Below, piece by piece: positions 1-64,000 of a stretch of 64,000 bases of DNA. The position numbers and the translations under genes were made by a program. The DNA is taken from positions 3,596,001 to 3,660,000 of the forward strand of contig NZ_JACIFP010000001.1 of NCBI RefSeq assembly GCF_014197435.1. Reading direction: 5' to 3'. This DNA is from Gordonia humi. Its GTDB lineage: Bacteria; Actinomycetota; Actinomycetes; Mycobacteriales; Mycobacteriaceae. Positions within the stretch are counted from its first letter, which is position 1; each line of letters begins with the position of its first letter. The notes beneath the pieces were generated by a model. That model had not been told where the DNA came from and made no database searches. It saw only the letters and a list, made by a program, of their open reading frames with translations.

Positions 1-1
1 C

Positions 2-562
2 TGCTGGGGCGACAACCGCGACGGCCAGATCGGCGACGGCAGCACAGCGGTGCGCAACACCCCCGTCAAGGTGAACGGTCTGGGCGAGGTCACCTCGCTC
101 GCCGTCGGCGCCTCGTCGTACACCGACAGTGACGACAAGCTGACCCTGAACTACTACACATGCGCGGTGTCCGACGGCGACACCTACTGCTGGGGCAGCC
201 AGCCGTCGGGTTCGGAGACGGTCCAGACCCCGCGCCAGGTGTCCGGTCTCTCCGACGTCAAACAGGTCGCGGTCGACGTCGCGACCTTCTGTGCGGTCGA
301 CGGCGACGACAAGGTCCAGTGCTGGGGCAACAACAAGTTCGGCCAGGTCGGGAACGGTTCCTCGGATGAGAACACAGCGGTCGGTTCGCCGACCACGGTC
401 GCGGCGCTCAGCGACGTCCGGTACGTCGCCACCGGCACCAGTCTCACCTGTGCTCGGACGGGCGACGACGTCTACTGCTGGGGTCTGAACTCCTCGGGAC
501 AGCTGGGAAGCCCGCAGGCTCCCAGCGACAAGAGCACCGCACCGGTCAAGGTCGCCTTCTGA
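2..562 (+). CDS. RCC1-repeat (beta-propeller) protein, 5' end outside window
   Basis: The frame is open from the first bases, so only about the last 186 codons are seen. Four C-W-G motifs appear (CWGDN at the left edge, CWGSQ near base 188, CWGNN near 320, CWGLN near 476). Each is followed by a Gly-rich turn such as GQIGDG or GQVGNG, and by strands such as TPVKV. This is the blade pattern of RCC1-type seven-bladed propellers, at roughly 45-50 residues per blade. Bacterial members are mostly secreted or surface proteins of unknown ligand. Any signal peptide would lie upstream and cannot be checked. The stop is only 4 bases from the stop of convergent tsnR. The family call is fairly secure; no specific function can be given. 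Confidence 0.75.
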   Translation, partial: CWGDNRDGQIGDGSTAVRNTPVKVNGLGEVTSLAVGASSYTDSDDKLTLNYYTCAVSDGDTYCWGSQPSGSETVQTPRQVSGLSDVKQVAVDVATFCAVDGDDKVQCWGNNKFGQVGNGSSDENTAVGSPTTVAALSDVRYVATGTSLTCARTGDDVYCWGLNSSGQLGSPQAPSDKSTAPVKVAF

Positions 563-566
563 GCCG

Positions 567-1382
567 TCAACGGTTGCGTACGCGGGAGCTCGCGTACAGG
601 CAGATCGCGCTTGCGGCGGCGAGATTGAGGCTTTCCGCTCGCCCGCGGATCGGGATGGACAACCGGTGGTCGGCATCGGCGAGGACCTGCTCGGACAATC
701 CGTGCGCCTCGTTGCCGAACAGCCACGCATGCGGCAGGGCGAGAGCCTCATCGGCGTCGTCGAGCAGCAACTCGCCGTCCATGGCCGTCGCGATGACTCC
801 GATTCCCGCCGACCGGACGCGCTTCAGAGCAGCATCGACATCGCTCTCGCGCACCAGCGGGACGTGGAAGACGCTTCCGGCGGATGCGCGCACGCACTTC
901 GCGTTGTGCGGGTCCACGGCGTCGCCGAGCAGGATCACGGCATCGGCCCCCATCGCATCGGCGCAGCGGGTCAGCGTGCCGACATTGCCCGGCTCGCGCG
1001 GCTCCACCGCCACCACCAGAAATCCCGGCGACGTCGCGAGCACCTCGTCGAGTGTGGTCGTCACGAGTTCGCATACGGCGAAGACTCCCGGCGGCGTCGT
1101 GGTCTCGGACAGCTTCGACGCGGCACGCTCGGTGACCCGGAACACCGGCAGGCGGACCTCGATCGCCCGTGCGACGAGGTCGGCGTGACGTTCGGTGTCG
1201 GTGTCGCGCACCAGCAACGCGCTCGCCCGCCCGGTGGCCAGCGCCGCGTCGACCGAGTTGAATCCCTCGGCCAGGAACCGGTTCTCGGCGCGGCGGACGG
1301 ACGCTCGATGAAGTTTCGCCAACGAGACGACCCGCGACGAACGTTCGGTGAGAACGTCCGTCGCGGGTCGATTGTCGATCAT
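567..1382 (-). CDS. tsnR: TrmH/SpoU-family RNA 2'-O-methyltransferase (TsnR-like)
   Basis: A 271-residue SPOUT-class methyltransferase predicted to methylate a ribose 2'-OH in rRNA (or tRNA) using S-adenosylmethionine. The three SpoU motifs are present in order: NVGTLTRCADAMGADAV from residue 133, LFGNEAHGLS near 222, and IPIRGRAESLNLAAA near 243, which form the knotted SAM pocket. The N-terminal ~100 residues resemble the substrate-binding domain of this family (start MIDNRPATDV). It follows rplT by 52 bases on the same strand, the same place as M. tuberculosis tsnR (Rv1644), so it is probably co-transcribed with infC-rpmI-rplT. The symbol rests on that synteny; the exact rRNA target is not deducible. 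Confidence 0.88.
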   Translation of the reverse strand: MIDNRPATDVLTERSSRVVSLAKLHRASVRRAENRFLAEGFNSVDAALATGRASALLVRDTDTERHADLVARAIEVRLPVFRVTERAASKLSETTTPPGVFAVCELVTTTLDEVLATSPGFLVVAVEPREPGNVGTLTRCADAMGADAVILLGDAVDPHNAKCVRASAGSVFHVPLVRESDVDAALKRVRSAGIGVIATAMDGELLLDDADEALALPHAWLFGNEAHGLSEQVLADADHRLSIPIRGRAESLNLAAASAICLYASSRVRNR

Positions 1383-1434
1383 GCCTCGCTCCGCGCTGCG
1401 GGCGAAGTCATATCACGCGTCAATTCGGAACCGG

Positions 1435-1815
1435 TCAGGCTGCCGGGGCGTTGACGTCGGCCGGCAGCGCGGCGCGAGCGACCTCGACGAGGCCGGTGAA
1501 GGCCGCCGGGTCGGTGATCGCGATGTCCGAGAGGACCTTGCGGTCGACCTCGACACCCGCGAGCTTCAGCCCCTGGATGAGGCGGTTGTAGGTGATGTCG
1601 TTCGCGCGCGCCGCGGCGTTGATGCGAGTGATCCACAGCTTGCGGAAGTCGCCCTTGCGCTGGCGGCGGTCACGGTACGCGTAGGTCATCGAGTGGAGCT
1701 GCTGCTCCTTGGCCTTGCGGTACAGGCGCGACCGCTGGCCGCGGTAGCCCTTCGATGCCTCGAGCGTGGAGCGGCGCTTCTTCTGGGCGTTGACGGCCCT
1801 TTTCACACGTGCCAT
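1435..1815 (-). CDS. rplT: 50S ribosomal protein L20
   Basis: A 126-residue basic protein with the classic L20 start ([20 protein letters not shown]) and the conserved segments [16 protein letters not shown] and [19 protein letters not shown]20 binds 23S rRNA early in large-subunit assembly and, in several bacteria, represses its own infC-rpmI-rplT mRNA. The length is normal. It starts 36 bases after the rpmI stop with an AAGGA ribosome binding site upstream, so the two are surely one transcript. The C-terminal tail ([11 protein letters not shown]) is slightly longer than in enterobacteria. Confidence 0.98.
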
Positions 1816-1851
1816 TAGTCAGTAGTCCTTATACGTCGTTTCAGGGGAAGA

Positions 1852-2046
1852 TCAGCGGTTGAGCAGGCGCTTGATGCGCGGCGCGTCGTTCTCGCTCACG
1901 ACCTCGGTGCCGCTCATGCGACGGGTCACGCGGGACGACTTGTGCTCGAGGAGGTGGCGCTTGCCCGCCTTCTCACGGACGATCTTGCCGCTGCCGGTCA
2001 CCTTGAAACGCTTCGCGGTGCCCTTGTGGGTCTTGCTCTTCGGCAT
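1852..2046 (-). CDS. rpmI: 50S ribosomal protein L35
   Basis: A 64-residue protein starting [20 protein letters not shown], the universal L35 signature, with the conserved HLLEHKSSR segment. A good GAAGGA ribosome binding site lies 6 bases before the ATG. It sits between infC and rplT in the standard order, 86 bases downstream of the infC stop. Nothing unusual is seen. Confidence 0.98.
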
Positions 2047-2132
2047 GGTTTTCCTTCATTCGGGCGAACTCCACCCGCACCGGCGCACCGGTGCTGGTCG
2101 GAGTCCGCGAGTGCGGAGTTCTTGCTGTGGTC

Positions 2133-2681
<549 letters not shown>

Positions 2682-2756
2682 GTGGCCTCCTCGATAAATG
2701 TGTACTCACGTGGCCGGCCAGAAGAACTGGCAGCTCGAGGAGATCGAGACCGACGA

Positions 2757-2827
2757 ACACCGTCGCGCGCAGGGCCTCAGCGGCGAACTCGTGCTCGCTG
2801 CTACGCCCCGTCGTCTCGCGACGGTGT
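2757..2827 (-). promoter_or_regulatory. infC leader with mutually exclusive hairpins
   Basis: In the ~260 bases upstream of infC, two 11-base segments, 2757-2767 and 2817-2827, are perfect inverted repeats 49 bases apart. Bases 2819-2824 can instead pair with 2808-2813 in a local 6-bp hairpin with a 5-base loop. The pairings exclude each other, as in attenuator-like leaders. A possible -10 (TAGACT, 2933-2938, minus strand) would place the whole structure in the 5' leader. Binding by L20 or another factor is inference only. Confidence 0.35.
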
Positions 2828-2944
2828 GACCGGAACCGGACAACTGCCTTCCCCTGCGGGACCTGCGTCGTACGGTGGGACTCGACGTTCCTCTTGCTAC
2901 CCCGGAGTCACCCGGAGCGGTCATGCTGTGAAAGTCTAACAGGC

Positions 2945-3346
2945 GTGAGCGCTAACTCCTATTCGACCGGCAGTCCCTCCCCCGACGACTCGCATGCGCA
3001 CGTCGCACCGGGAGGTTCCACAGACGAGAACGTCCGCGAACTCGCCACCATTCCCGCCGTCGAGGTGACCACCCGTGCCGTGGTGATGCTGATGAGTGCG
3101 GCGGCCGAGAAGATCGGCCCCGAGGCCGGCGGCGAGGAGGAGCACAAGGACCTGCCCGAGGCCCGCGCCCTGATCCACGCGCTGGCCGGGCTGGTGACCG
3201 CGGCGTCGGCCGACCTCGGTCTGCACCGCAAGCCGATTCTGGACGGGCTCAAGGCCCTCCAGCTCGCGTTCCGCGAGGCCTCGGCCTATCCGGACGAGCC
3301 CGGCGAGAGCCCCGGTGAGAAGTTCACCGGCCCGGTGAAGGCCTGA
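2945..3346 (+). CDS. DUF1844-family protein
   Basis: A 133-residue protein read from the GTG at 2945; longer in-frame starts only add a non-conserved Cys/Arg-rich leader. The core ELATIPAVEVTTRAVVMLMS followed by a KDLPEARALIHALAGLV segment matches the small DUF1844 family, helical proteins with no known biochemical role. The N-terminal 40 residues are low in complexity (Ser/Pro/His). It is divergent from infC and 19 bases before the next small gene. A protein of this type is found near infC in related genomes, which suggests a housekeeping link, but that is inference. Confidence 0.75.
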   Translation: MSANSYSTGSPSPDDSHAHVAPGGSTDENVRELATIPAVEVTTRAVVMLMSAAAEKIGPEAGGEEEHKDLPEARALIHALAGLVTAASADLGLHRKPILDGLKALQLAFREASAYPDEPGESPGEKFTGPVKA

Positions 3347-3365
3347 GCGGACTACCCTGGACGCC

Positions 3366-3662
3366 ATGACCTCCGCCAGCGACGACCTGCCGCCCATCGA
3401 CGCCGAGATCGTGCCGTCGCCCGACGTCACGCCGACCGTGGCGGCCCCGTCGATCGAAGACGTCACCGGCTACACCGAGAGCGGCGTACCGACCTTCGAC
3501 TTCGTGCGCGACAAGATCGAACACCGTACGGCCACCGCCGACGGGGGCCAGGTGCTGGCGGAGACGGGCACGGCGGCTGCCGAACTCGACGAGGCGATGG
3601 CCAAGCGGGACGAGGCGGCCAAGTCGAAGCTCGACGAGATCCGCAGGTCGATGGGCCTCTAG
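3366..3662 (+). CDS. Conserved-looking hypothetical protein, 98 aa
   Basis: A small acidic protein I do not recognise. It begins MTSASDDLPPIDAEIVPSPD. Its middle, GYTESGVPTFDFVRDKIEHR, looks folded, and the C-terminal third is rich in Ala, Asp, Glu and Lys and likely helical (LDEAMAKRDEAAKSKLDEI). There is no signal peptide or membrane segment. A TACCCT -10 hexamer (3353-3358) ends exactly 7 bases before the ATG, so it may be read as a leaderless mRNA separate from the DUF1844 gene 19 bases upstream. Codon use is like its neighbours, supporting a real gene. Confidence 0.6.
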   Translation: MTSASDDLPPIDAEIVPSPDVTPTVAAPSIEDVTGYTESGVPTFDFVRDKIEHRTATADGGQVLAETGTAAAELDEAMAKRDEAAKSKLDEIRRSMGL

Positions 3663-3687
3663 AACAGAGAGCCTCGTTTCGCCCAGC

Positions 3688-3734
3688 ACTTCGGCACTCG
3701 CGACGACCGTGGAAGTCGTAGCGAGTGCCGAAGT
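3688..3734. terminator. Bidirectional terminator hairpin
   Basis: A 14-bp perfect stem (3688-3701 with 3721-3734), one mismatch, then five more pairs around a 7-base loop (3708-3714). It lies between the convergent stops at 3662 (+) and 3750 (-), so it probably ends both transcripts. There is no U tract, as is usual in this group. Confidence 0.75.
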
Positions 3735-3749
3735 CCATTCAGCGTCGCC

Positions 3750-4703
3750 TCACGCCCCGGTGAACGGCGGAACCGCGATGCATGGCACCGGCCGGGGGTG
3801 CGTCGGATCGAGCGCGTTGAGGACCAGCGCGGCACTGCGCCGGTTGGCGACGATCGACATGTGGTCGGAATGGTCCTTCGCGCAGCCGTCCTGGACGGTG
3901 ATGTTGCGGACGTCGGTACCCGCAGGCCCGGCGAGGATGCCGGAGCTGTACGGCGTGACGATCGTGTCGTGCTCGGTGACGATGTTCGTGTAGTGCACGC
4001 CCGGCAGATACGGCGTCGGGAGTCGCACCGCACGGTTGAAGTCGAGGTCGGCCGGTGCAGGCGTGCATTCCGGGCAGTCGGACTCGTCGGGCGCCTGTGC
4101 ACCGAGCAGGTCGCGGAACCAGGCGATCCGACCGCCGATGGAGTCGTCGGCGTCGGGACCCTGCTTCCAGTACGGAGCCAGGGAGATGTAGGCGTTCACA
4201 TGGCGCGCCCCACCGAGGTACTTCATCCAGTACGTCGGATGTTCGGTGCCCTGCGAGTGGCCGATCACGTCGAGCTTCTCCGATCCCGTCGCCGCGAGGA
4301 CACGGTCGGCGAAGCGTTTCACCTCCCACGAGCTGTCGACCTTGGGACCGAGTCCGCCGATCGCCGACGCCGGCCACGGCTTGCCGAGCGCACCGTAGGT
4401 CGGTGCGAACACGCAGTAGCCCTCACGGACCAGGACGGCGGCCAATGTGGCCCAGTTCGTCTGGCGGCCCCCGCCGGTCCCGTGGACGAGCATGACCGGT
4501 CGCGGATGCTCGGCGGGCGGCGCACAGTCGAAGTCGTTCGTGCCGGGCAACGAGCCTCCGGGATTCGCGAGCTCGGCCCGGATGCCGTCCATGAAGTCGT
4601 AGGTGATCGGCGTCGCAGTCGCCGGAGCTGTGACGAGACCGGTGAGGCACAGAGCCGCCGCGGCCGCGACGGCGGCGATCTTCGATGTCAGCGAACGTCT
4701 CAT
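3750..4703 (-). CDS. Secreted lipase / alpha-beta hydrolase
   Basis: Predicted exported esterase or lipase (317 residues). The N-terminus MRRSLTSKIAAV followed by an Ala/Leu-rich core and a TATATP cleavage-like region is a signal peptide. The oxyanion segment VMLVHGTGGG and nucleophile elbow VIGHSQGT show an alpha/beta hydrolase of the bacterial triacylglycerol-lipase type; EHDTIVTPYSSG and KDHSDHMSIV supply the probable Asp and His. Cysteines at CAPP, CPEC and CAKD suggest disulphides in the mature protein. An upstream GTG (4712) is possible, but the ATG at 4703 starts the signal peptide directly and lies 7 bases after a TACCGT -10 (4711-4716), suggesting a leaderless mRNA. Substrate unknown. 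Confidence 0.82.
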   Translation of the reverse strand: MRRSLTSKIAAVAAAAALCLTGLVTAPATATPITYDFMDGIRAELANPGGSLPGTNDFDCAPPAEHPRPVMLVHGTGGGRQTNWATLAAVLVREGYCVFAPTYGALGKPWPASAIGGLGPKVDSSWEVKRFADRVLAATGSEKLDVIGHSQGTEHPTYWMKYLGGARHVNAYISLAPYWKQGPDADDSIGGRIAWFRDLLGAQAPDESDCPECTPAPADLDFNRAVRLPTPYLPGVHYTNIVTEHDTIVTPYSSGILAGPAGTDVRNITVQDGCAKDHSDHMSIVANRRSAALVLNALDPTHPRPVPCIAVPPFTGA

Positions 4704-4748
4704 ATCAGTCACGGTAGTCCACGACCGCCCTCCCGCACGCCGATCCGG

Positions 4749-5471
4749 TCATGCACTCGTGGCGGCGACCAGAACGGCGGTCTGGCCGTCGTCGCCGAGG
4801 ACGACGCTCGGGGAGAATCCGACGCCCTCGGCGATCCGCGCCGCGGCGTCGGCCTGACTCCGATGCATCTCCAGGGCGACGGCCCCGTTCGGCGCCACGA
4901 CGTCCACCGCCTCGACCAACAGACGACGGATCACATCGAGTCCGTCCCATCCACCGAACAGGGCGTGCGGTCGCTCATGCTCGACGGCCTCCGCCGGGAG
5001 GAGACCGGCCTGGTCGTCGGGCACGTACGGGGCGACCGCGGCGATCACCGCGACGCTCCGCCGCATCCGGATCGGCACCGCGTCGAGAAGCTCCCCGCGG
5101 CATACGGCGGCGCCCACCACATTGCGCCGAGCGTGTTCGAGCACCGCGGCGTCGGAGTCGGTCAGAACGATCCACACCTCGGGACGACGATCCGCGATCA
5201 CCGCGCCGATCGGGGCGACTCCGCAGCACGCCTCGACGAACACACCCCGACGCCCGGCGACGAGGTCGGTCGCGACATCGGCCAGCAGGAGCGACCGTTG
5301 TCGGGGCACGAACTCTCCGGGTCCGACTCGCAGATCCAATCCGGCGAACTCGACACGGCCGACGATGTGCTCGAGCGGCTCGCCGCCGGTCCGCCGTCGC
5401 ACCCACGCGGCGAGCTGGGCGGCATCCGACGCCCACCGACGGAGGACGCGCGCCTCGTCGTCCGCGAACAC
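4749..5471 (-). CDS. HemK/PrmC-like methyltransferase with degenerate active-site motifs
   Basis: A homologue of protein-(glutamine-N5) methyltransferases, with a PrmC-type N-terminal segment (ADDEARVLRRWASDAA), the LEHIVGRVEFAGL and EFVPRQRS motifs, then a Rossmann SAM domain. Two hallmarks are altered. The SAM-binding loop reads EACCGVAP instead of the usual D-x-C-x-G-S-G, and the catalytic N-P-P-Y type motif reads VAPYVP, so the Asn that contacts the glutamine side chain is Val. It may be inactive or act on something else. The 14 codons before the GTG at 5471 (CTG-ATC... to TGT) look coding ([14 protein letters not shown]), so the true start probably overlaps the uvrA stop at 5510. It likely shares the uvrA transcript. 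Confidence 0.7.
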   Translation of the reverse strand: MFADDEARVLRRWASDAAQLAAWVRRRTGGEPLEHIVGRVEFAGLDLRVGPGEFVPRQRSLLLADVATDLVAGRRGVFVEACCGVAPIGAVIADRRPEVWIVLTDSDAAVLEHARRNVVGAAVCRGELLDAVPIRMRRSVAVIAAVAPYVPDDQAGLLPAEAVEHERPHALFGGWDGLDVIRRLLVEAVDVVAPNGAVALEMHRSQADAAARIAEGVGFSPSVVLGDDGQTAVLVAATSA

Positions 5472-5509
5472 ACAGCCCGCGGACCTCAGCTCGGCGACGA
5501 GGGCGTCGA

Positions 5510-8383
<2,874 letters not shown>

Positions 8384-8424
8384 TACTCTTCCTCACATCT
8401 GACATCTGTTTCCCCCAGGTCGAC

Positions 8425-8447
8425 AGAGTACGCGGACCCTCCGACAA
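8425..8447 (-). promoter_or_regulatory. DNA-damage (PafBC/RecA-NDp type) promoter of uvrA
   Basis: On the minus strand TTGTCGGAG (8439-8447), exactly 8 bases, then TACTCT (8425-8430). The mycobacterial LexA-independent damage promoter is TTGTCRGTG-N8-TANNNT, so this matches 8 of 9 bases plus the spacing and -10. It lies about 40 bases before the uvrA start. Confidence 0.75.
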
Positions 8448-8510
8448 TTCTCGGCGAGCGTCGCCCCGGAGCCGCCCCGCAGTGTCGGACCCGACAGCTA
8501 ACGTAGGGGT

Positions 8511-9209
8511 ATGACGCAGCAGATCACAGTCTCCGACGAGTACACCGGCAACGTCTCCCCCGACGGCGACGACCAGCAGAACAAGGCGCAGCGCCGCGAT
8601 CTCGACAACGCCACGGTCGTGAAGCTGTCCGTCGGTCCGATGGACAACAACGTCTACGTCGTCACCGACAAGGCCACTGGCGACGCGCTGCTGATCGACG
8701 CCGCGAACGATGCGGGGGTGCTGCTGGACCTCGCCGAACAGATCCCCGGCACCGTCAAACAGATCGTCACGACCCACGGCCACTTCGACCACTGGCAGGC
8801 GCTCGACGAGGTGAGCACCGGACTCGCCGTCCCCCACGCCGTGGGGACCGCCGATGCGGGCGACCTCCCGGTGACCGCCGACCGGCTCCTGTCCGACGGC
8901 GACACCGTGGTCGTCGGCGAGCTGACGCTCGACGTGATCGGCATCGTCGGCCACACGCTCGGCTCCGTGGCCCTGGCCCTCACCGAGCAGTCCGGTCGCG
9001 TCCACCTCTTCACCGGCGACACCCTTTTTCCCGGCGGTGTCGGAAAGACCTGGCAGCCGGGCGACTTCGAAATCCTCCTCGGCGACGTCGAGACCAAGTT
9101 CTTCGGCCGCTACGGCGACGACACCGTGGTCTACCCGGGCCACGGCAAGGACACGACGCTGGGCGCCGAGCGCCCCGGTCTGCCGGAGTGGCGCGCCCGC
9201 GGCTGGTGA
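8511..9209 (+). CDS. Metallo-beta-lactamase-fold hydrolase
   Basis: A 232-residue MBL-fold protein with the metal-binding THGHFDHW motif near residues 87-94, the distal GHTLGS and FTGDTLFPGG motifs and the C-terminal PGHGKDTT, which together give a complete binuclear Zn/Fe site of the glyoxalase II/hydroxyacylglutathione hydrolase-like group. In position it matches M. tuberculosis Rv1637c, divergent from uvrA. Substrate unknown. A TAACGT -10 (8499-8504) ends 6 bases before the ATG, suggesting a leaderless transcript. The bases 8 nt further upstream (8482-8490, GTGTCGGAC) only weakly resemble the damage promoter element. The first ~30 residues are polar and probably disordered. Confidence 0.88.
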   Translation: MTQQITVSDEYTGNVSPDGDDQQNKAQRRDLDNATVVKLSVGPMDNNVYVVTDKATGDALLIDAANDAGVLLDLAEQIPGTVKQIVTTHGHFDHWQALDEVSTGLAVPHAVGTADAGDLPVTADRLLSDGDTVVVGELTLDVIGIVGHTLGSVALALTEQSGRVHLFTGDTLFPGGVGKTWQPGDFEILLGDVETKFFGRYGDDTVVYPGHGKDTTLGAERPGLPEWRARGW

Positions 9210-9233
9210 CCCGCCGGTCCGCCGGTGTCCGGG

Positions 9234-9253
9234 GACGGCCGCTGTCGGCCGTC
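9234..9253 (+). terminator. Hairpin after the MBL hydrolase gene
   Basis: A perfect 8-bp GC-rich stem, 9234-9241 with 9246-9253, and a 4-base loop, 25 bases after the stop at 9209. It probably separates this gene from the DoxX gene. Confidence 0.5.
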
Positions 9254-9367
9254 TCCTATCGGACTCATCAGTCCCAGTAAGGTCGACCTCGACGGCGCGT
9301 TCGTACCGACAGCGGTAGTTCGGCGCACGCGGTGTCGTCCTGTTCGACGAGACGAAAGGTATTCACC

Positions 9368-10147
9368 ATGATTCTTCGACGAATCGCCCGACCGCTTCTC
9401 GGCGTTGCGTTCATCACCTCCGGCGTCGAGGCCGTCCGGTCCCCGTCCGGCCCCGCACGCACCGCGGAGCCGTTGCTCGACTCCGTGCCCGCGAACACCG
9501 AGACGGTCATCAGGGCCGCCGGTGTCGTACAGGTCGGTGCGGGCGTCGCGCTCGCCGTGGGAAAGGCTCCTCGTCTCGCGTCGACGGTGCTCGCCGGAAC
9601 CCTGGTCCCGACCACCGTGTTCGCCAGCGACTTCTGGAACGAGTCCGATCCGGCGCGTAAGAGCGCCAAGCAGACCGAGTTCGTCAAGAACATCGGACTG
9701 TTGGGCGGAGCGCTCCTGGCGTCCGCGGACACCGAGGGCCGACCCTCGCTCGGCTGGCGTGGCCGCCGTGGCCTCGTCCGGACACGAGACGCTGTGGCCG
9801 ACGCGCTGCCCAGCCGCTCCGAGTCGTCGCACCGTTTGAACGAGGCCGCCGACCGCGCCGAGCACTGGGCGCACGACGTCGCCGATCGTCTACCGGTCGA
9901 CGCCGTCGCCGATCGTGCGGCACACTACGCCGACGCCGCGCGGTCGCAGGCCTACGACGTGGCCTCCACCGTGGCCGACCGCGCTCCGGGCGTCATCGAC
10001 TCGGTGCGGGACCACGCGGAGTCTCTGGCATCGGAGATCGCCGACCGGGCACCTGACGCCGCGACGCGGGCGCGTGAGCTCGCCGAGGAGTCGGGGAAGA
10101 AGGCCACCCGACGAGTCTCTCGACTGCGTAAGCAGCTCACCGCCTGA
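9368..10147 (+). CDS. DoxX-family membrane protein with helical C-terminal extension
   Basis: 259 residues from the ATG at 9368; the in-frame ORF begins 12 codons earlier without support. The N-terminal half (MILRRIARPLLGVAFITSGV, then VIRAAGVVQVGAGVALAVG and a third hydrophobic helix) fits the four-helix DoxX family found in actinobacteria. From about residue 140 it changes to a soluble, charged, repetitive region with recurring ADRA/VADR units (DAVADRLPVDAVADRAAHYA), likely an amphipathic helix, ending in a basic tail (KKATRRVSRLRKQ). Some DoxX proteins act with thiol/redox stress systems, but nothing here tests that. It is flanked by strong hairpins, so it appears monocistronic. Confidence 0.72.
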   Translation: MILRRIARPLLGVAFITSGVEAVRSPSGPARTAEPLLDSVPANTETVIRAAGVVQVGAGVALAVGKAPRLASTVLAGTLVPTTVFASDFWNESDPARKSAKQTEFVKNIGLLGGALLASADTEGRPSLGWRGRRGLVRTRDAVADALPSRSESSHRLNEAADRAEHWAHDVADRLPVDAVADRAAHYADAARSQAYDVASTVADRAPGVIDSVRDHAESLASEIADRAPDAATRARELAEESGKKATRRVSRLRKQLTA

Positions 10148-10164
10148 CTCTGCGCACGAATCGA

Positions 10165-10207
10165 CGTCGGGGCCACGACCGAGCGGTGCTCGGTCGTGGC
10201 CCCGACG
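10165..10207 (+). terminator. Strong terminator hairpin
   Basis: A 19-bp perfect stem (10165-10183 with 10189-10207) and 5-base loop between the DoxX stop (10147) and the helD start (10241). It insulates helD from upstream reading. It does not resemble the rifamycin-associated element known upstream of helR genes. Confidence 0.88.
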
Positions 10208-10240
10208 CCATCGTGCAGACGCCGGTAATATGGAACGACT

Positions 10241-12553
10241 GTGAGCGCGCCACACCCCCATTCCACTGAAGATGCTGCTCCGGACCCTCGTCTGTCCGAA
10301 GAGCAGGTGCACCTCGATGCCGTCTATTCCCGCCTCGACCGGATGCGCACGACGACGCGTCGTCGCCTGAACGAGACGCTCCGAGAGTCCGCGGGAACCC
10401 CGCAGGCGCTGTCCGAACGCGAATCGTACGAGCGGATGTACAGCGACGAGCTGACCAAGATCGACGCGGCCGAGCACAACCTGTACTTCGGTCGACTCGA
10501 CATGACCGACGCCGCCGACGACGACGAGATCCGACGCATCGGCCGGATCGGCATCCTCGACGACGACGACCGCGACACCACTCTGCTCCTGGACTGGCGC
10601 GCACCGCTGGCGCGGCCGTTCTACCTCGCCACGCCCGCCGCACCCGAAGACGTCGAGCGTCGCCGTCACATCCGCACCCGCTCACGAGCGGTGCGCAGCG
10701 TGTCGGACGAGTACCTGCTGTCCGGGAAGATCGACGACGACGCCACCGGAGCGAATGTGGTCAACGAGTCGGCGTTGGTGGATGCGCTGAACGCGGCGCG
10801 CACCGGCGAGATGACCGACATCGTCGAGACCATTCAACGCGAGCAGGACGAGATCATCCGGTCCGTCCACCGCGGCGTCCTGGTGGTCCAGGGCGGACCC
10901 GGCACCGGCAAGACCGCCGTCGCCCTGCATCGCGCGGCATATCTGCTGTACACGCACCGCGATCTGCTCTCGCGCAGCGGTGTGCTGATCCTGGGCCCCA
11001 ACGAAGACTTCCTCTCCTACATCGGGCAGGTTCTGCCGTCCCTCGGCGAGACCGGCGTCCTGCTCTCCACCGTCGCCGATCTATTCCCCGACGTCACCGC
11101 ACGCGGTCACGACTCCCGCGAGGCGACCGCCATCAAGGGCGACCAGCGCATGCTGAACGTGCTGCGCGCCGCCGTACGCGGCCGACAGTCGTTGCCGGGC
11201 AAGGGATTGGTCACACACTTCGACGGCTATGAGCTCCCCATCGACGCCGAGACCATCAAGGTCGCGCGAGCGCACGCACGATCGACCCGCCGCGCACACA
11301 ATCTGGCGCAGCGCGCATTCCTACGCGCCGCACTCGACGAGTTGGCCGCCGTTCACTCCCGACGTATCGGGTCCAGCGAACTCGACGGCTCCCAGCTGCT
11401 CACGGCGGCCGATCTGGAGGACATTCGCGCCGAACTCGAAGCCGATCCGCACGTCGTCGAGGCGCTGACCGAGTTCTGGCCCACGCTGACTCCCCAGGGC
11501 GTGCTCCGCGACCTGTACGACGACCCGACATTCCTGCGGAAGTCGACGCGCGGGTGGACCGACGCCGACCGCGCGGCGTTGTACCGACCGGCGCGTCCCC
11601 TTCGCGGCGACGCGGATCTCGCCCCGGGCGACGTTCCCCTCCTCGACGAACTCGCCGAGCTCATCGGCTATCGCACGGACGAGGCCGACCGAATCAATCA
11701 GGCGCGCTGGCGCCAGCAGCTCACCGAGGCGCAGGACGCCCTCGACATCCTGACCGGATCGGCGCCACAGGACCTCGAGGACGAACTCGATCCCGAGATC
11801 CTGATGGCCTACGACCTGATCGACGCCGAGCAACTCGCCGAACGACAGGTCCACACCGAACGTCGGACCACTGCGGAGCGCGCCTACGAGGACCGCACCT
11901 GGACGTTCGGGCACGTGATCGTCGACGAGGCGCAGGAGCTGTCGTCCATGGCGTGGCGCATGGTGATGCGTCGTATCCCGAACCGCTGGATGACTGTCAT
12001 CGGCGACACCGCTCAGACCGGCGACGCGGCGGGCAGCACGTCCTGGCGCGAGGTGTTCGAGCCGTACGTCGCACACCGGTGGCGCCTGCACGAGCTGACC
12101 GTCAACTACCGCACGCCCGCGGAGATCACTCACTACGCCAACCGCGTGCTCGCCTGGATCGACCCCGATCAGGAGCCGCCGACGTCGTTGCGGTCCAACG
12201 GGATCGAGCCGTACGCGGTGTCCGCCGGCGATCCCGCCGAAGCCGTGGCCGCGCTGGTGGCCGGTCACGACTGGCATGGACTGACCACCGTCATCGCCTC
12301 GGACGAGACCGCCGACGGCCTCCGCGAACGCCTCGTCGGGCTCGGCTGCGACGTGTCCGTCCACGCGATCACCGCGGCCAAAGGGCTCGAGTTCGACTCG
12401 GTGGTCCTCGTCGAACCCGCCGACCTCGTCGCCGAGTCGCCACGCGGCTACAACGACCTCTACGTCGCATTGACGCGTGCGACGCAACGGCTCGTCGTGA
12501 TCCATGCGAAGGCGCTGCCGCCGGACCTGGCGGACATGCCCCACCCCGTCTGA
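10241..12553 (+). CDS. helD: HelD-type RNA polymerase-recycling helicase-like ATPase
   Basis: A 770-residue UvrD/Rep-like SF1 protein of the HelD family. HelD inserts into RNA polymerase and uses ATP to clear stalled or idle complexes; some actinobacterial relatives give rifamycin tolerance. It has an N-terminal charged helical region (LSEEQVHLDAVYSRLDRMR) as the secondary-channel coiled coil, then IGRIGILDDD and LLDWRAPLARPFY typical of HelD. Walker A GGPGTGKTAVALHRAAYLLY is near residue 218, Walker B HVIVDEAQELSSM, and motifs such as TVNYRTPAEI and YVALTRATQRLVV come late in the protein. The start is GTG. A TAATAT hexamer (10226-10231) 9 bases upstream may be the -10 of a near-leaderless promoter. 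It stands alone between two terminators. Confidence 0.92.
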   Translation: MSAPHPHSTEDAAPDPRLSEEQVHLDAVYSRLDRMRTTTRRRLNETLRESAGTPQALSERESYERMYSDELTKIDAAEHNLYFGRLDMTDAADDDEIRRIGRIGILDDDDRDTTLLLDWRAPLARPFYLATPAAPEDVERRRHIRTRSRAVRSVSDEYLLSGKIDDDATGANVVNESALVDALNAARTGEMTDIVETIQREQDEIIRSVHRGVLVVQGGPGTGKTAVALHRAAYLLYTHRDLLSRSGVLILGPNEDFLSYIGQVLPSLGETGVLLSTVADLFPDVTARGHDSREATAIKGDQRMLNVLRAAVRGRQSLPGKGLVTHFDGYELPIDAETIKVARAHARSTRRAHNLAQRAFLRAALDELAAVHSRRIGSSELDGSQLLTAADLEDIRAELEADPHVVEALTEFWPTLTPQGVLRDLYDDPTFLRKSTRGWTDADRAALYRPARPLRGDADLAPGDVPLLDELAELIGYRTDEADRINQARWRQQLTEAQDALDILTGSAPQDLEDELDPEILMAYDLIDAEQLAERQVHTERRTTAERAYEDRTWTFGHVIVDEAQELSSMAWRMVMRRIPNRWMTVIGDTAQTGDAAGSTSWREVFEPYVAHRWRLHELTVNYRTPAEITHYANRVLAWIDPDQEPPTSLRSNGIEPYAVSAGDPAEAVAALVAGHDWHGLTTVIASDETADGLRERLVGLGCDVSVHAITAAKGLEFDSVVLVEPADLVAESPRGYNDLYVALTRATQRLVVIHAKALPPDLADMPHPV

Positions 12554-12574
12554 CACGCATCGGGGCCGCAGACG

Positions 12575-12618
12575 CGTCGAGCGGAGTCGAGACCCCGAGG
12601 TCTCGACTCCGCTCGACG
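12575..12618. terminator. Bidirectional terminator hairpin
   Basis: A 20-bp perfect stem (12575-12594 with 12599-12618) with a 4-base loop between the convergent helD and universal stress protein genes. Its arms carry the GAGCGGAGTCGAGACC motif, related to the repeats at 58403-58512. Confidence 0.88.
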
Positions 12619-12626
12619 GCCGACCC

Positions 12627-13070
12627 TTAGGTGGTGTGAACGATCAGAACGTCGCAGGCGGCCTTGCGGGCGACGTCCGCGGGCACCGAACCGAGCAGCC
12701 GGCCCGCGATCGAGTTGAGACCGCGGTTGCCCACGACGAGCAGGTCCGACTGGACGTCGACGACGAGTTGCAGAAGCGCGTCGACCGGCGCGCCCTGCAC
12801 CGCCCGCTGAACGACGGTGGTGGCGCCCGCGCCGAGGGCATGCTCCTTCGCGGTACGCAGAATCTCTTCGGTGGGCGAGGATCCCATCACCTGGTAGGCC
12901 TCGTCGCGCAAGGTGTCGGAGGCCCCGGCGGCCGCCTTGCCGTCGTTCGGGAAGTAGGCGCACGCGATGACGACGGTCGCGTCACCGGCGATCGCGCCGG
13001 CCCGCTCGACTGCCTTCAGCGACGATTCCGACCCATCGGTGCCGACCACGATGGTCGAGTATCCGCTCAT
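12627..13070 (-). CDS. Universal stress protein (single UspA domain)
   Basis: 147 residues from the ATG at 13070, chosen because GGAGGG lies 9 bases upstream; the longer in-frame ORF adds MTTPGGNSH. The start is typical of Usp proteins (MSGYSTIVVGTDGSESS). The ATP-binding loop G-x2-G-x9-G-S is intact in GNRGLNSIAGRLLGSVPADV. It is in the same place, between uvrB and uvrA, as M. tuberculosis Rv1636, a Usp reported to bind cAMP; the same ligand is possible here but not shown. It is convergent with helD. Confidence 0.92.
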   Translation of the reverse strand: MSGYSTIVVGTDGSESSLKAVERAGAIAGDATVVIACAYFPNDGKAAAGASDTLRDEAYQVMGSSPTEEILRTAKEHALGAGATTVVQRAVQGAPVDALLQLVVDVQSDLLVVGNRGLNSIAGRLLGSVPADVARKAACDVLIVHTT

Positions 13071-13230
13071 GTGTGAGTTCCCTCCAGGTGTTGTCATCGG
13101 GTCCGGCCGCGACCGGTGTGGCGCGCGAACCCATTTCCGTCACCGAACATACCCTGTCCCGATACCCAATCTGTGCTGGTTCGTACCCACTGTCACAGAG
13201 AATTCAGTGCGTACGACGATGAAAGCCGCG

Positions 13231-15384
13231 TCACTTGATGCCAGCCGCGTCCATTCCTCGCAGTTCCTTCTTCAGATCGGCGATCTCGTCGCGAAGACGA
13301 CCGGCGAGCTCGAACTGCAGATCGCGCGCCGCGTTCATCATCTGATCGGTGAGCGACTGCACCAGTTCGGCGAGCTCCGCGCGCGGCATCGCCGATGTGT
13401 CGCGCTTCTCGTAGACGCCGGAGCTCACCGACTTCGACACCTCGCCCTGGGCGCGGCGTCCACGGCTGGCGTTGCGGCCGGAGCCGCCGACTTCCACCGA
13501 GTCGTCCGCCTCGGCGTACACCTGGTCGAGGATGTCGGCGATCCTCTTCCGCAGCGGCTGCGGGTCGACGCCCGCCTCCTTGTTGTAGGCGATCTGCTTC
13601 GCGCGCCGACGCTCGGTCTCGTCGATCGCGTTCTGCATCGAGTCGGTGATCTTGTCGGCGTACATGTGGACTTGACCGGACACGTTGCGCGCCGCGCGAC
13701 CGATCGTCTGGATCAGCGATGTGGTGGAGCGCAGGAAGCCCTCCTTGTCGGCGTCGAGGATCGCGACCAGCGACACCTCGGGCAGGTCGAGTCCCTCGCG
13801 CAGGAGGTTGATGCCGACGAGTACGTCGTACTCCCCCGACCTGAGCTGCCGGAGGAGTTCGACACGACGGAGGGTATCGACCTCCGAATGCAGGTACCGG
13901 ACGCGGATCCCGAGTTCGAGGAGGTAGTCGGTGAGGTCCTCGGACATCTTCTTGGTGAGTGTGGTGACCAGAACGCGCTCGTCGCGGTCGGTGCGTTCCC
14001 GGATCTCGTGGACGAGGTCGTCGATCTGCCCCTTCGTCGGTTTGACGACGATCTCTGGGTCGAGCAGACCGGTCGGTCGGATCACCTGTTCGACGAACTC
14101 GCCGCCCGACTGCCCGAGCTCGTAGGCGCCCGGTGTCGCCGACAGATAGACGGTCTGTCCGATGCGGTCGGCGAACTCGTCCCAGGTGAGTGGTCGGTTG
14201 TCGACGGCCGACGGCAGCCGGAAGCCGAATTCGACGAGGTTGCGCTTACGCGACATGTCGCCCTCGTACATGGCGCCGATCTGCGGCACCGTCACATGCG
14301 ACTCGTCGATCACAAGAAGGAAGTCGTCGGGGAAGTAGTCGATCAGCGTCGCGGGCGCCGACCCGGGGCCGCGCCCGTCGATGTGCCGCGAGTAGTTCTC
14401 GATACCCGAGCAGAAGCCGACCTGGCGCATCATCTCCAAGTCGTACGTGGTGCGCATCCGAAGCCGCTGCGCCTCGAGCAGCTTACCCTTCGCCTCCAGG
14501 TCGGCGAGGCGTTCCTCGAGTTCCTTCTCGATGCTCGCCATGGCCTTCTCCATGCGCTCGGGGCCCGCGACGTAGTGGGTGGCCGGGAAGATGCGCAGAT
14601 TGTCGACCTGGCGAACGACGTCGCCGGTCAGCGGGTGCAGATAATAGAGCGCTTCGACCTCGTCGCCGAAGAACTCGATCCGCACCGCCAGCTCCTCGTA
14701 CGACGGGATTATCTCGACGGTGTCTCCGCGCACCCGGAATCCGCCGCGGGTGAACGACATGTCGTTGCGGGTGTACTGCACGTCGACGAGGAGTCGGAGC
14801 AGCGCATCGCGATCGATGGTCTCCCCGACGCTCATCTCGATCGACCGGTCCAGATACGACTGGGGCGTACCCAGACCGTAGATGCACGAGACGGACGCGA
14901 CCACGACCACGTCTCGACGCGACAGCAGATTCGACGTCGCCGAATGTCGGAGCCGCTCGACGTCGTCGTTGATCGAGCTGTCCTTCTCGATATACGTGTC
15001 GGTCTGGGCGATATACGCCTCAGGTTGGTAGTAGTCGTAGTACGAGACGAAGTACTCGACCGCGTTGTTGGGCAGCATCTCCCGCAGTTCGTTCGCCAAC
15101 TGCGCGGCGAGCGTCTTGTTCGGCGCCATCACGAGCGTCGGTCGCTGCACTCGCTCGATGAGCCACGCGGTGGTCGCCGACTTGCCCGTGCCGGTCGCGC
15201 CGAGCAGGACGATATCCTTCTCCCCCGCCGTGAGTCGCTGTTCGAGATCGGCGATCGCCGTCGGCTGATCGCCCGCCGGTTCGTACTCGCTGACGACCTC
15301 GAAGGTGCCGTCGGTCCGCTCGATGTCGCCGACCGGACGGAACTCCGAATGCGCGATGACGGGTTTCTCCGCGGGAAATGCCAT
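13231..15384 (-). CDS. uvrB: Excinuclease ABC subunit B
   Basis: 717 residues, full length. UvrB is the helicase-like damage-verification protein of nucleotide excision repair. It has Walker A GATGTGKS at 62-69, the [10 protein letters not shown] beta-hairpin start, helicase motifs ([26 protein letters not shown]) and the C-terminal UvrC-binding domain ([17 protein letters not shown]). The ATG is 7 bases after the -10 of a near-perfect PafBC-type promoter (15391-15413), so the mRNA is probably leaderless and damage-inducible. Confidence 0.98.
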
Positions 15385-15390
15385 GACATC

Positions 15391-15413
15391 AGGGTAGAAC
15401 GTGCCACCGACAA
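15391..15413 (-). promoter_or_regulatory. DNA-damage (PafBC/RecA-NDp type) promoter of uvrB
   Basis: Minus strand TTGTCGGTG (15405-15413), exactly 8 bases, TACCCT (15391-15396), then 6 bases to the uvrB ATG (15384). This is a perfect match to TTGTCRGTG-N8-TANNNT, with the transcript start expected at the initiation codon. Confidence 0.88.
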
Positions 15414-15493
15414 TTCCATTCCCAGCCGATCACCAGGTTCTAGTGCTGCAATGGACCCCGACCGACCGTCAGCCCCGTTCGTCAGGAGATCCC

Positions 15494-15928
15494 ATGCCCG
15501 ACCTCGCGCCCGCACCCGCGTCACCGAGCCTCGCCCGCCGCACCGTCCTCGTCGCAGCGCCGATCACAGCCGTCGCGCTCGGCGCTGCGGCCTGCGGCGG
15601 CAACGATTCGAACGCCCCGGCATCGGACGCCCCGGCCGCGGACACCTCGTCCGGTACGGCGCTCACACCGACGGCGAAGGTCCCGGTCGGCGGCGGTGTG
15701 GTCGTCGGCGACGTGGTCGTGACGCAGCCTGTCGCCGGAACGTTCGAGGCGTTCTCGACGACGTGCCCGCACATGGGGTGCGCGGTGGCTCCGAAGGACG
15801 GCGACCTCGTCTGTCCGTGTCACGGCAGCGAGTTCGGACTCGACGGCTCGCTCGTCCAGGGCCCGGCGACCACGGGTCTGACGCCGGTGCGGGTACAGGT
15901 GCGGGACGCCGACGTCGTACGGGCCTAG
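15494..15928 (+). CDS. Rieske [2Fe-2S] lipoprotein
   Basis: 144 residues from the ATG at 15494, with AGGAGAT 5 bases upstream. The N-terminus has a twin-Arg-like SLARRTVLVAAP, a hydrophobic core and an ALGAAAC lipobox. A Ser/Ala/Asp-rich linker follows (to about residue 60), then a compact Rieske domain: the two cluster motifs CPHMGC and CPCHGS carry both Cys and both His ligands. So it is probably a membrane-anchored small electron-transfer protein outside the cell, exported folded by Tat. It is a stand-alone domain, not the bc1 subunit, and no redox partner gene is adjacent. Confidence 0.87.
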   Translation: MPDLAPAPASPSLARRTVLVAAPITAVALGAAACGGNDSNAPASDAPAADTSSGTALTPTAKVPVGGGVVVGDVVVTQPVAGTFEAFSTTCPHMGCAVAPKDGDLVCPCHGSEFGLDGSLVQGPATTGLTPVRVQVRDADVVRA

Positions 15929-15991
15929 GCTCCCCGGGCCGGGGCGCCGGATCCCGGCCGCGGGTCGCGCGCGAGGCGTTAGAGTCGAGCC

Positions 15992-16534
15992 ATGACTGCT
16001 CCCGGCAACGCCGCGGCCCATGTCCACCCGCCGAAGACGGAGGTCTTCGACGTCCCGGCGATGACGAACACCGACAACAAGGGATTCGTGCGCCCGGTCG
16101 ACGACTACCGGGAGACCGCGTACGGACTCTACATGTCGCGCACAGCCGACCATCCGCGCTTCTCCCACCTCGAAGTATGGTTGCTTCCCGCCCTCGGCCT
16201 GCGCGCCAACGTCTTTCACTTCACCGGTGGCTACCGGCCGAACCAGTGCCTCTACCTCGACGTCGGCCGCTTCCACGGCCCCGACGAGCACGGACGGTGG
16301 CATTCGGTCGACTGGTACCTGGACCTGGTCGACGAGGCCGATCGGCCGCTGCAGTTGATCGACGTCGACGAGATCTTCGCCGCCCACGCCGTCGGCCTGC
16401 TGACCACCGCCGAATGCGAAGAGGCGGTGTCGATCTCGGCACGCGCCCTCACCGGCGCGACGGCCGCGGGCGACGTGTCGGCATGGCTCGACGCACAGGT
16501 CGGCGAGCACCTCACCTGGCTCGATCGGCGCTGA
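15992..16534 (+). CDS. DUF402-family protein
   Basis: A 180-residue cytoplasmic protein. The segment KTEVFDVPAMTNTDNKGFVR leads into a DUF402 core (LEVWLLPALGLRANVFHFTG, then LYLDVGRF, WYLDLVD, LQLIDVDEI). Some DUF402 proteins are nucleoside or nucleotide phosphatases, but the role of this actinobacterial branch is unknown. It corresponds in place to M. tuberculosis Rv1632c, between uvrB and coaE. A TAGAGT -10 (15980-15985) ends 6 bases before the ATG, with no ribosome binding site, suggesting a leaderless mRNA. Confidence 0.83.
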   Translation: MTAPGNAAAHVHPPKTEVFDVPAMTNTDNKGFVRPVDDYRETAYGLYMSRTADHPRFSHLEVWLLPALGLRANVFHFTGGYRPNQCLYLDVGRFHGPDEHGRWHSVDWYLDLVDEADRPLQLIDVDEIFAAHAVGLLTTAECEEAVSISARALTGATAAGDVSAWLDAQVGEHLTWLDRR

Positions 16535-16677
16535 GACTGGCCGGTCCGAGTCCCGGCGGGCGCTCCAGCGAAACCGACTTCTAGCTCGATCAGATGACAC
16601 CACCGCATGCAGCGACCTGATCACTGTGCAAAAATTCATCGACATTTCTCACGCTCCTCACAGGAAGTGGATCGACG

Positions 16678-17595
16678 ATGACGACGCCTCCCCCACCCGG
16701 CGGGACCGGCCGGCCGGAACAGCCGAACAACGCGGGCAATCCGTTCAGCCCGAATGCCGGTGACGGCCAGTACCCGACCTACGGTCAGCAGACCCCGCAG
16801 CAACAGCCTCCGGCTCAGGGCCAGACCGGCGCGCAGCAGCAACCCGCCTACGGTCAGCAGCAGCCCCAGGGCCACGGTCAGCCGCCGCAGCAGGGCTACG
16901 GTCAGCCCCCGGCCTACGGTCAGCCCCAGCAGGGCGGCGGACAACCGCCGACCGGCGGGTACGCACCGATTCCCGGGACTCCCGGCTACCCGGCCACGCC
17001 GCCGCCGGGAAACGGCACCGGCCAGACCATCACCCGAGCGGTCCTCGGTGTGGCCGCGCTCGTCGTCGTGCTGATCGTCGCCCTGTTCGTCTGGTCGCCG
17101 TGGAGTAAGGACGACGGGAAGTCGGTGAAGTCGACGGCCGTGGGCTCCTGCATCGATGTCACCGAGGCCGAGGGCATGAACGTCGAGACCAAGGCGATCG
17201 AGTGCGACGACACGAGCACCGTGTCGTTCATCGTGGGCGCGAAGCTCGCCGACAAGGACGCGTGCGTCGCGGCCGGTCTGAGCTACTACGTGACCGAGTA
17301 CGGTTCGGCGGCCAGCGACGACGTCCTGTGCCTGATGCCGAACTTCCGCAAGGGCGAGTGCTACAGCGAGTCGTCGTTCAGCGTCGGCCTCGGACTCGAG
17401 ACCGTCGCGTGCACCGAAGAGTCGACGATCTCGAAGACCGTCTTCAAGATCACCGAGCGCGTCGACTCGAAGACGGTTCCCAACTGCACGGACCCCGAGC
17501 AGGATCAGGTGCTGGCCGCGAAGATCGAGTCCGATCCCGCCCGTGAGATCGGGTTCTGCGCCCGCATCCTCGGCGACGGCGCCTACTGGCAGTAG
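16678..17595 (+). CDS. Gln/Pro-rich single-pass membrane protein with Cys-rich exported domain
   Basis: 305 residues. The first ~110 are low-complexity, built from YGQ/PQQ units (for example AYGQQQPQGHGQPPQQGYGQ), then one transmembrane helix (VLGVAALVVVLIVALFVWSP), then a ~165-residue domain facing outside. That domain has eight or so Cys in spaced pairs (GSCIDVTEAEG, IECDD, VLCLMP, GECYSE, VACTEE, PNCTD, GFCAR). The layout (disordered cytoplasmic Gln/Pro tail, one helix, disulphide-rich sensor-like domain) recurs in actinobacterial LppU-like proteins and septum-associated membrane proteins; I cannot assign a function. A GGAAG site precedes the ATG and a very strong hairpin follows the stop. 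Confidence 0.8.
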   Translation: MTTPPPPGGTGRPEQPNNAGNPFSPNAGDGQYPTYGQQTPQQQPPAQGQTGAQQQPAYGQQQPQGHGQPPQQGYGQPPAYGQPQQGGGQPPTGGYAPIPGTPGYPATPPPGNGTGQTITRAVLGVAALVVVLIVALFVWSPWSKDDGKSVKSTAVGSCIDVTEAEGMNVETKAIECDDTSTVSFIVGAKLADKDACVAAGLSYYVTEYGSAASDDVLCLMPNFRKGECYSESSFSVGLGLETVACTEESTISKTVFKITERVDSKTVPNCTDPEQDQVLAAKIESDPAREIGFCARILGDGAYWQ

Positions 17596-17606
17596 CACCG
17601 ATACGG

Positions 17607-17647
17607 CGAAGGCCGGCCCCCAGTTCCGAACTGGGGGCCGGCCTTCG
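17607..17647. terminator. Bidirectional terminator hairpin
   Basis: A 19-bp perfect stem, 17607-17625 with 17629-17647, and a 3-base loop, between the convergent genes ending at 17595 (+) and 17662 (-). Confidence 0.9.
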
Positions 17648-17661
17648 TCGTACGATGCGCC

Positions 17662-19167
17662 TCAGCCGACGAGCGCGGCCTCCTTCGCATCGGCATAGGT
17701 CTCGGCGGCCTCGTCGGTGGTGTCGACCTGCGGCGGCGAACCGTTGAGCGGCAGCCCCGCCGACTCCTTCAGATACTTGACCGCGACCAGGCCGATCACT
17801 CCGCTGACCATGAGGATGAAACCGGGCACCAGTGTGTTGTCGGTGGCCTTCACGATCGCCTCGGTGTAGAGCGGCGTCGTACCGCCGAACGCCGACACCG
17901 CGATGTTGAAGCCGATCGACAGCGCACCGTAGCGCACGGACGTCGGGAACAGCGCGGGCAGCGTGGACGCGGTCGGAGCCGCGAAGCACGCCAGCACGAC
18001 ACCGAACACCACACACGCCACGGCGGGCGCCCAGATGCCCTCCGAGCGGAACAGCATGAAGCACGGGACCGCGACGATGATCTGCATGACGGCTCCGAAG
18101 GCGAACACCGGGCGACGCCCGATCTTGTCGCTGAGGGCGCCGACGCCGACGATGATCAGCACCACGACGACCATCGACGCGAGAACCAGGAGATCGGCGC
18201 TGAGCTGACTGCGTCCGATCACATCGGTGAAGTACGTGGGCAGATACGCGGTGATCATGTAGTTGGTCACGTTGTAGAGAAGGACCAGACCGATGCAGAT
18301 CAGGAGCGGCCGCCAGAAGCGGACGAAGATGGTGCCGATCTCCCGGCCCGCGCTCTCGTTCTGCTTCATCTTCGCTTCGTGGTCGTCGAGCTGCTTGCGG
18401 AAGGCGGGGGTGTCCTCGAGCTTCATCCTCAGGTACAGACCGATCAGCCCCATCGGGCCCGCGATGAAGAACGGAATGCGCCAGCCCCAGTCGATCATCG
18501 CCTCCTCGCCGAGCCAGCCGTTGAGCACGGTGACCGTCAGCGAACCGAGCGAATAGCCGACGAACGTGCCGAAGTCGAGCCAGCTGCCCAGGAAGCCGCG
18601 GCGACGGTCCGGCGAGTACTCGGCGATGAACGTCGTCGCACCCCCGTACTCCCCGCCCGTCGAGAACCCCTGCACCATGCGGGCGATCAGCAGGAGGATC
18701 GGCGCCCAGATGCCGATGCTGGCGTACGACGGGATGCAGCCCACGAGGAAGGTGCCGACCGCCATCATGATCATGGTGGCGGCCAAGACCTTCTGCCGTC
18801 CGATCTTGTCGCCGAGCGGACCGAAGAAGAGACCGCCGAGCGGTCGGACGACGAATGCCGCGGCGAAGGTGGCGAAAGTCGCCAGCAGCTGCGCACTCGA
18901 CGAGGCGTCCGGATAGAAGACCTTTCCGAGCGTCGCGGCGAGGTAGCCGTACACACCGAAGTCGAACCACTCCATCGTGTTGCCGAGCGCCGAAGCGGTG
19001 ATCGCCCGCTTGAGCATCGGCTGGTCGACGACGGTGATGGATTCCTCCGTCAGCGGTGGTTTACGGCGGATCAGAGCCGCGAGGGCGCGCAGCCTCGATT
19101 CTGCGAGCCCCTGCGAGGCCCTGCTGAACAATCGCGTCGTTTGATCGTTCCGTTGAACATTCGACAT
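17662..19167 (-). CDS. MFS transporter, metabolite:H+ symporter (MHS) family
   Basis: 501 residues with 12 predicted transmembrane helices. The MHS subfamily (ProP, citrate, shikimate, ketoglutarate carriers) is shown by GNTMEWFDFGVYGYLA in helix 1, FVVRPLGGLFFGPLGDKIGR at the loop 2-3 motif, and RMVQGFSTGGEYGGA in helix 4. The motif most resembles ProP-type osmolyte carriers, so proline/betaine or an organic acid are candidates; the substrate cannot be fixed from sequence. The N-terminal ~50 residues are a polar cytoplasmic extension and the C-terminus has a short acidic tail. A TetR regulator gene lies 147 bases upstream on the same strand and may control it. Confidence 0.85.
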   Translation of the reverse strand: MSNVQRNDQTTRLFSRASQGLAESRLRALAALIRRKPPLTEESITVVDQPMLKRAITASALGNTMEWFDFGVYGYLAATLGKVFYPDASSSAQLLATFATFAAAFVVRPLGGLFFGPLGDKIGRQKVLAATMIMMAVGTFLVGCIPSYASIGIWAPILLLIARMVQGFSTGGEYGGATTFIAEYSPDRRRGFLGSWLDFGTFVGYSLGSLTVTVLNGWLGEEAMIDWGWRIPFFIAGPMGLIGLYLRMKLEDTPAFRKQLDDHEAKMKQNESAGREIGTIFVRFWRPLLICIGLVLLYNVTNYMITAYLPTYFTDVIGRSQLSADLLVLASMVVVVLIIVGVGALSDKIGRRPVFAFGAVMQIIVAVPCFMLFRSEGIWAPAVACVVFGVVLACFAAPTASTLPALFPTSVRYGALSIGFNIAVSAFGGTTPLYTEAIVKATDNTLVPGFILMVSGVIGLVAVKYLKESAGLPLNGSPPQVDTTDEAAETYADAKEAALVG

Positions 19168-19314
19168 GAATTTCAGCTTTACACAGACGACCGCACTCTA
19201 TTCGGGCAACACCTTCGACACTCCCGCTATTTCCGAAATGCCGTGCGACTATGTGTGATTCACGAATATTCCGATGGATGCGGAACGAGTCTCCGTCGCT
19301 GTTCGACGGTTCGG

Positions 19315-20061
19315 TCACAAACCGCCCACTCGCGACGAAACACCGTCGAGCAGCACGGCGAGGCCGATCTCGAAACCGTCGACACCGCTGCCGGGCGCCT
19401 CGTAGCGCTCGCCGACCGCCGTGCCCACTCTCCCGGCCAGCGGGAACTCCGACGCGGGCATGACCGACGCCAGTTCGGGGCCGACCACCTGCCACCATTG
19501 CGCATCGCTCATCGCTCCGACCGCCTCCGCCCCGAGCGCACTGCGGGCGCTGCCCGCGGCATACGACTCCAGCAGCGTCACGAGAGCGTCGCGTTCGACG
19601 TCGTCGATCGGCAGCCCTTCGAACAGCGTCAGCTGCGTCTCGTACCGGCGGAGCCGCCCGGGGCCGAGCACATCACGCCACCCGGACACGTCCATGAGCC
19701 ACGGATGCGTCAGATACTCCTCACGCCGTGCGCGGACCACCGCGGCCAGATCCGCCCGCAGGTCGCCGACCGCCCTCGGAACCGGCGTCCGCAGTGCGAC
19801 CGCGTCGACCATGAGTCCGACCAGCACCTCGCGGGTCGGCACATAGGTGTAGACGCTCATCGCGCTCACTCCCAACTGTGCCGCGAGGGCTCGCACGGTG
19901 ACCGCCGTCAACCCGCGGTCGTCGGCGAGACGGACCGCGGCATCGACCACGTCGTCGACGGTGAAGCGTTGCCTCGGCCCCTTCTTCGCGGCTGTCGAAT
20001 CCGCACCCCGCCCCCGCCACAACAGCCGCACCAGCGCGCGAGCCTCGTCCTCGGGCGTCAT
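19315..20061 (-). CDS. TetR-family transcriptional regulator
   Basis: 248 residues from the ATG at 20061, with GAGGTG 4 bases upstream; the longer in-frame ORF reads through the promoter. The DNA-binding domain is at residues ~35-80 (FTVDDVVDAAVRLADDRGLT, then VRALAAQLGVSAMSVYTYVP as the helix-turn-helix). The C-terminal ligand domain resembles the TetR_C branch of drug-responsive repressors. Its own promoter contains a cluster of GTAC motifs (20079-20116), a probable operator, so autoregulation is likely. Likely targets are itself, the MHS transporter downstream on the same strand, or the divergent helicase gene. Confidence 0.85.
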   Translation of the reverse strand: MTPEDEARALVRLLWRGRGADSTAAKKGPRQRFTVDDVVDAAVRLADDRGLTAVTVRALAAQLGVSAMSVYTYVPTREVLVGLMVDAVALRTPVPRAVGDLRADLAAVVRARREEYLTHPWLMDVSGWRDVLGPGRLRRYETQLTLFEGLPIDDVERDALVTLLESYAAGSARSALGAEAVGAMSDAQWWQVVGPELASVMPASEFPLAGRVGTAVGERYEAPGSGVDGFEIGLAVLLDGVSSRVGGL

Positions 20062-20078
20062 GGCACCTCTTCTCCGCG

Positions 20079-20116
20079 TTATGTACACTGTGCGCGTACT
20101 CCGTACAACGTACAAC
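20079..20116 (-). promoter_or_regulatory. TetR gene promoter with clustered GTAC operator motifs
   Basis: Minus strand TTGTAC (20103-20108), 17 bases, TACATA (20080-20085). Four GTAC cores occur in 31 bases (starting at 20083, 20096, 20103, 20110), with TTGTAC directly repeated 7 bases apart. These overlap the -35 and spacer, as expected for an autorepressed TetR promoter. The AT-leaning composition contrasts with the surroundings. Confidence 0.4.
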
Positions 20117-20141
20117 ATCGAACTGGCGATAAGGACGAGTC

Positions 20142-21857
20142 CTGAGTCTCGAAGTCACGTATCTGCCCGATCTCCATCAGTTCGCCGTGTGGGCGTCACA
20201 TCGCCCGGACGATCCGAAACGATCCACCGTCGTCCGTCTGGCGACTCCCGTCGACGGTGCGCTCGCCGCGCGTGATGTCCGATGCGACGTCGTGGACGTC
20301 ACGGGCCTGCCGAACCGAAAGGCTCCGTCGAAGTCGCTGAGCGCCTGGCGCGAGTTCGTCGCGGGCGGAGCGCCGACCGCACTGCCGATCGCCGCCCACG
20401 CCGACGTCGATCCGACCGGCACCGCGGTGACCTCGGCCGACTATGCGAGGTCCGCCTTCGTCGAAGCCGAGTCCATCCGCACGGCGCTCGACGACATCGA
20501 CGCCGAACTCCGCCCGTATCAGGTGGCCGGCGTCGCCTGGATGCTGCGCACCGTCGCCGTCCACGGCGGCGCGCTCCTGGCCGACGAGATGGGACTGGGC
20601 AAGACACTGCAGACCATCGTCGCGATGTCCCGGCTCGGCGACGGGCCGCATCTGGTGGTCTGCCCCACCAGTCTGATCTCGAACTGGCGTCGCGAGATCG
20701 CCCGCTTCGCCCCGAACCTGGCCGACCGCGTCACGGTGGTCTCGTACGCGCGGCTGCGGCTGTCCGCCGACGAACTGGCGAGAACTCGGTGGGCCACTGC
20801 GGTCTTCGACGAGGCCCACGCGTTGAAGAATCCACGCACCCAGGTCGCTCGCGCGGCTCGCGGTCTCGACGCCGACGCCCGTATCGCGCTGACCGGCACC
20901 CCCATCGAGAACTCGCTCGACGACCTGTGGGCGGTGCTGCGGGTCGTGACGCCGTCGATGTTCCCGGTGCGCGCGGTGTTCCGGCGACGGTTCACCAAGG
21001 CCGTCGCCTCCGGCGACACCGCGGCGATCGGTCGGCTCCGAGCCGCGGCCGCCCCGGTGATGCTGGCCCGCACCAAGGACCACGCGGCCGGAGCGTTGCC
21101 GCCGAAGATCGACAATCCGATCCTGTGCGACCTGTCCGACGAACAGGCTCGCGTATACGACGACGCTCTACGCCGAGCCGCCGACGACGGCTTCGGCAGC
21201 GGACTCGCCCGGCACGGCCGGCTCCTCGCGGTCCTCACGACGCTCAAACAGATCTGCAATCATCCGGACCTGACGGGCGCCGTGGACTCGCCCGACGTCG
21301 GCCGGTCCGGAGAGCTCGGCCGGTCCGGAAAGCTCGACGTTCTCCTCGACATCCTCGAGTCCAACGTCGCGGCCGACCGCCCGACGCTCGTGTTCACCCA
21401 GTACCGCCAGACCGGCGAGATGCTCGCCGCGGCGGCGTCCGAGATCGTGGGTGAGAACGTCCCGTTCTTCCACGGCGGGCTGTCGGTCGAGGAACGCGGC
21501 GTCGTCACCGATCGATTCCAGTCGGGCGACGGACCACCCGTACTCGTGATGAGTCTCAAAGCGGGCGGCTCCGGTCTGACCTTGACACGCGCATCCGACG
21601 TGGTCCACTTCGACCGATGGTGGAATCCCGCGGTCGAGGCCCAGGCCACCGACCGCGTGCACCGCATCGGGCAGGACCGACCGGTCACCGTCACCACGCT
21701 GACCACGGCGACCACCCTCGAGGAGCACATCGACGCGATGCACCGTCGCAAGGCGATGCTCGGCGTCCACGCCGACGACGGGTCGATCGTGTCCGATCTC
21801 GCCGCCCTCGACGACGAGCGGCTGCTCGACGTCCTTCGACGACACCGGGAGGCCTGA
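20142..21857 (+). CDS. SNF2-family DEAD/DEAH helicase-like ATPase
   Basis: A compact SWI2/SNF2 ATPase (about 570 residues), predicted to translocate on duplex DNA. Motifs: I DEMGLGKT (~148-155), II DEAH, III LTGTP, V SLKAGGSGLTLTRA, VI QATDRVHRIGQ. The first GTG (20187) would cut off a segment that looks coding (EVTYLPDLHQFAVWASHR). Between the in-frame stop upstream and that GTG the only start-like codon is CTG at 20142, 6 bases after AAGGA, so I use it tentatively. The stop overlaps the ATG of the SWIM zinc-finger gene by one base, so they are translationally coupled. SNF2 and SWIM domains are often paired, probably as one DNA-acting complex. Biological role unknown. Confidence 0.85.
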   Translation: MSLEVTYLPDLHQFAVWASHRPDDPKRSTVVRLATPVDGALAARDVRCDVVDVTGLPNRKAPSKSLSAWREFVAGGAPTALPIAAHADVDPTGTAVTSADYARSAFVEAESIRTALDDIDAELRPYQVAGVAWMLRTVAVHGGALLADEMGLGKTLQTIVAMSRLGDGPHLVVCPTSLISNWRREIARFAPNLADRVTVVSYARLRLSADELARTRWATAVFDEAHALKNPRTQVARAARGLDADARIALTGTPIENSLDDLWAVLRVVTPSMFPVRAVFRRRFTKAVASGDTAAIGRLRAAAAPVMLARTKDHAAGALPPKIDNPILCDLSDEQARVYDDALRRAADDGFGSGLARHGRLLAVLTTLKQICNHPDLTGAVDSPDVGRSGELGRSGKLDVLLDILESNVAADRPTLVFTQYRQTGEMLAAAASEIVGENVPFFHGGLSVEERGVVTDRFQSGDGPPVLVMSLKAGGSGLTLTRASDVVHFDRWWNPAVEAQATDRVHRIGQDRPVTVTTLTTATTLEEHIDAMHRRKAMLGVHADDGSIVSDLAALDDERLLDVLRRHREA

Positions 21858-22393
21858 TGGGCGCCGATTTCGGATTCACCGCATGGGGACGCGATGTGGT
21901 GCGCATCGCCGAACCCGTCTCCGCGCGCACACCCAACACGTCGGCGCCGCGGGCGCGGAGCATCGCCCGCAATGGCGGGGTGACCCTCGACCGGAGCGGC
22001 CGCCAGATCACCGCGCGCATTCATCGGGGCTCCGAGGCCTCGGTCGCACACCTGGAGTTCGCCGCACCGGATCCGGGCGCCGTCGCCGCGCTCCGCGAGG
22101 AGACGGGGTCGCGTACCGAACCCGACGACGCGGTGCACGCCGCGCTGCGCACGCGTGGGCTGCTTCCCGCACTCGCTCTCGAGGCGGCCGACTGCTCCTG
22201 CCGCGCACGGACGACGATGTGCGTGCACGTCCTCGCCGCGGTGTACGCGGTCGCCGCACTGGTCGATCATGAACCGGCGACGTTGTTCACGCTGTTGTCG
22301 GGGAGCGGCGCCGAGGTCCCCTCCAATGGTCCGACGCCACGGTGGACGCCGATCGCCGCTCTGGACGTGCGGGACTATTGGACGGCGCGGTAG
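21857..22393 (+). CDS. SWIM zinc-finger protein coupled to SNF2 ATPase
   Basis: 178 residues. The C-x-C-x(n)-C-x-H SWIM signature is clear (CSCRARTTMCVHVLA, near residues 114-128); SWIM fingers bind DNA or proteins and often partner SNF2 ATPases. Upstream of it is a ~110-residue domain (GADFGFTAWGRDVVRIAEPV, later QITARIHRG) typical of actinobacterial SWIM companions. Its ATG overlaps the stop of the SNF2 gene by one base, so both are one operon. A second, unrelated SWIM protein is at 59516. Confidence 0.82.
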   Translation: MGADFGFTAWGRDVVRIAEPVSARTPNTSAPRARSIARNGGVTLDRSGRQITARIHRGSEASVAHLEFAAPDPGAVAALREETGSRTEPDDAVHAALRTRGLLPALALEAADCSCRARTTMCVHVLAAVYAVAALVDHEPATLFTLLSGSGAEVPSNGPTPRWTPIAALDVRDYWTAR

Positions 22394-22744
22394 CCCGCTG
22401 CCGCCGATTCGTCCGATCGACCCCATGGAACTCTCCACCGCATGGGGCACGTCGGACATGACGCCCGCGGGCCACTCGGCCCGATGACCGTTCCGTCCAC
22501 CGGTCGTGCCGTTTCGGTCACGACTCTTCTCGTCGCCGCCGACTGAGCGACGGTCCCCGACTGCGCGACCTACGTGACGCGGCCGCCGATGGTCTCCACG
22601 ATCCGAACCGGCCCACCGCGGACGCCGCGGTTCTGCGGCGAGGTGATCGGCGCGCCCGCAGTCGCGCGCAAGTGAGACCTGTGCGCGGAGCCGGCCTCGC
22701 AGGGCCGCCGGAGTCGCGCACAGGTCCCACTTGCGCGATTCGAG
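22394..22744. other. 350-base intergenic region between SWIM gene and coaE
   Basis: No convincing gene. It lies between the convergent SWIM (+) and coaE (-) genes. The first ~250 bases show nothing I recognise; the coaE-proximal end carries the long inverted repeat at 22666-22737. Confidence 0.6.
22666..22737 (-). terminator. Long inverted repeat downstream of coaE
   Basis: Arms 22666-22687 and 22716-22737 match as a 22-bp inverted repeat with one mismatch, which becomes a G-U pair in the coaE-sense RNA. The 28-base spacer itself contains a GGCC...GGCC stem. It starts about 8 bases after the coaE stop, so it is probably its terminator. The arm sequence (GCGCAAGTG.GACCTGTGCGC) looks like a dispersed palindrome rather than a unique one. 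Confidence 0.7.
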
Positions 22745-23680
22745 TCAGGCGGGACGCACCGTCACGCGGACGCCGCGGCCCGGATCGGCGCTGCCGTGTA
22801 CACGGCCGTCGCCGACGGTCGAGACCGGCGGGAAGCCGCCGACGGAGAGCGGCCGTGCCAGTGCGCCGGCGGCCGCGTCGTCGGCGACGGTCACGGTCAT
22901 CTCCAGGATCGGTCGGTCCGGATCGCCGTCCGACGAGGACGTCCCCGTGTGCTCGATGCTCTGCGCGCCCGCTCCGGCCAGCGCCCACAACCGGTTGACG
23001 ACGCGCGCGCCGAGGATCGACCGGTCCGGATCGTCCGCGGTGTAGGGCAGCACGGGATCGACGGCACGACCGGCACCGACGTTGTCCCGGAACGGGACCA
23101 GCCGCTCAGTCCACGCGCGCAACGCCGCGGCGGCGAGGTCGTCGGTGGTGCCGGAGTTGTCGAGCCACACGTCGGCGACGGCCCGTCGCTGGTCGTCGGA
23201 GGCCTGCGCGGCGATACGTCGGCGGGCGTCGTCGGCGTCCATCCCGCGGGAGTCGCGGAGGCGCTGCAGCCGGACGTCGGCATCGGCGTGGACCATCACG
23301 ACGAGGTGGTAGAACGGCGCCATATTGCCCTCCACCAGCAGGGGAACGTCGTGCAGGATGATCGCGTCCTCGGGGGCGGCGTCGGTCAGCTCCTGGGTGC
23401 GCGCCCCGATGAGGGGGTGGGTGATCGAGTTGAGGAGTTTGCGATTGTCCTCGCTGGCGAATGCCTTCGCGGCCAACGCCGGGCGGTCGAGAGCGCCGTC
23501 ACCGTCGAGGACGTCCTCGCCGAACGCGTCCGCGAGCTGCGCGAGTCCGGGCGTTCCCTCGGCGACGACCTCGCGGGCGATCTCGTCCGCGTCGATGTGG
23601 TACGCGCCGTGGGCGATGAATGTCCGGGCGACGGTTGATTTGCCGGCGCCGATGCCGCCGGTCAGGCCGATTCTGATCAC
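22745..23680 (-). CDS. coaE: Dephospho-CoA kinase with remnant GrpB/UPF0157 domain
   Basis: Last step of coenzyme A synthesis: ATP-dependent 3'-phosphorylation of dephospho-CoA. P-loop GGIGAGKS at residues 8-15, then HIDADEIAREVV and a Walker-B-like segment (AIILHDVPLLVE), RDSRGMDADDARRRIAAQ and the conserved LDNSGT. The kinase ends near residue 200. The last ~110 residues resemble only the first half of the UPF0157/GrpB domain (SIEHTGTSSSDGDPDRPILE, then GGFPPV), which in mycobacterial CoaE (~400 aa) is complete. So this protein (311 aa) carries a shortened, probably degenerate version. The start is GTG at 23680. It lies 38 bases after the aldolase gene on the same strand. Confidence 0.93.
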   Translation of the reverse strand: MIRIGLTGGIGAGKSTVARTFIAHGAYHIDADEIAREVVAEGTPGLAQLADAFGEDVLDGDGALDRPALAAKAFASEDNRKLLNSITHPLIGARTQELTDAAPEDAIILHDVPLLVEGNMAPFYHLVVMVHADADVRLQRLRDSRGMDADDARRRIAAQASDDQRRAVADVWLDNSGTTDDLAAAALRAWTERLVPFRDNVGAGRAVDPVLPYTADDPDRSILGARVVNRLWALAGAGAQSIEHTGTSSSDGDPDRPILEMTVTVADDAAAGALARPLSVGGFPPVSTVGDGRVHGSADPGRGVRVTVRPA

Positions 23681-23718
23681 GCTTCCACTGTGTCAGATCG
23701 CCCCGACCGGCGGGCGGG

Positions 23719-24786
23719 TCACACGCCGACCGGCTCACCCTGCGCGGCTTCGCGCTCCTCGACCAGGGTCAGCGCGATGTCGACGATCATGTCCTCCTGG
23801 CCGCCGACGAGACGACGCTCACCGCAGACGGTCAGGATGTCGCGCACATCCAGTTCGTATCGCTTGGCCGCGGCCTCGGCGTGACGCAGGAACGACGAGT
23901 AGACGCCCGCGTAGCCGAGGGTGAGGGTCTCGCGGTCGACACGGACCGGCCGGTCCTGCAGCGGCCGGACGATGTCGTCGGCGGCGTCCTCGAGCGCGTT
24001 GAGATCGCAGCGGTGCTCGAAGCCCGAGAGGTTCGCGACGGCGACGAACGGTTCGATCGGGCAGTTGCCCGCGCCCGCACCGTGTCCGGCGAGTGACGCG
24101 TCGACGCGATACACCCCGTTCTCGACGGCGACGACGGAGTTGGCCACCGACAGCGACAGGTTCTCATGCGCGTGGATGCCGATCTGGGTGCCCTCGTCGA
24201 GGACGTCGCGGTAGGCCTTGATCCGCGCGGCGACGTCGTTCATCGTGAGACGACCGCCGGAGTCGGTGACGTACACGCAGTGCGCACCGTACGACTCCAT
24301 CAGCTTGGCCTGGCCGGCGAGCTTCTCCGGCTCGGACATGTGCGAGAGCATCAGGAAGCCGGAGACGTCCATGCCGATCTCGCGGGCCGCGGCGATGTGC
24401 TGTGCGGAGACGTCGGCCTCGGTGCAGTGCGTGGCGATGCGGACCGAGCGGACGCCGAGGTCCCAAGCGCGCTGGAGTTCTTCGACGGTGCCGACGCCGG
24501 GCAGCAGCAGGGTGGTCAGACGAGCGTTCTTCAGGACGCTCGCCGCGGCCTCGATCCACTCCCAGTCGGTGTTGGATCCGGGCCCGTAGTTGACCGATCC
24601 GCCGGCCAGACCGTCGCCGTGCGCCACCTCGATGGCGTCGACGCCCGCCTCGTCGAGCGCGGACACGATGCGTTTGACGTCGTCGGTGCTGATCTGGTGA
24701 CGGATGGCGTGCATTCCGTCGCGCAGCGTGACGTCCTGCACGAAGATCGGGGTGCCGCCGGGATTCTGTGTCTGGTGGGCGCTCAT
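23719..24786 (-). CDS. dmpG: 4-hydroxy-2-oxovalerate aldolase
   Basis: 355 residues, a DmpG/HsaF-type class II aldolase. It splits 4-hydroxy-2-oxovalerate into pyruvate and acetaldehyde and channels acetaldehyde to its partner dehydrogenase. The TIM-barrel start [13 protein letters not shown] carries the catalytic Arg-Asp and His, and [15 protein letters not shown] carries the metal-binding His pair. [11 protein letters not shown] is also conserved, and the C-terminal helical 'communication' domain is complete. Its start overlaps the stop of the dehydrogenase by 4 bases, fitting the obligate heterocomplex. It is the last gene of the island; the next gene is coaE. Confidence 0.95.
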
Positions 24787-25775
24787 GCGATGGGCTCCTT
24801 CTCTGCGGCGAGGGCAGCGATCCGCTCGGCGTACTGCATGCCCGCGGAGGTCATGATGTCGAGGTTCCCCGCGTAGGCGGGGAGGTAGTGCGCGGCGCCC
24901 TCCACTTCGAGGAACACCGAGACCTGGTGTGTGGGAGCCGATTCCGGTTCTTCCGTCATGAGGGTCTCGATGGTGGCGCCCTCGGCGATCGGGTTGATCT
25001 GCACCTTCTGCTTGAGGCGGTAGCCGGGAACATACGCCGACACGTCGGCGACCATCTTCTCCACCGAGTTGCGGATCTGCTCCTGCGTGTCCAGATCGGG
25101 TGCGTCGACCAGCGCGTACACGGTGTCGCGCATGATCAGCGGAGGCTCCGCCGGGTTGAGGATGATGATCGCCTTGCCGTTGCGGGCGCCGCCGACCTGT
25201 TCGATGGCCCCCGAGGTGGTCTCGGTGAACTCGTCGATGTTGGCTCGGGTGCCGGGGCCCGCGGACTTGGAGGCGATCGACGCGACGATCTCGGCGTAGG
25301 CGACGGGGGCGACGCGCGAGACGGCGGCGACGATCGGGATGGTCGCCTGGCCACCACAGGTCACCATGTTGACGTTCTGTGCGTCGAGGTGATCGTCGAT
25401 GTTGACCGCCGGGACCACGTACGGGCCGATCGCCGCGGGCGTCAGATCGATCATGCGTTTGCCCAGCGGCTGCAGGATCGACGCGTTGTGCTCGTGTGCC
25501 TTGGCCGATGTCGCGTCGAAGACGATCTCGATCTCGTCGAAGTTCGGCAGCTTGATCAGTCCGTCGACCCCCTCGGCGGTCGTGGGTACGCCCATGCGCG
25601 CGGCGCGCGCCAGGCCGTCCGACTCGGGGTCGATGCCGACCATCGCACCCATTTCGAGGTGCTTGGAGTGGCGGATCACCTTGATCATCAGGTCGGTGCC
25701 GATGTTGCCGGAGCCGATGATGGCGACCTTGGTGCGGCTCCCGCCGCCGGGGACGCCTGCAGTCTTCTTACTCAT
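24783..25775 (-). CDS. dmpF: Acetaldehyde dehydrogenase (acylating)
   Basis: 330 residues from the ATG at 25775, with AAGGAA 6 bases upstream; an in-frame GTG five codons earlier is less likely. It converts acetaldehyde, NAD+ and CoA to acetyl-CoA in complex with the aldolase. The Rossmann motif is [14 protein letters not shown], and the catalytic Cys is in [24 protein letters not shown] and the C-terminal [20 protein letters not shown] are typical of the DmpF/HsaG family. It overlaps the hydratase gene by 8 bases and the aldolase by 4. Operon members hydratase-dehydrogenase-aldolase form a standard meta-cleavage lower pathway. Confidence 0.96.
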
Positions 25776-26583
25776 GTGCGTTTCCTTCACTGAACTTCGC
25801 GGTGACCGTGCCGAGACCGGTGATCTCGACGGTCACCTCGTCGCCGGATTGCAGCGGCCGCATGGGGCCGAGAGCGCCGGACAGGATCACCTGTCCCGCG
25901 CGGAGGGGTTCGCCGAAGTCGCGGGCCGACGTGGCCAGCCACGCGACGGCGTTGAGCGGGTCGCCGAGGCAGGCGGCGCCGTCGCCGGTCGAGACCTCGT
26001 CGCCGTTGATGAGCATCCGCATGCCGACCTCGACGGGCGCGAACTCGTCGAGCGTCTTGCGGTCGGTGCCGAGGACGTAGACGCCGGACGACGCGTTGTC
26101 GGCGACGGTGTCGGCGAAAGCGATGTCCCAGTTGTCGATTCGACTGTCGCAGATCTCGATCGCGGCCACCGCGTAGTCGACCGCGTCACGGATCTGTGCG
26201 ATGTCGAGGGGACCGTCGGCGAGGTCCTTCTTGAGGACGAACGCCACCTCGGCCTCGGCCTTGGGCTGCAGGAGGCGATCCATCGGCACCTCGTCGCCGT
26301 CGGTGTAGTCCATATCGTCGAAGAGGACACCGAAGTCGGGCTGGTCGACGCCCATCTGGTCCTGGACGGCCTGTGACGTGAGACCGATCTTGCGCCCGAC
26401 GACGGTGCGACCGTCGGCGAGGCGGCCCGCGGTGAGTCGTTCCTGGACGCGGTAGGCGGCGGCCAGGTCGACGGGGCCGATGAGGTCGCGCACGGGGGTG
26501 CACGCGGTGCGGGTCTGGAGGGCCTGGAGGAGTCGGTCGGCCGCTTGCGCCTCGGCCGCCGTGGAGTCGGTGGTGGTCGTCAT
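25768..26583 (-). CDS. 2-oxopent-4-enoate (2-keto-4-pentenoate) hydratase
   Basis: 271 residues, FAH-superfamily hydratase (MhpD/DmpE type) adding water to 2-oxopent-4-enoate to give 4-hydroxy-2-oxovalerate; needs a divalent metal. Key segments: [54 protein letters not shown] (metal-binding Glu) and [20 protein letters not shown]. Start at the ATG 26583; the in-frame ORF extends nine codons upstream without a ribosome site. It is paralogous to the decarboxylase at 31249, as normal for this pathway (the two form a complex in other bacteria). It is divergent from the IclR gene, so both may share one regulated promoter region. Confidence 0.93.
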
Positions 26584-26662
26584 GTGACCATGTTCACCGG
26601 CGGGGCGCACCCAACGGAAGCATTACGTCTCACTCAGCGATACGGTGCGTAGAATCATCATC

Positions 26663-27436
26663 GTGACCAGCGAGTACTCCGGCGTTCCCGACACCGTCAT
26701 CGGCAAGGTGATGCTGATCCTGCACGCCTTCGAGGTCGACGACCACGACCTTCCGCTGGCCGAGATCGTCCGCCGGACCGGGCTGCACAAGGCGACGGTT
26801 CACCGTCTCGCGCGTGAACTGGTCGAGGCCCGGATGCTCGATCGGACCGAGATCGGCTACCGCCTCTCGGGCGGTCTGTTCGAGCTCGGCATGCGAGCGT
26901 CCGTCGAGCGGAGCCTGTTGGAGATCGCGATGCCGTTCCTGCAGGATCTCTATGCGCGGACCCGCGAGACCGTGCACCTCGGCGTCCTCGACGGCCACGA
27001 GGTGCTCTACGTCGCGAAGATCGGCGGGCACCGTCAGGCGAGTGCGCCGTCGCGCACCGGCGGACGGATGCCGTTGCACTGCACCGGGATCGGGAAAGCC
27101 CTACTCGCCCACTCCGATGTCGAGCTCCGGCAGGAGGTCCTCAGCGCGCCGCTCGCCCGTCGTACGCCGCGCACCATCATCGCCCCGGGTCTGCTCGCCG
27201 CACACCTGGACACCGTCCGCGAGAACGGCATCGCCTTCGAGTACGAGGAGTCCACGATCGGCATCGCCTGCGTCGCCGCCCCGATCCTGGACGTCGGCAC
27301 TAACGACGCCGTCGCCGCCGTCAGCGTCACCGGCCCGCTCACCCGCTACCGCCCCGAACCGCACGCCGACGCCGTCCGCGCCGCAGCCACCGGAATCGCG
27401 GCGACGCTGCATCGCCGGCGCGCGCTGCAGAACTGA
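26663..27436 (+). CDS. IclR-family transcriptional regulator
   Basis: 257 residues from GTG 26663. The N-terminal winged helix has the IclR pattern (LPLAEIVRRTGLHKATVHRL), followed by the ligand-binding domain (ETVHLGVLDGHEVLYVAKIG, then PLHCTGIGKALLAH, and GIACVAAPILD). IclR proteins commonly regulate divergent aromatic-degradation operons, so the likely target is the hydratase-dehydrogenase-aldolase operon 79 bases away. A TAGAAT -10 (26650-26655) lies 7 bases before the GTG and there is no ribosome site, so the mRNA is likely leaderless. Effector unknown; 3-hydroxyanthranilate or a downstream acid is a guess. Confidence 0.9.
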   Translation: MTSEYSGVPDTVIGKVMLILHAFEVDDHDLPLAEIVRRTGLHKATVHRLARELVEARMLDRTEIGYRLSGGLFELGMRASVERSLLEIAMPFLQDLYARTRETVHLGVLDGHEVLYVAKIGGHRQASAPSRTGGRMPLHCTGIGKALLAHSDVELRQEVLSAPLARRTPRTIIAPGLLAAHLDTVRENGIAFEYEESTIGIACVAAPILDVGTNDAVAAVSVTGPLTRYRPEPHADAVRAAATGIAATLHRRRALQN

Positions 27437-27462
27437 CCGCATCCGCGGCACCCCGCGACTTT

Positions 27463-27503
27463 CGCGGCACCCGAGAATGCCGCCGATGTCGGCGGATGCC
27501 GCG
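27463..27503. repeat. Dispersed intergenic palindromic repeat, copy A
   Basis: A 41-base element between the convergent IclR (+) and MHS transporter (-) genes. It aligns at about 80% with copy B at 35643-35683. It contains CGCGGCA and two downstream TGCCGC segments that can pair with it in either of two ways. It likely serves as a bidirectional terminator. Confidence 0.55.
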
Positions 27504-27682
27504 AGTACGGCGGGGCTCCAACGCGCCCCTCCCGGTGCATCGCCGAGAGACCGCGCGTCTCGGCGTGTTCGACGGGCGGGAAGCGGTGTACGTGCGACGG
27601 CGACGCACCGACTCTCTCGTGATGCGAGTGAGGCCCGGCTCCCCCGCTCAAGGGGAACCGGGCCGGCCACGTCGCGGCGAGA

Positions 27683-29014
27683 TCAGGCGGCAGACGCTTC
27701 ATCCACCTGCGTCGCCGACGCGGAGGGCTCGGTGCGCCGGAACAGAATCACCGCGCTGACCAAGCTGATCAGGCAGATCGCGATGAGGTACACGGTCACC
27801 CCCGCCGACCCGTCGGACTCCCCGACCAGTGCCGACGAGATGATCGGAGCCAGACCGCCGCCGAGGATCGCACCCAGTTGGAGGACCAGAGAGGTGCCGG
27901 AGTAGCGCACCGCCGCGGGGAAGGTGTCGGCGATGATCGCGCCCTGCACACTGTGCGTCACCGGAATGATCAGGCCCATGCCGAGGAACGCGACCGCCGT
28001 CAGCACGGCACTTCCGGTGTTCATCATCGGCAGGAAGAGAACACACCAGATCAGCAGCGCGATCGACCCGCCGACAAACATCGTGCGGCGTCCGCTCCGG
28101 TCCGCAACGCCGGTCCACCAGGGGATCGTCGCGAACCAGATCACCGCGGCCACCGAGACACAGACGATGAGGAACGATCGGTTGTAGTCGAGCTGTTTGG
28201 TCCCGTACGACAACGTGAAGACCATGAAGACGTAGGCAACGGCGGAATTCGCCACCATCAGACCGAGAGTGAGACCCATCCGGACCACGCCGACGCGGAG
28301 CGCCTCTCGAAGGGGAAACGTCTCGACCTTGTGGTGACTGACCACCTTGCTGAACGACGGCGACTCCTCGATGTGCAGTCGGATCGCCAAGCCCACGGCG
28401 ACGAGCACCCCGCTCAGCAGGAACGGGATACGCCATCCCCAGGCGTCGAAGGCGCCGCTGGGCATCAACGCGTTCGTGGTCAGGAAGACGATGTTCGCCA
28501 GGACCAGGCCGGCGGGTGTTCCCATCTGCGGGAACCCGGCGTACAGATTGCGCTTGTCGGCGGGCGCATGCTCCATCGACATCAAGGTCGCGCCCGCGCC
28601 CTCGCCACCGAGACCGATGCCCTGCACCACGCGCAGCAGTACCAGGAGGACCGGCGCCCAGACACCGATGCTCGCATAGTTGGGCACGACGCCGATGAGC
28701 GTGGAGGCGATGCCCATCATGAGCAGCGAGACGATCAGCGTGTTGCGGCGGCCGACGCGGTCACCGAAGTGGCCGAACACGAGGCCACCGATCGGGCGCG
28801 CGACGAAGCCCACCGCGAACGTGCTGAACGCCGCGAGCGTGCCGGCCGCCGGACTGAGCGACGGGAAGAACTGCTTGTTGAAGATGAGCGCTGCGGCGGT
28901 GCCGTAGAGGAAGAAGTCGTACCACTCGAGGGTGGTGCCGACGAGCATCGCCGAGGCGACGCGACGCCTCGCCTGCTGATCGGACAGCGCCCGGCCGTGG
29001 TGATTGGTGGTCAT
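27683..29014 (-). CDS. MFS transporter, MHS family, of the catabolic island
   Basis: 443 residues from the ATG at 29014, with AAAGG 9 bases upstream; the longer ORF would read through the promoter repeats. Twelve transmembrane helices are predicted. MHS hallmarks: TTLEWYDFFLYGTAAAL, FVARPIGGLVFGHFGDRVGR, RVVQGIGLGGEGAGAT and WGWRIPFLLSGV. The family includes aromatic and dicarboxylic acid:H+ symporters, so it is the best candidate for uptake of the aromatic substrate degraded by this island, though the substrate is inferred from context only. Its promoter region carries three tandem 17-bp repeats (29036-29086). Confidence 0.87.
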   Translation of the reverse strand: MTTNHHGRALSDQQARRRVASAMLVGTTLEWYDFFLYGTAAALIFNKQFFPSLSPAAGTLAAFSTFAVGFVARPIGGLVFGHFGDRVGRRNTLIVSLLMMGIASTLIGVVPNYASIGVWAPVLLVLLRVVQGIGLGGEGAGATLMSMEHAPADKRNLYAGFPQMGTPAGLVLANIVFLTTNALMPSGAFDAWGWRIPFLLSGVLVAVGLAIRLHIEESPSFSKVVSHHKVETFPLREALRVGVVRMGLTLGLMVANSAVAYVFMVFTLSYGTKQLDYNRSFLIVCVSVAAVIWFATIPWWTGVADRSGRRTMFVGGSIALLIWCVLFLPMMNTGSAVLTAVAFLGMGLIIPVTHSVQGAIIADTFPAAVRYSGTSLVLQLGAILGGGLAPIISSALVGESDGSAGVTVYLIAICLISLVSAVILFRRTEPSASATQVDEASAA

Positions 29015-29035
29015 CGGAGAGCCTTTCGATGTGCT

Positions 29036-29086
29036 GGATGCCGAGACGATCTGGATGCCGAGACAATTTGGATGCCGAGACAATGA
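29036..29086 (-). promoter_or_regulatory. Three tandem 17-bp direct repeats in the transporter promoter
   Basis: Units 29036-29052, 29053-29069 and 29070-29086. On the coding (minus) strand each reads NNNT(C/T)GTCTCGGCATCC; 12 of 17 positions are identical in all three, and most changes are at the unit ends. They begin 22 bases upstream of the transporter ATG. The arrangement suggests an array of regulator half-sites or a recently expanded operator. Confidence 0.55.
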
Positions 29087-29150
29087 GGACGGGCGCTGCG
29101 TGCGGGCAGCACCGATCACCGCCGAGGCCGACGTGCGCGAAGCGCATGAC

Positions 29151-29241
29151 CGCGGAGGGAAGGGACGGCGGCAGGAAGAGGCGGCGGAGGGAGGAGACGG
29201 CGGAGGGAGAAGTGCCGGAGAAGAAGAGGCGGGATGCAGAC
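29151..29241 (-). other. Purine-rich (coding strand pyrimidine-rich) tract, possible Rho site
   Basis: About 90 bases on the plus strand with only two T residues and few C, built of GGAGGG/GAAGAG runs. In the RNA of the upstream dioxygenase operon this is a C/U-rich, G-poor stretch beginning right after the stop at 29252. That is what a Rho-utilisation region looks like. Termination function is inferred. Confidence 0.35.
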
Positions 29242-29251
29242 GGCGCGCGGC

Positions 29252-30244
29252 TTACAGCCCCAAGAACCGCTCGGCGTTGCCGTGAGTGATCAGCGCGCGG
29301 GTGGCGTCGTCGAGGAAGTCGCTCTTGCGGACCACCTCACCGACCGGACGTTCGCCCAGCGGGTACGGGTAGTCGCTGCCGACCAGGACGCGTTCGCGGC
29401 CGATGGTGTCGACCAGCAAACGCAGGGCGCGCTCGTCGAAGACCACGGAGTCGACGTAGAACCGGCCGAGGTAGTGCGACGGCGGGAACTCGGAGGTGCC
29501 GATGACGTCGTTGCGTCGATGCCACGCGTTCTCCATCCGACCGAGCCAGAAGGCGAACGATCCACCGCCGTGCGCGAAGGCGATCTTGAGCCGCTCGTCG
29601 ACGCGATCGAAGGTGCCGCCGAGGATCATCGCAAGGATTGACAGGTGCGATTCGGCAGGCATCCCGACGAGCCAGCGCGCCATCCATCGATCGAGTCGGG
29701 GTGAGCCCGCCATGTCCCACGGGTGAACGAAGACCGGTATATCCTTCTCCGCGCAGTGCTGCAGGAAGGTGACGACGCCTTCGTCGTCGAGGTCGCGGTC
29801 GCCGACGTGGTTGCCGATCTCCACGCCGCGATGACCGTTGGCGATGCACCGATCGAGTTCCGCGCACGCGAGGTCGGTGTCCTGCAGCGGAACCTGGCAG
29901 AACGGGATCATCCGATCACCGGTCGACTCCACGATCTCCAGCGCGAGGTCGTTGAAGACGGTCGCGATGCGTGCGGCCTGTTCACCCGATCGGGCGTAGT
30001 TGAAGAACACCGGGGTCGGCGAGACGACCTGAGCGGCGACGCCGTCGGCGTCCATATCGGCCACTCGCACCTCGGGATCCCAGGCGTCGGACTGGATCCG
30101 CCGGAACTCCGTGCTGCCGGTCATCATCATGGCCTCGCGCTCGGATTCGACGCGTAACCACGGGGCTTCGGCGCCCGCGACGTCGCTCAGGTCGGGCCAG
30201 CCCTTCGGGACGTAGTGGGTGTGGACGTCGATGATGTCACGCAC
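29252..30244 (-). CDS. nbaD: 2-amino-3-carboxymuconate-6-semialdehyde decarboxylase (ACMSD)
   Basis: 330 residues from the GTG at 30244, one base after the stop of the dioxygenase gene; the longer ORF upstream is out-of-frame reading of that gene. It decarboxylates the ring-opened product of 3-hydroxyanthranilate to 2-aminomuconate 6-semialdehyde. An amidohydrolase-fold Zn enzyme: DVHTHYVPKG gives the His-x-His ligands, FVHPWDMAG the third His, FAHGGGSFAFW the fourth, and LVGSDYPYP the Asp, all intact for ACMSD. Arg/Trp residues near the C-terminus also match. Tight coupling with the dioxygenase supports the pathway call. Confidence 0.94.
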   Translation of the reverse strand: MRDIIDVHTHYVPKGWPDLSDVAGAEAPWLRVESEREAMMMTGSTEFRRIQSDAWDPEVRVADMDADGVAAQVVSPTPVFFNYARSGEQAARIATVFNDLALEIVESTGDRMIPFCQVPLQDTDLACAELDRCIANGHRGVEIGNHVGDRDLDDEGVVTFLQHCAEKDIPVFVHPWDMAGSPRLDRWMARWLVGMPAESHLSILAMILGGTFDRVDERLKIAFAHGGGSFAFWLGRMENAWHRRNDVIGTSEFPPSHYLGRFYVDSVVFDERALRLLVDTIGRERVLVGSDYPYPLGERPVGEVVRKSDFLDDATRALITHGNAERFLGL

Positions 30245-30245
30245 G

Positions 30246-30767
30246 TCAGCCCTTTCCGGGGTGCAGCGCACCGCATTTCTTGCAGGTCCGAGCGTCGAGG
30301 TTCTCGTGGAAGTCCGCGAACACCGGCGGCATGTCGACGACGAGATCGCGCACCTGCAATTGGACCTCGTGCACCTTCGCATCGCATTCGAGGCAGTACC
30401 ACCGGAACTCCTCGAGTGTGCCCTCGTGCCGGACCCGTTCGATGACCAGACCGATCGATTCCGGGTCCGGCCGCTGCGGCGAGTGCGGAATGTTCGCGGG
30501 CATCAGCCAGCTCTCCCCCTCGCGGATGTCGATGCGCCGAGGCCCGTCGTCGGTCATCACGTTGACGTGAATATCACCCTTGAGCTGGTAGAACCACTCC
30601 TCGTAGGGCTCGAAATGGAAGTCGTAGCGCTCATTGGGGCCGCCGACGACCTGCACGATGAAGTCGTCGCCCAGCGCCATCATCTGGTTGTTCACCGGCG
30701 GCTTGAGCAGATGTCGATGGTCACGAATCCAGCCTTGGAAATCGATGACCGGCGGAATCGTCGTCAT
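30246..30767 (-). CDS. nbaC: 3-hydroxyanthranilate 3,4-dioxygenase
   Basis: 173 residues; a cupin Fe(II) extradiol dioxygenase opening the ring of 3-hydroxyanthranilate. All residues known from the Cupriavidus enzyme are at the same numbers: Fe ligands H51, E57 and H95, and substrate-binding R47, R99 and E110 (motifs RYDFHFEPYEEWFYQ and NIPHSPQRP). The bacterial C-terminal rubredoxin-like second Fe site is present as C125-x2-C128 and C162-x2-C165. The ATG at 30767 lies 26 bases after the deaminase gene. This gene defines the pathway: it shows that the island handles 3-hydroxyanthranilate rather than 2-aminophenol or catechol. Confidence 0.97.
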   Translation of the reverse strand: MTTIPPVIDFQGWIRDHRHLLKPPVNNQMMALGDDFIVQVVGGPNERYDFHFEPYEEWFYQLKGDIHVNVMTDDGPRRIDIREGESWLMPANIPHSPQRPDPESIGLVIERVRHEGTLEEFRWYCLECDAKVHEVQLQVRDLVVDMPPVFADFHENLDARTCKKCGALHPGKG

Positions 30768-30793
30768 GGGGTTCTCCTGATCGGGGTGAGTGG

Positions 30794-31252
30794 TCAGCGG
30801 GCCCGGCGATGCGCGATCGCCTGGATCTCGATGAGCAGATGCGGGTGCGGAAGTTGATGCACGGCGACGGTGGTCCGGGTGGGACCGAATTCGTCGAAGT
30901 ACTCGCCGTAGACCTGGTTGTAGCGGCCGAAATCGTTCATCGACACCAGGTACGACGTCACTTGGCAGACGTCGGACAGATCGGCGCCGACCTCGGTGAG
31001 GATGTCGCGGATGTTCTCGATGACCGCGCGGGTCTGCACTTCGATGTCCAGATCGACTGTGCCCATCTCGTCCGCCCGCACACCCGCGAAGGTGTTGTCC
31101 GGCAGCCGGGAACTGGTTCCGGAGACGAAGATGAGGTCGCCGACGACCTTCACATGCGGGAATCGGCCGCGGGGCTTGGCCTTGCCGTCCACGACGGTGG
31201 CGCCGGAATCACGCTGGGCGGAGTCGACATCGGTCGTATCGCTGTCTGTCAT
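30794..31252 (-). CDS. nbaF: 2-aminomuconate deaminase (RidA/YjgF family)
   Basis: 152 residues from the ATG at 31252; this ATG overlaps the TGA of the decarboxylase gene (ATGA). A RidA-fold enamine deaminase ([40 protein letters not shown], then [20 protein letters not shown]). In 2-nitrobenzoate and aminophenol pathways a RidA-like protein turns 2-aminomuconate into 4-oxalocrotonate plus ammonia, and its position between dioxygenase and decarboxylase fits that role. The first ~25 residues are polar. Housekeeping RidA is the alternative, but context argues against it. Confidence 0.88.
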
Positions 31253-32073
31253 GAGGTCTCCTGTCCGACGGTGCAGTCCAAGCGCACCGATCCGAGACCG
31301 TCGACCGTGCAGTCGACGGTGGTCTCGTGCAGCGGCAGCGCCGCGGTGGCCGCGCCCGCGAGGACGACGTCGCCCGCGCGCAGCGGGATTCGCGTGCGAC
31401 GGCACATGTCCAGCAGCGCGTGGAGCGCCTGGACCGGGTCGCCGAGGATCGCCGCGGTGGAACCGGTCACCGATTCGTCGCCGACGCGCAGGGTGACGGC
31501 CAGGTCGGCGGCCTCGCGCATCGGCGCCCAGGCGCCGACGGCGAAGCCCGAGGCCGAGGTGTTGTCGGCGACGACGTCGGCGTAGGTGAACTTGAAGTCG
31601 AGGTACCGCGAGTCGATGATCTCCACCGCGGGGGCGATCGCGTCGACGGCGGTCAGGATGTCCTCATCGGGATCGTCGAGATCCACGTCGCGACACAGCC
31701 GGTAGGCCACCTCGGGCTCCACCTTCGGGTGGATGAATCGGCGCAGGTCGACGGTGCCGCAGTCGGCCGTCTCCATGGCGTCGGTGAGTCGGCCGACGAT
31801 GACGTCCGAGACGCCCATCTGCGCCATCTTCGCTTTGCTGGTGAAACCCAGTTTGACGCCGACGAGCCGCTCGCCGCGCGCGATGCGGCGCGAGACCAGA
31901 GCTTCTTGGATCCGGTAGGCCAGGTCGACGTCGAAATCGTCGGTGACGGCCGGGTCGCGTTCCAGACTCGGCGTCTCGAGTCGGCCGGTCGCAGCGTCGT
32001 CGAGTCGCTGCGCGAGCGCATCGATCTGTTCGGTCCGGGACCGCTGTCCGGTGGTGGTGGTGTGATCGGTCAT
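31249..32073 (-). CDS. nbaG: 4-oxalocrotonate decarboxylase
   Basis: 274 residues from the ATG at 32073, with AGAGG upstream. FAH-superfamily Mg-dependent enzyme (DmpH/AmnE type) removing CO2 from 4-oxalocrotonate to give 2-oxopent-4-enoate. Conserved pieces: [33 protein letters not shown] (metal Glu), [20 protein letters not shown] and [14 protein letters not shown]. The paralogue at 25768 is the hydratase. The split is judged from closer resemblance of this copy to decarboxylases ([19 protein letters not shown]) and its position before the deaminase. Swapped roles are possible but less likely. Confidence 0.88.
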
Positions 32074-32103
32074 GGTGACGGCCTCTCGCAAGTGATGATC
32101 AGG

Positions 32104-33579
32104 TCAGAGAGAAATGCAGACATTGGTCGGCTCGGTGTAGAAGTGCAGCGAGGACTGACCGCCCTCACGTCCGATCCCAGACAACCCGACCCCGCCGAAC
32201 GGGGCACGCAGATCCCGCAGATACCAGGTGTTGACCCAGGACAGCCCGACGTTCATCGCAGCGGCGACGCGATGCCCGCGGCGCAGATCGTTGGTCCAGA
32301 CCACCGAGGCCAGGCCGTACTCGGTGTCGTTGGCGAGCGCGATCGCCTCCTCCTCGGTGTCGAAGGGCACCAGCCCGGCCACCGGCCCGAAGATCTCCTC
32401 GCGCATCACCCGCGCGTCGTTGGTCAGGCCGGCCCACAGGGTCGGCTCGATCCACGAGCCGCCCGCCAGATCGCCGCCCGGGTCGGCGACGCCGCCGCCG
32501 CACAGCACCCGCGCGCCTTCTTCGCGGGCGAGTTCGAAGTAGCTCAGGACCTTGCGGCGGTGCTTGTCGGAGATCAACGGTCCGGTCGTCGTCGCGGGGT
32601 CCGTCGGCTCACCGAGTCGGAGCTTCGCGGCGGTCTCGACCAGCCCTGCGACGATCTCGTCGAAGATCGTGCGCTGGATGTAGACGCGCTCGGTGCACAG
32701 GCATACCTGCCCGGTATTGGTGAAGATCGACTTGCTCAGCCCCGCAACGGCTTCCTCGACGTCGACGTCGTCGAACACGATGGCCGCGTTCTTGCCGCCG
32801 AGTTCCAGCGAGACCGGTCGCACTCGCGGCGCCACCGTCTTCATCACGTGGGTGCCGGTCGCCGACGAGCCGGTGAAGGTGACGGCGTCGATGTGGGGAT
32901 GCTCGGTCAGGTACGCGCCCGCCGAGTCGGCGCCGAAACCGTGGACGACGTTGTAGACCCCGCGCGGCAGACCCGCCTGTTCGAGGACTTCGGCCAGCAG
33001 CGAGGCCGTGGCGGGAGTGTCCTCGCTCGGCTTGACGACGACGGAGTTGCCGCACGCCAGGGCCGGTGCCACCTTCCAGGTGAGCAGGAGGAGCGGCAGG
33101 TTCCACGGCACGATGATCGCCACCACGCCGATCGGCTTGCGGATCGCATAGTTCACGGCGCGACCACCGTCGGCGAGTTCGGTGAGGAACGACTCCTGAC
33201 CGTCGGCGGCCACCATGTCGGCGAAGGCGCGGAAGTTGACCGGAGCCCGAGCGACGTCGAGACTGCGCGCCTGCGTCACCGGCTTACCCGTGTCCGCGAG
33301 TTCGGCGGCCACGAAGTCCTCGAAACGCTCCTCGATGAGGTCGGCGGCGCGGCGCAGGACTGCGACTCGGTCCGCGACCGGGCGCGTGGCCCATCCGTCG
33401 GCCAATGCTCGACGCGCGCTGGTGACGGCTCGGTCCACCAGATCGGCATCCGCCTCGTGCACCCGGGCATAGGCCCGCCCCGTCGCCGGGTCGACGGCGT
33501 CGAAGGCGTGGTCGGCGTCGGGCGCGACGAACGCGCCGTCGACGTAATTGCGAATCCACAGTGATGGCTGATCGGTCAT
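32104..33579 (-). CDS. nbaE: 2-aminomuconate 6-semialdehyde dehydrogenase
   Basis: 491 residues from the ATG at 33579. An NAD-dependent ALDH of the hydroxy/aminomuconic-semialdehyde group (DmpC/AmnC/NbaE). PWNLPLLLLTWKVAPALACG gives the oxyanion Asn and cofactor region; FTGSSATGTHV is the NAD loop, LELGGKNA the general-base Glu and TGQVCLCTERVY the nucleophilic Cys. The C-terminal SWVNTWYLRDLRAPFGGVG is typical of this subfamily. It is the first gene of the five-gene upper operon (dehydrogenase, decarboxylase, deaminase, dioxygenase, ACMSD). Its promoter faces the LysR/hydrolase pair across a palindromic operator region. Confidence 0.93.
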   Translation of the reverse strand: MTDQPSLWIRNYVDGAFVAPDADHAFDAVDPATGRAYARVHEADADLVDRAVTSARRALADGWATRPVADRVAVLRRAADLIEERFEDFVAAELADTGKPVTQARSLDVARAPVNFRAFADMVAADGQESFLTELADGGRAVNYAIRKPIGVVAIIVPWNLPLLLLTWKVAPALACGNSVVVKPSEDTPATASLLAEVLEQAGLPRGVYNVVHGFGADSAGAYLTEHPHIDAVTFTGSSATGTHVMKTVAPRVRPVSLELGGKNAAIVFDDVDVEEAVAGLSKSIFTNTGQVCLCTERVYIQRTIFDEIVAGLVETAAKLRLGEPTDPATTTGPLISDKHRRKVLSYFELAREEGARVLCGGGVADPGGDLAGGSWIEPTLWAGLTNDARVMREEIFGPVAGLVPFDTEEEAIALANDTEYGLASVVWTNDLRRGHRVAAAMNVGLSWVNTWYLRDLRAPFGGVGLSGIGREGGQSSLHFYTEPTNVCISL

Positions 33580-33614
33580 GCATCTACTGTGACTCAACTC
33601 GCAATACCCTACAA

Positions 33615-33651
33615 ATACCTATTCAGGTATCACTCATACCTGAATAGGCAT
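33615..33651. promoter_or_regulatory. Tandem palindromic operator between the divergent island operons
   Basis: Site 1, 33615-33630, is a perfect 16-bp palindrome (ATACCT-ATTC-AGGTAT). Site 2, 33636-33651, is ATACCT-GAAT-AGGCAT with one arm base changed. Their centres are 21 bp apart, two helix turns, so two dimers would sit on one face. The ATAC...GTAT core resembles LysR-type boxes, and a LysR gene is in the divergent operon. The AT-rich tract contrasts with its surroundings. Confidence 0.7.
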
Positions 33652-33734
33652 AGTGTTTTGTCGGAAACTCCCTGTCATCGACGATCCGCACATGGCAGAG
33701 TCCACACTCGTCCCGATCGACGACAAGGAGTGAG

Positions 33735-34619
33735 ATGACCAGGCCCGAGATCGCCCCCGAGACCAGTGCCGACTACGACGCCCGCGCCACGGTCTCCGCC
33801 GCGGAGTTCGACTCCATCATGGCCGAGTACCGCCGACGATCCGATGCCGCCGTCGCAGATCTGACCGGCGCCGCCGGGCTCGTCTACGACACTCCGAGCG
33901 GGCAGCGGCTGGACATCTGGGGCACGGGCGACGAGCCCCGACCGGTCTTCTTCGTCGTCCACGGCGGCTACTGGCGCATGCTGGCACGCGAGGACACCGC
34001 CTTCATGGCCGACGCCTTGGCCGCCGACGGCATCGCGACCGTCGCCGTCGACTACGGACTGGCGCCGTCGACATCGCTGCCCGAGATCGTGCGACAGGTC
34101 CGAACGGCACTCGCCTGGGTCTACCGCAACGGACGCGACTACGGCCTCGACGTCGACCGGATCGTGGTCGGAGGCAGTTCGGCGGGCGCCCATCTGGCGG
34201 CGATGACCATGGTTCCCGGGTGGCAGGACGCCGCGGGCGTCCCGGAGTCCACTGCGCGCGCCGGACTGCTGCTCAGCGGACTCTACGATCTGCGCCCGCT
34301 CGTTCACGCGCCGGCGAACGCGTGGCTCGGCCTGACACCGGAGTCCGCCGACGCCGTCAGCCCCGCCCGCTGCTCACCACCGGCCGCACCGGTCGTCGTC
34401 GCGATGGCCGAGAGCGAGGCCGGCGGCTTCCACCAGCAGAGCCGCGACCTGCACCGGCAGTGGTCGGGTGCGGGCACCGCGGAGCCGCTGACGGTCCCCG
34501 ACCGCAATCACTTCGACGTCTTTCTCGATCTCGCGGATCCATCGAGCACCCTCTCGGACAGCCTGCGTCGCCTGATCGCGGGAACGGCCGATCCGCTCCC
34601 GAACGATTCGGAGACGTGA
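33735..34619 (+). CDS. Alpha/beta hydrolase, arylformamidase (kynurenine formamidase)-like
   Basis: 294 residues with AAGGAGTG just before the ATG. The HGGYWR oxyanion motif (FFVVHGGYWRMLAREDTAFM) and GGSSAGAHLAAM nucleophile motif are those of AFMID/KynB2-type formamidases and related esterases; LTVPDRNHFDVF supplies the His. Placed divergent from a 3-hydroxyanthranilate operon, it may release an (amino)aromatic acid from an N-formyl or other amide. However, no kynureninase or monooxygenase is present, so a role in classic tryptophan degradation would need genes elsewhere. It is co-transcribed with the LysR gene 11 bases downstream. Confidence 0.78.
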   Translation: MTRPEIAPETSADYDARATVSAAEFDSIMAEYRRRSDAAVADLTGAAGLVYDTPSGQRLDIWGTGDEPRPVFFVVHGGYWRMLAREDTAFMADALAADGIATVAVDYGLAPSTSLPEIVRQVRTALAWVYRNGRDYGLDVDRIVVGGSSAGAHLAAMTMVPGWQDAAGVPESTARAGLLLSGLYDLRPLVHAPANAWLGLTPESADAVSPARCSPPAAPVVVAMAESEAGGFHQQSRDLHRQWSGAGTAEPLTVPDRNHFDVFLDLADPSSTLSDSLRRLIAGTADPLPNDSET

Positions 34620-34630
34620 GGAGTCATCCG

Positions 34631-35617
34631 ATGTCCACACCGAATTCAGAGTCCGCACCCGACGTCGGGCCGTCATCCGACTCCGACCTCGGCCCGTCGA
34701 TTCCCCGACTGCTCGACGGACGGCTCAAGATCCGGCATCTGGTGCTCGTCGACGCCCTCACCCGCCAAGGCAGCGTCATCGGTGCGGCCGCCGAACTGCA
34801 CGTCACCCAACCGGTCGCCACCCGCGGCCTGCGCGACATCGAGGCGATCCTCGGCGTCGAACTCTACGTTCGAGGCCCACGCGGAATCACCCCGACCATC
34901 TTCGGCACCGCCTTCACCGACCATGCGCGCGCAGTCCTGGCCCAACTCAGCCAGGCGGGCAGGCATGTCGTGGAACTGAGCAATGCCGATCGCGGCACGG
35001 TGATCGTCGGCACCCACCTGGCGGGATCGAATGTGCTTCTCCCCCAAGCCATCGCCCGTATCAAGGCCGAGCATCCGCTGCTGACCGTCATCGTCCGCGA
35101 AGGTGCGCCGTCAGCATTGCTCACCGAGTTGGAGTCCGGTCGCGTCGATGTGATCGTCGGCCGACTCACCGCTCCGAGCACCGCGGGCATCACGCGGATT
35201 CCGCTGTACGACGAGTCGGTCGAGGTCTTCGCGGGCTGCGAGCATCCGCTCGTCGCCGCGACGGAACTGGATCTCGCCGACCTGCGCGATCACCAGTGGA
35301 TTCTGCCCGGGGTGGAGACCGCCCTGCGGAGCGAGTTGGAGAAGGCCTTCACCCGGCACGCCATTCCGCTTCCGGCGCAACGAGTCGAGGCGACCAGCTA
35401 TCTCACGGTGCGCGAGCTGCTGCGCGCCACCGAGATGGTCGCCGTCCTGCCCAGCCTGATCGGGCGCAGCGACTCCAACCTGTGTCCATTGGCTGTCGAC
35501 CTGTCGGCGATCAGCCACAGTGTCGGTCTCACCGTCGCCGCCGACCGCTCGTTCAGCCCTTCCGCCGCCGCCCTGATCGCCGCCCTGCGACACGTCGCCG
35601 AGAAGGAGCTGAGGTGA
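34631..35617 (+). CDS. LysR-family transcriptional regulator of the island
   Basis: 328 residues from the ATG at 34631. A ~35-residue polar leader precedes the helix-turn-helix (LVLVDALTRQGSVIGAAAEL, then HVTQPVATRGLRDIEAILGV). The effector domain follows (GTVIVGTHLAGSNVLLPQAI, ESGRVDVIVGRL, ATEMVAVLPSLI), of the type seen in regulators of aromatic catabolism such as GbpR/PcaQ-like proteins. It most likely acts at the tandem palindromes (33615-33651) lying between its operon and the dehydrogenase operon, activating degradation in the presence of a pathway intermediate. The effector is not identifiable. Confidence 0.9.
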   Translation: MSTPNSESAPDVGPSSDSDLGPSIPRLLDGRLKIRHLVLVDALTRQGSVIGAAAELHVTQPVATRGLRDIEAILGVELYVRGPRGITPTIFGTAFTDHARAVLAQLSQAGRHVVELSNADRGTVIVGTHLAGSNVLLPQAIARIKAEHPLLTVIVREGAPSALLTELESGRVDVIVGRLTAPSTAGITRIPLYDESVEVFAGCEHPLVAATELDLADLRDHQWILPGVETALRSELEKAFTRHAIPLPAQRVEATSYLTVRELLRATEMVAVLPSLIGRSDSNLCPLAVDLSAISHSVGLTVAADRSFSPSAAALIAALRHVAEKELR

Positions 35618-35642
35618 CACGTCCACGGCAGTCGACGACGTG

Positions 35643-35683
35643 CGCGGCAGTCGGGAGTGCCGCGGGTGTCGGCGGATGCCGCG
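35643..35683. repeat. Dispersed intergenic palindromic repeat, copy B
   Basis: A 41-base element, copy B of the one at 27463-27503, with 20 of its last 21 bases similar. It again sits between convergent genes (LysR + and methyltransferase -). CGCGGCA pairs with TGCCGCG (8-base loop), with a third TGCCGCG further on. A bidirectional terminator is the likely role. Confidence 0.55.
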
Positions 35684-35704
35684 TCGTCGACGCCCGTCGA
35701 CTCT

Positions 35705-36511
35705 CTACAGTTCGAACAGGTTCATCTTGTATGTCCGAACGGGCGGGGCGAAGCGACCGAGAACCGTCATCAGGAACCTAGACTTCGGCGACATCCGCTG
35801 CGCGACGGCGGACCCCGGAGTCGCGAACGTGCGGCTCTCGAGCAATCGAATCCCCAGTTCTTCCAACGATGCCGGATCGCGGCACGTCCACACCATGCGG
35901 GCCGAGAGCACACGGAACACCGGATTCGAGTCCTGGGTCTTCATCATCGTCGCTCCGCCGGTGTCGACCGCGAACCTCGTACCGGGGAAGCGCTTCGACA
36001 GACGTCGCAGAAGGTCGTGGACCATCGTCTCCTCGAAGTACAGGAGCACCGCCTCACTGATGAGCAGGATCGGTCCGCCTCCGACGGAGACGACGTCCCA
36101 CCAGTTCTCGTCGAAGATCGATCCGGCGATCATCGTGTATCGCTCGGTGTCCTCGAAGTATCTGCGACGCAGCGCCATCGTGTCGGGGACGTCGAGGTCG
36201 AACCACCGCACCGAGCCGTTGTCGAGACGACGAAACCGGGTCGACAGTCCGCATCCCAGGTCGACGACGGTGCCGTCGGGATGCTCGCGGAGGAAGTCGC
36301 GGACGTACTCGTCGAAGATCGCGGCCCGCAGCACCGAGCCGCCGAGCGACGGTCCCCGGAACTTCTCGAAGTCGTAGTCGATCGCGGCGACGAGGTCGAT
36401 CGCGGTCGAGTCGCCGAGAATGCCGTCCGCCGCCTCGGCATCCTTCGCCCGTCCGTACAGAGGGATCAGAAGCGTCTCCTGGATCTCGCCGAGGTCTACC
36501 GGATCAGCCAT
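35705..36511 (-). CDS. SAM-dependent methyltransferase, leucine carboxyl methyltransferase (LCM) family, iron-box controlled
   Basis: 268 residues. VVDLGCGLSTRFRRLDNGSV and WFDLDVPDTMALRRRYF are SAM motifs I and II of the PPM1/LCM superfamily; LLISEAVLLYFEE is motif III, and GTRFAVDTGGATMM follows. Bacterial members methylate carboxyl or hydroxyl groups of small molecules such as polyketides. The N-terminus (MADPVDLGEIQETLLIPLYG) and length fit. Its promoter (36549-36578) is followed by an IdeR/DtxR-type iron box (36520-36545) ending 9 bases before the ATG, so it should be repressed when iron is plentiful. Substrate unknown; a siderophore-related or iron-sparing role is an inference. No siderophore genes are nearby. 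Confidence 0.85.
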   Translation of the reverse strand: MADPVDLGEIQETLLIPLYGRAKDAEAADGILGDSTAIDLVAAIDYDFEKFRGPSLGGSVLRAAIFDEYVRDFLREHPDGTVVDLGCGLSTRFRRLDNGSVRWFDLDVPDTMALRRRYFEDTERYTMIAGSIFDENWWDVVSVGGGPILLISEAVLLYFEETMVHDLLRRLSKRFPGTRFAVDTGGATMMKTQDSNPVFRVLSARMVWTCRDPASLEELGIRLLESRTFATPGSAVAQRMSPKSRFLMTVLGRFAPPVRTYKMNLFEL

Positions 36512-36519
36512 ATCGATTC

Positions 36520-36545
36520 CTAACTTAGGCTTACCTAATTTAGGT
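36520..36545 (-). promoter_or_regulatory. IdeR/DtxR iron box (overlapping double site)
   Basis: The 19-mer 36520-36538 (minus TTAGGTAAGCCTAAGTTAG) fits TWAGGTWAGSCTWACCTWA at 16 of 19 positions. The adjoining ACCTAAATTAGGT (36533-36545) is a further inverted repeat that overlaps it, as in sites binding two IdeR dimers. It covers the expected transcription start. Confidence 0.8.
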
Positions 36546-36548
36546 CAG

Positions 36549-36578
36549 ATCGTATTGGTTTCCACACCCGCCCGTCAA
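36549..36578 (-). promoter_or_regulatory. Sigma-A-type promoter of the iron-box methyltransferase
   Basis: Minus strand TTGACG (36573-36578), 18 bases, TACGAT (36549-36554). The iron box starts 3 bases downstream of the -10, a repressing position. Confidence 0.65.
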
Positions 36579-36602
36579 GGGACGACGAGCCTCGGACGTC
36601 AC

Positions 36603-37706
36603 CTATCCCGTGCGCTGATCGGGAGGAGCCGAGACCTCCGGCTCCCGTTCGGCTGCCGGCGCCTCGCGCGAATCCACCGGTTCGGCGCTCGCCAGCCACC
36701 CCGGCAGACCCCTGCCCCGCCTGCTGAACAGCACGGCGACGATCGCCACCGCGGCGAACACCATCGAGGCGGCGTCGTATGGATCGGGCAACAGGGTCAG
36801 CACGAAGTACATGCCGACGCCACCGGCGAATCTGAGAGGTCGGACGAGGGCGCCCGGCAGGCGTTCACTGCGGTAGACGAGTTCGACGCAGAGGTCGCCG
36901 ACCGATCGACCGGTCGCGACGATCACCAGGAACCAGACGCCGGCCGGGACGGCGGCGCCGAGCACCGACGCGAGGCCGCCGGACAGGACGGCTGCGCGGT
37001 CGTCGGACACGTACTCGAGCCACACCTGAGTGCCGACCGCGACCAGTGCGGACAGCATCGCCGCGGCGAGGACGTCACAGCCGACGCCGATCAGACGTCG
37101 CGTCTTGGTGACCGGCTGCGCGAGGTCGCGTCCGGGCAGTTTCTCCAACCCCCGCAGTCGCCTCGGAACAGCAAGCGAGAGAACAGACCCCAGCACTGCA
37201 CCGGCAGTGTTGGTGACCATGTCGTCGACGTCGAAGAGACGATAGGCGCACTCGTACACACCCCACATACCGGTGAGCTGGGTGGTCTCGATGAACACGG
37301 AGACGGCGGCGCCGGTCACGAGCGCGGTCGGCAGACCACGACCGCCGAGAATCCGCACGAAGGCGCCGAGCGGGATGAACAGCAGGACGTTCAATGCCAA
37401 CTGCAGGCCGGCCGGGTCGGTGAACGGGTGGCCACGATCGCGTGCCCCCTGCACGTCCCGAACCGCTTGCCACACATCGGTGTTCTTGCCGACGCAGATC
37501 AGATCGTCCGGGTCGGGCAACGGGAACAACGTGTACGTCCAGATCGCGCAGAAGTACACCAGCGCCGCGGCCCAGAGCAGCGACCTGCCCACCGTCAGAC
37601 GACCGCGGCGCCGATAACTGATCGCCACGAAAGGCACGAATGCCGCGACAGCGAGCACCACGCCGAAACCGATGGCCAGTGCTCCCGAGAAGACCTCATT
37701 CCCCAC
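36603..37706 (-). CDS. VanZ-like multipass membrane protein
   Basis: 367 residues read from the GTG at 37706. The N-terminal half is VanZ-like: a hydrophobic start (ALAIGFGVVLAVAAFVPFVA), then the first helix pair, a loop with LFPLPDPDDL, NVLLFIPLGAFVRIL, SVFIETTQLTGMWGVYEC and RLFDVDDMVTNTAGAVLG (the D-D-x-x-x-N-x-x-G motif). The C-terminal half has further helices, with an RDD-like segment (VIVATGRSVGDLCVELVYRS). A TAGTCT -10 (37714-37719) is 7 bases before the GTG, so it may be leaderless; the alternative TTG at 37748 abuts the rpsA terminator. VanZ proteins are known from low-level teicoplanin resistance, but most actinobacterial members are uncharacterised. Confidence 0.82.
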   Translation of the reverse strand: MGNEVFSGALAIGFGVVLAVAAFVPFVAISYRRRGRLTVGRSLLWAAALVYFCAIWTYTLFPLPDPDDLICVGKNTDVWQAVRDVQGARDRGHPFTDPAGLQLALNVLLFIPLGAFVRILGGRGLPTALVTGAAVSVFIETTQLTGMWGVYECAYRLFDVDDMVTNTAGAVLGSVLSLAVPRRLRGLEKLPGRDLAQPVTKTRRLIGVGCDVLAAAMLSALVAVGTQVWLEYVSDDRAAVLSGGLASVLGAAVPAGVWFLVIVATGRSVGDLCVELVYRSERLPGALVRPLRFAGGVGMYFVLTLLPDPYDAASMVFAAVAIVAVLFSRRGRGLPGWLASAEPVDSREAPAAEREPEVSAPPDQRTG

Positions 37707-37748
37707 GCCGACAAGACTATTCGGACTTGCGCTCGACGCGAAACGCAA

Positions 37749-37785
37749 CAGTGCCCCGGAACTCTCGAGGAGTTCCGGGGCACTG
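37749..37785 (-). terminator. rpsA terminator hairpin
   Basis: A perfect 16-bp stem (37749-37764 with 37770-37785) and 5-base loop, 23 bases after the rpsA stop; followed on the minus strand by TTGCGTTTCG. Confidence 0.85.
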
Positions 37786-37807
37786 TCAGCTCAGTGAGCG
37801 GATGTTA

Positions 37808-39283
37808 TCAGGCGTTGCCCGACAGCTTCTCGCGCAGAGCGGCGAGCTGCTCGTCGCTGGCCAGCGAACCGCCGGTCGACGCCGCACCGGTCGAGGACGA
37901 GGCCTCGGTCGACGACGACGAAGTGGTCGACGACGAGTAGTCGGTCGGAGCGTTCTCGGCCTCGGCGGCCGCCGCGGCGAACTTCTCCATCTGAGCGGTG
38001 TGCATCTTGTGGCGACGCTCGGCCTCGGCGTAGCGGGCCTCCCACTCTTCACGCTGCTTGTCGAAGCCCTCGAGCCATTCGTTGGTCTCGGCGTCGAAGC
38101 CCTCCGGGAAGATGTAGTTGCCCTGCTCGTCGTAGCTGTCGGCCATGCCGTACTTCGAGGGATCGAACTCTTCGGTGTAGTCCTCGTTGGCCTGCTTCAG
38201 CGACAGCGAGATACGACGACGGTCGAGATCGATATCGATGACCTTCACCATCGCGTCGTCGCCGACGGAGACGACCTGGTCCGGAACCTCGACGTGGCGC
38301 TCGGCCAGCTCGGAGATGTGGACCAGACCCTCGATGCCCTCCTCGACGCGGACGAACGCACCGAACGGCACCAGCTTGGTGACCTTGCCCGGAACGATCT
38401 GACCGATCGCGTGGGTGCGGGCGAACTGACGCCACGGGTCTTCCTGCGTCGCCTTGAGCGACAGCGAGACGCGCTCGCGGTCCATGTCGACGTCGAGGAC
38501 CTCCACGGTGACCTCGTCGCCCACGGTGACGACCTCGGACGGGTGGTCGATGTGCTTCCAGGACAGCTCGGAGACGTGAACCAGACCGTCGACGCCGCCG
38601 AGGTCGACGAACGCACCGAAGTTGACGATCGAGGACACGACGCCCTTGCGGACCTGGCCCTTCTGCAGCTGGTTGAGGAACTCGCTGCGGACCTCGGACT
38701 GGGTCTGCTCGAGCCATGCGCGGCGCGACAGGACCACGTTGTTGCGGTTCTTGTCGAGCTCGATGATCTTGGCCTCGACCTCCTTGCCGATGTACGGCTG
38801 GAGGTCGCGGACGCGACGCATCTCGACGAGCGAGGCGGGCAGGAAGCCGCGGAGACCGATGTCCAGGATCAGGCCGCCCTTGACGACCTCGATGACGGTG
38901 CCCTTGACGGCCTCGTCCTTCTCCTTGAGCTCCTCGATCGTGCCCCACGCGCGCTCGTACTGGGCGCGCTTCTTCGACAGGATCAGGCGGCCTTCCTTGT
39001 CCTCCTTGGTGAGGACAAGGGCTTCGACCTCGTCACCGACGGTGACGACTTCGCTCGGGTCGACGTCGTGCTTGATCGACAGCTCGCGCGAGGGGATGAC
39101 ACCCTCGGTCTTGTAGCCGATGTCAAGCAGAACCTCGTCGCGGTCGACCTTGACGATGGTGCCCTCGACGATGTCGCCATCGTTGAAGTACTTGATCGTG
39201 GAGTCGATGGCGGCGAGGAAGTCCTCAGCCGAGCCGATGTCATTGACGGCTACTTGCGGCGAGGTGATCGTGGGGGACGACAT
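37808..39283 (-). CDS. rpsA: 30S ribosomal protein S1
   Basis: 491 residues from the ATG at 39283. Four S1/OB domains follow the actinobacterial pattern. The first starts at GDIVEGTIVKVDRDEVLLDI; later ones carry KGVVSSIVNFGAFVDLGGVD and PGKVTKLVPFGAFVRVEEG, with the repeated GLVHVSEL/GLVHISEL. S1 brings mRNA to the 30S subunit, and in mycobacteria its C-terminal part has been discussed in pyrazinamide action. The C-terminal tail is charged, then Ser-rich (SSSTTSSSSTEASSSTG), ending LAALREKLSGNA. Only a poor ribosome site (GGAG, 12 bases upstream) is seen. A long in-frame upstream extension belongs to antisense of the next gene. Confidence 0.97.
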   Translation of the reverse strand: MSSPTITSPQVAVNDIGSAEDFLAAIDSTIKYFNDGDIVEGTIVKVDRDEVLLDIGYKTEGVIPSRELSIKHDVDPSEVVTVGDEVEALVLTKEDKEGRLILSKKRAQYERAWGTIEELKEKDEAVKGTVIEVVKGGLILDIGLRGFLPASLVEMRRVRDLQPYIGKEVEAKIIELDKNRNNVVLSRRAWLEQTQSEVRSEFLNQLQKGQVRKGVVSSIVNFGAFVDLGGVDGLVHVSELSWKHIDHPSEVVTVGDEVTVEVLDVDMDRERVSLSLKATQEDPWRQFARTHAIGQIVPGKVTKLVPFGAFVRVEEGIEGLVHISELAERHVEVPDQVVSVGDDAMVKVIDIDLDRRRISLSLKQANEDYTEEFDPSKYGMADSYDEQGNYIFPEGFDAETNEWLEGFDKQREEWEARYAEAERRHKMHTAQMEKFAAAAAEAENAPTDYSSSTTSSSSTEASSSTGAASTGGSLASDEQLAALREKLSGNA

Positions 39284-39398
39284 ATGGTGAGTTGCTCCGG
39301 ACAGGTAGGTAGTAGGTACGAGAATCCGATGCTGTCCACGCAGGCCAGACCCGATTTTCGTTGATTGTGTGCGCGCACGACGAACATGCGCGATTACC

Positions 39399-39427
39399 AG
39401 GGTACTACCCCGGCCTGGCCTGCACAA
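39399..39427 (-). promoter_or_regulatory. Candidate rpsA promoter
   Basis: Minus strand TTGTGC (39422-39427), 17 bases, TACCCT (39399-39404), giving a leader of about 110 bases to the rpsA ATG. The leader includes short CTAC direct repeats near 39303-39319. Confidence 0.4.
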
Positions 39428-39487
39428 ACGGAGTTCTCGCGCCTCGTCCGGGCGAGGACCGTCCCTGCCGAGGACTATAGGGATGGA

Positions 39488-40024
39488 ATGATCGTCGGTG
39501 TGGCCCATTCCATCGAATTGCTGCTCGACGACAAGGCGGACGCCGCCGTCCGCCTGCGGTGGCGATCGCTCGACGCGCTCGGGATCCGTACGCCGGGTGC
39601 GACCGACTCGCCGACCGTCCGGCCGCACCTCACGTTGCTCGCCGGAACCGGAGTCCGCGGAGCCGACTCCGGCCTCGCGGCACTCGCGCAGCGGCTCCCG
39701 TTCCCGGTGACTCTCGGCGCCCCGGTGCTCCTGCCTGCCGGATCGCACTGGACTCTCGCACTGGGCGTGGTGCCCTCGACCGAGCTGCTGTCGGTGCATG
39801 CGACCGCGTTCCGCCTGTGCGGGGACGCGGTGACCGGGCTCGACGACCACGGCGTCCCCGGATCGTGGACGCCGCACGTCACGCTCGCGCGCCGCGTCGA
39901 CGGCGACGGCGTGTCCGCCGCGGTCGCTGTACTCGGCGGTCCGATCCACGGTCGCGCCGTCGCCGTTCGTCGCTGGGACGGCGACGCGAAGTCCGAACAG
40001 GTGGTGTCCGGCCGTGAGTGCTGA
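39488..40024 (+). CDS. 2H phosphoesterase (2'-5' RNA ligase-like) protein
   Basis: 178 residues from the ATG at 39488, where homology-like sequence starts (MIVGVAHSIELLLDDKADAA). The two H-x-T/S-x tetrapeptides of the 2H superfamily are present as RPHLTLLAG and PHVTLARR, about 100 residues apart, so the catalytic pair is intact. 2H enzymes open cyclic phosphates or ligate RNA ends; the true substrate of this actinobacterial branch is unknown. It overlaps the following methyltransferase gene by 11 bases (GTG at 40014), so they are co-translated. It is divergent from rpsA. Confidence 0.78.
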   Translation: MIVGVAHSIELLLDDKADAAVRLRWRSLDALGIRTPGATDSPTVRPHLTLLAGTGVRGADSGLAALAQRLPFPVTLGAPVLLPAGSHWTLALGVVPSTELLSVHATAFRLCGDAVTGLDDHGVPGSWTPHVTLARRVDGDGVSAAVAVLGGPIHGRAVAVRRWDGDAKSEQVVSGREC

Positions 40025-40838
40025 CTCTCCGCGTCCGCCCCGTGTGCTGGGCGACGTCGACTCGGGTACGAGCGAACGCGCCAATCGGTCCTGGTGGGAT
40101 GCCGAGGCCGACGAGTACCACGACGAACACGGATCGTTCATCGGCTCGCATACGCCCGGCGGCGAGTTCGTCTGGGGACCGGAACGCCTACGCGAAGAGG
40201 ACGCGGCGCTCCTCGGCGACGTCGCGGGCCGCGACGTCCTCGAAGTCGGCTGCGGTTCGGCGCCCTGCTCACGATGGCTCGCCGCCCGAGGCGCTCACGT
40301 GGTCGGCCTGGACGTGTCGGCCGGGATGCTCGCCCACGCCGTCGACTCGATGGCGCTCGACGATCGGCGCGTGCCGCTCGTGCAGGCCGGTGCCGAGCAT
40401 CTGCCGTTCGCCGATGAATCGTTCGACATCGCCTGCTCGTCGTTCGGGGCGATCCCGTTCGTCGCCGACTCCGCCCGCGCCATGAACGAGGTGGCCCGCG
40501 TCCTACGACCCGGCGGCCGCTGGGTGTTCGCCACCAATCATCCGATGCGCTGGATGTTCCTGGACGATCCCGGACCGGATGGCCTGGTGGTCCGCATGTC
40601 GTACTTCGATCGGACCCCGTACAGCGAGGCCGACGACGACGGCGCCGTCACCTATGCCGAACACCACCGCACCATGGGCGACCGCATCCGCGAGATCGTC
40701 GCGGCGGGTCTGGTGCTCGACGACGTCGTCGAACCCGAATGGCCGGACGATCTCGATGCCGAGTGGGGTCAGTGGTCGCCGCTGCGCGGCTCCTACTTCC
40801 CCGGCACCGCCGTGTTCGTGACCCACAAGCCGGGGTAG
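40014..40838 (+). CDS. Class I SAM-dependent methyltransferase
   Basis: 274 residues from the GTG at 40014. A Rossmann methyltransferase of the UbiE/type-11 group: DVLEVGCGSAPCSRWLAARG (motif I), VVGLDVSAGML, AEHLPFADESFDIACSSFGA and VARVLRPGGRWVF. The N-terminal SWWDAEADEYHDEHGSFIGS and the C-terminal WSPLRGSYFPGTAVFV are typical of a conserved mycobacterial family of unknown substrate. It is coupled to the 2H phosphoesterase by an 11-base overlap, which hints that both act on nucleic acid, but that is inference. Confidence 0.85.
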   Translation: MSADSPRPPRVLGDVDSGTSERANRSWWDAEADEYHDEHGSFIGSHTPGGEFVWGPERLREEDAALLGDVAGRDVLEVGCGSAPCSRWLAARGAHVVGLDVSAGMLAHAVDSMALDDRRVPLVQAGAEHLPFADESFDIACSSFGAIPFVADSARAMNEVARVLRPGGRWVFATNHPMRWMFLDDPGPDGLVVRMSYFDRTPYSEADDDGAVTYAEHHRTMGDRIREIVAAGLVLDDVVEPEWPDDLDAEWGQWSPLRGSYFPGTAVFVTHKPG

Positions 40839-40901
40839 GCGAGATCTCGTCGGCTCTGCGTCCGTCCCGGGCATCGACCCGATGTCGGCGACCGGCCGCC
40901 C

Positions 40902-41675
40902 TCACAGCAGCTTCGACAGGAACCCCTGCGTCCGTTCGTGCTGCGGATTCGACAAGACCTCGCGCGGGTCGCCCTTCTCGACGACGACGCCGCCGTCCAT
41001 GAACACGAGTTGATCGGCGACCTCCCGAGCGAATCCCATCTCGTGGGTGACAACGAGCATCGTCATGCCGTCGGCCGCGAGAGCGCGCATCACCTCGAGG
41101 ACGTCACCGACGAGTTCGGGGTCGAGCGCTGAGGTCGGCTCGTCGAACAGCATGAGCTTCGGCTCCATCGCGAGCGCGCGGGCGATGGCCACGCGCTGTT
41201 GCTGCCCACCGGACAGCTGGGCGGGGTAGGCGTCGGCCTTGCTGCGCAGACCGACCTGGTCGAGCAACGACAGCGCGCGCTCGGTGGCCTTCTCCTTCGA
41301 CGCGCCGCCGACCAGGACCGGTGCCTCGATGACGTTGGCGAGGACCGTGCGGTGCGGGAACAGGTTGAAGTGCTGGAACACCATGCCGATGTCCCGCCGC
41401 TGGCGTCCCGCCTCCTTCGGGCTCAGCTCGTACAGTCGGCCGTTGCGCTCGCGGTACCCGATCAGATCGCCGTCGACGGTGAGGCGCCCGGCGTTGACCT
41501 TCTCGAGATGGTTCACACAGCGCAGGAACGTCGACTTTCCCGAACCCGACGGGCCGATCAGACAGGCCACCTCCCCGCGCGCGACCTCCAGGGACACGCC
41601 TTTGAGGACCTGCAGCGCACCGAAGTTCTTGCACACCTGGTCGGCGACGACCATCGGCGTCGTATCGGCGGTCAC
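40902..41675 (-). CDS. Polar amino-acid ABC transporter, ATP-binding protein
   Basis: 257 residues. GlnQ/ArtP-type ATPase: Walker A GPSGSGKS, Q-loop (GMVFQHFNLFPHRTVLANVI), signature LSGGQQQRVAIARALAMEPK, Walker B LMLFDEPTSALDPELV, and H-loop VVTHEMGFAREVADQL. The segment IGYRERNGRLYELSPKEAGR is an insertion seen in a subset of polar amino-acid transporters. Its start overlaps the permease stop by 4 bases. Third gene of a binding protein-permease-ATPase operon. Confidence 0.94.
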   Translation of the reverse strand: MTADTTPMVVADQVCKNFGALQVLKGVSLEVARGEVACLIGPSGSGKSTFLRCVNHLEKVNAGRLTVDGDLIGYRERNGRLYELSPKEAGRQRRDIGMVFQHFNLFPHRTVLANVIEAPVLVGGASKEKATERALSLLDQVGLRSKADAYPAQLSGGQQQRVAIARALAMEPKLMLFDEPTSALDPELVGDVLEVMRALAADGMTMLVVTHEMGFAREVADQLVFMDGGVVVEKGDPREVLSNPQHERTQGFLSKLL

Positions 41676-42601
41676 TTGCCCTCCTCCACGATCGGTTCGT
41701 TCGCGGCCGCGAGCGCCGCGAGCTGTCGTCCGGACAGGTTGCGCGACGAGCCCTTGGAGTAGTGCCTCTCCAGGTAGTACTGGCCCACCATGAGGACGCT
41801 GGTCACCACCAGGTACCAGGTCGACGCGACGAGCAGCATCGGGATCGGCTGGAAGTTGACGCCCGAGATGTCACGCTGACGGCCGAAGAGGTCCAGTGTG
41901 AACGGAACGGCCGAGACGAGGCTCGTCGTCTTCAGCATCGAGATGACCTCGTTGCCGGTCGGCGGGATGATCACCCGCATCGCCTGGGGCAGCACTGTAC
42001 GGCGCATGGCCTGCCACCAGGTCATGCCGAGTGCGGTCGACGCCTCCATCTGTCCCTCGCCCACCGACGAGATGCCTGCGCGGACGATCTCGGCCATGTA
42101 CGCGGCCTCGTTGAGAGCCAGACCGATCACCGCGATCACGAAGACGTTCTTCAGGCTGAACTCCTGAATGTTCACCTCGACGAACGTCGGTCCCCACGGG
42201 ATGCCGACGTTCACGGTCTGGTAGATCGACCCGACGAGCCCCCACAGCACCAGCTGCACGTAGACCGGGGTGCCGCGGAAGATCCACAGGTACACCCACG
42301 ACGTCCACCGGAACACCGCGTTCGGCGACATCCTCATCACCGCGACGATCACGCCGAGGATCACTCCGATGATCATCGAGAGGACCGTCAGCGCGAGGGT
42401 GTATCCGACACCGGAGAGGATCCGCTGCTCGAACAGGTAGTCACCGTACGTGCTCCACTTGTAGGCGTCGTTGGTCGCCGCACCGTAGACGAACAGCACG
42501 GCCAGAATGACGATGATGACGCCGACGACCCACTGGCCCGGGTGTTTGAGCGGAACCGCTTTGATCGGCGCCGGGACGTCCGACGTGTGATGGTCAGTCA
42601 T
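41672..42601 (-). CDS. Polar amino-acid ABC transporter, permease
   Basis: 309 residues. HisM/GlnP-type inner-membrane permease: an N-terminal helix (WVVGVIIVILAVLFVYGA), then about five more helices, with TLALTVLSMIIGVILGVIVA and the EAA loop (MEASTALGMTWWQAMRRTVL ending QAMRVIIPPTGNE) that docks the ATPase. The long hydrophilic loops suggest a single polypeptide acting as a homodimer, as only one permease gene is present. It follows the binding-protein gene by 4 bases. Confidence 0.93.
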   Translation of the reverse strand: MTDHHTSDVPAPIKAVPLKHPGQWVVGVIIVILAVLFVYGAATNDAYKWSTYGDYLFEQRILSGVGYTLALTVLSMIIGVILGVIVAVMRMSPNAVFRWTSWVYLWIFRGTPVYVQLVLWGLVGSIYQTVNVGIPWGPTFVEVNIQEFSLKNVFVIAVIGLALNEAAYMAEIVRAGISSVGEGQMEASTALGMTWWQAMRRTVLPQAMRVIIPPTGNEVISMLKTTSLVSAVPFTLDLFGRQRDISGVNFQPIPMLLVASTWYLVVTSVLMVGQYYLERHYSKGSSRNLSGRQLAALAAANEPIVEEGK

Positions 42602-42605
42602 CCGG

Positions 42606-43487
42606 CTACTCCTGTGCCCCGTTGATCTGCGATGTCTCGATCATTCCCGCCTCTACGCCCCAATGCTCCGCGATCGTCCGATACTGTCCGTCGTCGATCA
42701 GGTACTGAACCGCCCTCTGCACCGCCTCCGACAACGACGACCCCTTCCTGATCGGAAAACCGTACGGCGCCGAATCGTAGGTCGGACCGATCTCCTCGAG
42801 CTGGCCGTCGGTCTTCTTCACCGCGTACGCGGTGACCGGCGAGTCGGCGGAGAAGGCGGCCACCTGCCCGAGGAGTGCGGCGTTCACCGCCTGATCCTGG
42901 GTGTCGAAGGCGACTTTGACGATCGGGTCCTGTCCTCGGGCGACGCATTCGTCGCTCTTGCCCGGGACCTCATCGGTGTCCTGCGTGGTCGACACCTGGA
43001 CGCCGATCCGCAGTCCGCACGCGTTGTCCGGGTCGACGCCGCTGCCCGGCTTGGCCGCCCATTTGATGCCCGCCGTGTAGTAGTCGACGAAGTCCACCTG
43101 CTTCTCACGCTCGACCGAGTCGGTGAACGAGGACATCCCCATGTCGTACGTGCCGGCCTGAATCGACGGGATGATCTTGTCGAAGTCCGACTGCGTGTAC
43201 ACGACCTTCAGTCCGAGCACGTCGCCGATCGCGTCGACGAGGTCTACGTCGTAACCGATGATGTCGCCGTTCCGGTCTTTGAACTCGTTCGGCTGATACG
43301 GCGGATTGGTGCCGACCTTGAGCACTCCTGAGGCGCGGATGTTCGCGGGCACGAGAGCCGCGATGTCCGGCTGCTCCTCGATGTGGATGTCGATCGGCTT
43401 GGTGTCGAGCGCCGACTCGTCCACCACGCATCCCGACAACAGCAGTGTCGCGCATGCGGCTGCCGCGCCGAACGGTCGCACACGCAT
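42606..43487 (-). CDS. Polar amino-acid ABC transporter, substrate-binding lipoprotein
   Basis: 293 residues from the ATG at 43487. Lipoprotein signal MRVRPFGAAAACATLLLSGC with a clear lipobox Cys at 20. The family-3 solute-binding fold follows: LKVGTNPPYQPNEFKDRNGD, IIGYDVDLVDAIGDVLGL, FDKIIPSIQAGTYDMGMSSF and DFVDYYTAGI. It should capture an amino acid or a small cation outside the cell for the permease and ATPase downstream. Substrate not predictable. An in-frame ORF extends 34 codons further upstream but has no signal-like content. Confidence 0.92.
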   Translation of the reverse strand: MRVRPFGAAAACATLLLSGCVVDESALDTKPIDIHIEEQPDIAALVPANIRASGVLKVGTNPPYQPNEFKDRNGDIIGYDVDLVDAIGDVLGLKVVYTQSDFDKIIPSIQAGTYDMGMSSFTDSVEREKQVDFVDYYTAGIKWAAKPGSGVDPDNACGLRIGVQVSTTQDTDEVPGKSDECVARGQDPIVKVAFDTQDQAVNAALLGQVAAFSADSPVTAYAVKKTDGQLEEIGPTYDSAPYGFPIRKGSSLSEAVQRAVQYLIDDGQYRTIAEHWGVEAGMIETSQINGAQE

Positions 43488-43704
43488 CGCCTCAACCCCC
43501 GTCAATCGTCTCGTCGGTCCCCCGAAACCTACTCGGCCCGACCATCGAGTATGAACGAATCGGTATCGGCGACGCGCCGGGGGTCCCACGACGGAGCCGA
43601 GACCGCCGTCGGCGCGTCCGACCCCGCATGGAGATGTCCGGACAGTCGCGGCATTTCCGGCCGCGGGTCGTCATCCACCGCGAACATCACGTCGAACGCG
43701 ACGA

Positions 43705-44766
43705 TCAGAGGGCGTCGACGACCGCCTCGGTGAAGGCGCTCGTGGTCGCGTCGCCGCCCAGATCGACGGTTCGGACACCGCCCGCGAGCACATGCGCCAC
43801 CGCGGCGTCGATCGCATCGGCGGCGCGCACCGCGCGAGCGTCGTCGGACCTCTCCCCGTGCCAGCGCAGCGACATCGCCACCGAACCGATCGTCGCGACC
43901 GGATTCGCACTGTTCCGGCCCGCGATGTCGGGTGCTGCGCCGTGCACCGCCTGCGCCATCGCGCGATCGGCCGACGAGTTGAGCGACGACGCCAGCCCGA
44001 GCGAACCGGACAGTTCGGCGGCGAGGTCGGACAGGATGTCGCCGAACAGATTCTCGGTCACGATCACGTCGAAGTCCGCGGGTCTGCGAACCAGCAACGC
44101 CGCCATCGCATCCACGTGCTCGGTGTCGACTCGGACATCCGGGTACCGCTGCGCCACCTGCAGGCACACGTCGCGGAACAGGCCTGTGGTCAGGCGCAGC
44201 ACGTTGGCCTTGTGCACGATCGTCACGTGCCCGCGACGACGCCGTGCGGCCTCGAACGCCTCGACGGCGATCCTCTCCGTCGCCGCCCGCGTGACCAGAC
44301 CGACGGACAGCGCCACGTCGGGAGTCGGCATGAACTCGCCGCTGCCGACGGCCATGTTGCGATCCGCGTACAGACCCTCGCTGTTCTCCCGGACGATCAG
44401 GAGGTCGATGTCGGGTGCGGTGGCCGGCACACCGGGGACCGCGCGGGCCGGACGCAGGTTGGCGAACAAGCCGAACTGTTTACGCATCACCGCGCCGGGC
44501 GCCGGATGACGGAGTTCGGCCGGATACGACGCGCTGTCGTGGGGGCCGACGAGCCACAGATCGAACTCCGCGAGAGCGTCGAGCGTGCTGCCGGGGATCG
44601 GCACGCCGTGCGATGCGATCGCGGCGGCACCGAACGGCAGCTCGACCGTGTCCAGGGCGATCCCCTGCCGGTCGAGTGCGGCGCGGGCCACCGCCGCCGC
44701 GGCGGGAACCACCTCGGGGCCGATGCCGTCGCCGGGCAGTACAGCGAGCCGAACCGAGAACGTCAT
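43705..44766 (-). CDS. Isocitrate/isopropylmalate-dehydrogenase family protein
   Basis: 353 residues from the ATG at 44766, with AAGGAGG 7 bases upstream. Beta-decarboxylating dehydrogenase fold: VLPGDGIGPEVVPAAAAVAR, LFANLRPARA, IVRENSEGLYADRN and VTENLFGDILSDLAAELSGS are shared by tartrate, isocitrate and 3-isopropylmalate dehydrogenases. The substrate-side loop (SEGLYAD) fits tartrate/homoisocitrate-like enzymes at least as well as LeuB, and no leucine gene is nearby. It probably oxidises a 2-hydroxy acid with NAD(P)+, using a divalent metal. Monocistronic; it lies between the ABC transporter and polA. Confidence 0.82.
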   Translation of the reverse strand: MTFSVRLAVLPGDGIGPEVVPAAAAVARAALDRQGIALDTVELPFGAAAIASHGVPIPGSTLDALAEFDLWLVGPHDSASYPAELRHPAPGAVMRKQFGLFANLRPARAVPGVPATAPDIDLLIVRENSEGLYADRNMAVGSGEFMPTPDVALSVGLVTRAATERIAVEAFEAARRRRGHVTIVHKANVLRLTTGLFRDVCLQVAQRYPDVRVDTEHVDAMAALLVRRPADFDVIVTENLFGDILSDLAAELSGSLGLASSLNSSADRAMAQAVHGAAPDIAGRNSANPVATIGSVAMSLRWHGERSDDARAVRAADAIDAAVAHVLAGGVRTVDLGGDATTSAFTEAVVDAL

Positions 44767-44849
44767 CGCAGCGCCTCCTTCACGGTGCACTTATTCATTC
44801 GCACAGCCGCACAGACCGGCCTGATCGGGTCGTCATCTCGGTCCGGCGC

Positions 44850-47558
44850 TCAGTGCGCGGCCGCGTCCCAGGTGCGACCGACGCCCACGGACACCTCCAG
44901 GGGCACCGACAGGTCGATGGCGCCGGCCATCTCCTCGCGGACGAGGGCCTCGACCCGGTCCCGTTCGCCGACCGCCACGTCGAGGACGAGTTCGTCGTGC
45001 ACCTGAAGGAGCATGCGCGAGGTGAGCCGCTCGGCGGCGAGACGACGCTGCACGTTGATCATGGCGACCTTGATGATGTCGGCCGCCGTACCCTGGATCG
45101 GCGCGTTGAGCGCCATGCGCTCGGCGGACTGACGGCGCTGGAAGTTGTCGGAGTTCAGGTCCGGCAGATAGCGGCGTCGCCCGAACAGGGTCGCGGTGTA
45201 CTCGTTGCGACGGGCCTCGACGACGACGTCGTGCAGGTAGTCGCGCACCCCGCCGAACCGGTCGAAGTACTGTTCCATCTGCTGTTTGGCCTCTTCACGG
45301 CCGATCCCCAACTGCGCGGCCAGACCGTAGGCGCTCAACCCGTACGCGAGACCGTACGACATCGCCTTGACCCGCGACCGCATCTGCGGGTCCACCTGGT
45401 CGACCGGGACGCCGAAAGCGCGCGATCCGACGAAGTTGTGCAGGTCCTCCCCCGACCGGAACGCCTCGATCAGGCCCTCGTCCTCGGACAGGTGCGCCAT
45501 GATCCGCATCTCGATCTGCGAGTAGTCGGCAGTCATCAGGCACTCGAACCGGTCGTCCGAGTCGACGACGAAACCGCCGCGGATCTGTCTGCCGGCCTCG
45601 GTGCGGACCGGGATGTTCTGCAGGTTCGGATCGGTCGACGACAGTCGGCCGGTCGCGGCTACGGTCTGGTTGAACGTCGTGTGGATGCGACCGTCGTCGG
45701 CGACCGACTTGAGCAGCCCGTCGACGGTCACCTTCAGCCGCGTCGCGTCGCGGTGCTCGAGGAGGAACTTCAGGAACGGGTGCTCGGTCTTCTCGTACAG
45801 GCCCGCCAGCGCATCCGCGTCCGTCGTGTAACCGGTCTTGGTCTTCTTGGTCTTGGGCATGTCGAGTTTGTCGAACAGGATCGCCTGCAACTGTTTCGGC
45901 GAACCGAGGTTGACCTGTTCACCGATCACCTCGTACGCCGACTCCGCCGCATCGCGCACGCGCTGCGCGAACTCGGACTCCAGATCGTTGAAATGCGCGA
46001 CGTCGACACCGATGCCGACCGCTTCGAGATCGGCGAGGACGAACGTCAGCGGCAGCTCCATCTCGGTGAGGAGCTTGACCGAGTCGATCCGTTCGAGTTC
46101 GGTGTCGAGGGCGTCGGCGAGTTCGGCGACGGCGCGCGCCGACAGCATCAGCGACTCGGCGGCACGCGCGGAGTCGGCGTCGTCGTCGAGCAGCGACAGC
46201 TGTCCGTCGTCGTCGACGCTGTCGTCGGCCTTCAACTCGCGCCGCAGGTACCGCAACGCGAGGTCGTCGAGGTTGAAGCTCCGCTGACCCGGCCGGACCA
46301 GGTATGCGGCCAACGAGGTGTCCGAGGTGACGCCGGCGATCCGCCAGCCGCGACCGCGCAGCGCGTGCACCGCCCACTTCGCCTCGTGCACGGCCTTGGC
46401 CGCCGATTCGTCGGACAGCCACGCGGCCAGCGCGGCATCGTCGTCGGCCGACATCGACACCGGATCGATGAACGCGCCCTCGCCGTCGGCCGCGGCGATC
46501 GCCAGCCCGTCGACGTCCGCGCCGACCACCACTTTCTGCGCGTCGACGGCGATACCCGACCGTCCGGTGCGGGCGTGAGCGTCGAGCCAGTCGGCCACCT
46601 CCCCGGCGCCGAGCCGTTCACCGCGCACCTCGAGCCCTTCGTCGGCTTCGGGTTCGGACGAGGTCAGCGTCGAGAACAGCCGGTCGCGTAGGACTTTGAA
46701 CTCGAGATCGTCGAACAGGCGGTGGATGGCGTCGCGGTCCCACGCGTGGAGTTTGAGGTCGTCGGGTCCGGCAGGCAGGTCCATGTCGCGGATCATCTCG
46801 GTGAGCGTCCGGTTCATCTGCACCGATGCGAGGTTGGCGCGCAACGAGTCGCCGGTCTTGCCCTTGATCTCGTCGACGTGGTGCACGAGTTGTTCGAGCG
46901 ACCCGTACTCGACGATCCACTTGGTGGCGGTCTTGTCGCCGACACCGGGAATTCCCGGGAGGTTGTCGCTCTTGTCGCCGCGCAGTGCGGCGAAGTCGGG
47001 GTACTGCTGCGGTGTCAGTCCGTACTTCTTCTCGACCTCGTCGGGGGTGAAGCGAGTCAGCACGGAGACACCGGTCTTCGGGTACAGCACGGTGACGTTC
47101 TCGTTGACCAGTTGCAGCGAGTCGCGGTCGCCGGTCACCACGAGCACGCGGTATCCGGCGGCGTCGGCTCGAGTCGCCAGGGTCGCGATGATGTCGTCGG
47201 CCTCGTATCCCTCGACGGCCATCACCGGGATGCCCATCGCGCCGAGGACGTCCTTGGTGATGTCGACCTGGCCGCGGAACTCGTCCGGCGACTTGCTGCG
47301 CTGCGCCTTGTACTCCGGGAACATCTCCGACCGGAACGTCTGGCGGGAGACGTCGAACGCGGCGGCGACATGCGTGGGTTCCTCGTCGCGCAGCAGATTG
47401 ATCAGCATCGAGGTGAAGCCGTAGACCGCGTTGGTGCTCTGCCCGGTGTTGGTCTTGAAGTTCTCGGGCGGCAGGGCGAAGAACGCCCGGTAGGCCAATG
47501 AGTGCCCGTCGAGGAGCATCAGGGTCGGTCGGGTGTCGGTCTTCTTCGCTGCGCTCAC
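44850..47558 (-). CDS. polA: DNA polymerase I
   Basis: 902 residues from the GTG at 47558, close to the M. tuberculosis enzyme (904). It fills gaps after excision repair and removes Okazaki primers. The N-terminal 5' nuclease runs to ~residue 300 (LLDGHSLAYRAFFALPPENF, GYEADDIIATLA, GDRDSLQLV, GIPGVGDKTA). The central exonuclease-like domain seems to lack a proofreading acidic set, as in mycobacteria. The polymerase has motif A DYSQIEMRIMAHL, motif B RRQSAERMALNAPIQGTAAD and motif C LLQVHDELVLDV. Seven bases before the GTG is TAGACT, part of a damage-type promoter (47566-47588); the mRNA is likely leaderless. Confidence 0.98.
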   Translation of the reverse strand: MSAAKKTDTRPTLMLLDGHSLAYRAFFALPPENFKTNTGQSTNAVYGFTSMLINLLRDEEPTHVAAAFDVSRQTFRSEMFPEYKAQRSKSPDEFRGQVDITKDVLGAMGIPVMAVEGYEADDIIATLATRADAAGYRVLVVTGDRDSLQLVNENVTVLYPKTGVSVLTRFTPDEVEKKYGLTPQQYPDFAALRGDKSDNLPGIPGVGDKTATKWIVEYGSLEQLVHHVDEIKGKTGDSLRANLASVQMNRTLTEMIRDMDLPAGPDDLKLHAWDRDAIHRLFDDLEFKVLRDRLFSTLTSSEPEADEGLEVRGERLGAGEVADWLDAHARTGRSGIAVDAQKVVVGADVDGLAIAAADGEGAFIDPVSMSADDDAALAAWLSDESAAKAVHEAKWAVHALRGRGWRIAGVTSDTSLAAYLVRPGQRSFNLDDLALRYLRRELKADDSVDDDGQLSLLDDDADSARAAESLMLSARAVAELADALDTELERIDSVKLLTEMELPLTFVLADLEAVGIGVDVAHFNDLESEFAQRVRDAAESAYEVIGEQVNLGSPKQLQAILFDKLDMPKTKKTKTGYTTDADALAGLYEKTEHPFLKFLLEHRDATRLKVTVDGLLKSVADDGRIHTTFNQTVAATGRLSSTDPNLQNIPVRTEAGRQIRGGFVVDSDDRFECLMTADYSQIEMRIMAHLSEDEGLIEAFRSGEDLHNFVGSRAFGVPVDQVDPQMRSRVKAMSYGLAYGLSAYGLAAQLGIGREEAKQQMEQYFDRFGGVRDYLHDVVVEARRNEYTATLFGRRRYLPDLNSDNFQRRQSAERMALNAPIQGTAADIIKVAMINVQRRLAAERLTSRMLLQVHDELVLDVAVGERDRVEALVREEMAGAIDLSVPLEVSVGVGRTWDAAAH

Positions 47559-47565
47559 ATCAGTG

Positions 47566-47588
47566 AGTCTAGTGATGGGCTCCGACAG
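47566..47588 (-). promoter_or_regulatory. Probable DNA-damage (PafBC type) promoter of polA
   Basis: Minus strand CTGTCGGAG (47580-47588), exactly 8 bases, TAGACT (47566-47571), 7 bases, GTG start of polA. It matches TTGTCRGTG-N8-TANNNT at 7 of 9 upstream bases and shares TGTCGGAG with the uvrA and SWIM-operon sites. Confidence 0.6.
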
Positions 47589-47596
47589 TCCGGCGG

Positions 47597-48196
47597 CTAC
47601 TCTCCGAGCGTCTCGACGACGACCTGTGCCACGACCTTCATCGTGACGCGACCGTCCATCGCGTTGCGCTGAATCCACCGGAAGGCGTCGGGTTCGGTGA
47701 GCTCATGCTTGTCCATCAGCAGCCCCTTGGCCTTCTCGATGAGCTTGCGCGTCTCGAAGCGCTCGTTCATGTCGGCGACCTCGGACTCGAGCTGGGCGAG
47801 TTCACGGTAGCGACTGAGCGCCACCTCGATCGCCGGTACGAGATCCGCCTGAGTGAACGGCTTCACCAGATACGCCATGGCCCCGGCGTCGCGCGCACGC
47901 TCGACGAACTCGCGCTGACTGAACGCGGTCAGCATGACGACGGGGGTGATCCGCTTCCTCGCGATCTCGCTGGCCGCATCGATGCCGTCGCGGACGGGCA
48001 TCTTGACGTCCATGATGACCAGATCGGGACGCAGCCGCTCGGCGAGTTCGACGGCGACCTGGCCGTTGGGCGCCTCGCCGACGACGTCGTAGCCCTCTTC
48101 GCGGAGCATCTCGATCAGATCGAGGCGGATGAGCGAATCGTCTTCGGCGACGACCACCCGGCTCGCCTGTCGGCTGGTGGGCTGATCGTCTGCCAT
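47597..48196 (-). CDS. pdtaR: ANTAR-domain response regulator PdtaR
   Basis: 199 residues from the ATG at 48196, with GAGGA 9 bases upstream. Receiver domain with the acidic pocket AEDD (D19, D20), phospho-acceptor D63 in IMDVKMP, then MLTAFSQ and YLVKPF. The C-terminal ANTAR RNA-binding domain is complete (ETRKLIEKAKGLLMDKHEL, then AFRWIQRNAMD). It is the orthologue of M. tuberculosis Rv1626, which acts with the kinase PdtaS by binding stem-loops in mRNA leaders to relieve termination. The kinase gene is not here, as expected since it is unlinked. The leader is mostly tRNA-Leu, 24 bases upstream on the same strand. Confidence 0.96.
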   Translation of the reverse strand: MADDQPTSRQASRVVVAEDDSLIRLDLIEMLREEGYDVVGEAPNGQVAVELAERLRPDLVIMDVKMPVRDGIDAASEIARKRITPVVMLTAFSQREFVERARDAGAMAYLVKPFTQADLVPAIEVALSRYRELAQLESEVADMNERFETRKLIEKAKGLLMDKHELTEPDAFRWIQRNAMDGRVTMKVVAQVVVETLGE

Positions 48197-48220
48197 CCGC
48201 TGGTCCTCGTCGTAGAAGTG

Positions 48221-48302
48221 TGCCCCGGGCCGGACTCGAACCGGCACCTCGTTAGAGACCGCATTTTGAGTGCGGCGCGTCTGCCAATTTCGCCACCGGG
48301 GC
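48221..48302 (-). tRNA. tRNA-Leu (anticodon CAA)
   Basis: An 82-base cloverleaf on the minus strand. The 7-bp acceptor stem is GCCCCGG/CCGGGGC with discriminator A. The anticodon loop CTCAAAA within CCGCA/TGCGG gives CAA, reading UUG. There is a long Leu-type variable arm and a GGTTCGAGTCC T-arm. The 3' CCA is not encoded. It ends 24 bases before the pdtaR start codon. Confidence 0.95.
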
Positions 48303-48400
48303 CGGTGGATCAGTGCGAGGTGAAAGTGTACTAGGCGTCGGCCGCGCACACCCAACCCGGGTCCGCTCCGCCCACGGCGACACACCGGGCTCTCGACTGT

Positions 48401-48421
48401 GACGTGCCCACGTCCTATTGT
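48401..48421 (+). promoter_or_regulatory. Palindrome abutting a -10 element upstream of CocE-type hydrolase
   Basis: A perfect 14-bp palindrome (GACGTG-CC-CACGTC, 48401-48414) is followed one base later by TATTGT (48416-48421). A repressor there would cover the promoter. About 80 bases precede the hydrolase ATG. Confidence 0.3.
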
Positions 48422-48503
48422 TACTTGCGAGTCAGATCACGCGGGGGTGACGATCACGTCGTCTTTCCGACCCGTCTGGCCTTTCGGGGAAGGTTCATTG
48501 CAG

Positions 48504-50561
48504 ATGTTCGTCTCGTTGCGCCGGATAGTCCGGCAGATACTCATCGCACTCGTCGCGACGGTCACCGTCGTCGCCGGAGCGGGCATGGTGCCCGCGACGT
48601 CGACTCAGGCACACGCCGACGTCTACGGCTCGCTCGGCGCTCGCTGGACGCGCACGCACGACGGCCCGCAGAAGTACTCGGGCTACTCGGTGAAACCCGA
48701 TGTTCCGATCCGGATGAGCGATGGAACCGTCTTGCGTTCCAACGTGATCCGCCCGACGAAGAACGGCAGGCCGGTCTCGGACAAACTGCCGACCATCGTC
48801 ACGATGACCCCGTACACCAAGATGGTGTCGGCGCTGGCCGCCGAGGTGACGAACTATCCGGTGCTCGTGCCGCAGCTGATCGACCTGCTCAACGGCATCA
48901 ACGCTCGCGGCACATTCTTATCGGGCTACAACGAGCTCGTGGGTGCGCTGCGCGGCGGACTGGTCAACACGTTCGCCTACGACCCGCAGCTGGTGAAGAG
49001 CGGTTACAACGTGGTGGTGGTCGACGTCCGCGGCACCGGATTCTCTCAGGGCACGTGGCAGGTGTTCGGCGAGCGCGAACGCAAGGACACCGTCGAAGTG
49101 GTCGACTGGGCCAAGAAGCAGAAGTGGAACAACGGCAAGGTCGGCATGTCCGGTGTCTCGTATTCGGCGATCAACCAGTTGCAGGCGGCCTCCGACCGCC
49201 CCGGCGCCCTCGATGCGATCTTCCCGGTGGTGCCCGGCGCCGACCTCGTGCAGGACGTCATCGCCCCGGGTGGCGGCGTCGGATTCGGCTTCCTCGCACC
49301 GTGGCTCTCGCTCGTCAACGGCAGCAAGCTGATCCCGAACGTCGCCTCGATGCTGAACGGCACCTTCGACTGGCGCTGGCTCGCGGACCGCGTGAAGGAT
49401 CCGCTCACATACTTCGACGTGATGATCGAAGCGCTGACCACGCAGTCGCCGAGTACGTTGCACGGCACCACACGCGATCTCGTGACAGCGGGTTCGGAGC
49501 GGCGTCGCACGCTGTCGACCGACCTGTCGAAGATCTCCACGCCGACGTTCGGCATCGGCGGCTGGAACGATCTGTTCACCAACAGCGAGTCCCGACTCCT
49601 GACGGGGCTCACACAGCTCCCCGACACGCAGAAGAAGCTCATCATGGACGACGGGTACCACATCACGTCGGGCTCGAACTTCGGGCAGAAGGGCTATCCG
49701 CCGCGCCTGGACGTGCTCGCCCGTGCCTGGTACGACAAGTGGCTCAAGGGCGTCGACAACGGGATCGATCGGTACTCTCCCGCCACGCTGGCCTCCGAGC
49801 CGAGCGGTTGGTTCGTGCAGGGGCCGACCTATCCGTTGCCGGGTCACACCTATCAGCGGCAGTATCTGTCCGGGCGGCGGTCGGGAACGACGAACACGCC
49901 GGTCGCGGGCGACGGCTCACTGTCGTCGGCCGCACCCGCGGCGCGGACGACGCGGCGGGTGGCGCCCGGTCTGTCGACGCTGTGCAGCCGTGACTCCGCC
50001 CAGGCCACGGTCGGCATCACCGCGATCTTCGACTTCTGCGGAAAGGACTCGCGGGTCTCGGAGATCGCGGCGCAGACCTTCACGTCCGCCCCGGCGACGG
50101 TCGCGACGTCGATCAGCGGAACCTCGGTCGTCCATCTCCGGCAACGGCTGGCCGCGACCGACGGCTACTGGCACGCGACGGTGAACATCGTCTCGCCCGA
50201 CGGGCGCTCCACGACGGTGTCGATGGGACAGCTGATGGTGTCGTTGCGTGGCATCGACCGCGAGCGGAGCTCGTACGCCCCGAACGGCGATCTGACCGAC
50301 GCGATCCCCACTCTCACATTGTCCGATTACCGCAAGGTGAAGCCGGGTCAGGTCCTCGACGTCGACATTCCGATGACGGCGACACAGGCCAAGCTGCGTC
50401 CGGGCGACCGCTTGCGCGTCGATCTGTACGCGTTCAACTTCCCCAAGGCGGTGCCGCTCGGACCGGAGCTCTGGTCGTCGCGGTTGCAGCCGCAGTACAT
50501 CGAGATCGACCCCGCACACCCGAGCTGGGTCAACGTGCCGCTGTCGCGTCCACTCCGATGA
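48504..50561 (+). CDS. Secreted CocE/NonD-family (peptidase S15-like) acyl hydrolase
   Basis: 685 residues from the ATG at 48504 (GGAAGG upstream). A signal peptide is clear (MFVSLRRIVRQILIALVATV, then an ATSTQAHAD cleavage site). The alpha/beta hydrolase part begins at VPIRMSDGTVLRSNVIRPTK. The Ser nucleophile lies in VGMSGVSYSAINQ, where most family members have S-Y-x-G. FGIGGWNDLF and the MDDGYHIT region supply the Asp and His. A C-terminal jelly-roll (S15-type, TLSDYRKVKPGQVLDVDIPM) follows. Relatives cleave esters or X-Pro peptides; the natural substrate is unknown. Its stop overlaps the ATG of the broken cutC. Confidence 0.87.
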   Translation: MFVSLRRIVRQILIALVATVTVVAGAGMVPATSTQAHADVYGSLGARWTRTHDGPQKYSGYSVKPDVPIRMSDGTVLRSNVIRPTKNGRPVSDKLPTIVTMTPYTKMVSALAAEVTNYPVLVPQLIDLLNGINARGTFLSGYNELVGALRGGLVNTFAYDPQLVKSGYNVVVVDVRGTGFSQGTWQVFGERERKDTVEVVDWAKKQKWNNGKVGMSGVSYSAINQLQAASDRPGALDAIFPVVPGADLVQDVIAPGGGVGFGFLAPWLSLVNGSKLIPNVASMLNGTFDWRWLADRVKDPLTYFDVMIEALTTQSPSTLHGTTRDLVTAGSERRRTLSTDLSKISTPTFGIGGWNDLFTNSESRLLTGLTQLPDTQKKLIMDDGYHITSGSNFGQKGYPPRLDVLARAWYDKWLKGVDNGIDRYSPATLASEPSGWFVQGPTYPLPGHTYQRQYLSGRRSGTTNTPVAGDGSLSSAAPAARTTRRVAPGLSTLCSRDSAQATVGITAIFDFCGKDSRVSEIAAQTFTSAPATVATSISGTSVVHLRQRLAATDGYWHATVNIVSPDGRSTTVSMGQLMVSLRGIDRERSSYAPNGDLTDAIPTLTLSDYRKVKPGQVLDVDIPMTATQAKLRPGDRLRVDLYAFNFPKAVPLGPELWSSRLQPQYIEIDPAHPSWVNVPLSRPLR

Positions 50562-51299
50562 CGGCGCTCGAGATCGCGGTTCAGGACGCCCCGGGCGCGG
50601 CCGTCGCGCTCGCCGGCGGGGCCGACCGCGTGGAGCGCCGACCGCGTGGAGCTCTGCGCGGCGCTGGGTGCGACGGGCGGGCTCACACCGTCGATCGGCG
50701 CGGTGCGCACCGCATCGGCGACCGGTATCGACGTGCACGTCCTGATCCGTTGTCGCCCAGGAGGGTTCGTCTACTCGCGTGACGAGATCGAGGTGATGGC
50801 GTTCGATGTCGCGGCGGTCGTCGCCGCCGGTGCCCGCGGCGTGGTGGTCGGTGCGTTACGCGCCGACGGATCCGTCGACGAGGCGGCCGTCGCGGGTCTG
50901 GTCGGGCAGGCACGTGCCGCGGGCGAGGTCGATGTGACCTTTCACCGCGCGCTCGACGCCGCGGCCGATCCCGTCGCGGCTCTGCGCACTGTGGCCGCAC
51001 TGGGGGTCGACCGCGTCTTGACCTCCGGCGGCGCCGCGGCGGCAGGCGAGGGTCTGGACATGCTCGCTCGGCTCGTCGCCGAGGACACCGGCGTTCAGGT
51101 GATGGCGGGCGGCGGGGTGCGGCCGGAGACCATTCCGGCGCTGGTCGACGTCGGTGTCGACGCCGTGCATCTGTCGGCGAAGACCGTGATCCCCGACCCC
51201 GGGGCGACGGGACCCGGAGGCGGTGCGGGCGGCGGAATCGAAGTGACCGACCCGGACATCGTCGCCGCCGCGCGGACCTCGGCTCACTCGAACAAGTAG
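50558..51299 (+). pseudogene. cutC: cutC-like gene, frameshifted by a 16-bp tandem duplication
   Basis: The N-terminus MTALEIAVQDAPGAAVALAG is in one frame from the ATG at 50558. The rest of the TIM barrel (LCAALGATGGLTPSIGAV, DVTFHRALDAA, DRVLTSGGAAAA, VMAGGGVRPET, and so on) is in another frame from about 50649. The switch point is a perfect 16-base tandem repeat, 50621-50636 and 50637-50652. Deleting one copy restores one continuous reading (ADRVELCAALGATGG), the family's standard sequence. As it stands the upstream frame ends at 50782. CutC proteins are linked to copper homeostasis, though this is debated. It may be a true recent mutation or a sequence error. The ATG overlaps the hydrolase stop, so it was translationally coupled. 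Confidence 0.85.
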
Positions 51300-51760
51300 C
51301 CGGCCTGCAGCGCGGACGGGGTGACGATGCGGCGGTAGTCGTCACCGATCCGCACCACGTAGGCGTCGACCGTCTCGAGATCGTCCACCTCGAACTGCGC
51401 GATGCATGTCTCGCCGCCGAGAGCCTTGAGCCGATCCAGCCGGGTGGCGGCCAGCGGCGCCGACCGGTTCTCGGCGGCGTCGAAGATCTCGACGCGGTCG
51501 CCGAATGCGACCGGTACGGTTCCGGCGGCCGCTCGCGTACCGCAGTCGACGGTGACGCCGCCGATCGCCGTGATCGTCGAGCGGGCCTGATACCCGGCCA
51601 CCAACGCGACGAGTCCGCCGACCACCGTCGCGAGCACCACCACCGCCGTGGCTATGCGGATGGGCCACTTGTAGCGGCGCTGCCAGCTCTTCGGCGGCAC
51701 CGCGGGTCCTGGAGGCAGATGGAATCGGACGTCCGGGACGCCCGCCGACGGCTCGGTCAT
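51284..51760 (-). CDS. Hypothetical single-pass membrane protein
   Basis: 158 residues from the ATG at 51760, which overlaps the tesB stop (ATGA), so it is translationally coupled to tesB. A Pro-rich cytoplasmic start (VRFHLPPGPAVPPKSWQRRY) leads into one transmembrane helix (IATAVVVLATVVGGLVALVA). An exported ~95-residue domain follows with two Cys (TVDCGTRAAAG and GGETCIAQF) that could form a disulphide. I do not recognise the family. Its 3' end overlaps the 3' end of cutC by 16 bases on the opposite strand. Confidence 0.7.
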   Translation of the reverse strand: MTEPSAGVPDVRFHLPPGPAVPPKSWQRRYKWPIRIATAVVVLATVVGGLVALVAGYQARSTITAIGGVTVDCGTRAAAGTVPVAFGDRVEIFDAAENRSAPLAATRLDRLKALGGETCIAQFEVDDLETVDAYVVRIGDDYRRIVTPSALQAGYLFE

Positions 51761-52662
51761 GACCGCGGGGGGAAGTACTTGATCAACGCCTCCTGTACGA
51801 CCGACGCGGCGAGAGTGCCGTCTCGGGTGAAGAAGCGTCCTGTCCCGATGCCACGCGATCCGGCGGCCACCGGCGACTCGGTCGCGTAGAGCAGCCACTC
51901 GTCGAACCGGAACTCGCGGTGGAACCACATCGAATGGTTGACGGTGGCCGCGAACAGTCGGTCGAAACCCCACGAGAGGCCGTGAGTGGTGATGATCGAG
52001 TCGAGGACCGTCGTGTCCGACGAGTACGCGAGCGCGGCGACATGCAGCAGCGGGTCGTCGGGCATCACACCGTCGGTCTTCATCCACGCCCGATTGTGAT
52101 TGAGCTGTTCGCCGGTGCCCTTGAGCTTCCACGCCGGATCGTTCACGAAACGGATGTCGATCGGATGGAGCGCGTTGACGAACGCTTCGACTGTCTCCTC
52201 ATAGCCGACGAAGTGCTCGCCGATCGGAGGCAGATCCTCCGGGTAGGCGACCTCGGGGATCTCGACGGCGTGCTCGAGACCGGCGGCGTTGTTCTGGAAG
52301 GCGACGAGCATCGTGAAGATCACCTCGCCGTCCTGCATCGCGGTGACCTGACGGTTGGCGAACGGTCTGCCGTCGCGGAATCGGTCGACGTGGTACTCGA
52401 GTGGTTTCGCGACGTCGCCGCCCCTCACGAAATGCGCATTCACCGCATGGACCGGCGGGTCGCCCTTCACCAGGGTCCGACCGGCCGCGACGATGCCCTG
52501 ACCGAGAAGCTGCCCGCCGAAGGTCCGCGGACCGACCTGCTCGGGATGCTGCCCGATGAACAGGTCGTCGTCGACACGTTCCAGGTCGAGCAGCGCCAAC
52601 AGCGTCGTCAGATCGGCGGACTGCTGTGCGCTCACGGATTCTCCGTCGGGATCGGTGCTCAT
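51757..52662 (-). CDS. tesB: Acyl-CoA thioesterase II
   Basis: 301 residues from the ATG at 52662. A double hot-dog TesB protein hydrolysing acyl-CoA to free acid and CoA. Conserved pieces: FIGQHPEQVGPRTFGGQLLG, HAVNAHFVRGGDVAKPLEYH, DGRPFANRQVTAMQDGEVIF, LAYSSDTTVLDSII (catalytic Asp/Thr region) and SMWFHREFRFDEWLLYATES. It follows pyk on the same strand, as in M. tuberculosis (pykA-tesB1). Confidence 0.95.
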   Translation of the reverse strand: MSTDPDGESVSAQQSADLTTLLALLDLERVDDDLFIGQHPEQVGPRTFGGQLLGQGIVAAGRTLVKGDPPVHAVNAHFVRGGDVAKPLEYHVDRFRDGRPFANRQVTAMQDGEVIFTMLVAFQNNAAGLEHAVEIPEVAYPEDLPPIGEHFVGYEETVEAFVNALHPIDIRFVNDPAWKLKGTGEQLNHNRAWMKTDGVMPDDPLLHVAALAYSSDTTVLDSIITTHGLSWGFDRLFAATVNHSMWFHREFRFDEWLLYATESPVAAGSRGIGTGRFFTRDGTLAASVVQEALIKYFPPRS

Positions 52663-52809
52663 GGGAGTCCACCCTATGCGACGCCGATCGTCCGGCCGGG
52701 ATCGGCGCGGGCGGCCCCCGTCGACCGGCGCCGCCCACGTTCTCGGACGCTCGACCGAGACTCCGAGCACGTGAGCGGTACCGACCCGACGGGCCGGCGC
52801 CGCGAGACC

Positions 52810-54243
52810 TCAGTGGTCCTGTTCGCCGATGCGGTGGACGTGGACGAAGTTCGTCGATCCGACGACCGACGCGGGCGCACCGGCGACGATGACGACGGTG
52901 TCGCCGCGCTGCAGGCGACCGCTGGCGGTCAGCACCTCGTCGACCTGATCGATCATTCCGTCGGTGTCCTTCATGCGCGGGACGAACAGCGGCTCGCAAC
53001 CCCAGCTGAGCGTCAGCTGACGCTGGGTCGACTCGGTCGCGGTGAGCGCCAGCAGCGGTACACGCGAATGCAGGCGTGCGACACGACGGAGGGTGTCGCC
53101 CGACTCGGTGAACGTGATGATCGCGGCCGCGTTGAGACGCTCGGCGATATCGCGCGCGGCGAAGGTCACGATGCCGCGCCGGGTGCGCGGAACGTGCGTG
53201 AGCTCGGGCACGTCGCGGGTGCCCTCCTCGACGGCGGTGACGATACGCGCCATGGTCTGGACGGTCTCGTTCGGGTACTTGCCGACCGAGGTCTCGCCGG
53301 ACAGCATCACGGCGTCCGCGCCGTCGAGCACGGCGTTGGCGACGTCGGACGCCTCGGCGCGCGTCGGGCGGGAGTTCTCGATCATCGAGTCGAGCATCTG
53401 GGTGGCGACGATGACCGGCTTCGCGTTCTCCCGCGCCATTTGAATGGCGCGCTTCTGCACCAGCGGAACCTGCTCGAGCGGCATCTCGACACCCAGGTCG
53501 CCGCGGGCCACCATGATCGCGTCGAAGGCCAGGACGATGGCCTCGAGGTTGTCGATGGCCTCGGGCTTCTCCAGCTTGGCGATCACCGGGACCCGTCGAC
53601 CGACGCGGTCCATCACCTCGTGGACCAGTTCGATGTCCGCCGGGCTCCGCACGAACGAGAGCGCGACGAGATCGACACCCAGGCCCAGCGCGAACTCGAG
53701 GTCGGCGATGTCCTTCTCCGACATGGCCGGAACCGAGATGTTCATCCCCGGCATGGACAGGCCCTTGTTGTTGCTGACCGTGCCGCCCTCGGTCACGTTG
53801 CAGACGACGTCGTTGCCGTCGACGTGATCGACGGTGAGGCCGACCTTGCCGTCGTCGACGAGCAGACGGTCGCCGGGGCGGGCGTCCTGTGCGAGCTGCG
53901 CGTAGGTGGTCGAGACGCGATCATGGTTGCCGATCACGTCGTCGACGGTGATACGGACCTGTTCGCCGTCGTTCCAGTCGACGGCGCCGTTGGGTCGGCC
54001 GTTGTCCTCGAACTTGCCGAGGCGGATCTTCGGGCCCTGAAGGTCGGCCAGGATGCCGACCGGCTTGCCGGTGTTCGCACTCGCCGCGCGAACCGCCTCG
54101 TAGACGCCGCGGTGGTCGCTGTGCGCCCCGTGGCTGAAGTTCATGCGGGCGACGTTCATACCGCACTCGACGAGCGCGGTGATCCCTTCTTCGGTGTTGG
54201 TTGCAGGGCCGAGAGTACAGACGATCTTGGTTCGACGAGTCAC
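52810..54243 (-). CDS. pyk: Pyruvate kinase
   Basis: 477 residues, full length. Final step of glycolysis, making ATP and pyruvate from phosphoenolpyruvate. RTKIVCTLGPATNT, GMNVARMNFSHGAHSDH, MVARGDLGVEMPLEQVPLVQ (metal and active-site region), ATQMLDSMIENSRPTRAEAS and VMLSGETSVGKYPNETVQTM are all intact. A TAGCCT -10 (54250-54255) ends 6 bases before the GTG start, with no ribosome site, so the transcript is probably leaderless. It is separate from lgt by 140 bases. Confidence 0.98.
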   Translation of the reverse strand: MTRRTKIVCTLGPATNTEEGITALVECGMNVARMNFSHGAHSDHRGVYEAVRAASANTGKPVGILADLQGPKIRLGKFEDNGRPNGAVDWNDGEQVRITVDDVIGNHDRVSTTYAQLAQDARPGDRLLVDDGKVGLTVDHVDGNDVVCNVTEGGTVSNNKGLSMPGMNISVPAMSEKDIADLEFALGLGVDLVALSFVRSPADIELVHEVMDRVGRRVPVIAKLEKPEAIDNLEAIVLAFDAIMVARGDLGVEMPLEQVPLVQKRAIQMARENAKPVIVATQMLDSMIENSRPTRAEASDVANAVLDGADAVMLSGETSVGKYPNETVQTMARIVTAVEEGTRDVPELTHVPRTRRGIVTFAARDIAERLNAAAIITFTESGDTLRRVARLHSRVPLLALTATESTQRQLTLSWGCEPLFVPRMKDTDGMIDQVDEVLTASGRLQRGDTVVIVAGAPASVVGSTNFVHVHRIGEQDH

Positions 54244-54383
54244 CCCACAAGGCTATCGGGCCGGCGGCCACAATTCGAACCAACTGGCGAGTAGCCGGGG
54301 GTGTTCACCGCATGTTCGTCCGTCCACGGTGGAGAGTCCGATCTCGTACCGATGCAATGCCGTCCGAGACCGGGTGGACGGTG

Positions 54384-56183
54384 TCAGTCGTCCTCGGGCT
54401 CGGCGCGGCGGATCTCCATGGCGCCGATCTCGTGAGCCGGACCGGATTCGACGACGGTGATCTCGTCGAGCCCGTCCAATCCGTCCAGATCGGAGACCAC
54501 GGTGTACCCCGGGCCCGCCGTGATCGGCGTATCGGCCACGGGCTCGTCGGCCGCGGGGTCGTCGGTCACGGGCTCGTCGGTGCCTGCCCCGTCGCCGGAC
54601 TCGTCTGCGCCGGACTCATCTGCGCCGGACTCGTCTGCGGGCTCGTCGGCAGAGGGCTCCTGGGCCTCGGACTCGTGAGCGGCGACCGACTCATCGGTGA
54701 CGGGGTCGTCGATGCCCGCCTCATCGGTGGGCTCGACGCCGGACTCGTCTGCGCCGGGCTCGTCGGCGCCGGGCTCGTGTGCGGCGGACCCGTCACCCGG
54801 TGTGTCGTCGACGGTCTCGTCGGCGGATTCGGCCGTCGCCGCGGGCTCCTCCGCGACTGCGTCGCCCGATTCTGCCACCGCGGGCGCATCGACGACGGGC
54901 CCTGCCGCGCCCCCCGCCTCGACGGCCCCCGCCTCGACGGCCTCCGCCCCGACGGGGGCCGCGGTGCCCGCTTCGTCGTCGGTCACGGCATCATCGGTCG
55001 CAACGTCATCGGTCACGGCGTCGTCGGTCACGTCATCGTCGGTCACGGCGTCGTCGGTCACGTCATCGACAACGTGGTCGGGTTCGTCAGAGTCGTCCTC
55101 GGACGGTTCGTCGCCGATCTCGTCCTGATCGAGTTCGTCCTGGTAACCGTCGTGGTCCCCGTCCGCGCCGGAGTCGAGTCTGTCGTCGAACTCACCGTTG
55201 TCGAACTCACCGTCGCCGACATCGTCGAACTCGCCGTCGTCGTCGAGCGTCGGCGGCACGTAGCCGACAGCGCCCTCGGCGGCGAGGACCTTCGCACGGT
55301 CGGGCCAATACATTGACAGACCGGTCTCTCGGCCCTTCGGCGCCATCACGACGTACAGCGCCGCCCCGAGGAACACCAGTGCCGCGACCAGGACATTGAC
55401 GCGCAGGCCGAGGATGTGGGTCGCCTCGTCACTGCGCATCAGTTCGATCGCGAAGCGACCGACACAGTAGCCCGCGACGTAGAGCGCGAACAGACGGCCG
55501 TGACCGATGCGGAACCTGCGGTCCAGGAACACCAGCAGCGCCACGATGATCAGGTTCCACAGGAGCTCGTAGAGGAACGTCGGGTGCGCCACCTCCAGAA
55601 CGGTGCCGTTCGAGACGCCGTCGATGACGCCGATGCCGCGCCGGCCGGTGTCCGGATCGACCCGCTCGTACAGTTCCAGGCCCCACGGCACCGTCGTAGA
55701 GTCGCCGTACAGCTCCTGGTTGAAGTAGTTGCCGAGCCGACCGATGGCCTGCGCCAGCAGGATCGCCGGGGCGATCGCATCGCCGAACGACGGCAGTTTG
55801 ATGCGCTTCCAACGGCAGCCGATCCATCCGCCGAGTGCGCCGAACGCGACAGCACCCCAGATGCCGAGACCGCCGTCCCACACCTCGAACGCGGCCTTGA
55901 GACCCTTGCCGTCGTCGCCGAAGTAGCGCCACCAGTCGGTGATGACGTGGTAGATGCGACCGCCGATCAGACCGAACGGGACGGCGATCAGCGCGACGTC
56001 GAGGACGTCACCGGGCTGGCCGCCACGCGCCCGCCAGCGGCGGTCGCTCCACCAGGCGGCGACGATGATGCCGACGATGATGCACAACGCGTAGGCCCGC
56101 AACGGGATCGGTCCGAGTTGCCACACGCCTTGCGGCGGGCTCGGAAGGTAGGCGAGAACGAGTCCGGCAGTCACAGGTGACAC
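54384..56183 (-). CDS. lgt: Prolipoprotein diacylglyceryl transferase with long acidic tail
   Basis: Lgt moves a diacylglyceryl group onto the lipobox Cys of prolipoproteins in the membrane. The seven-helix core is in residues ~1-312: PIPLRAYALCIIVGIIVAAW, GGRIYHVITDW, WDGGLGIWGAVAFGALGG, the Lgt signature QAIGRLGNYFNQELYG, HPTFLYELLWNLI and FAIELMRSDEA. After that come ~287 residues of Asp/Glu/Ala-rich low-complexity sequence (VTDD, GADE and ADESG repeats) with no predicted fold. The start is GTG at 56183 or 56174 (VTAGLVL); the longer upstream ORF overlaps trpA. It lies 36 bases after trpA, as in mycobacteria. The lipoproteins at 15494 and 43487 would be its substrates. Confidence 0.94.
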   Translation of the reverse strand: MSPVTAGLVLAYLPSPPQGVWQLGPIPLRAYALCIIVGIIVAAWWSDRRWRARGGQPGDVLDVALIAVPFGLIGGRIYHVITDWWRYFGDDGKGLKAAFEVWDGGLGIWGAVAFGALGGWIGCRWKRIKLPSFGDAIAPAILLAQAIGRLGNYFNQELYGDSTTVPWGLELYERVDPDTGRRGIGVIDGVSNGTVLEVAHPTFLYELLWNLIIVALLVFLDRRFRIGHGRLFALYVAGYCVGRFAIELMRSDEATHILGLRVNVLVAALVFLGAALYVVMAPKGRETGLSMYWPDRAKVLAAEGAVGYVPPTLDDDGEFDDVGDGEFDNGEFDDRLDSGADGDHDGYQDELDQDEIGDEPSEDDSDEPDHVVDDVTDDAVTDDDVTDDAVTDDVATDDAVTDDEAGTAAPVGAEAVEAGAVEAGGAAGPVVDAPAVAESGDAVAEEPAATAESADETVDDTPGDGSAAHEPGADEPGADESGVEPTDEAGIDDPVTDESVAAHESEAQEPSADEPADESGADESGADESGDGAGTDEPVTDDPAADEPVADTPITAGPGYTVVSDLDGLDGLDEITVVESGPAHEIGAMEIRRAEPEDD

Positions 56184-56218
56184 ACTAATGCACCCGCCGC
56201 CGGGCTCGATCCGACCGG

Positions 56219-57022
56219 TCAGCCACGCGAGCGGCGCACTCCCCGCGCGAGGTCGTCGACCAGCGCCGCGACCGCCGACTGTCCCTCGTCGACGGCGGAC
56301 ACGATCGCCGATCCGACGATCACGCCGTCGGCGTAGGCGCCGATCTCGGCCGCCTGGTCGCCGTTGCGGACGCCGAGCCCGACGCCGATCGGGATGTCCG
56401 AGTGCTCGCGGACCCGCGCGCAGAGTTCGGGCGCCATGTTCGAGACCGTCGAACGCGCTCCGGTCACGCCCATCGTCGATGCGGCGTAGACGAATCCGCG
56501 GCACGAGTCGACGGTCATCGCCAGTCGCTCCGGCGTCGACGACGGCGCGACGAGGTAGATCCGGTCGATGTCGTGGGCGTCGGACGCGGCATGCCAGGCC
56601 TCGCCTTCGTCTGGGATCAGATCGGGAGTGATGACTCCGACGCCGCCCGCCGCGTTCAGGTCACGCGCGAAGGCGTCCACTCCGTAGCGGAGGATGAGGT
56701 TCCAATAGCTCATGACCACGGGCTTGGCACCGGCGTCGGCGACAGCTTCGATAGCCGCGAATACGTCTCGCACACGGGTGCCGCCGGCCAGGGCGTGCAC
56801 CGCGGCCTTGGCGATGGTCGGGCCGTCCATCACCGGGTCGGAGTACGGGATGCCGATCTCGACGATGTCGCAACCGGCGTCGACCATGGTGCGCACGGTC
56901 TGCAGCGACGTGTCGAGATCGGGGTATCCGACCGGGAAGTAGCCGATCAACGCGCTGCGGTTCTCGGCGCGGCAGGCGGTGAACGTGTCGCCGAGGCGGC
57001 CGGCGGGAGCGGTGACGGTCAC
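56219..57022 (-). CDS. trpA: Tryptophan synthase alpha subunit
   Basis: 267 residues from the GTG at 57022, which overlaps the trpB stop (GTGA). It cleaves indole-3-glycerol phosphate and tunnels indole to TrpB. TIM-barrel motifs: [35 protein letters not shown] (catalytic Glu and Asp), [23 protein letters not shown] and [12 protein letters not shown] with [10 protein letters not shown] good AAAGGA site precedes it. Last of the trpC-trpB-trpA run before lgt. Confidence 0.98.
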
Positions 57023-58344
57023 TGAGCTTCCTTTGCGTTCTGGGCGAGCTGAGCGGCGTATTCGGTCTCCGACGGCGGTCTGCCGTACAGGTCGAACCAC
57101 TTCGCCGCCGTGTCGACGTCCTTGTCGCCGCGACCGGACAGATTGACGACGATGATCGCACCGCCGCCGAGTTCGCGCCCGAGCGTGAGCGCGCCCGCGA
57201 CGGCGTGCGCCGACTCGATCGCCGGGATGATGCCTTCCAGACGCGACAGGTCGCGCAGGGCGTCCATCGCCTCGGTGTCGGTGACCGGCCGGTACTCGGC
57301 GCGACCGATGTCCTTCAGGTGCGCGTGCTCGGGACCGACGCCCGGATAGTCCAGTCCGGCCGAGATCGAGTGCGACTCGATGGTCTGGCCGTCCTCGTCC
57401 TGCAGGAGGTACGAGTAGGCGCCCTGGAAGGCGCCCGGGGTGCCACCGGTGAACGTCGCGGCATGACGACCGGTCTCGACGCCGTCTCCCGCGGCCTCGA
57501 AGCCGACCAGGCGTACGTCGGCGTCGTCGATGAACGGGTGGAAGATGCCGATCGCGTTCGATCCGCCGCCCACGCACGCGGTGACCGCGTCGGGCAGTCG
57601 TCCGGCCTTCTCGAGGATCTGGCGACGCGCCTCCATGCCGATGATCCGTTGGAAGTCGCGCACCAGCATGGGGAACGGGTGCGGTCCGGCGGCGGTGCCG
57701 AAACAGTAGTAGGTGGTGTCGGCGTTGGTCACCCAGTCGCGCAGCGCCTCGTTGATCGCGTCCTTGAGGGTGGCCGAACCGGATTCGACCGCGACGACGG
57801 TCGCGCCGAGCAACTGCATGCGGGCGACGTTGAGCGCCTGACGCTCGGTGTCGACGCGGCCCATGTAGATCAGGCACTCGAGTCCGAGGAGCGCGCAGGC
57901 CGTCGCGGTGGCGACACCGTGCTGACCGGCACCGGTTTCGGCGATGACGCGCTTCTTGCCCATCCTCTGCGCGAGCAGCGCCTGACCGAGAACGTTGTTG
58001 ATCTTGTGTGATCCGGTGTGGTTCAGATCCTCACGCTTGAGGAACAGGCGTGCGCCGCCCGCGAGGTCGCGCATCCGCTCGGCTTCGTACAGGGGAGACG
58101 GCCGGCCGGCGTAGTCGCGCTGCAGTCGGTCGAGTTCGTCGAGGAACTCGCGATCGCTGCGCAGCTTCTCGTAGGTTGCGGTGACCTCGTCGATGACCGC
58201 CATCAGGGCCTCGGGGACATGGCGTCCGCCGTAGACGCCCCAGTGCCCCTTCTCGTCGGGTCCGATGGGCGCGATGTTCGCGACGCCGTCGCTGGCCTTG
58301 GGGAACTCGTCGATCTGATCGGTCACAGCAGTGATTGTCCTCAT
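57019..58344 (-). CDS. trpB: Tryptophan synthase beta subunit
   Basis: 441 residues. PLP enzyme condensing indole with serine. The PLP Lys is in [57 protein letters not shown], the phosphate-binding [15 protein letters not shown] and [18 protein letters not shown] are all standard. The N-terminal ~25 residues are variable. Start at 58344; it is separated from trpC by 165 bases of repeat-rich DNA, an unusual gap for this operon. Confidence 0.98.
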
Positions 58345-58402
58345 CTGAGTGGGTGGACGGCAAACGAATAAGAAGAGGTCGAGGCTGCCCTGCCCGGCCG
58401 GC

Positions 58403-58512
58403 CGAGCGGAGTCCGCCGCTCGGGACCTTCCCTGCCGGTCGAGACCCTCCTGCCGGTCGAGTCGAGTCGAGACCCCCGACCGGTCGAGATCCCTCTACCG
58501 GACGAGACCTCA
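58403..58512. repeat. Degenerate CCGGTCGAGACC repeats between trpC and trpB
   Basis: An 8-bp hairpin (CCGAGCGG...CCGCTCGG, from 58403) is followed by four imperfect copies of CCGGTCGAGA(C/T)CC at about 58435, 58452, 58479 and 58497, some with an extra GTCGA. Related to the palindrome arms at 12575-12618. The run lies in the trpC-trpB gap and touches the trpC stop. Confidence 0.5.
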
Positions 58513-59328
58513 GCGCGCAGGCTTCGGGCACGACGGATGCGCGCCCGCCGCCACGAGGTCGGAGACCGCGGTGCGCGGATCGCCGGAGGTCACCAGGCCT
58601 TCGCCGACGAGGACGGCGTCGGCGCCCGCCCCCGCGTACGCCAGCAGATCCGCCGGGCCGCGAACACCTGATTCGGCGATGCGCACGACGTCGGTCGGCA
58701 GTCCCGGAGCGATGCGGGCGAAGACGTCACGGTGCACGTCGAGCGTCTTGAGGTCACGAGCGTTGACACCGACGACGGTGGCGCCCGCTTCGAGCGCGCG
58801 ATCGGCCTCGGCCTCGGTGTGAACCTCGACGAGGGCGGTCATGCCCAGCGACTCGGTGCGGTCGAGCAGGGACGCCAGAACCTTCTGCTCCAGGGCGGCG
58901 ACGATCAGCAGGATCACGTCCGCGCCGTGGGCGCGAGCCTCGTGGATCTGATACGGGCCGACGATGAAGTCCTTGCGCAGCACCGGGATGTCGACGGCCG
59001 CGCGGACCGCGTCCAGATCGGCGAGCGACCCGTTGAATCGACGCTGTTCGGTGAGCACGCTGATGACACGCGCTCCCCCGTCCTCGTACGATTTCGCCAG
59101 CTCCGCGGGATCGGCGATGTTGGACAGCTGCCCCTTGGACGGACTGGCCCGTTTGACTTCGGCGATCACCGCGATGTCCGGCTGGCGGAGCGCCGCCGCA
59201 GCGTCCCGCGGCTCGGGCGCTTTCGCGGCGAGGGCCTTGACTGCGGCGAGGTCGAGGACGGCTTCGCGCGCAGCGACGTCCGCCTTGACCCCGTCGAGGA
59301 TGGAATCGAGCACTGTCTGGCTGCTCAC
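58510..59328 (-). CDS. trpC: Indole-3-glycerol phosphate synthase
   Basis: 272 residues from the GTG at 59328 (AAAGGGG 8 bases upstream). Single-domain TrpC, not fused to Trp[21 protein letters not shown] (catalytic Glu and Lys), [55 protein letters not shown] and [12 protein letters not shown] are the conserved beta-alpha segments. It is the first gene of the trpCBA-lgt run here; trpE and the usual membrane protein lie outside or elsewhere. It is divergent from the SWIM operon. Confidence 0.98.
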
Positions 59329-59485
59329 TGCGACGCCCCTTTCTCGCGTTGTGTCTCAAGAGTAGGCAAGGTGCTTTCCGCCCGTGGCCTCGGGGTGTCG
59401 TCGGCTCCGACCGCGAGGCGTCTCGGTGCGGCGTCACCGGACGGCCGAGGGTGATCGCGCGGCTCGTCATCGCCTCGACCGACGG

Positions 59486-59508
59486 ATGTCGGAGGCCACG
59501 TCTATTGT
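59486..59508 (+). promoter_or_regulatory. Probable DNA-damage (PafBC type) promoter of the SWIM-MoxR operon
   Basis: ATGTCGGAG (59486-59494), exactly 8 bases, TATTGT (59503-59508), then 7 bases to the ATG at 59516. It has the same architecture as uvrB and polA: 7 of 9 upstream matches, correct spacing, TANNNT and a leaderless start. Confidence 0.55.
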
Positions 59509-59515
59509 CCGTTGT

Positions 59516-60796
59516 ATGCCGTGGACGCGAGAGCAGGTGCTGGCCGTTGCGCCGGACGAGTCGTCGGTCAAAGCCGGTCAGAAGCTGGCGACCCCGGGGC
59601 CGTGGTCGGCGACCGGACACACCGAAGCACTGCTGTGGGGCTCATGCCAAGGGAGTGGCAAGAAGCCGTACCAGGTGAGCATCGATCTCACCGGACCCGC
59701 GTACAAGTGCTCGTGCCCGAGCCGAAAGTTCCCGTGCAAACACGCGATCGCACTCCTGCTGCTGTGGTCGACGGGAGCGATCGGCGACGGCGAGGTCGCC
59801 GGGTTCGCGGCCGAATGGGCCGATGATCGCGCATCACGGACCGAACGTGCCGCGACGACGGCCGCATCGGCCGATCCCGCGGCGGCGCAGGCTCGCAGGG
59901 CCGAGCGGATCGCGAAGATGGATGCGGGCGTCGCCGACTTCGCCCAATGGCTCACCGATCTGGCGCGCGCCGGTCTGGCCGACGCCCTGCGCCGTGCCCC
60001 CGACTGGTGGGAGTCGACGGCCGCGCGGCTGGTCGACGCACAACTACCCGGACTCGCCGAACGCGTACGGGACGCCGGCGGCGAGGTGGCCCAGGGGCTC
60101 GAGGCCTCCGATCTCCTCGAACGGGTCGGGGTGTGGTGGCTGCTGGTCCAGGCGTGGCGCCGACGCGAGACGCTCGACGCCGCGCGGACCGCCGATCTCG
60201 ACGCCGCCGTCGGTCTGCCGACCGCGGCCGCCGACGTGCGGGCGGGTGAGACCAGAACGCAGAACTGGACCGTACTCGGCGCACACCGCGACCTGCGCGG
60301 ACGCCTCGAACAGCAGCGCACCTGGCTGCGCGGCGATGACGGAACCGTCATCGTGCTGCTCGACACCGCGGGTCCCGGGCAGAGCCTCGGCGTCCCGCAG
60401 CTCACCGGATCACGGGTCCACGCCGAGGTCGCACTCTATCCGGGGACCGCGCCGCGGCGAGCGTTGTTCGCCACGCCGCCGGAGCCGGTGGGAACCAGCG
60501 ACCGGTTCGGTCCCGGCGGCACCGTCGACGATGCCCTCGCCGAGGCCGCCGCGGCTCTCGCCGCGGTCCCCTGGCGGGACCGTCACCCGGTCACCGTGAA
60601 CGACGTCGCCGTGGCCGACGACGCCGAGCATCTCCTCGACGCGGGCGGCGGCGCCCTCCGCCTCACCGACGACACGCCGACTCCACTTCTGCTGGCGGCC
60701 ACCGGCGGTCGCGCCGCGCAGGTGTTCGGCGAACTCGACGCCGGCCGACTCCGCGTTCTCGCGGTGGCCGCCGACGGCGAGGTGACGGCCCTGTGA
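59516..60796 (+). CDS. SWIM zinc-finger protein, first gene of SWIM-DUF5691-MoxR-DUF5682 operon
   Basis: 426 residues from the ATG at 59516; longer in-frame starts overlap the promoter. The SWIM finger is complete: C65-x-C67...C74-x-H76 in YKCSCPSRKFPCKHAIALLL, preceded by a small strand-rich segment (ALLWGSCQGSGKKPYQVSID). From ~150 there is an Ala/Arg-rich, likely helical region, and the last ~130 residues form an uncharacterised domain (WTVLGAHRDLRGRLEQQRTW, and so on). SWIM fingers bind nucleic acid or protein; here it may target the MoxR machine. Its stop overlaps the next start by 4 bases (GTGA). No ribosome site; a damage-type promoter is 7 bases upstream. Confidence 0.83.
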   Translation: MPWTREQVLAVAPDESSVKAGQKLATPGPWSATGHTEALLWGSCQGSGKKPYQVSIDLTGPAYKCSCPSRKFPCKHAIALLLLWSTGAIGDGEVAGFAAEWADDRASRTERAATTAASADPAAAQARRAERIAKMDAGVADFAQWLTDLARAGLADALRRAPDWWESTAARLVDAQLPGLAERVRDAGGEVAQGLEASDLLERVGVWWLLVQAWRRRETLDAARTADLDAAVGLPTAAADVRAGETRTQNWTVLGAHRDLRGRLEQQRTWLRGDDGTVIVLLDTAGPGQSLGVPQLTGSRVHAEVALYPGTAPRRALFATPPEPVGTSDRFGPGGTVDDALAEAAAALAAVPWRDRHPVTVNDVAVADDAEHLLDAGGGALRLTDDTPTPLLLAATGGRAAQVFGELDAGRLRVLAVAADGEVTAL

Positions 60797-62238
60797 CCGC
60801 CGCCGAGGACACCGCGACCTGGTTCACTGACCTGTTGTCCGCCGCCGTACTCGGCACCGATCGCCGCCCGGCACCCGCTCGGCCCGATGTCATCGGGCCG
60901 ACGGCCGACGACGACCCCGCCGAAGACCTGCTGCAACAGGCCGCCCTGGCCGCGGCGCTCGTGCGCGGCGGTCGGACCGCCGGAGCGGCGACACCGATGG
61001 CCGCGGCCCCTCCGGAGACGTCACCGGTGGCGCCTGCGCGCGCCGTGCAGATTCTGCGGATGCTGCTCGAGACGCCGCCGTCGCCGCGGGAAGCACGGTC
61101 CACGCTGATCGTCAGGTGGCTCGACGCCGCGTCCGCGCGGGGCATGCGTGTCCCGCCGACGCTGCTGCCCACGCTCATCGCGGACTCGAGCGACGAGGTG
61201 ACCGCCGCCCTGCGCTCGGCGTGGGGTGCTCGCGGGGCGTGGTTGGCCGAACCCGACGGAGCCTCGGGCACCCCCGACGCGACGTCCCGGACGTCGCGGG
61301 CAGACCTGGAGAAGCAGTGGTCGACGATGCCGGCCCGCGCCAAGCAGGAGGCACTCGAAGCGTTGGGCGTCGGCCTCTCGATGGACGACGAGCCCCTCCT
61401 CGAACGCTGCCTCGACGAGCGGTCGGCCCGCGTCCGCGACGCGGCGCGCCTGCTGCTGTCCGAACTGACCTCGAGCCGGTACTCGGCACGAATGGCTGAT
61501 CGTCTGCGACCGCTGGTCACTCGCCGGACTCCGAGCGTGGCCCGACGACTCACCGCGCTCGTCTCCGACGCTCCGGTCCTGGTCGACGTGCACCCGCCGA
61601 CGGCCCTCGACGCCGCCGCCGACCGCGACGGGCTGCCCGCCCTCCACAGCGACGCCGATCGGACGAAGGCGCTACGCGCGATCGTCGTCGCGGCGCCGCT
61701 GGACACGTGGACGCGACTGCTCGATGCGACACCCGAACGGATCGTCGCCGGGTTGTCCTCCGATGCGACGGTGATCGACGCGATGGCCCGCGCCGCGATC
61801 CGGCAGCATGATTCCGCATGGGCCGCGGCGCTCGCGCGATACTCGTCGTCGCCCGGTCTGACCGAGACGATGACACCCGCCGATCGTGAGCGCGAACTGC
61901 TGCAACGGCTGCGGTCCGAACCGGACAGGCAGGTACCGCAGGTGCTGTCCCGACTGGACGCTCCGTGGTCGGAGACGATCGCCGACGCCGTCCTCGATCG
62001 ACTCGCCGCACCGCCCGTCGTACAGAAGGGGCACGCGCAGGGCGTGACCCTGCCGACCGCGTATGCCGTCGCGTTCCCCGCCGCGGCCCTGCCCCGCATC
62101 CAGTACATCCTCGACCAGCCTGTTCCCGACGCGGACGCGACGGGTGCCCATTCGATCATCGGCAGCCGCCGTGCACTGCTGCAGGCGGCCACCACCTTCC
62201 ACGCATTCGACCGTTCCATCCAGGAGGCTTTCGCATGA
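60793..62238 (+). CDS. DUF5691-family protein (HEAT-like, MoxR operon)
   Basis: 481 residues starting at the GTG that overlaps the SWIM stop. I recognise the family mainly by its place in SWIM/MoxR operons: an N-terminal WFTDLLSAAVLGTDRRPAP, then helical, Ala/Leu/Arg-rich repeats resembling HEAT units (LERCLDERSARVRDAARLLL; LRPLVTRRTPSVARRLTALV). The C-terminus has HSIIGSRRALLQAATTFHAF. There are no catalytic motifs, signal or membrane helix. A scaffold or adaptor between the SWIM protein and the ATPase is a reasonable guess only. The stop overlaps the MoxR ATG by 4 bases. Confidence 0.7.
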   Translation: MTAAEDTATWFTDLLSAAVLGTDRRPAPARPDVIGPTADDDPAEDLLQQAALAAALVRGGRTAGAATPMAAAPPETSPVAPARAVQILRMLLETPPSPREARSTLIVRWLDAASARGMRVPPTLLPTLIADSSDEVTAALRSAWGARGAWLAEPDGASGTPDATSRTSRADLEKQWSTMPARAKQEALEALGVGLSMDDEPLLERCLDERSARVRDAARLLLSELTSSRYSARMADRLRPLVTRRTPSVARRLTALVSDAPVLVDVHPPTALDAAADRDGLPALHSDADRTKALRAIVVAAPLDTWTRLLDATPERIVAGLSSDATVIDAMARAAIRQHDSAWAAALARYSSSPGLTETMTPADRERELLQRLRSEPDRQVPQVLSRLDAPWSETIADAVLDRLAAPPVVQKGHAQGVTLPTAYAVAFPAAALPRIQYILDQPVPDADATGAHSIIGSRRALLQAATTFHAFDRSIQEAFA

Positions 62239-63374
62239 CCGATACAGATCTCGATGCCGCTCGATCAGCGGAAACCGTCGACGATGTCGTCCGGGCGCAC
62301 GCCGAACAGGCCTTCGCCGATGAACTCGCCGCGCTCGCCGCAGCCGACGACCGCCCCCGTCCGCCGCAGTGGAAGCTGTCGCCGTGGGCGGTGTCGACCT
62401 ATCTGCTCGGCGGAACACTCGCCGACGGCACCGAGATCAGCCCGAAGTACATCGGCAGCCGCCGACTCATCGAGATCGCCGTCGCCTCGTTGGCCACCGA
62501 TCGCGCGCTGCTTCTCCTCGGCGTGCCCGGCACCGCCAAATCGTGGGTCAGCGAACACCTGGCGGCCGCGGTCAGCGGCGACTCGACACTCGTGGTCCAG
62601 GGCACGGCCGGCACCGGCGAGGAGACCATCCGCTACGGCTGGAACTACGCGAGCCTCCTCGCACACGGTCCCTCGCGCGACGCCCTCGTTCCCGGCCCGG
62701 TGATGCGCGCGATGGACACCGGCGCCATCGCCCGCATCGAAGAACTCACCCGGATCCCCGCGGACGTGCAGGACTCGCTCATCACGATCCTGTCGGAGAA
62801 GACGCTCCCGGTCCCCGAACTCGACTCGGAGGTCCAGGCACGGCGCGGCTTCAACGTGATCGCCACCGCCAACAACCGCGACAAGGGCGTCAACGATCTC
62901 TCGTCGGCGCTGCGACGCCGCTTCACCACCGTCGTGCTTCCGCTGCCGGACTCACTCGACGACGAGGTCGACATCGTCACGCGACGTGTCAGCAGTCTCG
63001 GCGCATCCCTCGACCTGCCCGCCGAGCTCGAGTCGCTGAGCGAGATCCGGCGCGTCGTCACGGTGATGCGCGAACTGCGCGGCGGCGTCACCGCCGACGG
63101 ACGCACCACCATCAAGTCGCCGAGCTCCACCCTGTCGACGGCCGAGGCGATCTCCGTCGTGACGAGCGGTCTGAGCCTGGCCGCGCACTTCGGCGACGGA
63201 GTGGTCGGCGCCGACGACGTCGCGGCGGGCCTTCTCGGCGCGGTGGTCAAGGATCCGGTGGGCGACGCCGTCGTCTGGGACGAGTATCTGGAGACCGTGG
63301 TCCGCGGTCGCGACGGCTGGGACGATCTGTATCGGGCCTGCCGCGACCTGGGGCCGGCCTCGGAGAAGGCGTGA
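62235..63374 (+). CDS. MoxR-type AAA+ ATPase
   Basis: 379 residues from the ATG at 62235 (AGGAGG 9 bases upstream). AAA+ motifs: Walker A GVPGTAKS at 96-103, a Walker-B-like region (GAIARIEELTRIPADVQDSL), sensor 1 ATANNRDKG and arginine finger region LSSALRRRF. MoxR ATPases act as chaperones that remodel protein partners, usually with a von Willebrand A (MIDAS) protein. The N-terminal ~85 residues (WKLSPWAVSTYLLGG) are specific to this SWIM/DUF5682 branch. Both neighbours overlap by 4 bases, so the four genes are one translationally coupled operon. Confidence 0.9.
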   Translation: MTDTDLDAARSAETVDDVVRAHAEQAFADELAALAAADDRPRPPQWKLSPWAVSTYLLGGTLADGTEISPKYIGSRRLIEIAVASLATDRALLLLGVPGTAKSWVSEHLAAAVSGDSTLVVQGTAGTGEETIRYGWNYASLLAHGPSRDALVPGPVMRAMDTGAIARIEELTRIPADVQDSLITILSEKTLPVPELDSEVQARRGFNVIATANNRDKGVNDLSSALRRRFTTVVLPLPDSLDDEVDIVTRRVSSLGASLDLPAELESLSEIRRVVTVMRELRGGVTADGRTTIKSPSSTLSTAEAISVVTSGLSLAAHFGDGVVGADDVAAGLLGAVVKDPVGDAVVWDEYLETVVRGRDGWDDLYRACRDLGPASEKA

Positions 63375-64000
63375 GCGGACAGTCCACGCCCGGGCTGCAC
63401 GTCCTCGGCATCCGACACCACGGACCCGGCTCGGCGCGGTCGGTCGCGGCCGCGCTCGACGAGTTGGCCCCGGATCTGGTCTTGGTCGAGGGCCCGCCCG
63501 AGCTGACCGCGATCCTGCCGTTCCTCGCCGACGAGGCGACGGCTCCTCCCGTGGCGGGCTTGGCGTACGACGTCGACGAGCCGCGGCGCGCGTCGTTCTA
63601 CCCGCTCGCGGTGTTCTCCCCCGAATGGGTCGCGACGCGCTGGGCGCTGAGCCGCACCGTCGACGTCGCCTGGATCGACCTGCCCGCGGCCTCGACGGCG
63701 GCGATCCGAGCGGCCGTCTCGGACACCGGAGAGTTCACGGAGCCCTCCGACGAGACCGTCACCGATCCGATCGGCGCCCTCGCGGCCGCTGCCGGCTACG
63801 ACGATCCCGAACGCTGGTGGGAGGACGCCGTCGAACACCGATCGGGCACCGCCGTCGAACGGTTCGCCGACATCACCGAGGCGATCGCCGAACTCCGTCG
63901 AGACGAGCCGACGCCCACACCGCTGGTCGACGACGACAAGGTCCTCGACGTGCGGGCCGCGGCGGCGCCGACCGGTGCCGCGATGACCGCGGTCCGCGAG
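63371..64000 (+). CDS. DUF5682-family protein, 3' end outside window
   Basis: Starts at the GTG overlapping the MoxR stop (GTGA) and is open to the window end, giving 210 codons seen. The start LHVLGIRHHGPGSARSVAAA, followed by LDELAPDLVLVEGPPELTAI, is characteristic of DUF5682, large proteins always near MoxR genes. The H-H-G-P-G and V-E-G-P-P motifs recall the start of TraB/ChaN-like folds, so a metal or haem-binding hydrolase fold is possible but unproved. A VWA-domain gene is expected next, beyond the window. Confidence 0.72.
   Translation, partial: MSGQSTPGLHVLGIRHHGPGSARSVAAALDELAPDLVLVEGPPELTAILPFLADEATAPPVAGLAYDVDEPRRASFYPLAVFSPEWVATRWALSRTVDVAWIDLPAASTAAIRAAVSDTGEFTEPSDETVTDPIGALAAAAGYDDPERWWEDAVEHRSGTAVERFADITEAIAELRRDEPTPTPLVDDDKVLDVRAAAAPTGAAMTAVRE

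Follow-up and report, generated by a model that had tools for sequence, protein, structure and literature searches.

The window (the whole 64,000-nucleotide stretch of Gordonia humi DNA that was analysed) ends in a run of genes encoding a SWIM zinc-finger protein, a DUF5691 protein, a MoxR AAA+ ATPase of the YehL type and a DUF5682 protein, with a promoter upstream of the SWIM gene (Table 1). An earlier reading of the sequence alone had described these as a four-gene operon with 4-base overlaps. The four genes and the overlaps of consecutive genes were borne out, every junction being ATGA or GTGA, but the operon is not complete at four genes. The DUF5682 gene runs on to C1:3661665 (the whole protein has 764 aa; Pfam 5.1e-230) and shares a 4-base overlap with a fifth gene, for a VWA_CoxE protein, which lies past the window end. 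The operon is uncharacterized, as that reading had it, yet it belongs to a named MoxR subfamily, YehL.

Table 1. Features of the operon and of the related promoters in the window
Feature	Position	Strand	Detail
PafBC/RecA-NDp-type promoter	59487-59508	+	TGTCGGAG-N8-TATTGT
-26 element	59487-59494	+	part of SWIM-gene promoter
-10 element	59503-59508	+	part of SWIM-gene promoter
SWIM zinc-finger protein, 426 aa	59516-60796	+	Pfam SWIM E 3.5e-7
DUF5691 protein, 481 aa	60793-62238	+	Pfam 4.7e-72
MoxR AAA+ ATPase, YehL type, 379 aa	62235-63374	+	AAA_5 2.2e-38
DUF5682 protein, first 210/764 aa in window	63371-64000	+	Pfam 6.7e-48 (part)
VWA_CoxE protein, 387 aa	C1:3661662-3662825, outside window		VWA_CoxE 9.9e-51
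uvrA promoter	8425-8446	-	TGTCGGAG
polA promoter	47566-47587	-	TGTCGGAG
uvrB promoter	15391-15412	-	TGTCGGTG

The putative metal ligands of the SWIM protein (C65, C67, C74 and H76) were invariant across 24 aligned sequences. The DUF5691 protein is likely to be helical and HEAT-like, as judged from the predicted structure of a fused relative; a HEAT_2 match was seen in 10 of 53 rows, and SWIM-DUF5691 fusions occur at four Nocardia loci and one Paractinoplanes locus. The MoxR protein has the Walker A, sensor-1 Asn and RRRF motifs, and its Walker B region reads EE, the same as in YehL. The MIDAS residues of the VWA protein are conserved, as are most of the ATPase motifs. In DUF5682, several His, Glu and Arg residues are invariant or nearly so (H22, H23, E46, R225, R230 and H252 in G. 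zhenghanii numbering), and the motifs follow the order G-x-x-H-x-G, hydrophobic-Glu, R-x-x-x-M-R, G-A-x-H.

We observed that the promoter noted before the SWIM gene is real, the 22-mer ATGTCGGAG-N8-TATTGT being present on the + strand. It has the TGTCR -26 core and the TAnnnT -10 element of PafBC/RecA-NDp promoters, the latter 8 nt after the TGTCRgtg element. The LexA/RecA-independent promoter is given as tTGTCRgtg-8nt-TannnT in the accessible text of PMC5656591, and the SWIM promoter agrees with this PafBC regulon consensus at every upper-case letter, with two lower-case mismatches (A for the first t, and A at the second-last -26 base). The SWIM ATG at 59516 lies 7 nt past the -10 element, a spacing that fits a leaderless mRNA start by prediction. 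The same layout was found upstream of uvrA, polA and uvrB in the window, as had been claimed, and TGTCGGAG is indeed identical at the uvrA and polA promoters; TGTCGGAG-N8-TANNNT had three exact matches in the window, whereas 100 shuffles gave a mean of 0.00. The motif and leaderless geometry of the SWIM promoter are the same as at uvrB, polA, dnaX and ligA.

Across the G. humi genome, the pattern TGTCRGNG-N8-TANNNT gave 25 matches, compared with 1 for the reversed pattern. Ten of the 25 sit upstream of repair, replication, nuclease or helicase genes (RecA, UvrA, UvrB, PolI-type, ligase, DnaX-type, exonuclease, two other nuclease/phosphoesterase genes and a helicase). A looser pattern gave 46 matches versus 18 in the control, so that many of its matches are due to chance. 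Motifs of this promoter type precede both recA and ligA, as well as ssb in a looser form. The genome also encodes pafA-pafB-pafC, as two adjacent WYL genes after a pafA-like gene (pafA being assigned by eye). A PafB match was found in 19 of 20 genomes tested.

A contig search confirmed at least 556 relatives of the SWIM protein, and the best 80 of these were kept. These 80 named loci span eight phyla, and at 50 of them all five genes are co-oriented and their order is the same, 12 of the 50 being outside Actinomycetota. The SWIM gene was present in 47 of the 397 genomes of the order and missing from 350. A match to the YehL-type MoxR was seen in 14 of 297 genomes of one large genus sampled.

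All 47 genomes of the order search were included in the comparison of upstream regions, together with 118 genomes of the family search (less G478, which is near a contig end) and the best 30 of 92 genomes of the class search, L282 (a genome already used) being left out of the class set. Since the best rows of longer lists were used, the class and contig sets are biased to close relatives. The Mycobacteriales rows went from 152 to 143 after removal of L051 (which duplicates L077), L070-L076 (matches that were broken, partial or unaligned at the N terminus) and L085 (at a contig edge); all four genomes of g68 were among the removed rows. The sets overlap: several upstream sequences occur more than once, in one set or in different sets (e.g. 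L080 and L197), and Mycobacteriales species are also found among the 81 further actinobacterial rows.

The sequence-only reading had proposed to look for the motif before orthologous SWIM genes, and we observed the -26/-10 unit far above the level in shuffles, antisense strands and non-actinobacterial orthologues. The scoring matrix was trained on other promoters, with the SWIM promoter left out, and a score of at least 9 was taken as the threshold. This was reached by 118 of the 143 Mycobacteriales upstreams, compared with 1 on the antisense strand and 1.9% of shuffles, and, among the matches listed, by 63 of 81 further actinobacterial upstreams; 25 of the former and 18 of the latter (again among the matches listed) scored below 9. 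Among the matches listed, one of two acidimicrobial upstreams (13.2) and one of 25 outside Actinomycetota (Chloroflexaceae, 12.4) also reached it. Only the canonical spacing was enriched, in 57 of the 143 Mycobacteriales upstreams, with 0 or 1 for each other spacing, and the strict TGTCRGNG-N8-TANNNT form was present in just 16 of the 143. In Streptomyces, the module is divided into divergent halves, and the motif was found upstream of both (33/33 and 31/33). One Streptomyces genome gave 31 motif matches versus 0 in the control; these precede UDG, dinB-type, UvrA, UvrB, RecA and ligase genes as well as both halves of the module.

At least one member scored 8 or more in 17 of the 23 Mycobacteriales genera, and the matrix scan of SWIM upstreams did not find the motif in 6. 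Of these 6 motif-less genera, 5 include members with a PafB match, and PafBC-type control is therefore not universal. When five LexA-type patterns were searched before the 25 non-actinobacterial SWIM genes, we found one AGTACT half-site and nothing else, and the same patterns had no match upstream of E. coli yehL. As no damage promoter was seen outside the actinobacteria, repair is not necessarily the basic role of the module.

These comparisons make it highly likely that the operon is under PafBC-type regulation, as a PafBC-activated, LexA-independent DNA-damage operon. Since the recA/uvrA-type switch has been kept upstream in many actinobacteria, the operon very probably belongs to the actinobacterial damage response. 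DNA damage would lead to ssDNA-activated PafBC, which would reprogramme sigma-A RNA polymerase at the 59487-59508 promoter, and a leaderless mRNA would then start at or near 59516; it is the induction that we infer.

What the proteins do can be suggested more tentatively. The MoxR ring with its VWA partner may carry out the ATP-driven remodelling or activation of a complex whose nucleic-acid/protein adaptor would be formed by the SWIM zinc finger together with the HEAT-like DUF5691. DUF5682 would be the working subunit, perhaps with a TraB/TIKI-like hydrolase domain and an alpha-solenoid. Taken jointly, this is the most likely biochemistry that we can infer. It is possible, if somewhat doubtful, that all five proteins make up a damage-inducible AAA+ machine, an unrecognized LexA-independent arm of the actinobacterial damage response that remodels and hydrolyses proteins at damaged DNA, with E. 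coli yehLMPQ as its relative.

A maturation chaperone is another possible reading, which we hold with reserve. Here MoxR-VWA would load metal into DUF5682 or remodel it, as in NorQD, and the promoter would respond to oxidative stress and not to DNA lesions in themselves. The conserved His/Glu/Arg residues of DUF5682 would suit this, as would the maturation of metalloenzymes by known MoxR proteins and MoxR-VWA pairs in the accessible literature; oxidative-stress genes belong to the PafBC regulon in the accessible part of PMC8223512. Against it, the NorQD descriptions, in the portions available, mention no SWIM or HEAT-like partners.

It seems unlikely that the operon is a defence or cell-fate (biological conflict) system now under damage control, with MoxR-VWA as the threshold switch for an effector. 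MoxR-vWA couples form the core of predicted conflict systems in the accessible text of PMC7159879, the SWIM protein weakly matches PADLOC PDC-S62 (E 7e-4), and the occurrence in the order is patchy (47/397). However, the bpMoxR score of 23.7 bits is beneath the Pfam cut-off of 27 (this profile covers the beta-propeller class only), and a PADLOC scan of DUF5691, MoxR and the DUF5682 part gave no match. Likewise, no cluster among 591 flanking ORFs covered more than four genus-level names, and the core is conserved at 50 of the 80 best-matching loci.

The SWIM proteins of eukaryotes include Shu2/SWS1. A recombination-mediator-like module, with a Shu2/SWS1-like SWIM protein and an ATPase that remodels RecA or SSB filaments, appears improbable: the SWIM ligands are invariant and recA, ligA and more loosely ssb stand behind the same promoter type, but no sequence or structural link to Shu complexes emerged from the general searches, and most genomes of the order (350/397) lack the SWIM gene. 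In genus g58, a -10-like TAGGCT lies near the start without the -26 core, so that a plain promoter can suffice for the SWIM gene; that the G. humi operon has just a housekeeping leaderless sigma-A promoter with PafBC-like upstream bases by chance is nevertheless very improbable, given the enrichment at one spacing only, the near-zero antisense and shuffle controls, the near absence of the motif outside Actinomycetota and the presence of a separate motif on each of the two divergent transcripts in Streptomyces.

For the predicted PafBC-activated operon, a promoter type common to recA, uvrA, uvrB and ligA is a strong functional clue to the module, and the role of YehL-type MoxR systems becomes directly testable. 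PafBC regulons have been determined experimentally in M. smegmatis and M. tuberculosis, and the predicted regulon is widened past the mycobacteria where it was mapped. The operon shares with the mycobacterial regulon the spacing, the predicted leaderless start and an encoded pafBC; a word search of the main texts of four papers on PafBC or WYL found no mention of SWIM.

The DUF5682 motif order resembles that of YbaP relatives among the TraB/TIKI/EreA-like proteins, from which DUF5682 differs by a large added alpha-solenoid. Its top match in the Foldseek viral library was a TraB protein (prob 0.99, E 0.035), and 1 of 37 DUF5682 members had a weak Pfam TraB match (E 0.038). The hhalign profile comparison with TraB was not significant (17.4 versus a 95% point of 19.1 for column shuffles).

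With the MoxR-vWA ternary conflict systems, the operon has the MoxR-vWA core in common; no third component of the VMAP, iSTAND or FtsH type was among the Pfam matches of its proteins. NorQ-NorD, CoxD-CoxE and RavA-ViaA likewise combine an AAA+ MoxR protein with a VWA protein bearing a MIDAS motif, and such pairs, e.g. NorQ/NorD, remodel client proteins (accessible text of PMC9976466). The operon MoxR matched NorQ chains distantly (E 1e-6) and midasin better (E 4e-19). The G. humi operon differs from all three pairs in having three further conserved partners.

The operon also fits the YehL-type module, in which a YehL-related MoxR ATPase stands beside VWA and DUF5682 genes. The E. coli yehLMPQ cluster also has a SWIM gene, yehQ, in a gene order unlike that of G. 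humi; YehQ and the operon SWIM protein both have the SWIM domain, with a blastp E of 0.45 between them, and DUF5691 had no match among the four Yeh proteins. The other three proteins have homologues in E. coli, being 39% (YehL and MoxR, E 3e-74), 35% (YehP and VWA) and 26% (YehM and DUF5682) identical.

The sequence-only reading had called four genes, SWIM, DUF5691, MoxR and DUF5682, joined by 4-base overlaps, and these calls were correct on re-reading and in a Pfam scan. The DUF5682 gene continues past the window end (full protein, 764 aa) and is overlapped by a further 4 bases by a VWA_CoxE gene, which lies outside the window. A promoter form common to this operon and to uvrA, uvrB and polA in the window had also been claimed, and we located the -26/-10 unit before each of them. 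The SWIM gene starts 7 nt beyond its -10 TATTGT. Separately, a second PafBC-like promoter was seen head to head with the uvrA promoter; the ORF 6 nt after it encodes a protein with the look, by eye, of a metallo-beta-lactamase-fold hydrolase.

PafBC-type promoters and the starts or frames behind them (window positions)
Feature	Position	Strand	Basis
PafBC-type promoter TGTCGGAG-N8-TATTGT	59487-59508	+	sequence reading
SWIM gene ATG	59516		
PafBC-like promoter TGTCGGACCCGACAGCTAACGT	8483-8504	+	
ORF, 232 aa	8511-9209	+	

Across the 5.09-Mb genome, of which the window is C1:3596001-3660000, and with the reversed pattern as control, the strict pattern TGTCRGNG-N8-TANNNT gave 25 matches against 1, and the looser TGTCVG-N10-TANNNT gave 46 against 18. 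Downstream ORFs were listed at 38 loci (25 strict, 13 looser), and the Pfam scan covered 20 of these (14 strict, 6 looser). Ten of the 25 strict matches lie upstream of genes for RecA, UvrA, UvrB, 5'-3' exonuclease/PolI, NAD-dependent ligase, and DnaX-type, RNase_T-type exonuclease, Exo_endo_phos, Metallophos and helicase proteins. Further ones precede genes for a DUF222 protein, a Fic protein, a thioesterase and one protein without a Pfam match, and some (e.g. L001, L007, L014) have no clear downstream gene. Like the SWIM gene, uvrB, polA, dnaX, ligA and two more start 6-7 nt past the -10; the start is farther away in uvrA, recA and others. DUF222 (13E12-type) genes were seen downstream of PafBC-like motifs at L003 and L185 (named by Pfam) and at L004 and L022 (by likeness); in three of these four the spacer and -10 region are nearly identical, and the family possibly travels with its own promoter. 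PafBC-like motifs at L008 and L191 stand before a Fic/DOC protein gene and an SNF2-type helicase gene.

Searches with the SWIM protein matched 47 of 397 genomes of the order and 118 of 401 of the family (E <= 1e-40); a search with A1, the SWIM alignment, matched 92 of 394 class genomes (E <= 1e-20), the best 30 loci being used. The 80 named loci are the best 80 of at least 556 relatives, and Gordonia zhenghanii is the closest named relative among the matches listed (70%). In the 150 nt upstream of the SWIM gene, the looser motif occurred in 57 of 143 Mycobacteriales regions, with 0 antisense and a mean of 0.08 per 143 over 50 shuffles; other spacings from N4 to N16 gave 0/143 each, save one match at N16. 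It was also present in 48 of 81 further actinobacterial upstreams (antisense 0), 35 of the 81 carrying the exact TGTCRGTG form, and in 0/25 non-actinobacterial and 0/2 acidimicrobial ones. When the whole 81 loci were scanned (1.07 Mb, both strands), 48 of 65 matches fell within 400 nt before the SWIM gene.

With a matrix trained on 12 promoters of the own genome, the SWIM promoter excluded, scores of at least 9 were reached in 118/143 Mycobacteriales, 63/81 further actinobacterial and 1/25 non-actinobacterial upstreams (Chloroflexaceae), against 1.9%, 1.5% and 2.4% on shuffles; antisense matches numbered 1, 28 and 1. One of the two acidimicrobial upstreams scored 13.2. The predicted enrichment of the -26 motif before Mycobacteriales orthologues was thus borne out.

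At least one member scored 8 or more in 17 of 23 Mycobacteriales genera, and none did in g5, g6, g18, g30, g56 and g58. At promoters of this kind, sigma-A RNA polymerase is reprogrammed by PafBC in its ssDNA-activated state (PMC11804915). The WYL pair of the own genome has its WYL domains and lies, by eye, in the order prcA-pafA-pafB-pafC-tat. PafB was matched in 19 of 20 genomes tested, the sole exception being G357 (g6). Since five of the six genera without the motif were represented among these 19, either promoter loss there is real or control is different. Two SWIM versions (64-70% and 39-44% identical to the window protein) were observed among the 14 g1 genomes with the gene, which suggests replacement or horizontal transfer. 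The upstreams of L219 (titled Kitasatospora arboriphila) and L226 (Williamsia muralis) are identical at 384/412 positions; a wrong label or contamination of the former record, or transfer of the region, may account for this.

The antisense matches in the 81-locus set pointed to a second promoter. All 11 named Streptomyces loci among the best 80 of at least 556 are split, SWIM-DUF5691 being divergent from MoxR-DUF5682-VWA (DUF5691 was not seen in three), and all 11 have a matrix match before the MoxR half. With 22 loci from g122, a genus taken as Streptomyces, added to these 11, the SWIM side carried TGTCAGTG-N8-YANNNT within 400 nt in 33/33 and the other side in 31/33; no antisense match occurred in the 51 other loci. 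One single-contig g122 genome carried TTGTCAGTG-N8-YANNNT 31 times against 0 in the control. Ten of 30 downstream ORFs were Pfam-scanned, giving UDG, IMS (dinB-type), UvrA, UvrB, RecA, ligase, Lhr-type and other helicase, and MoxR domains; the tenth, the SWIM protein, had no Pfam match at 1e-5. RecA-NDp promoters in Streptomyces have been described (PMC5087735), and a passage of PMC9380542 has the M. smegmatis motif as seemingly not conserved in S. venezuelae. Our loci argue against non-conservation for Streptomyces generally, S. venezuelae itself lying outside this data. Nine Streptomyces loci (L233, L243, L250, L251, L259, L263, L267, L270, L273) also showed a conserved TGTCAGTG-N8-TAGACT on the - strand, ~9-10 kb past the SWIM start; the gene that it precedes was named by eye as a UvrD/PcrA-like helicase (three translated).

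Five LexA-type patterns gave a single match before the 25 non-actinobacterial SWIM genes, an AGTACT half-site in Scytolyngbya, and none before E. coli yehL; the damage link is therefore shown inside Actinomycetota only. Four g10 loci (L138, L145, L152, L156) have, besides the PafBC motif, an inverted GAACATGCGTTC ~89 nt before the SWIM gene, which resembles the actinobacterial SOS box. PafBC-type motifs near the operon were also seen before polA-like (L211, Nocardioides) and mfd-like (L198, Microbacterium) genes, both by eye.

The order SWIM-DUF5691-MoxR-DUF5682-VWA on one strand was found in 50 of the best 80 named loci (of at least 556), 12 of them outside Actinomycetota; the rest were the 11 split Streptomyces loci and 19 with fewer genes, some from a contig or stretch end. 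Five named loci (four Nocardia, one Paractinoplanes) carry a SWIM-DUF5691 fusion, which argues that the two proteins work jointly; in Paractinoplanes the motif is also found before MoxR. The fusion model (Paractinoplanes; pLDDT 87.4, pTM 0.57) has a DUF5691 part that is helical throughout. Walker A, sensor 1 and an RRRF motif are retained in MoxR, though its Walker B reads EE; VWA retains DxSxS. For DUF5682, the protein modelled was the 78%-identical relative from G. zhenghanii (mean pLDDT 88.5, pTM 0.84), which has an alpha/beta N-terminal and a helical C-terminal part. Across 37 members, R21, R225, E226, R230, G249 and H252 do not vary; H22 and E46 are kept in 36 of them and H23 in 35. This motif order is reminiscent of TraB proteins, and the top viral-library match was a TraB protein (prob 0.99, E 0.035); the sequence profile test against TraB failed, so this tie is a lead only.

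The promoter, its conservation, the regulator genes and the module anatomy were all demonstrated; the finding stands, and on firmer ground than a first sequence reading could know. The operon would be induced by DNA damage, the SWIM/HEAT part serving as a putative adaptor and DUF5682 as a candidate effector on the module's presumed target; MoxR-VWA pairs are described as remodelling client proteins (PMC9976466). The predicted PafBC-type regulon gains a conserved, uncharacterised AAA+ module. Its relative is E. coli yehLMPQ: YehQ has a SWIM domain, with similarity beyond it undetectable, and MoxR is 39% identical to YehL, VWA 35% to YehP and DUF5682 26% to YehM, YehL being a named MoxR subfamily (PMC3893208).
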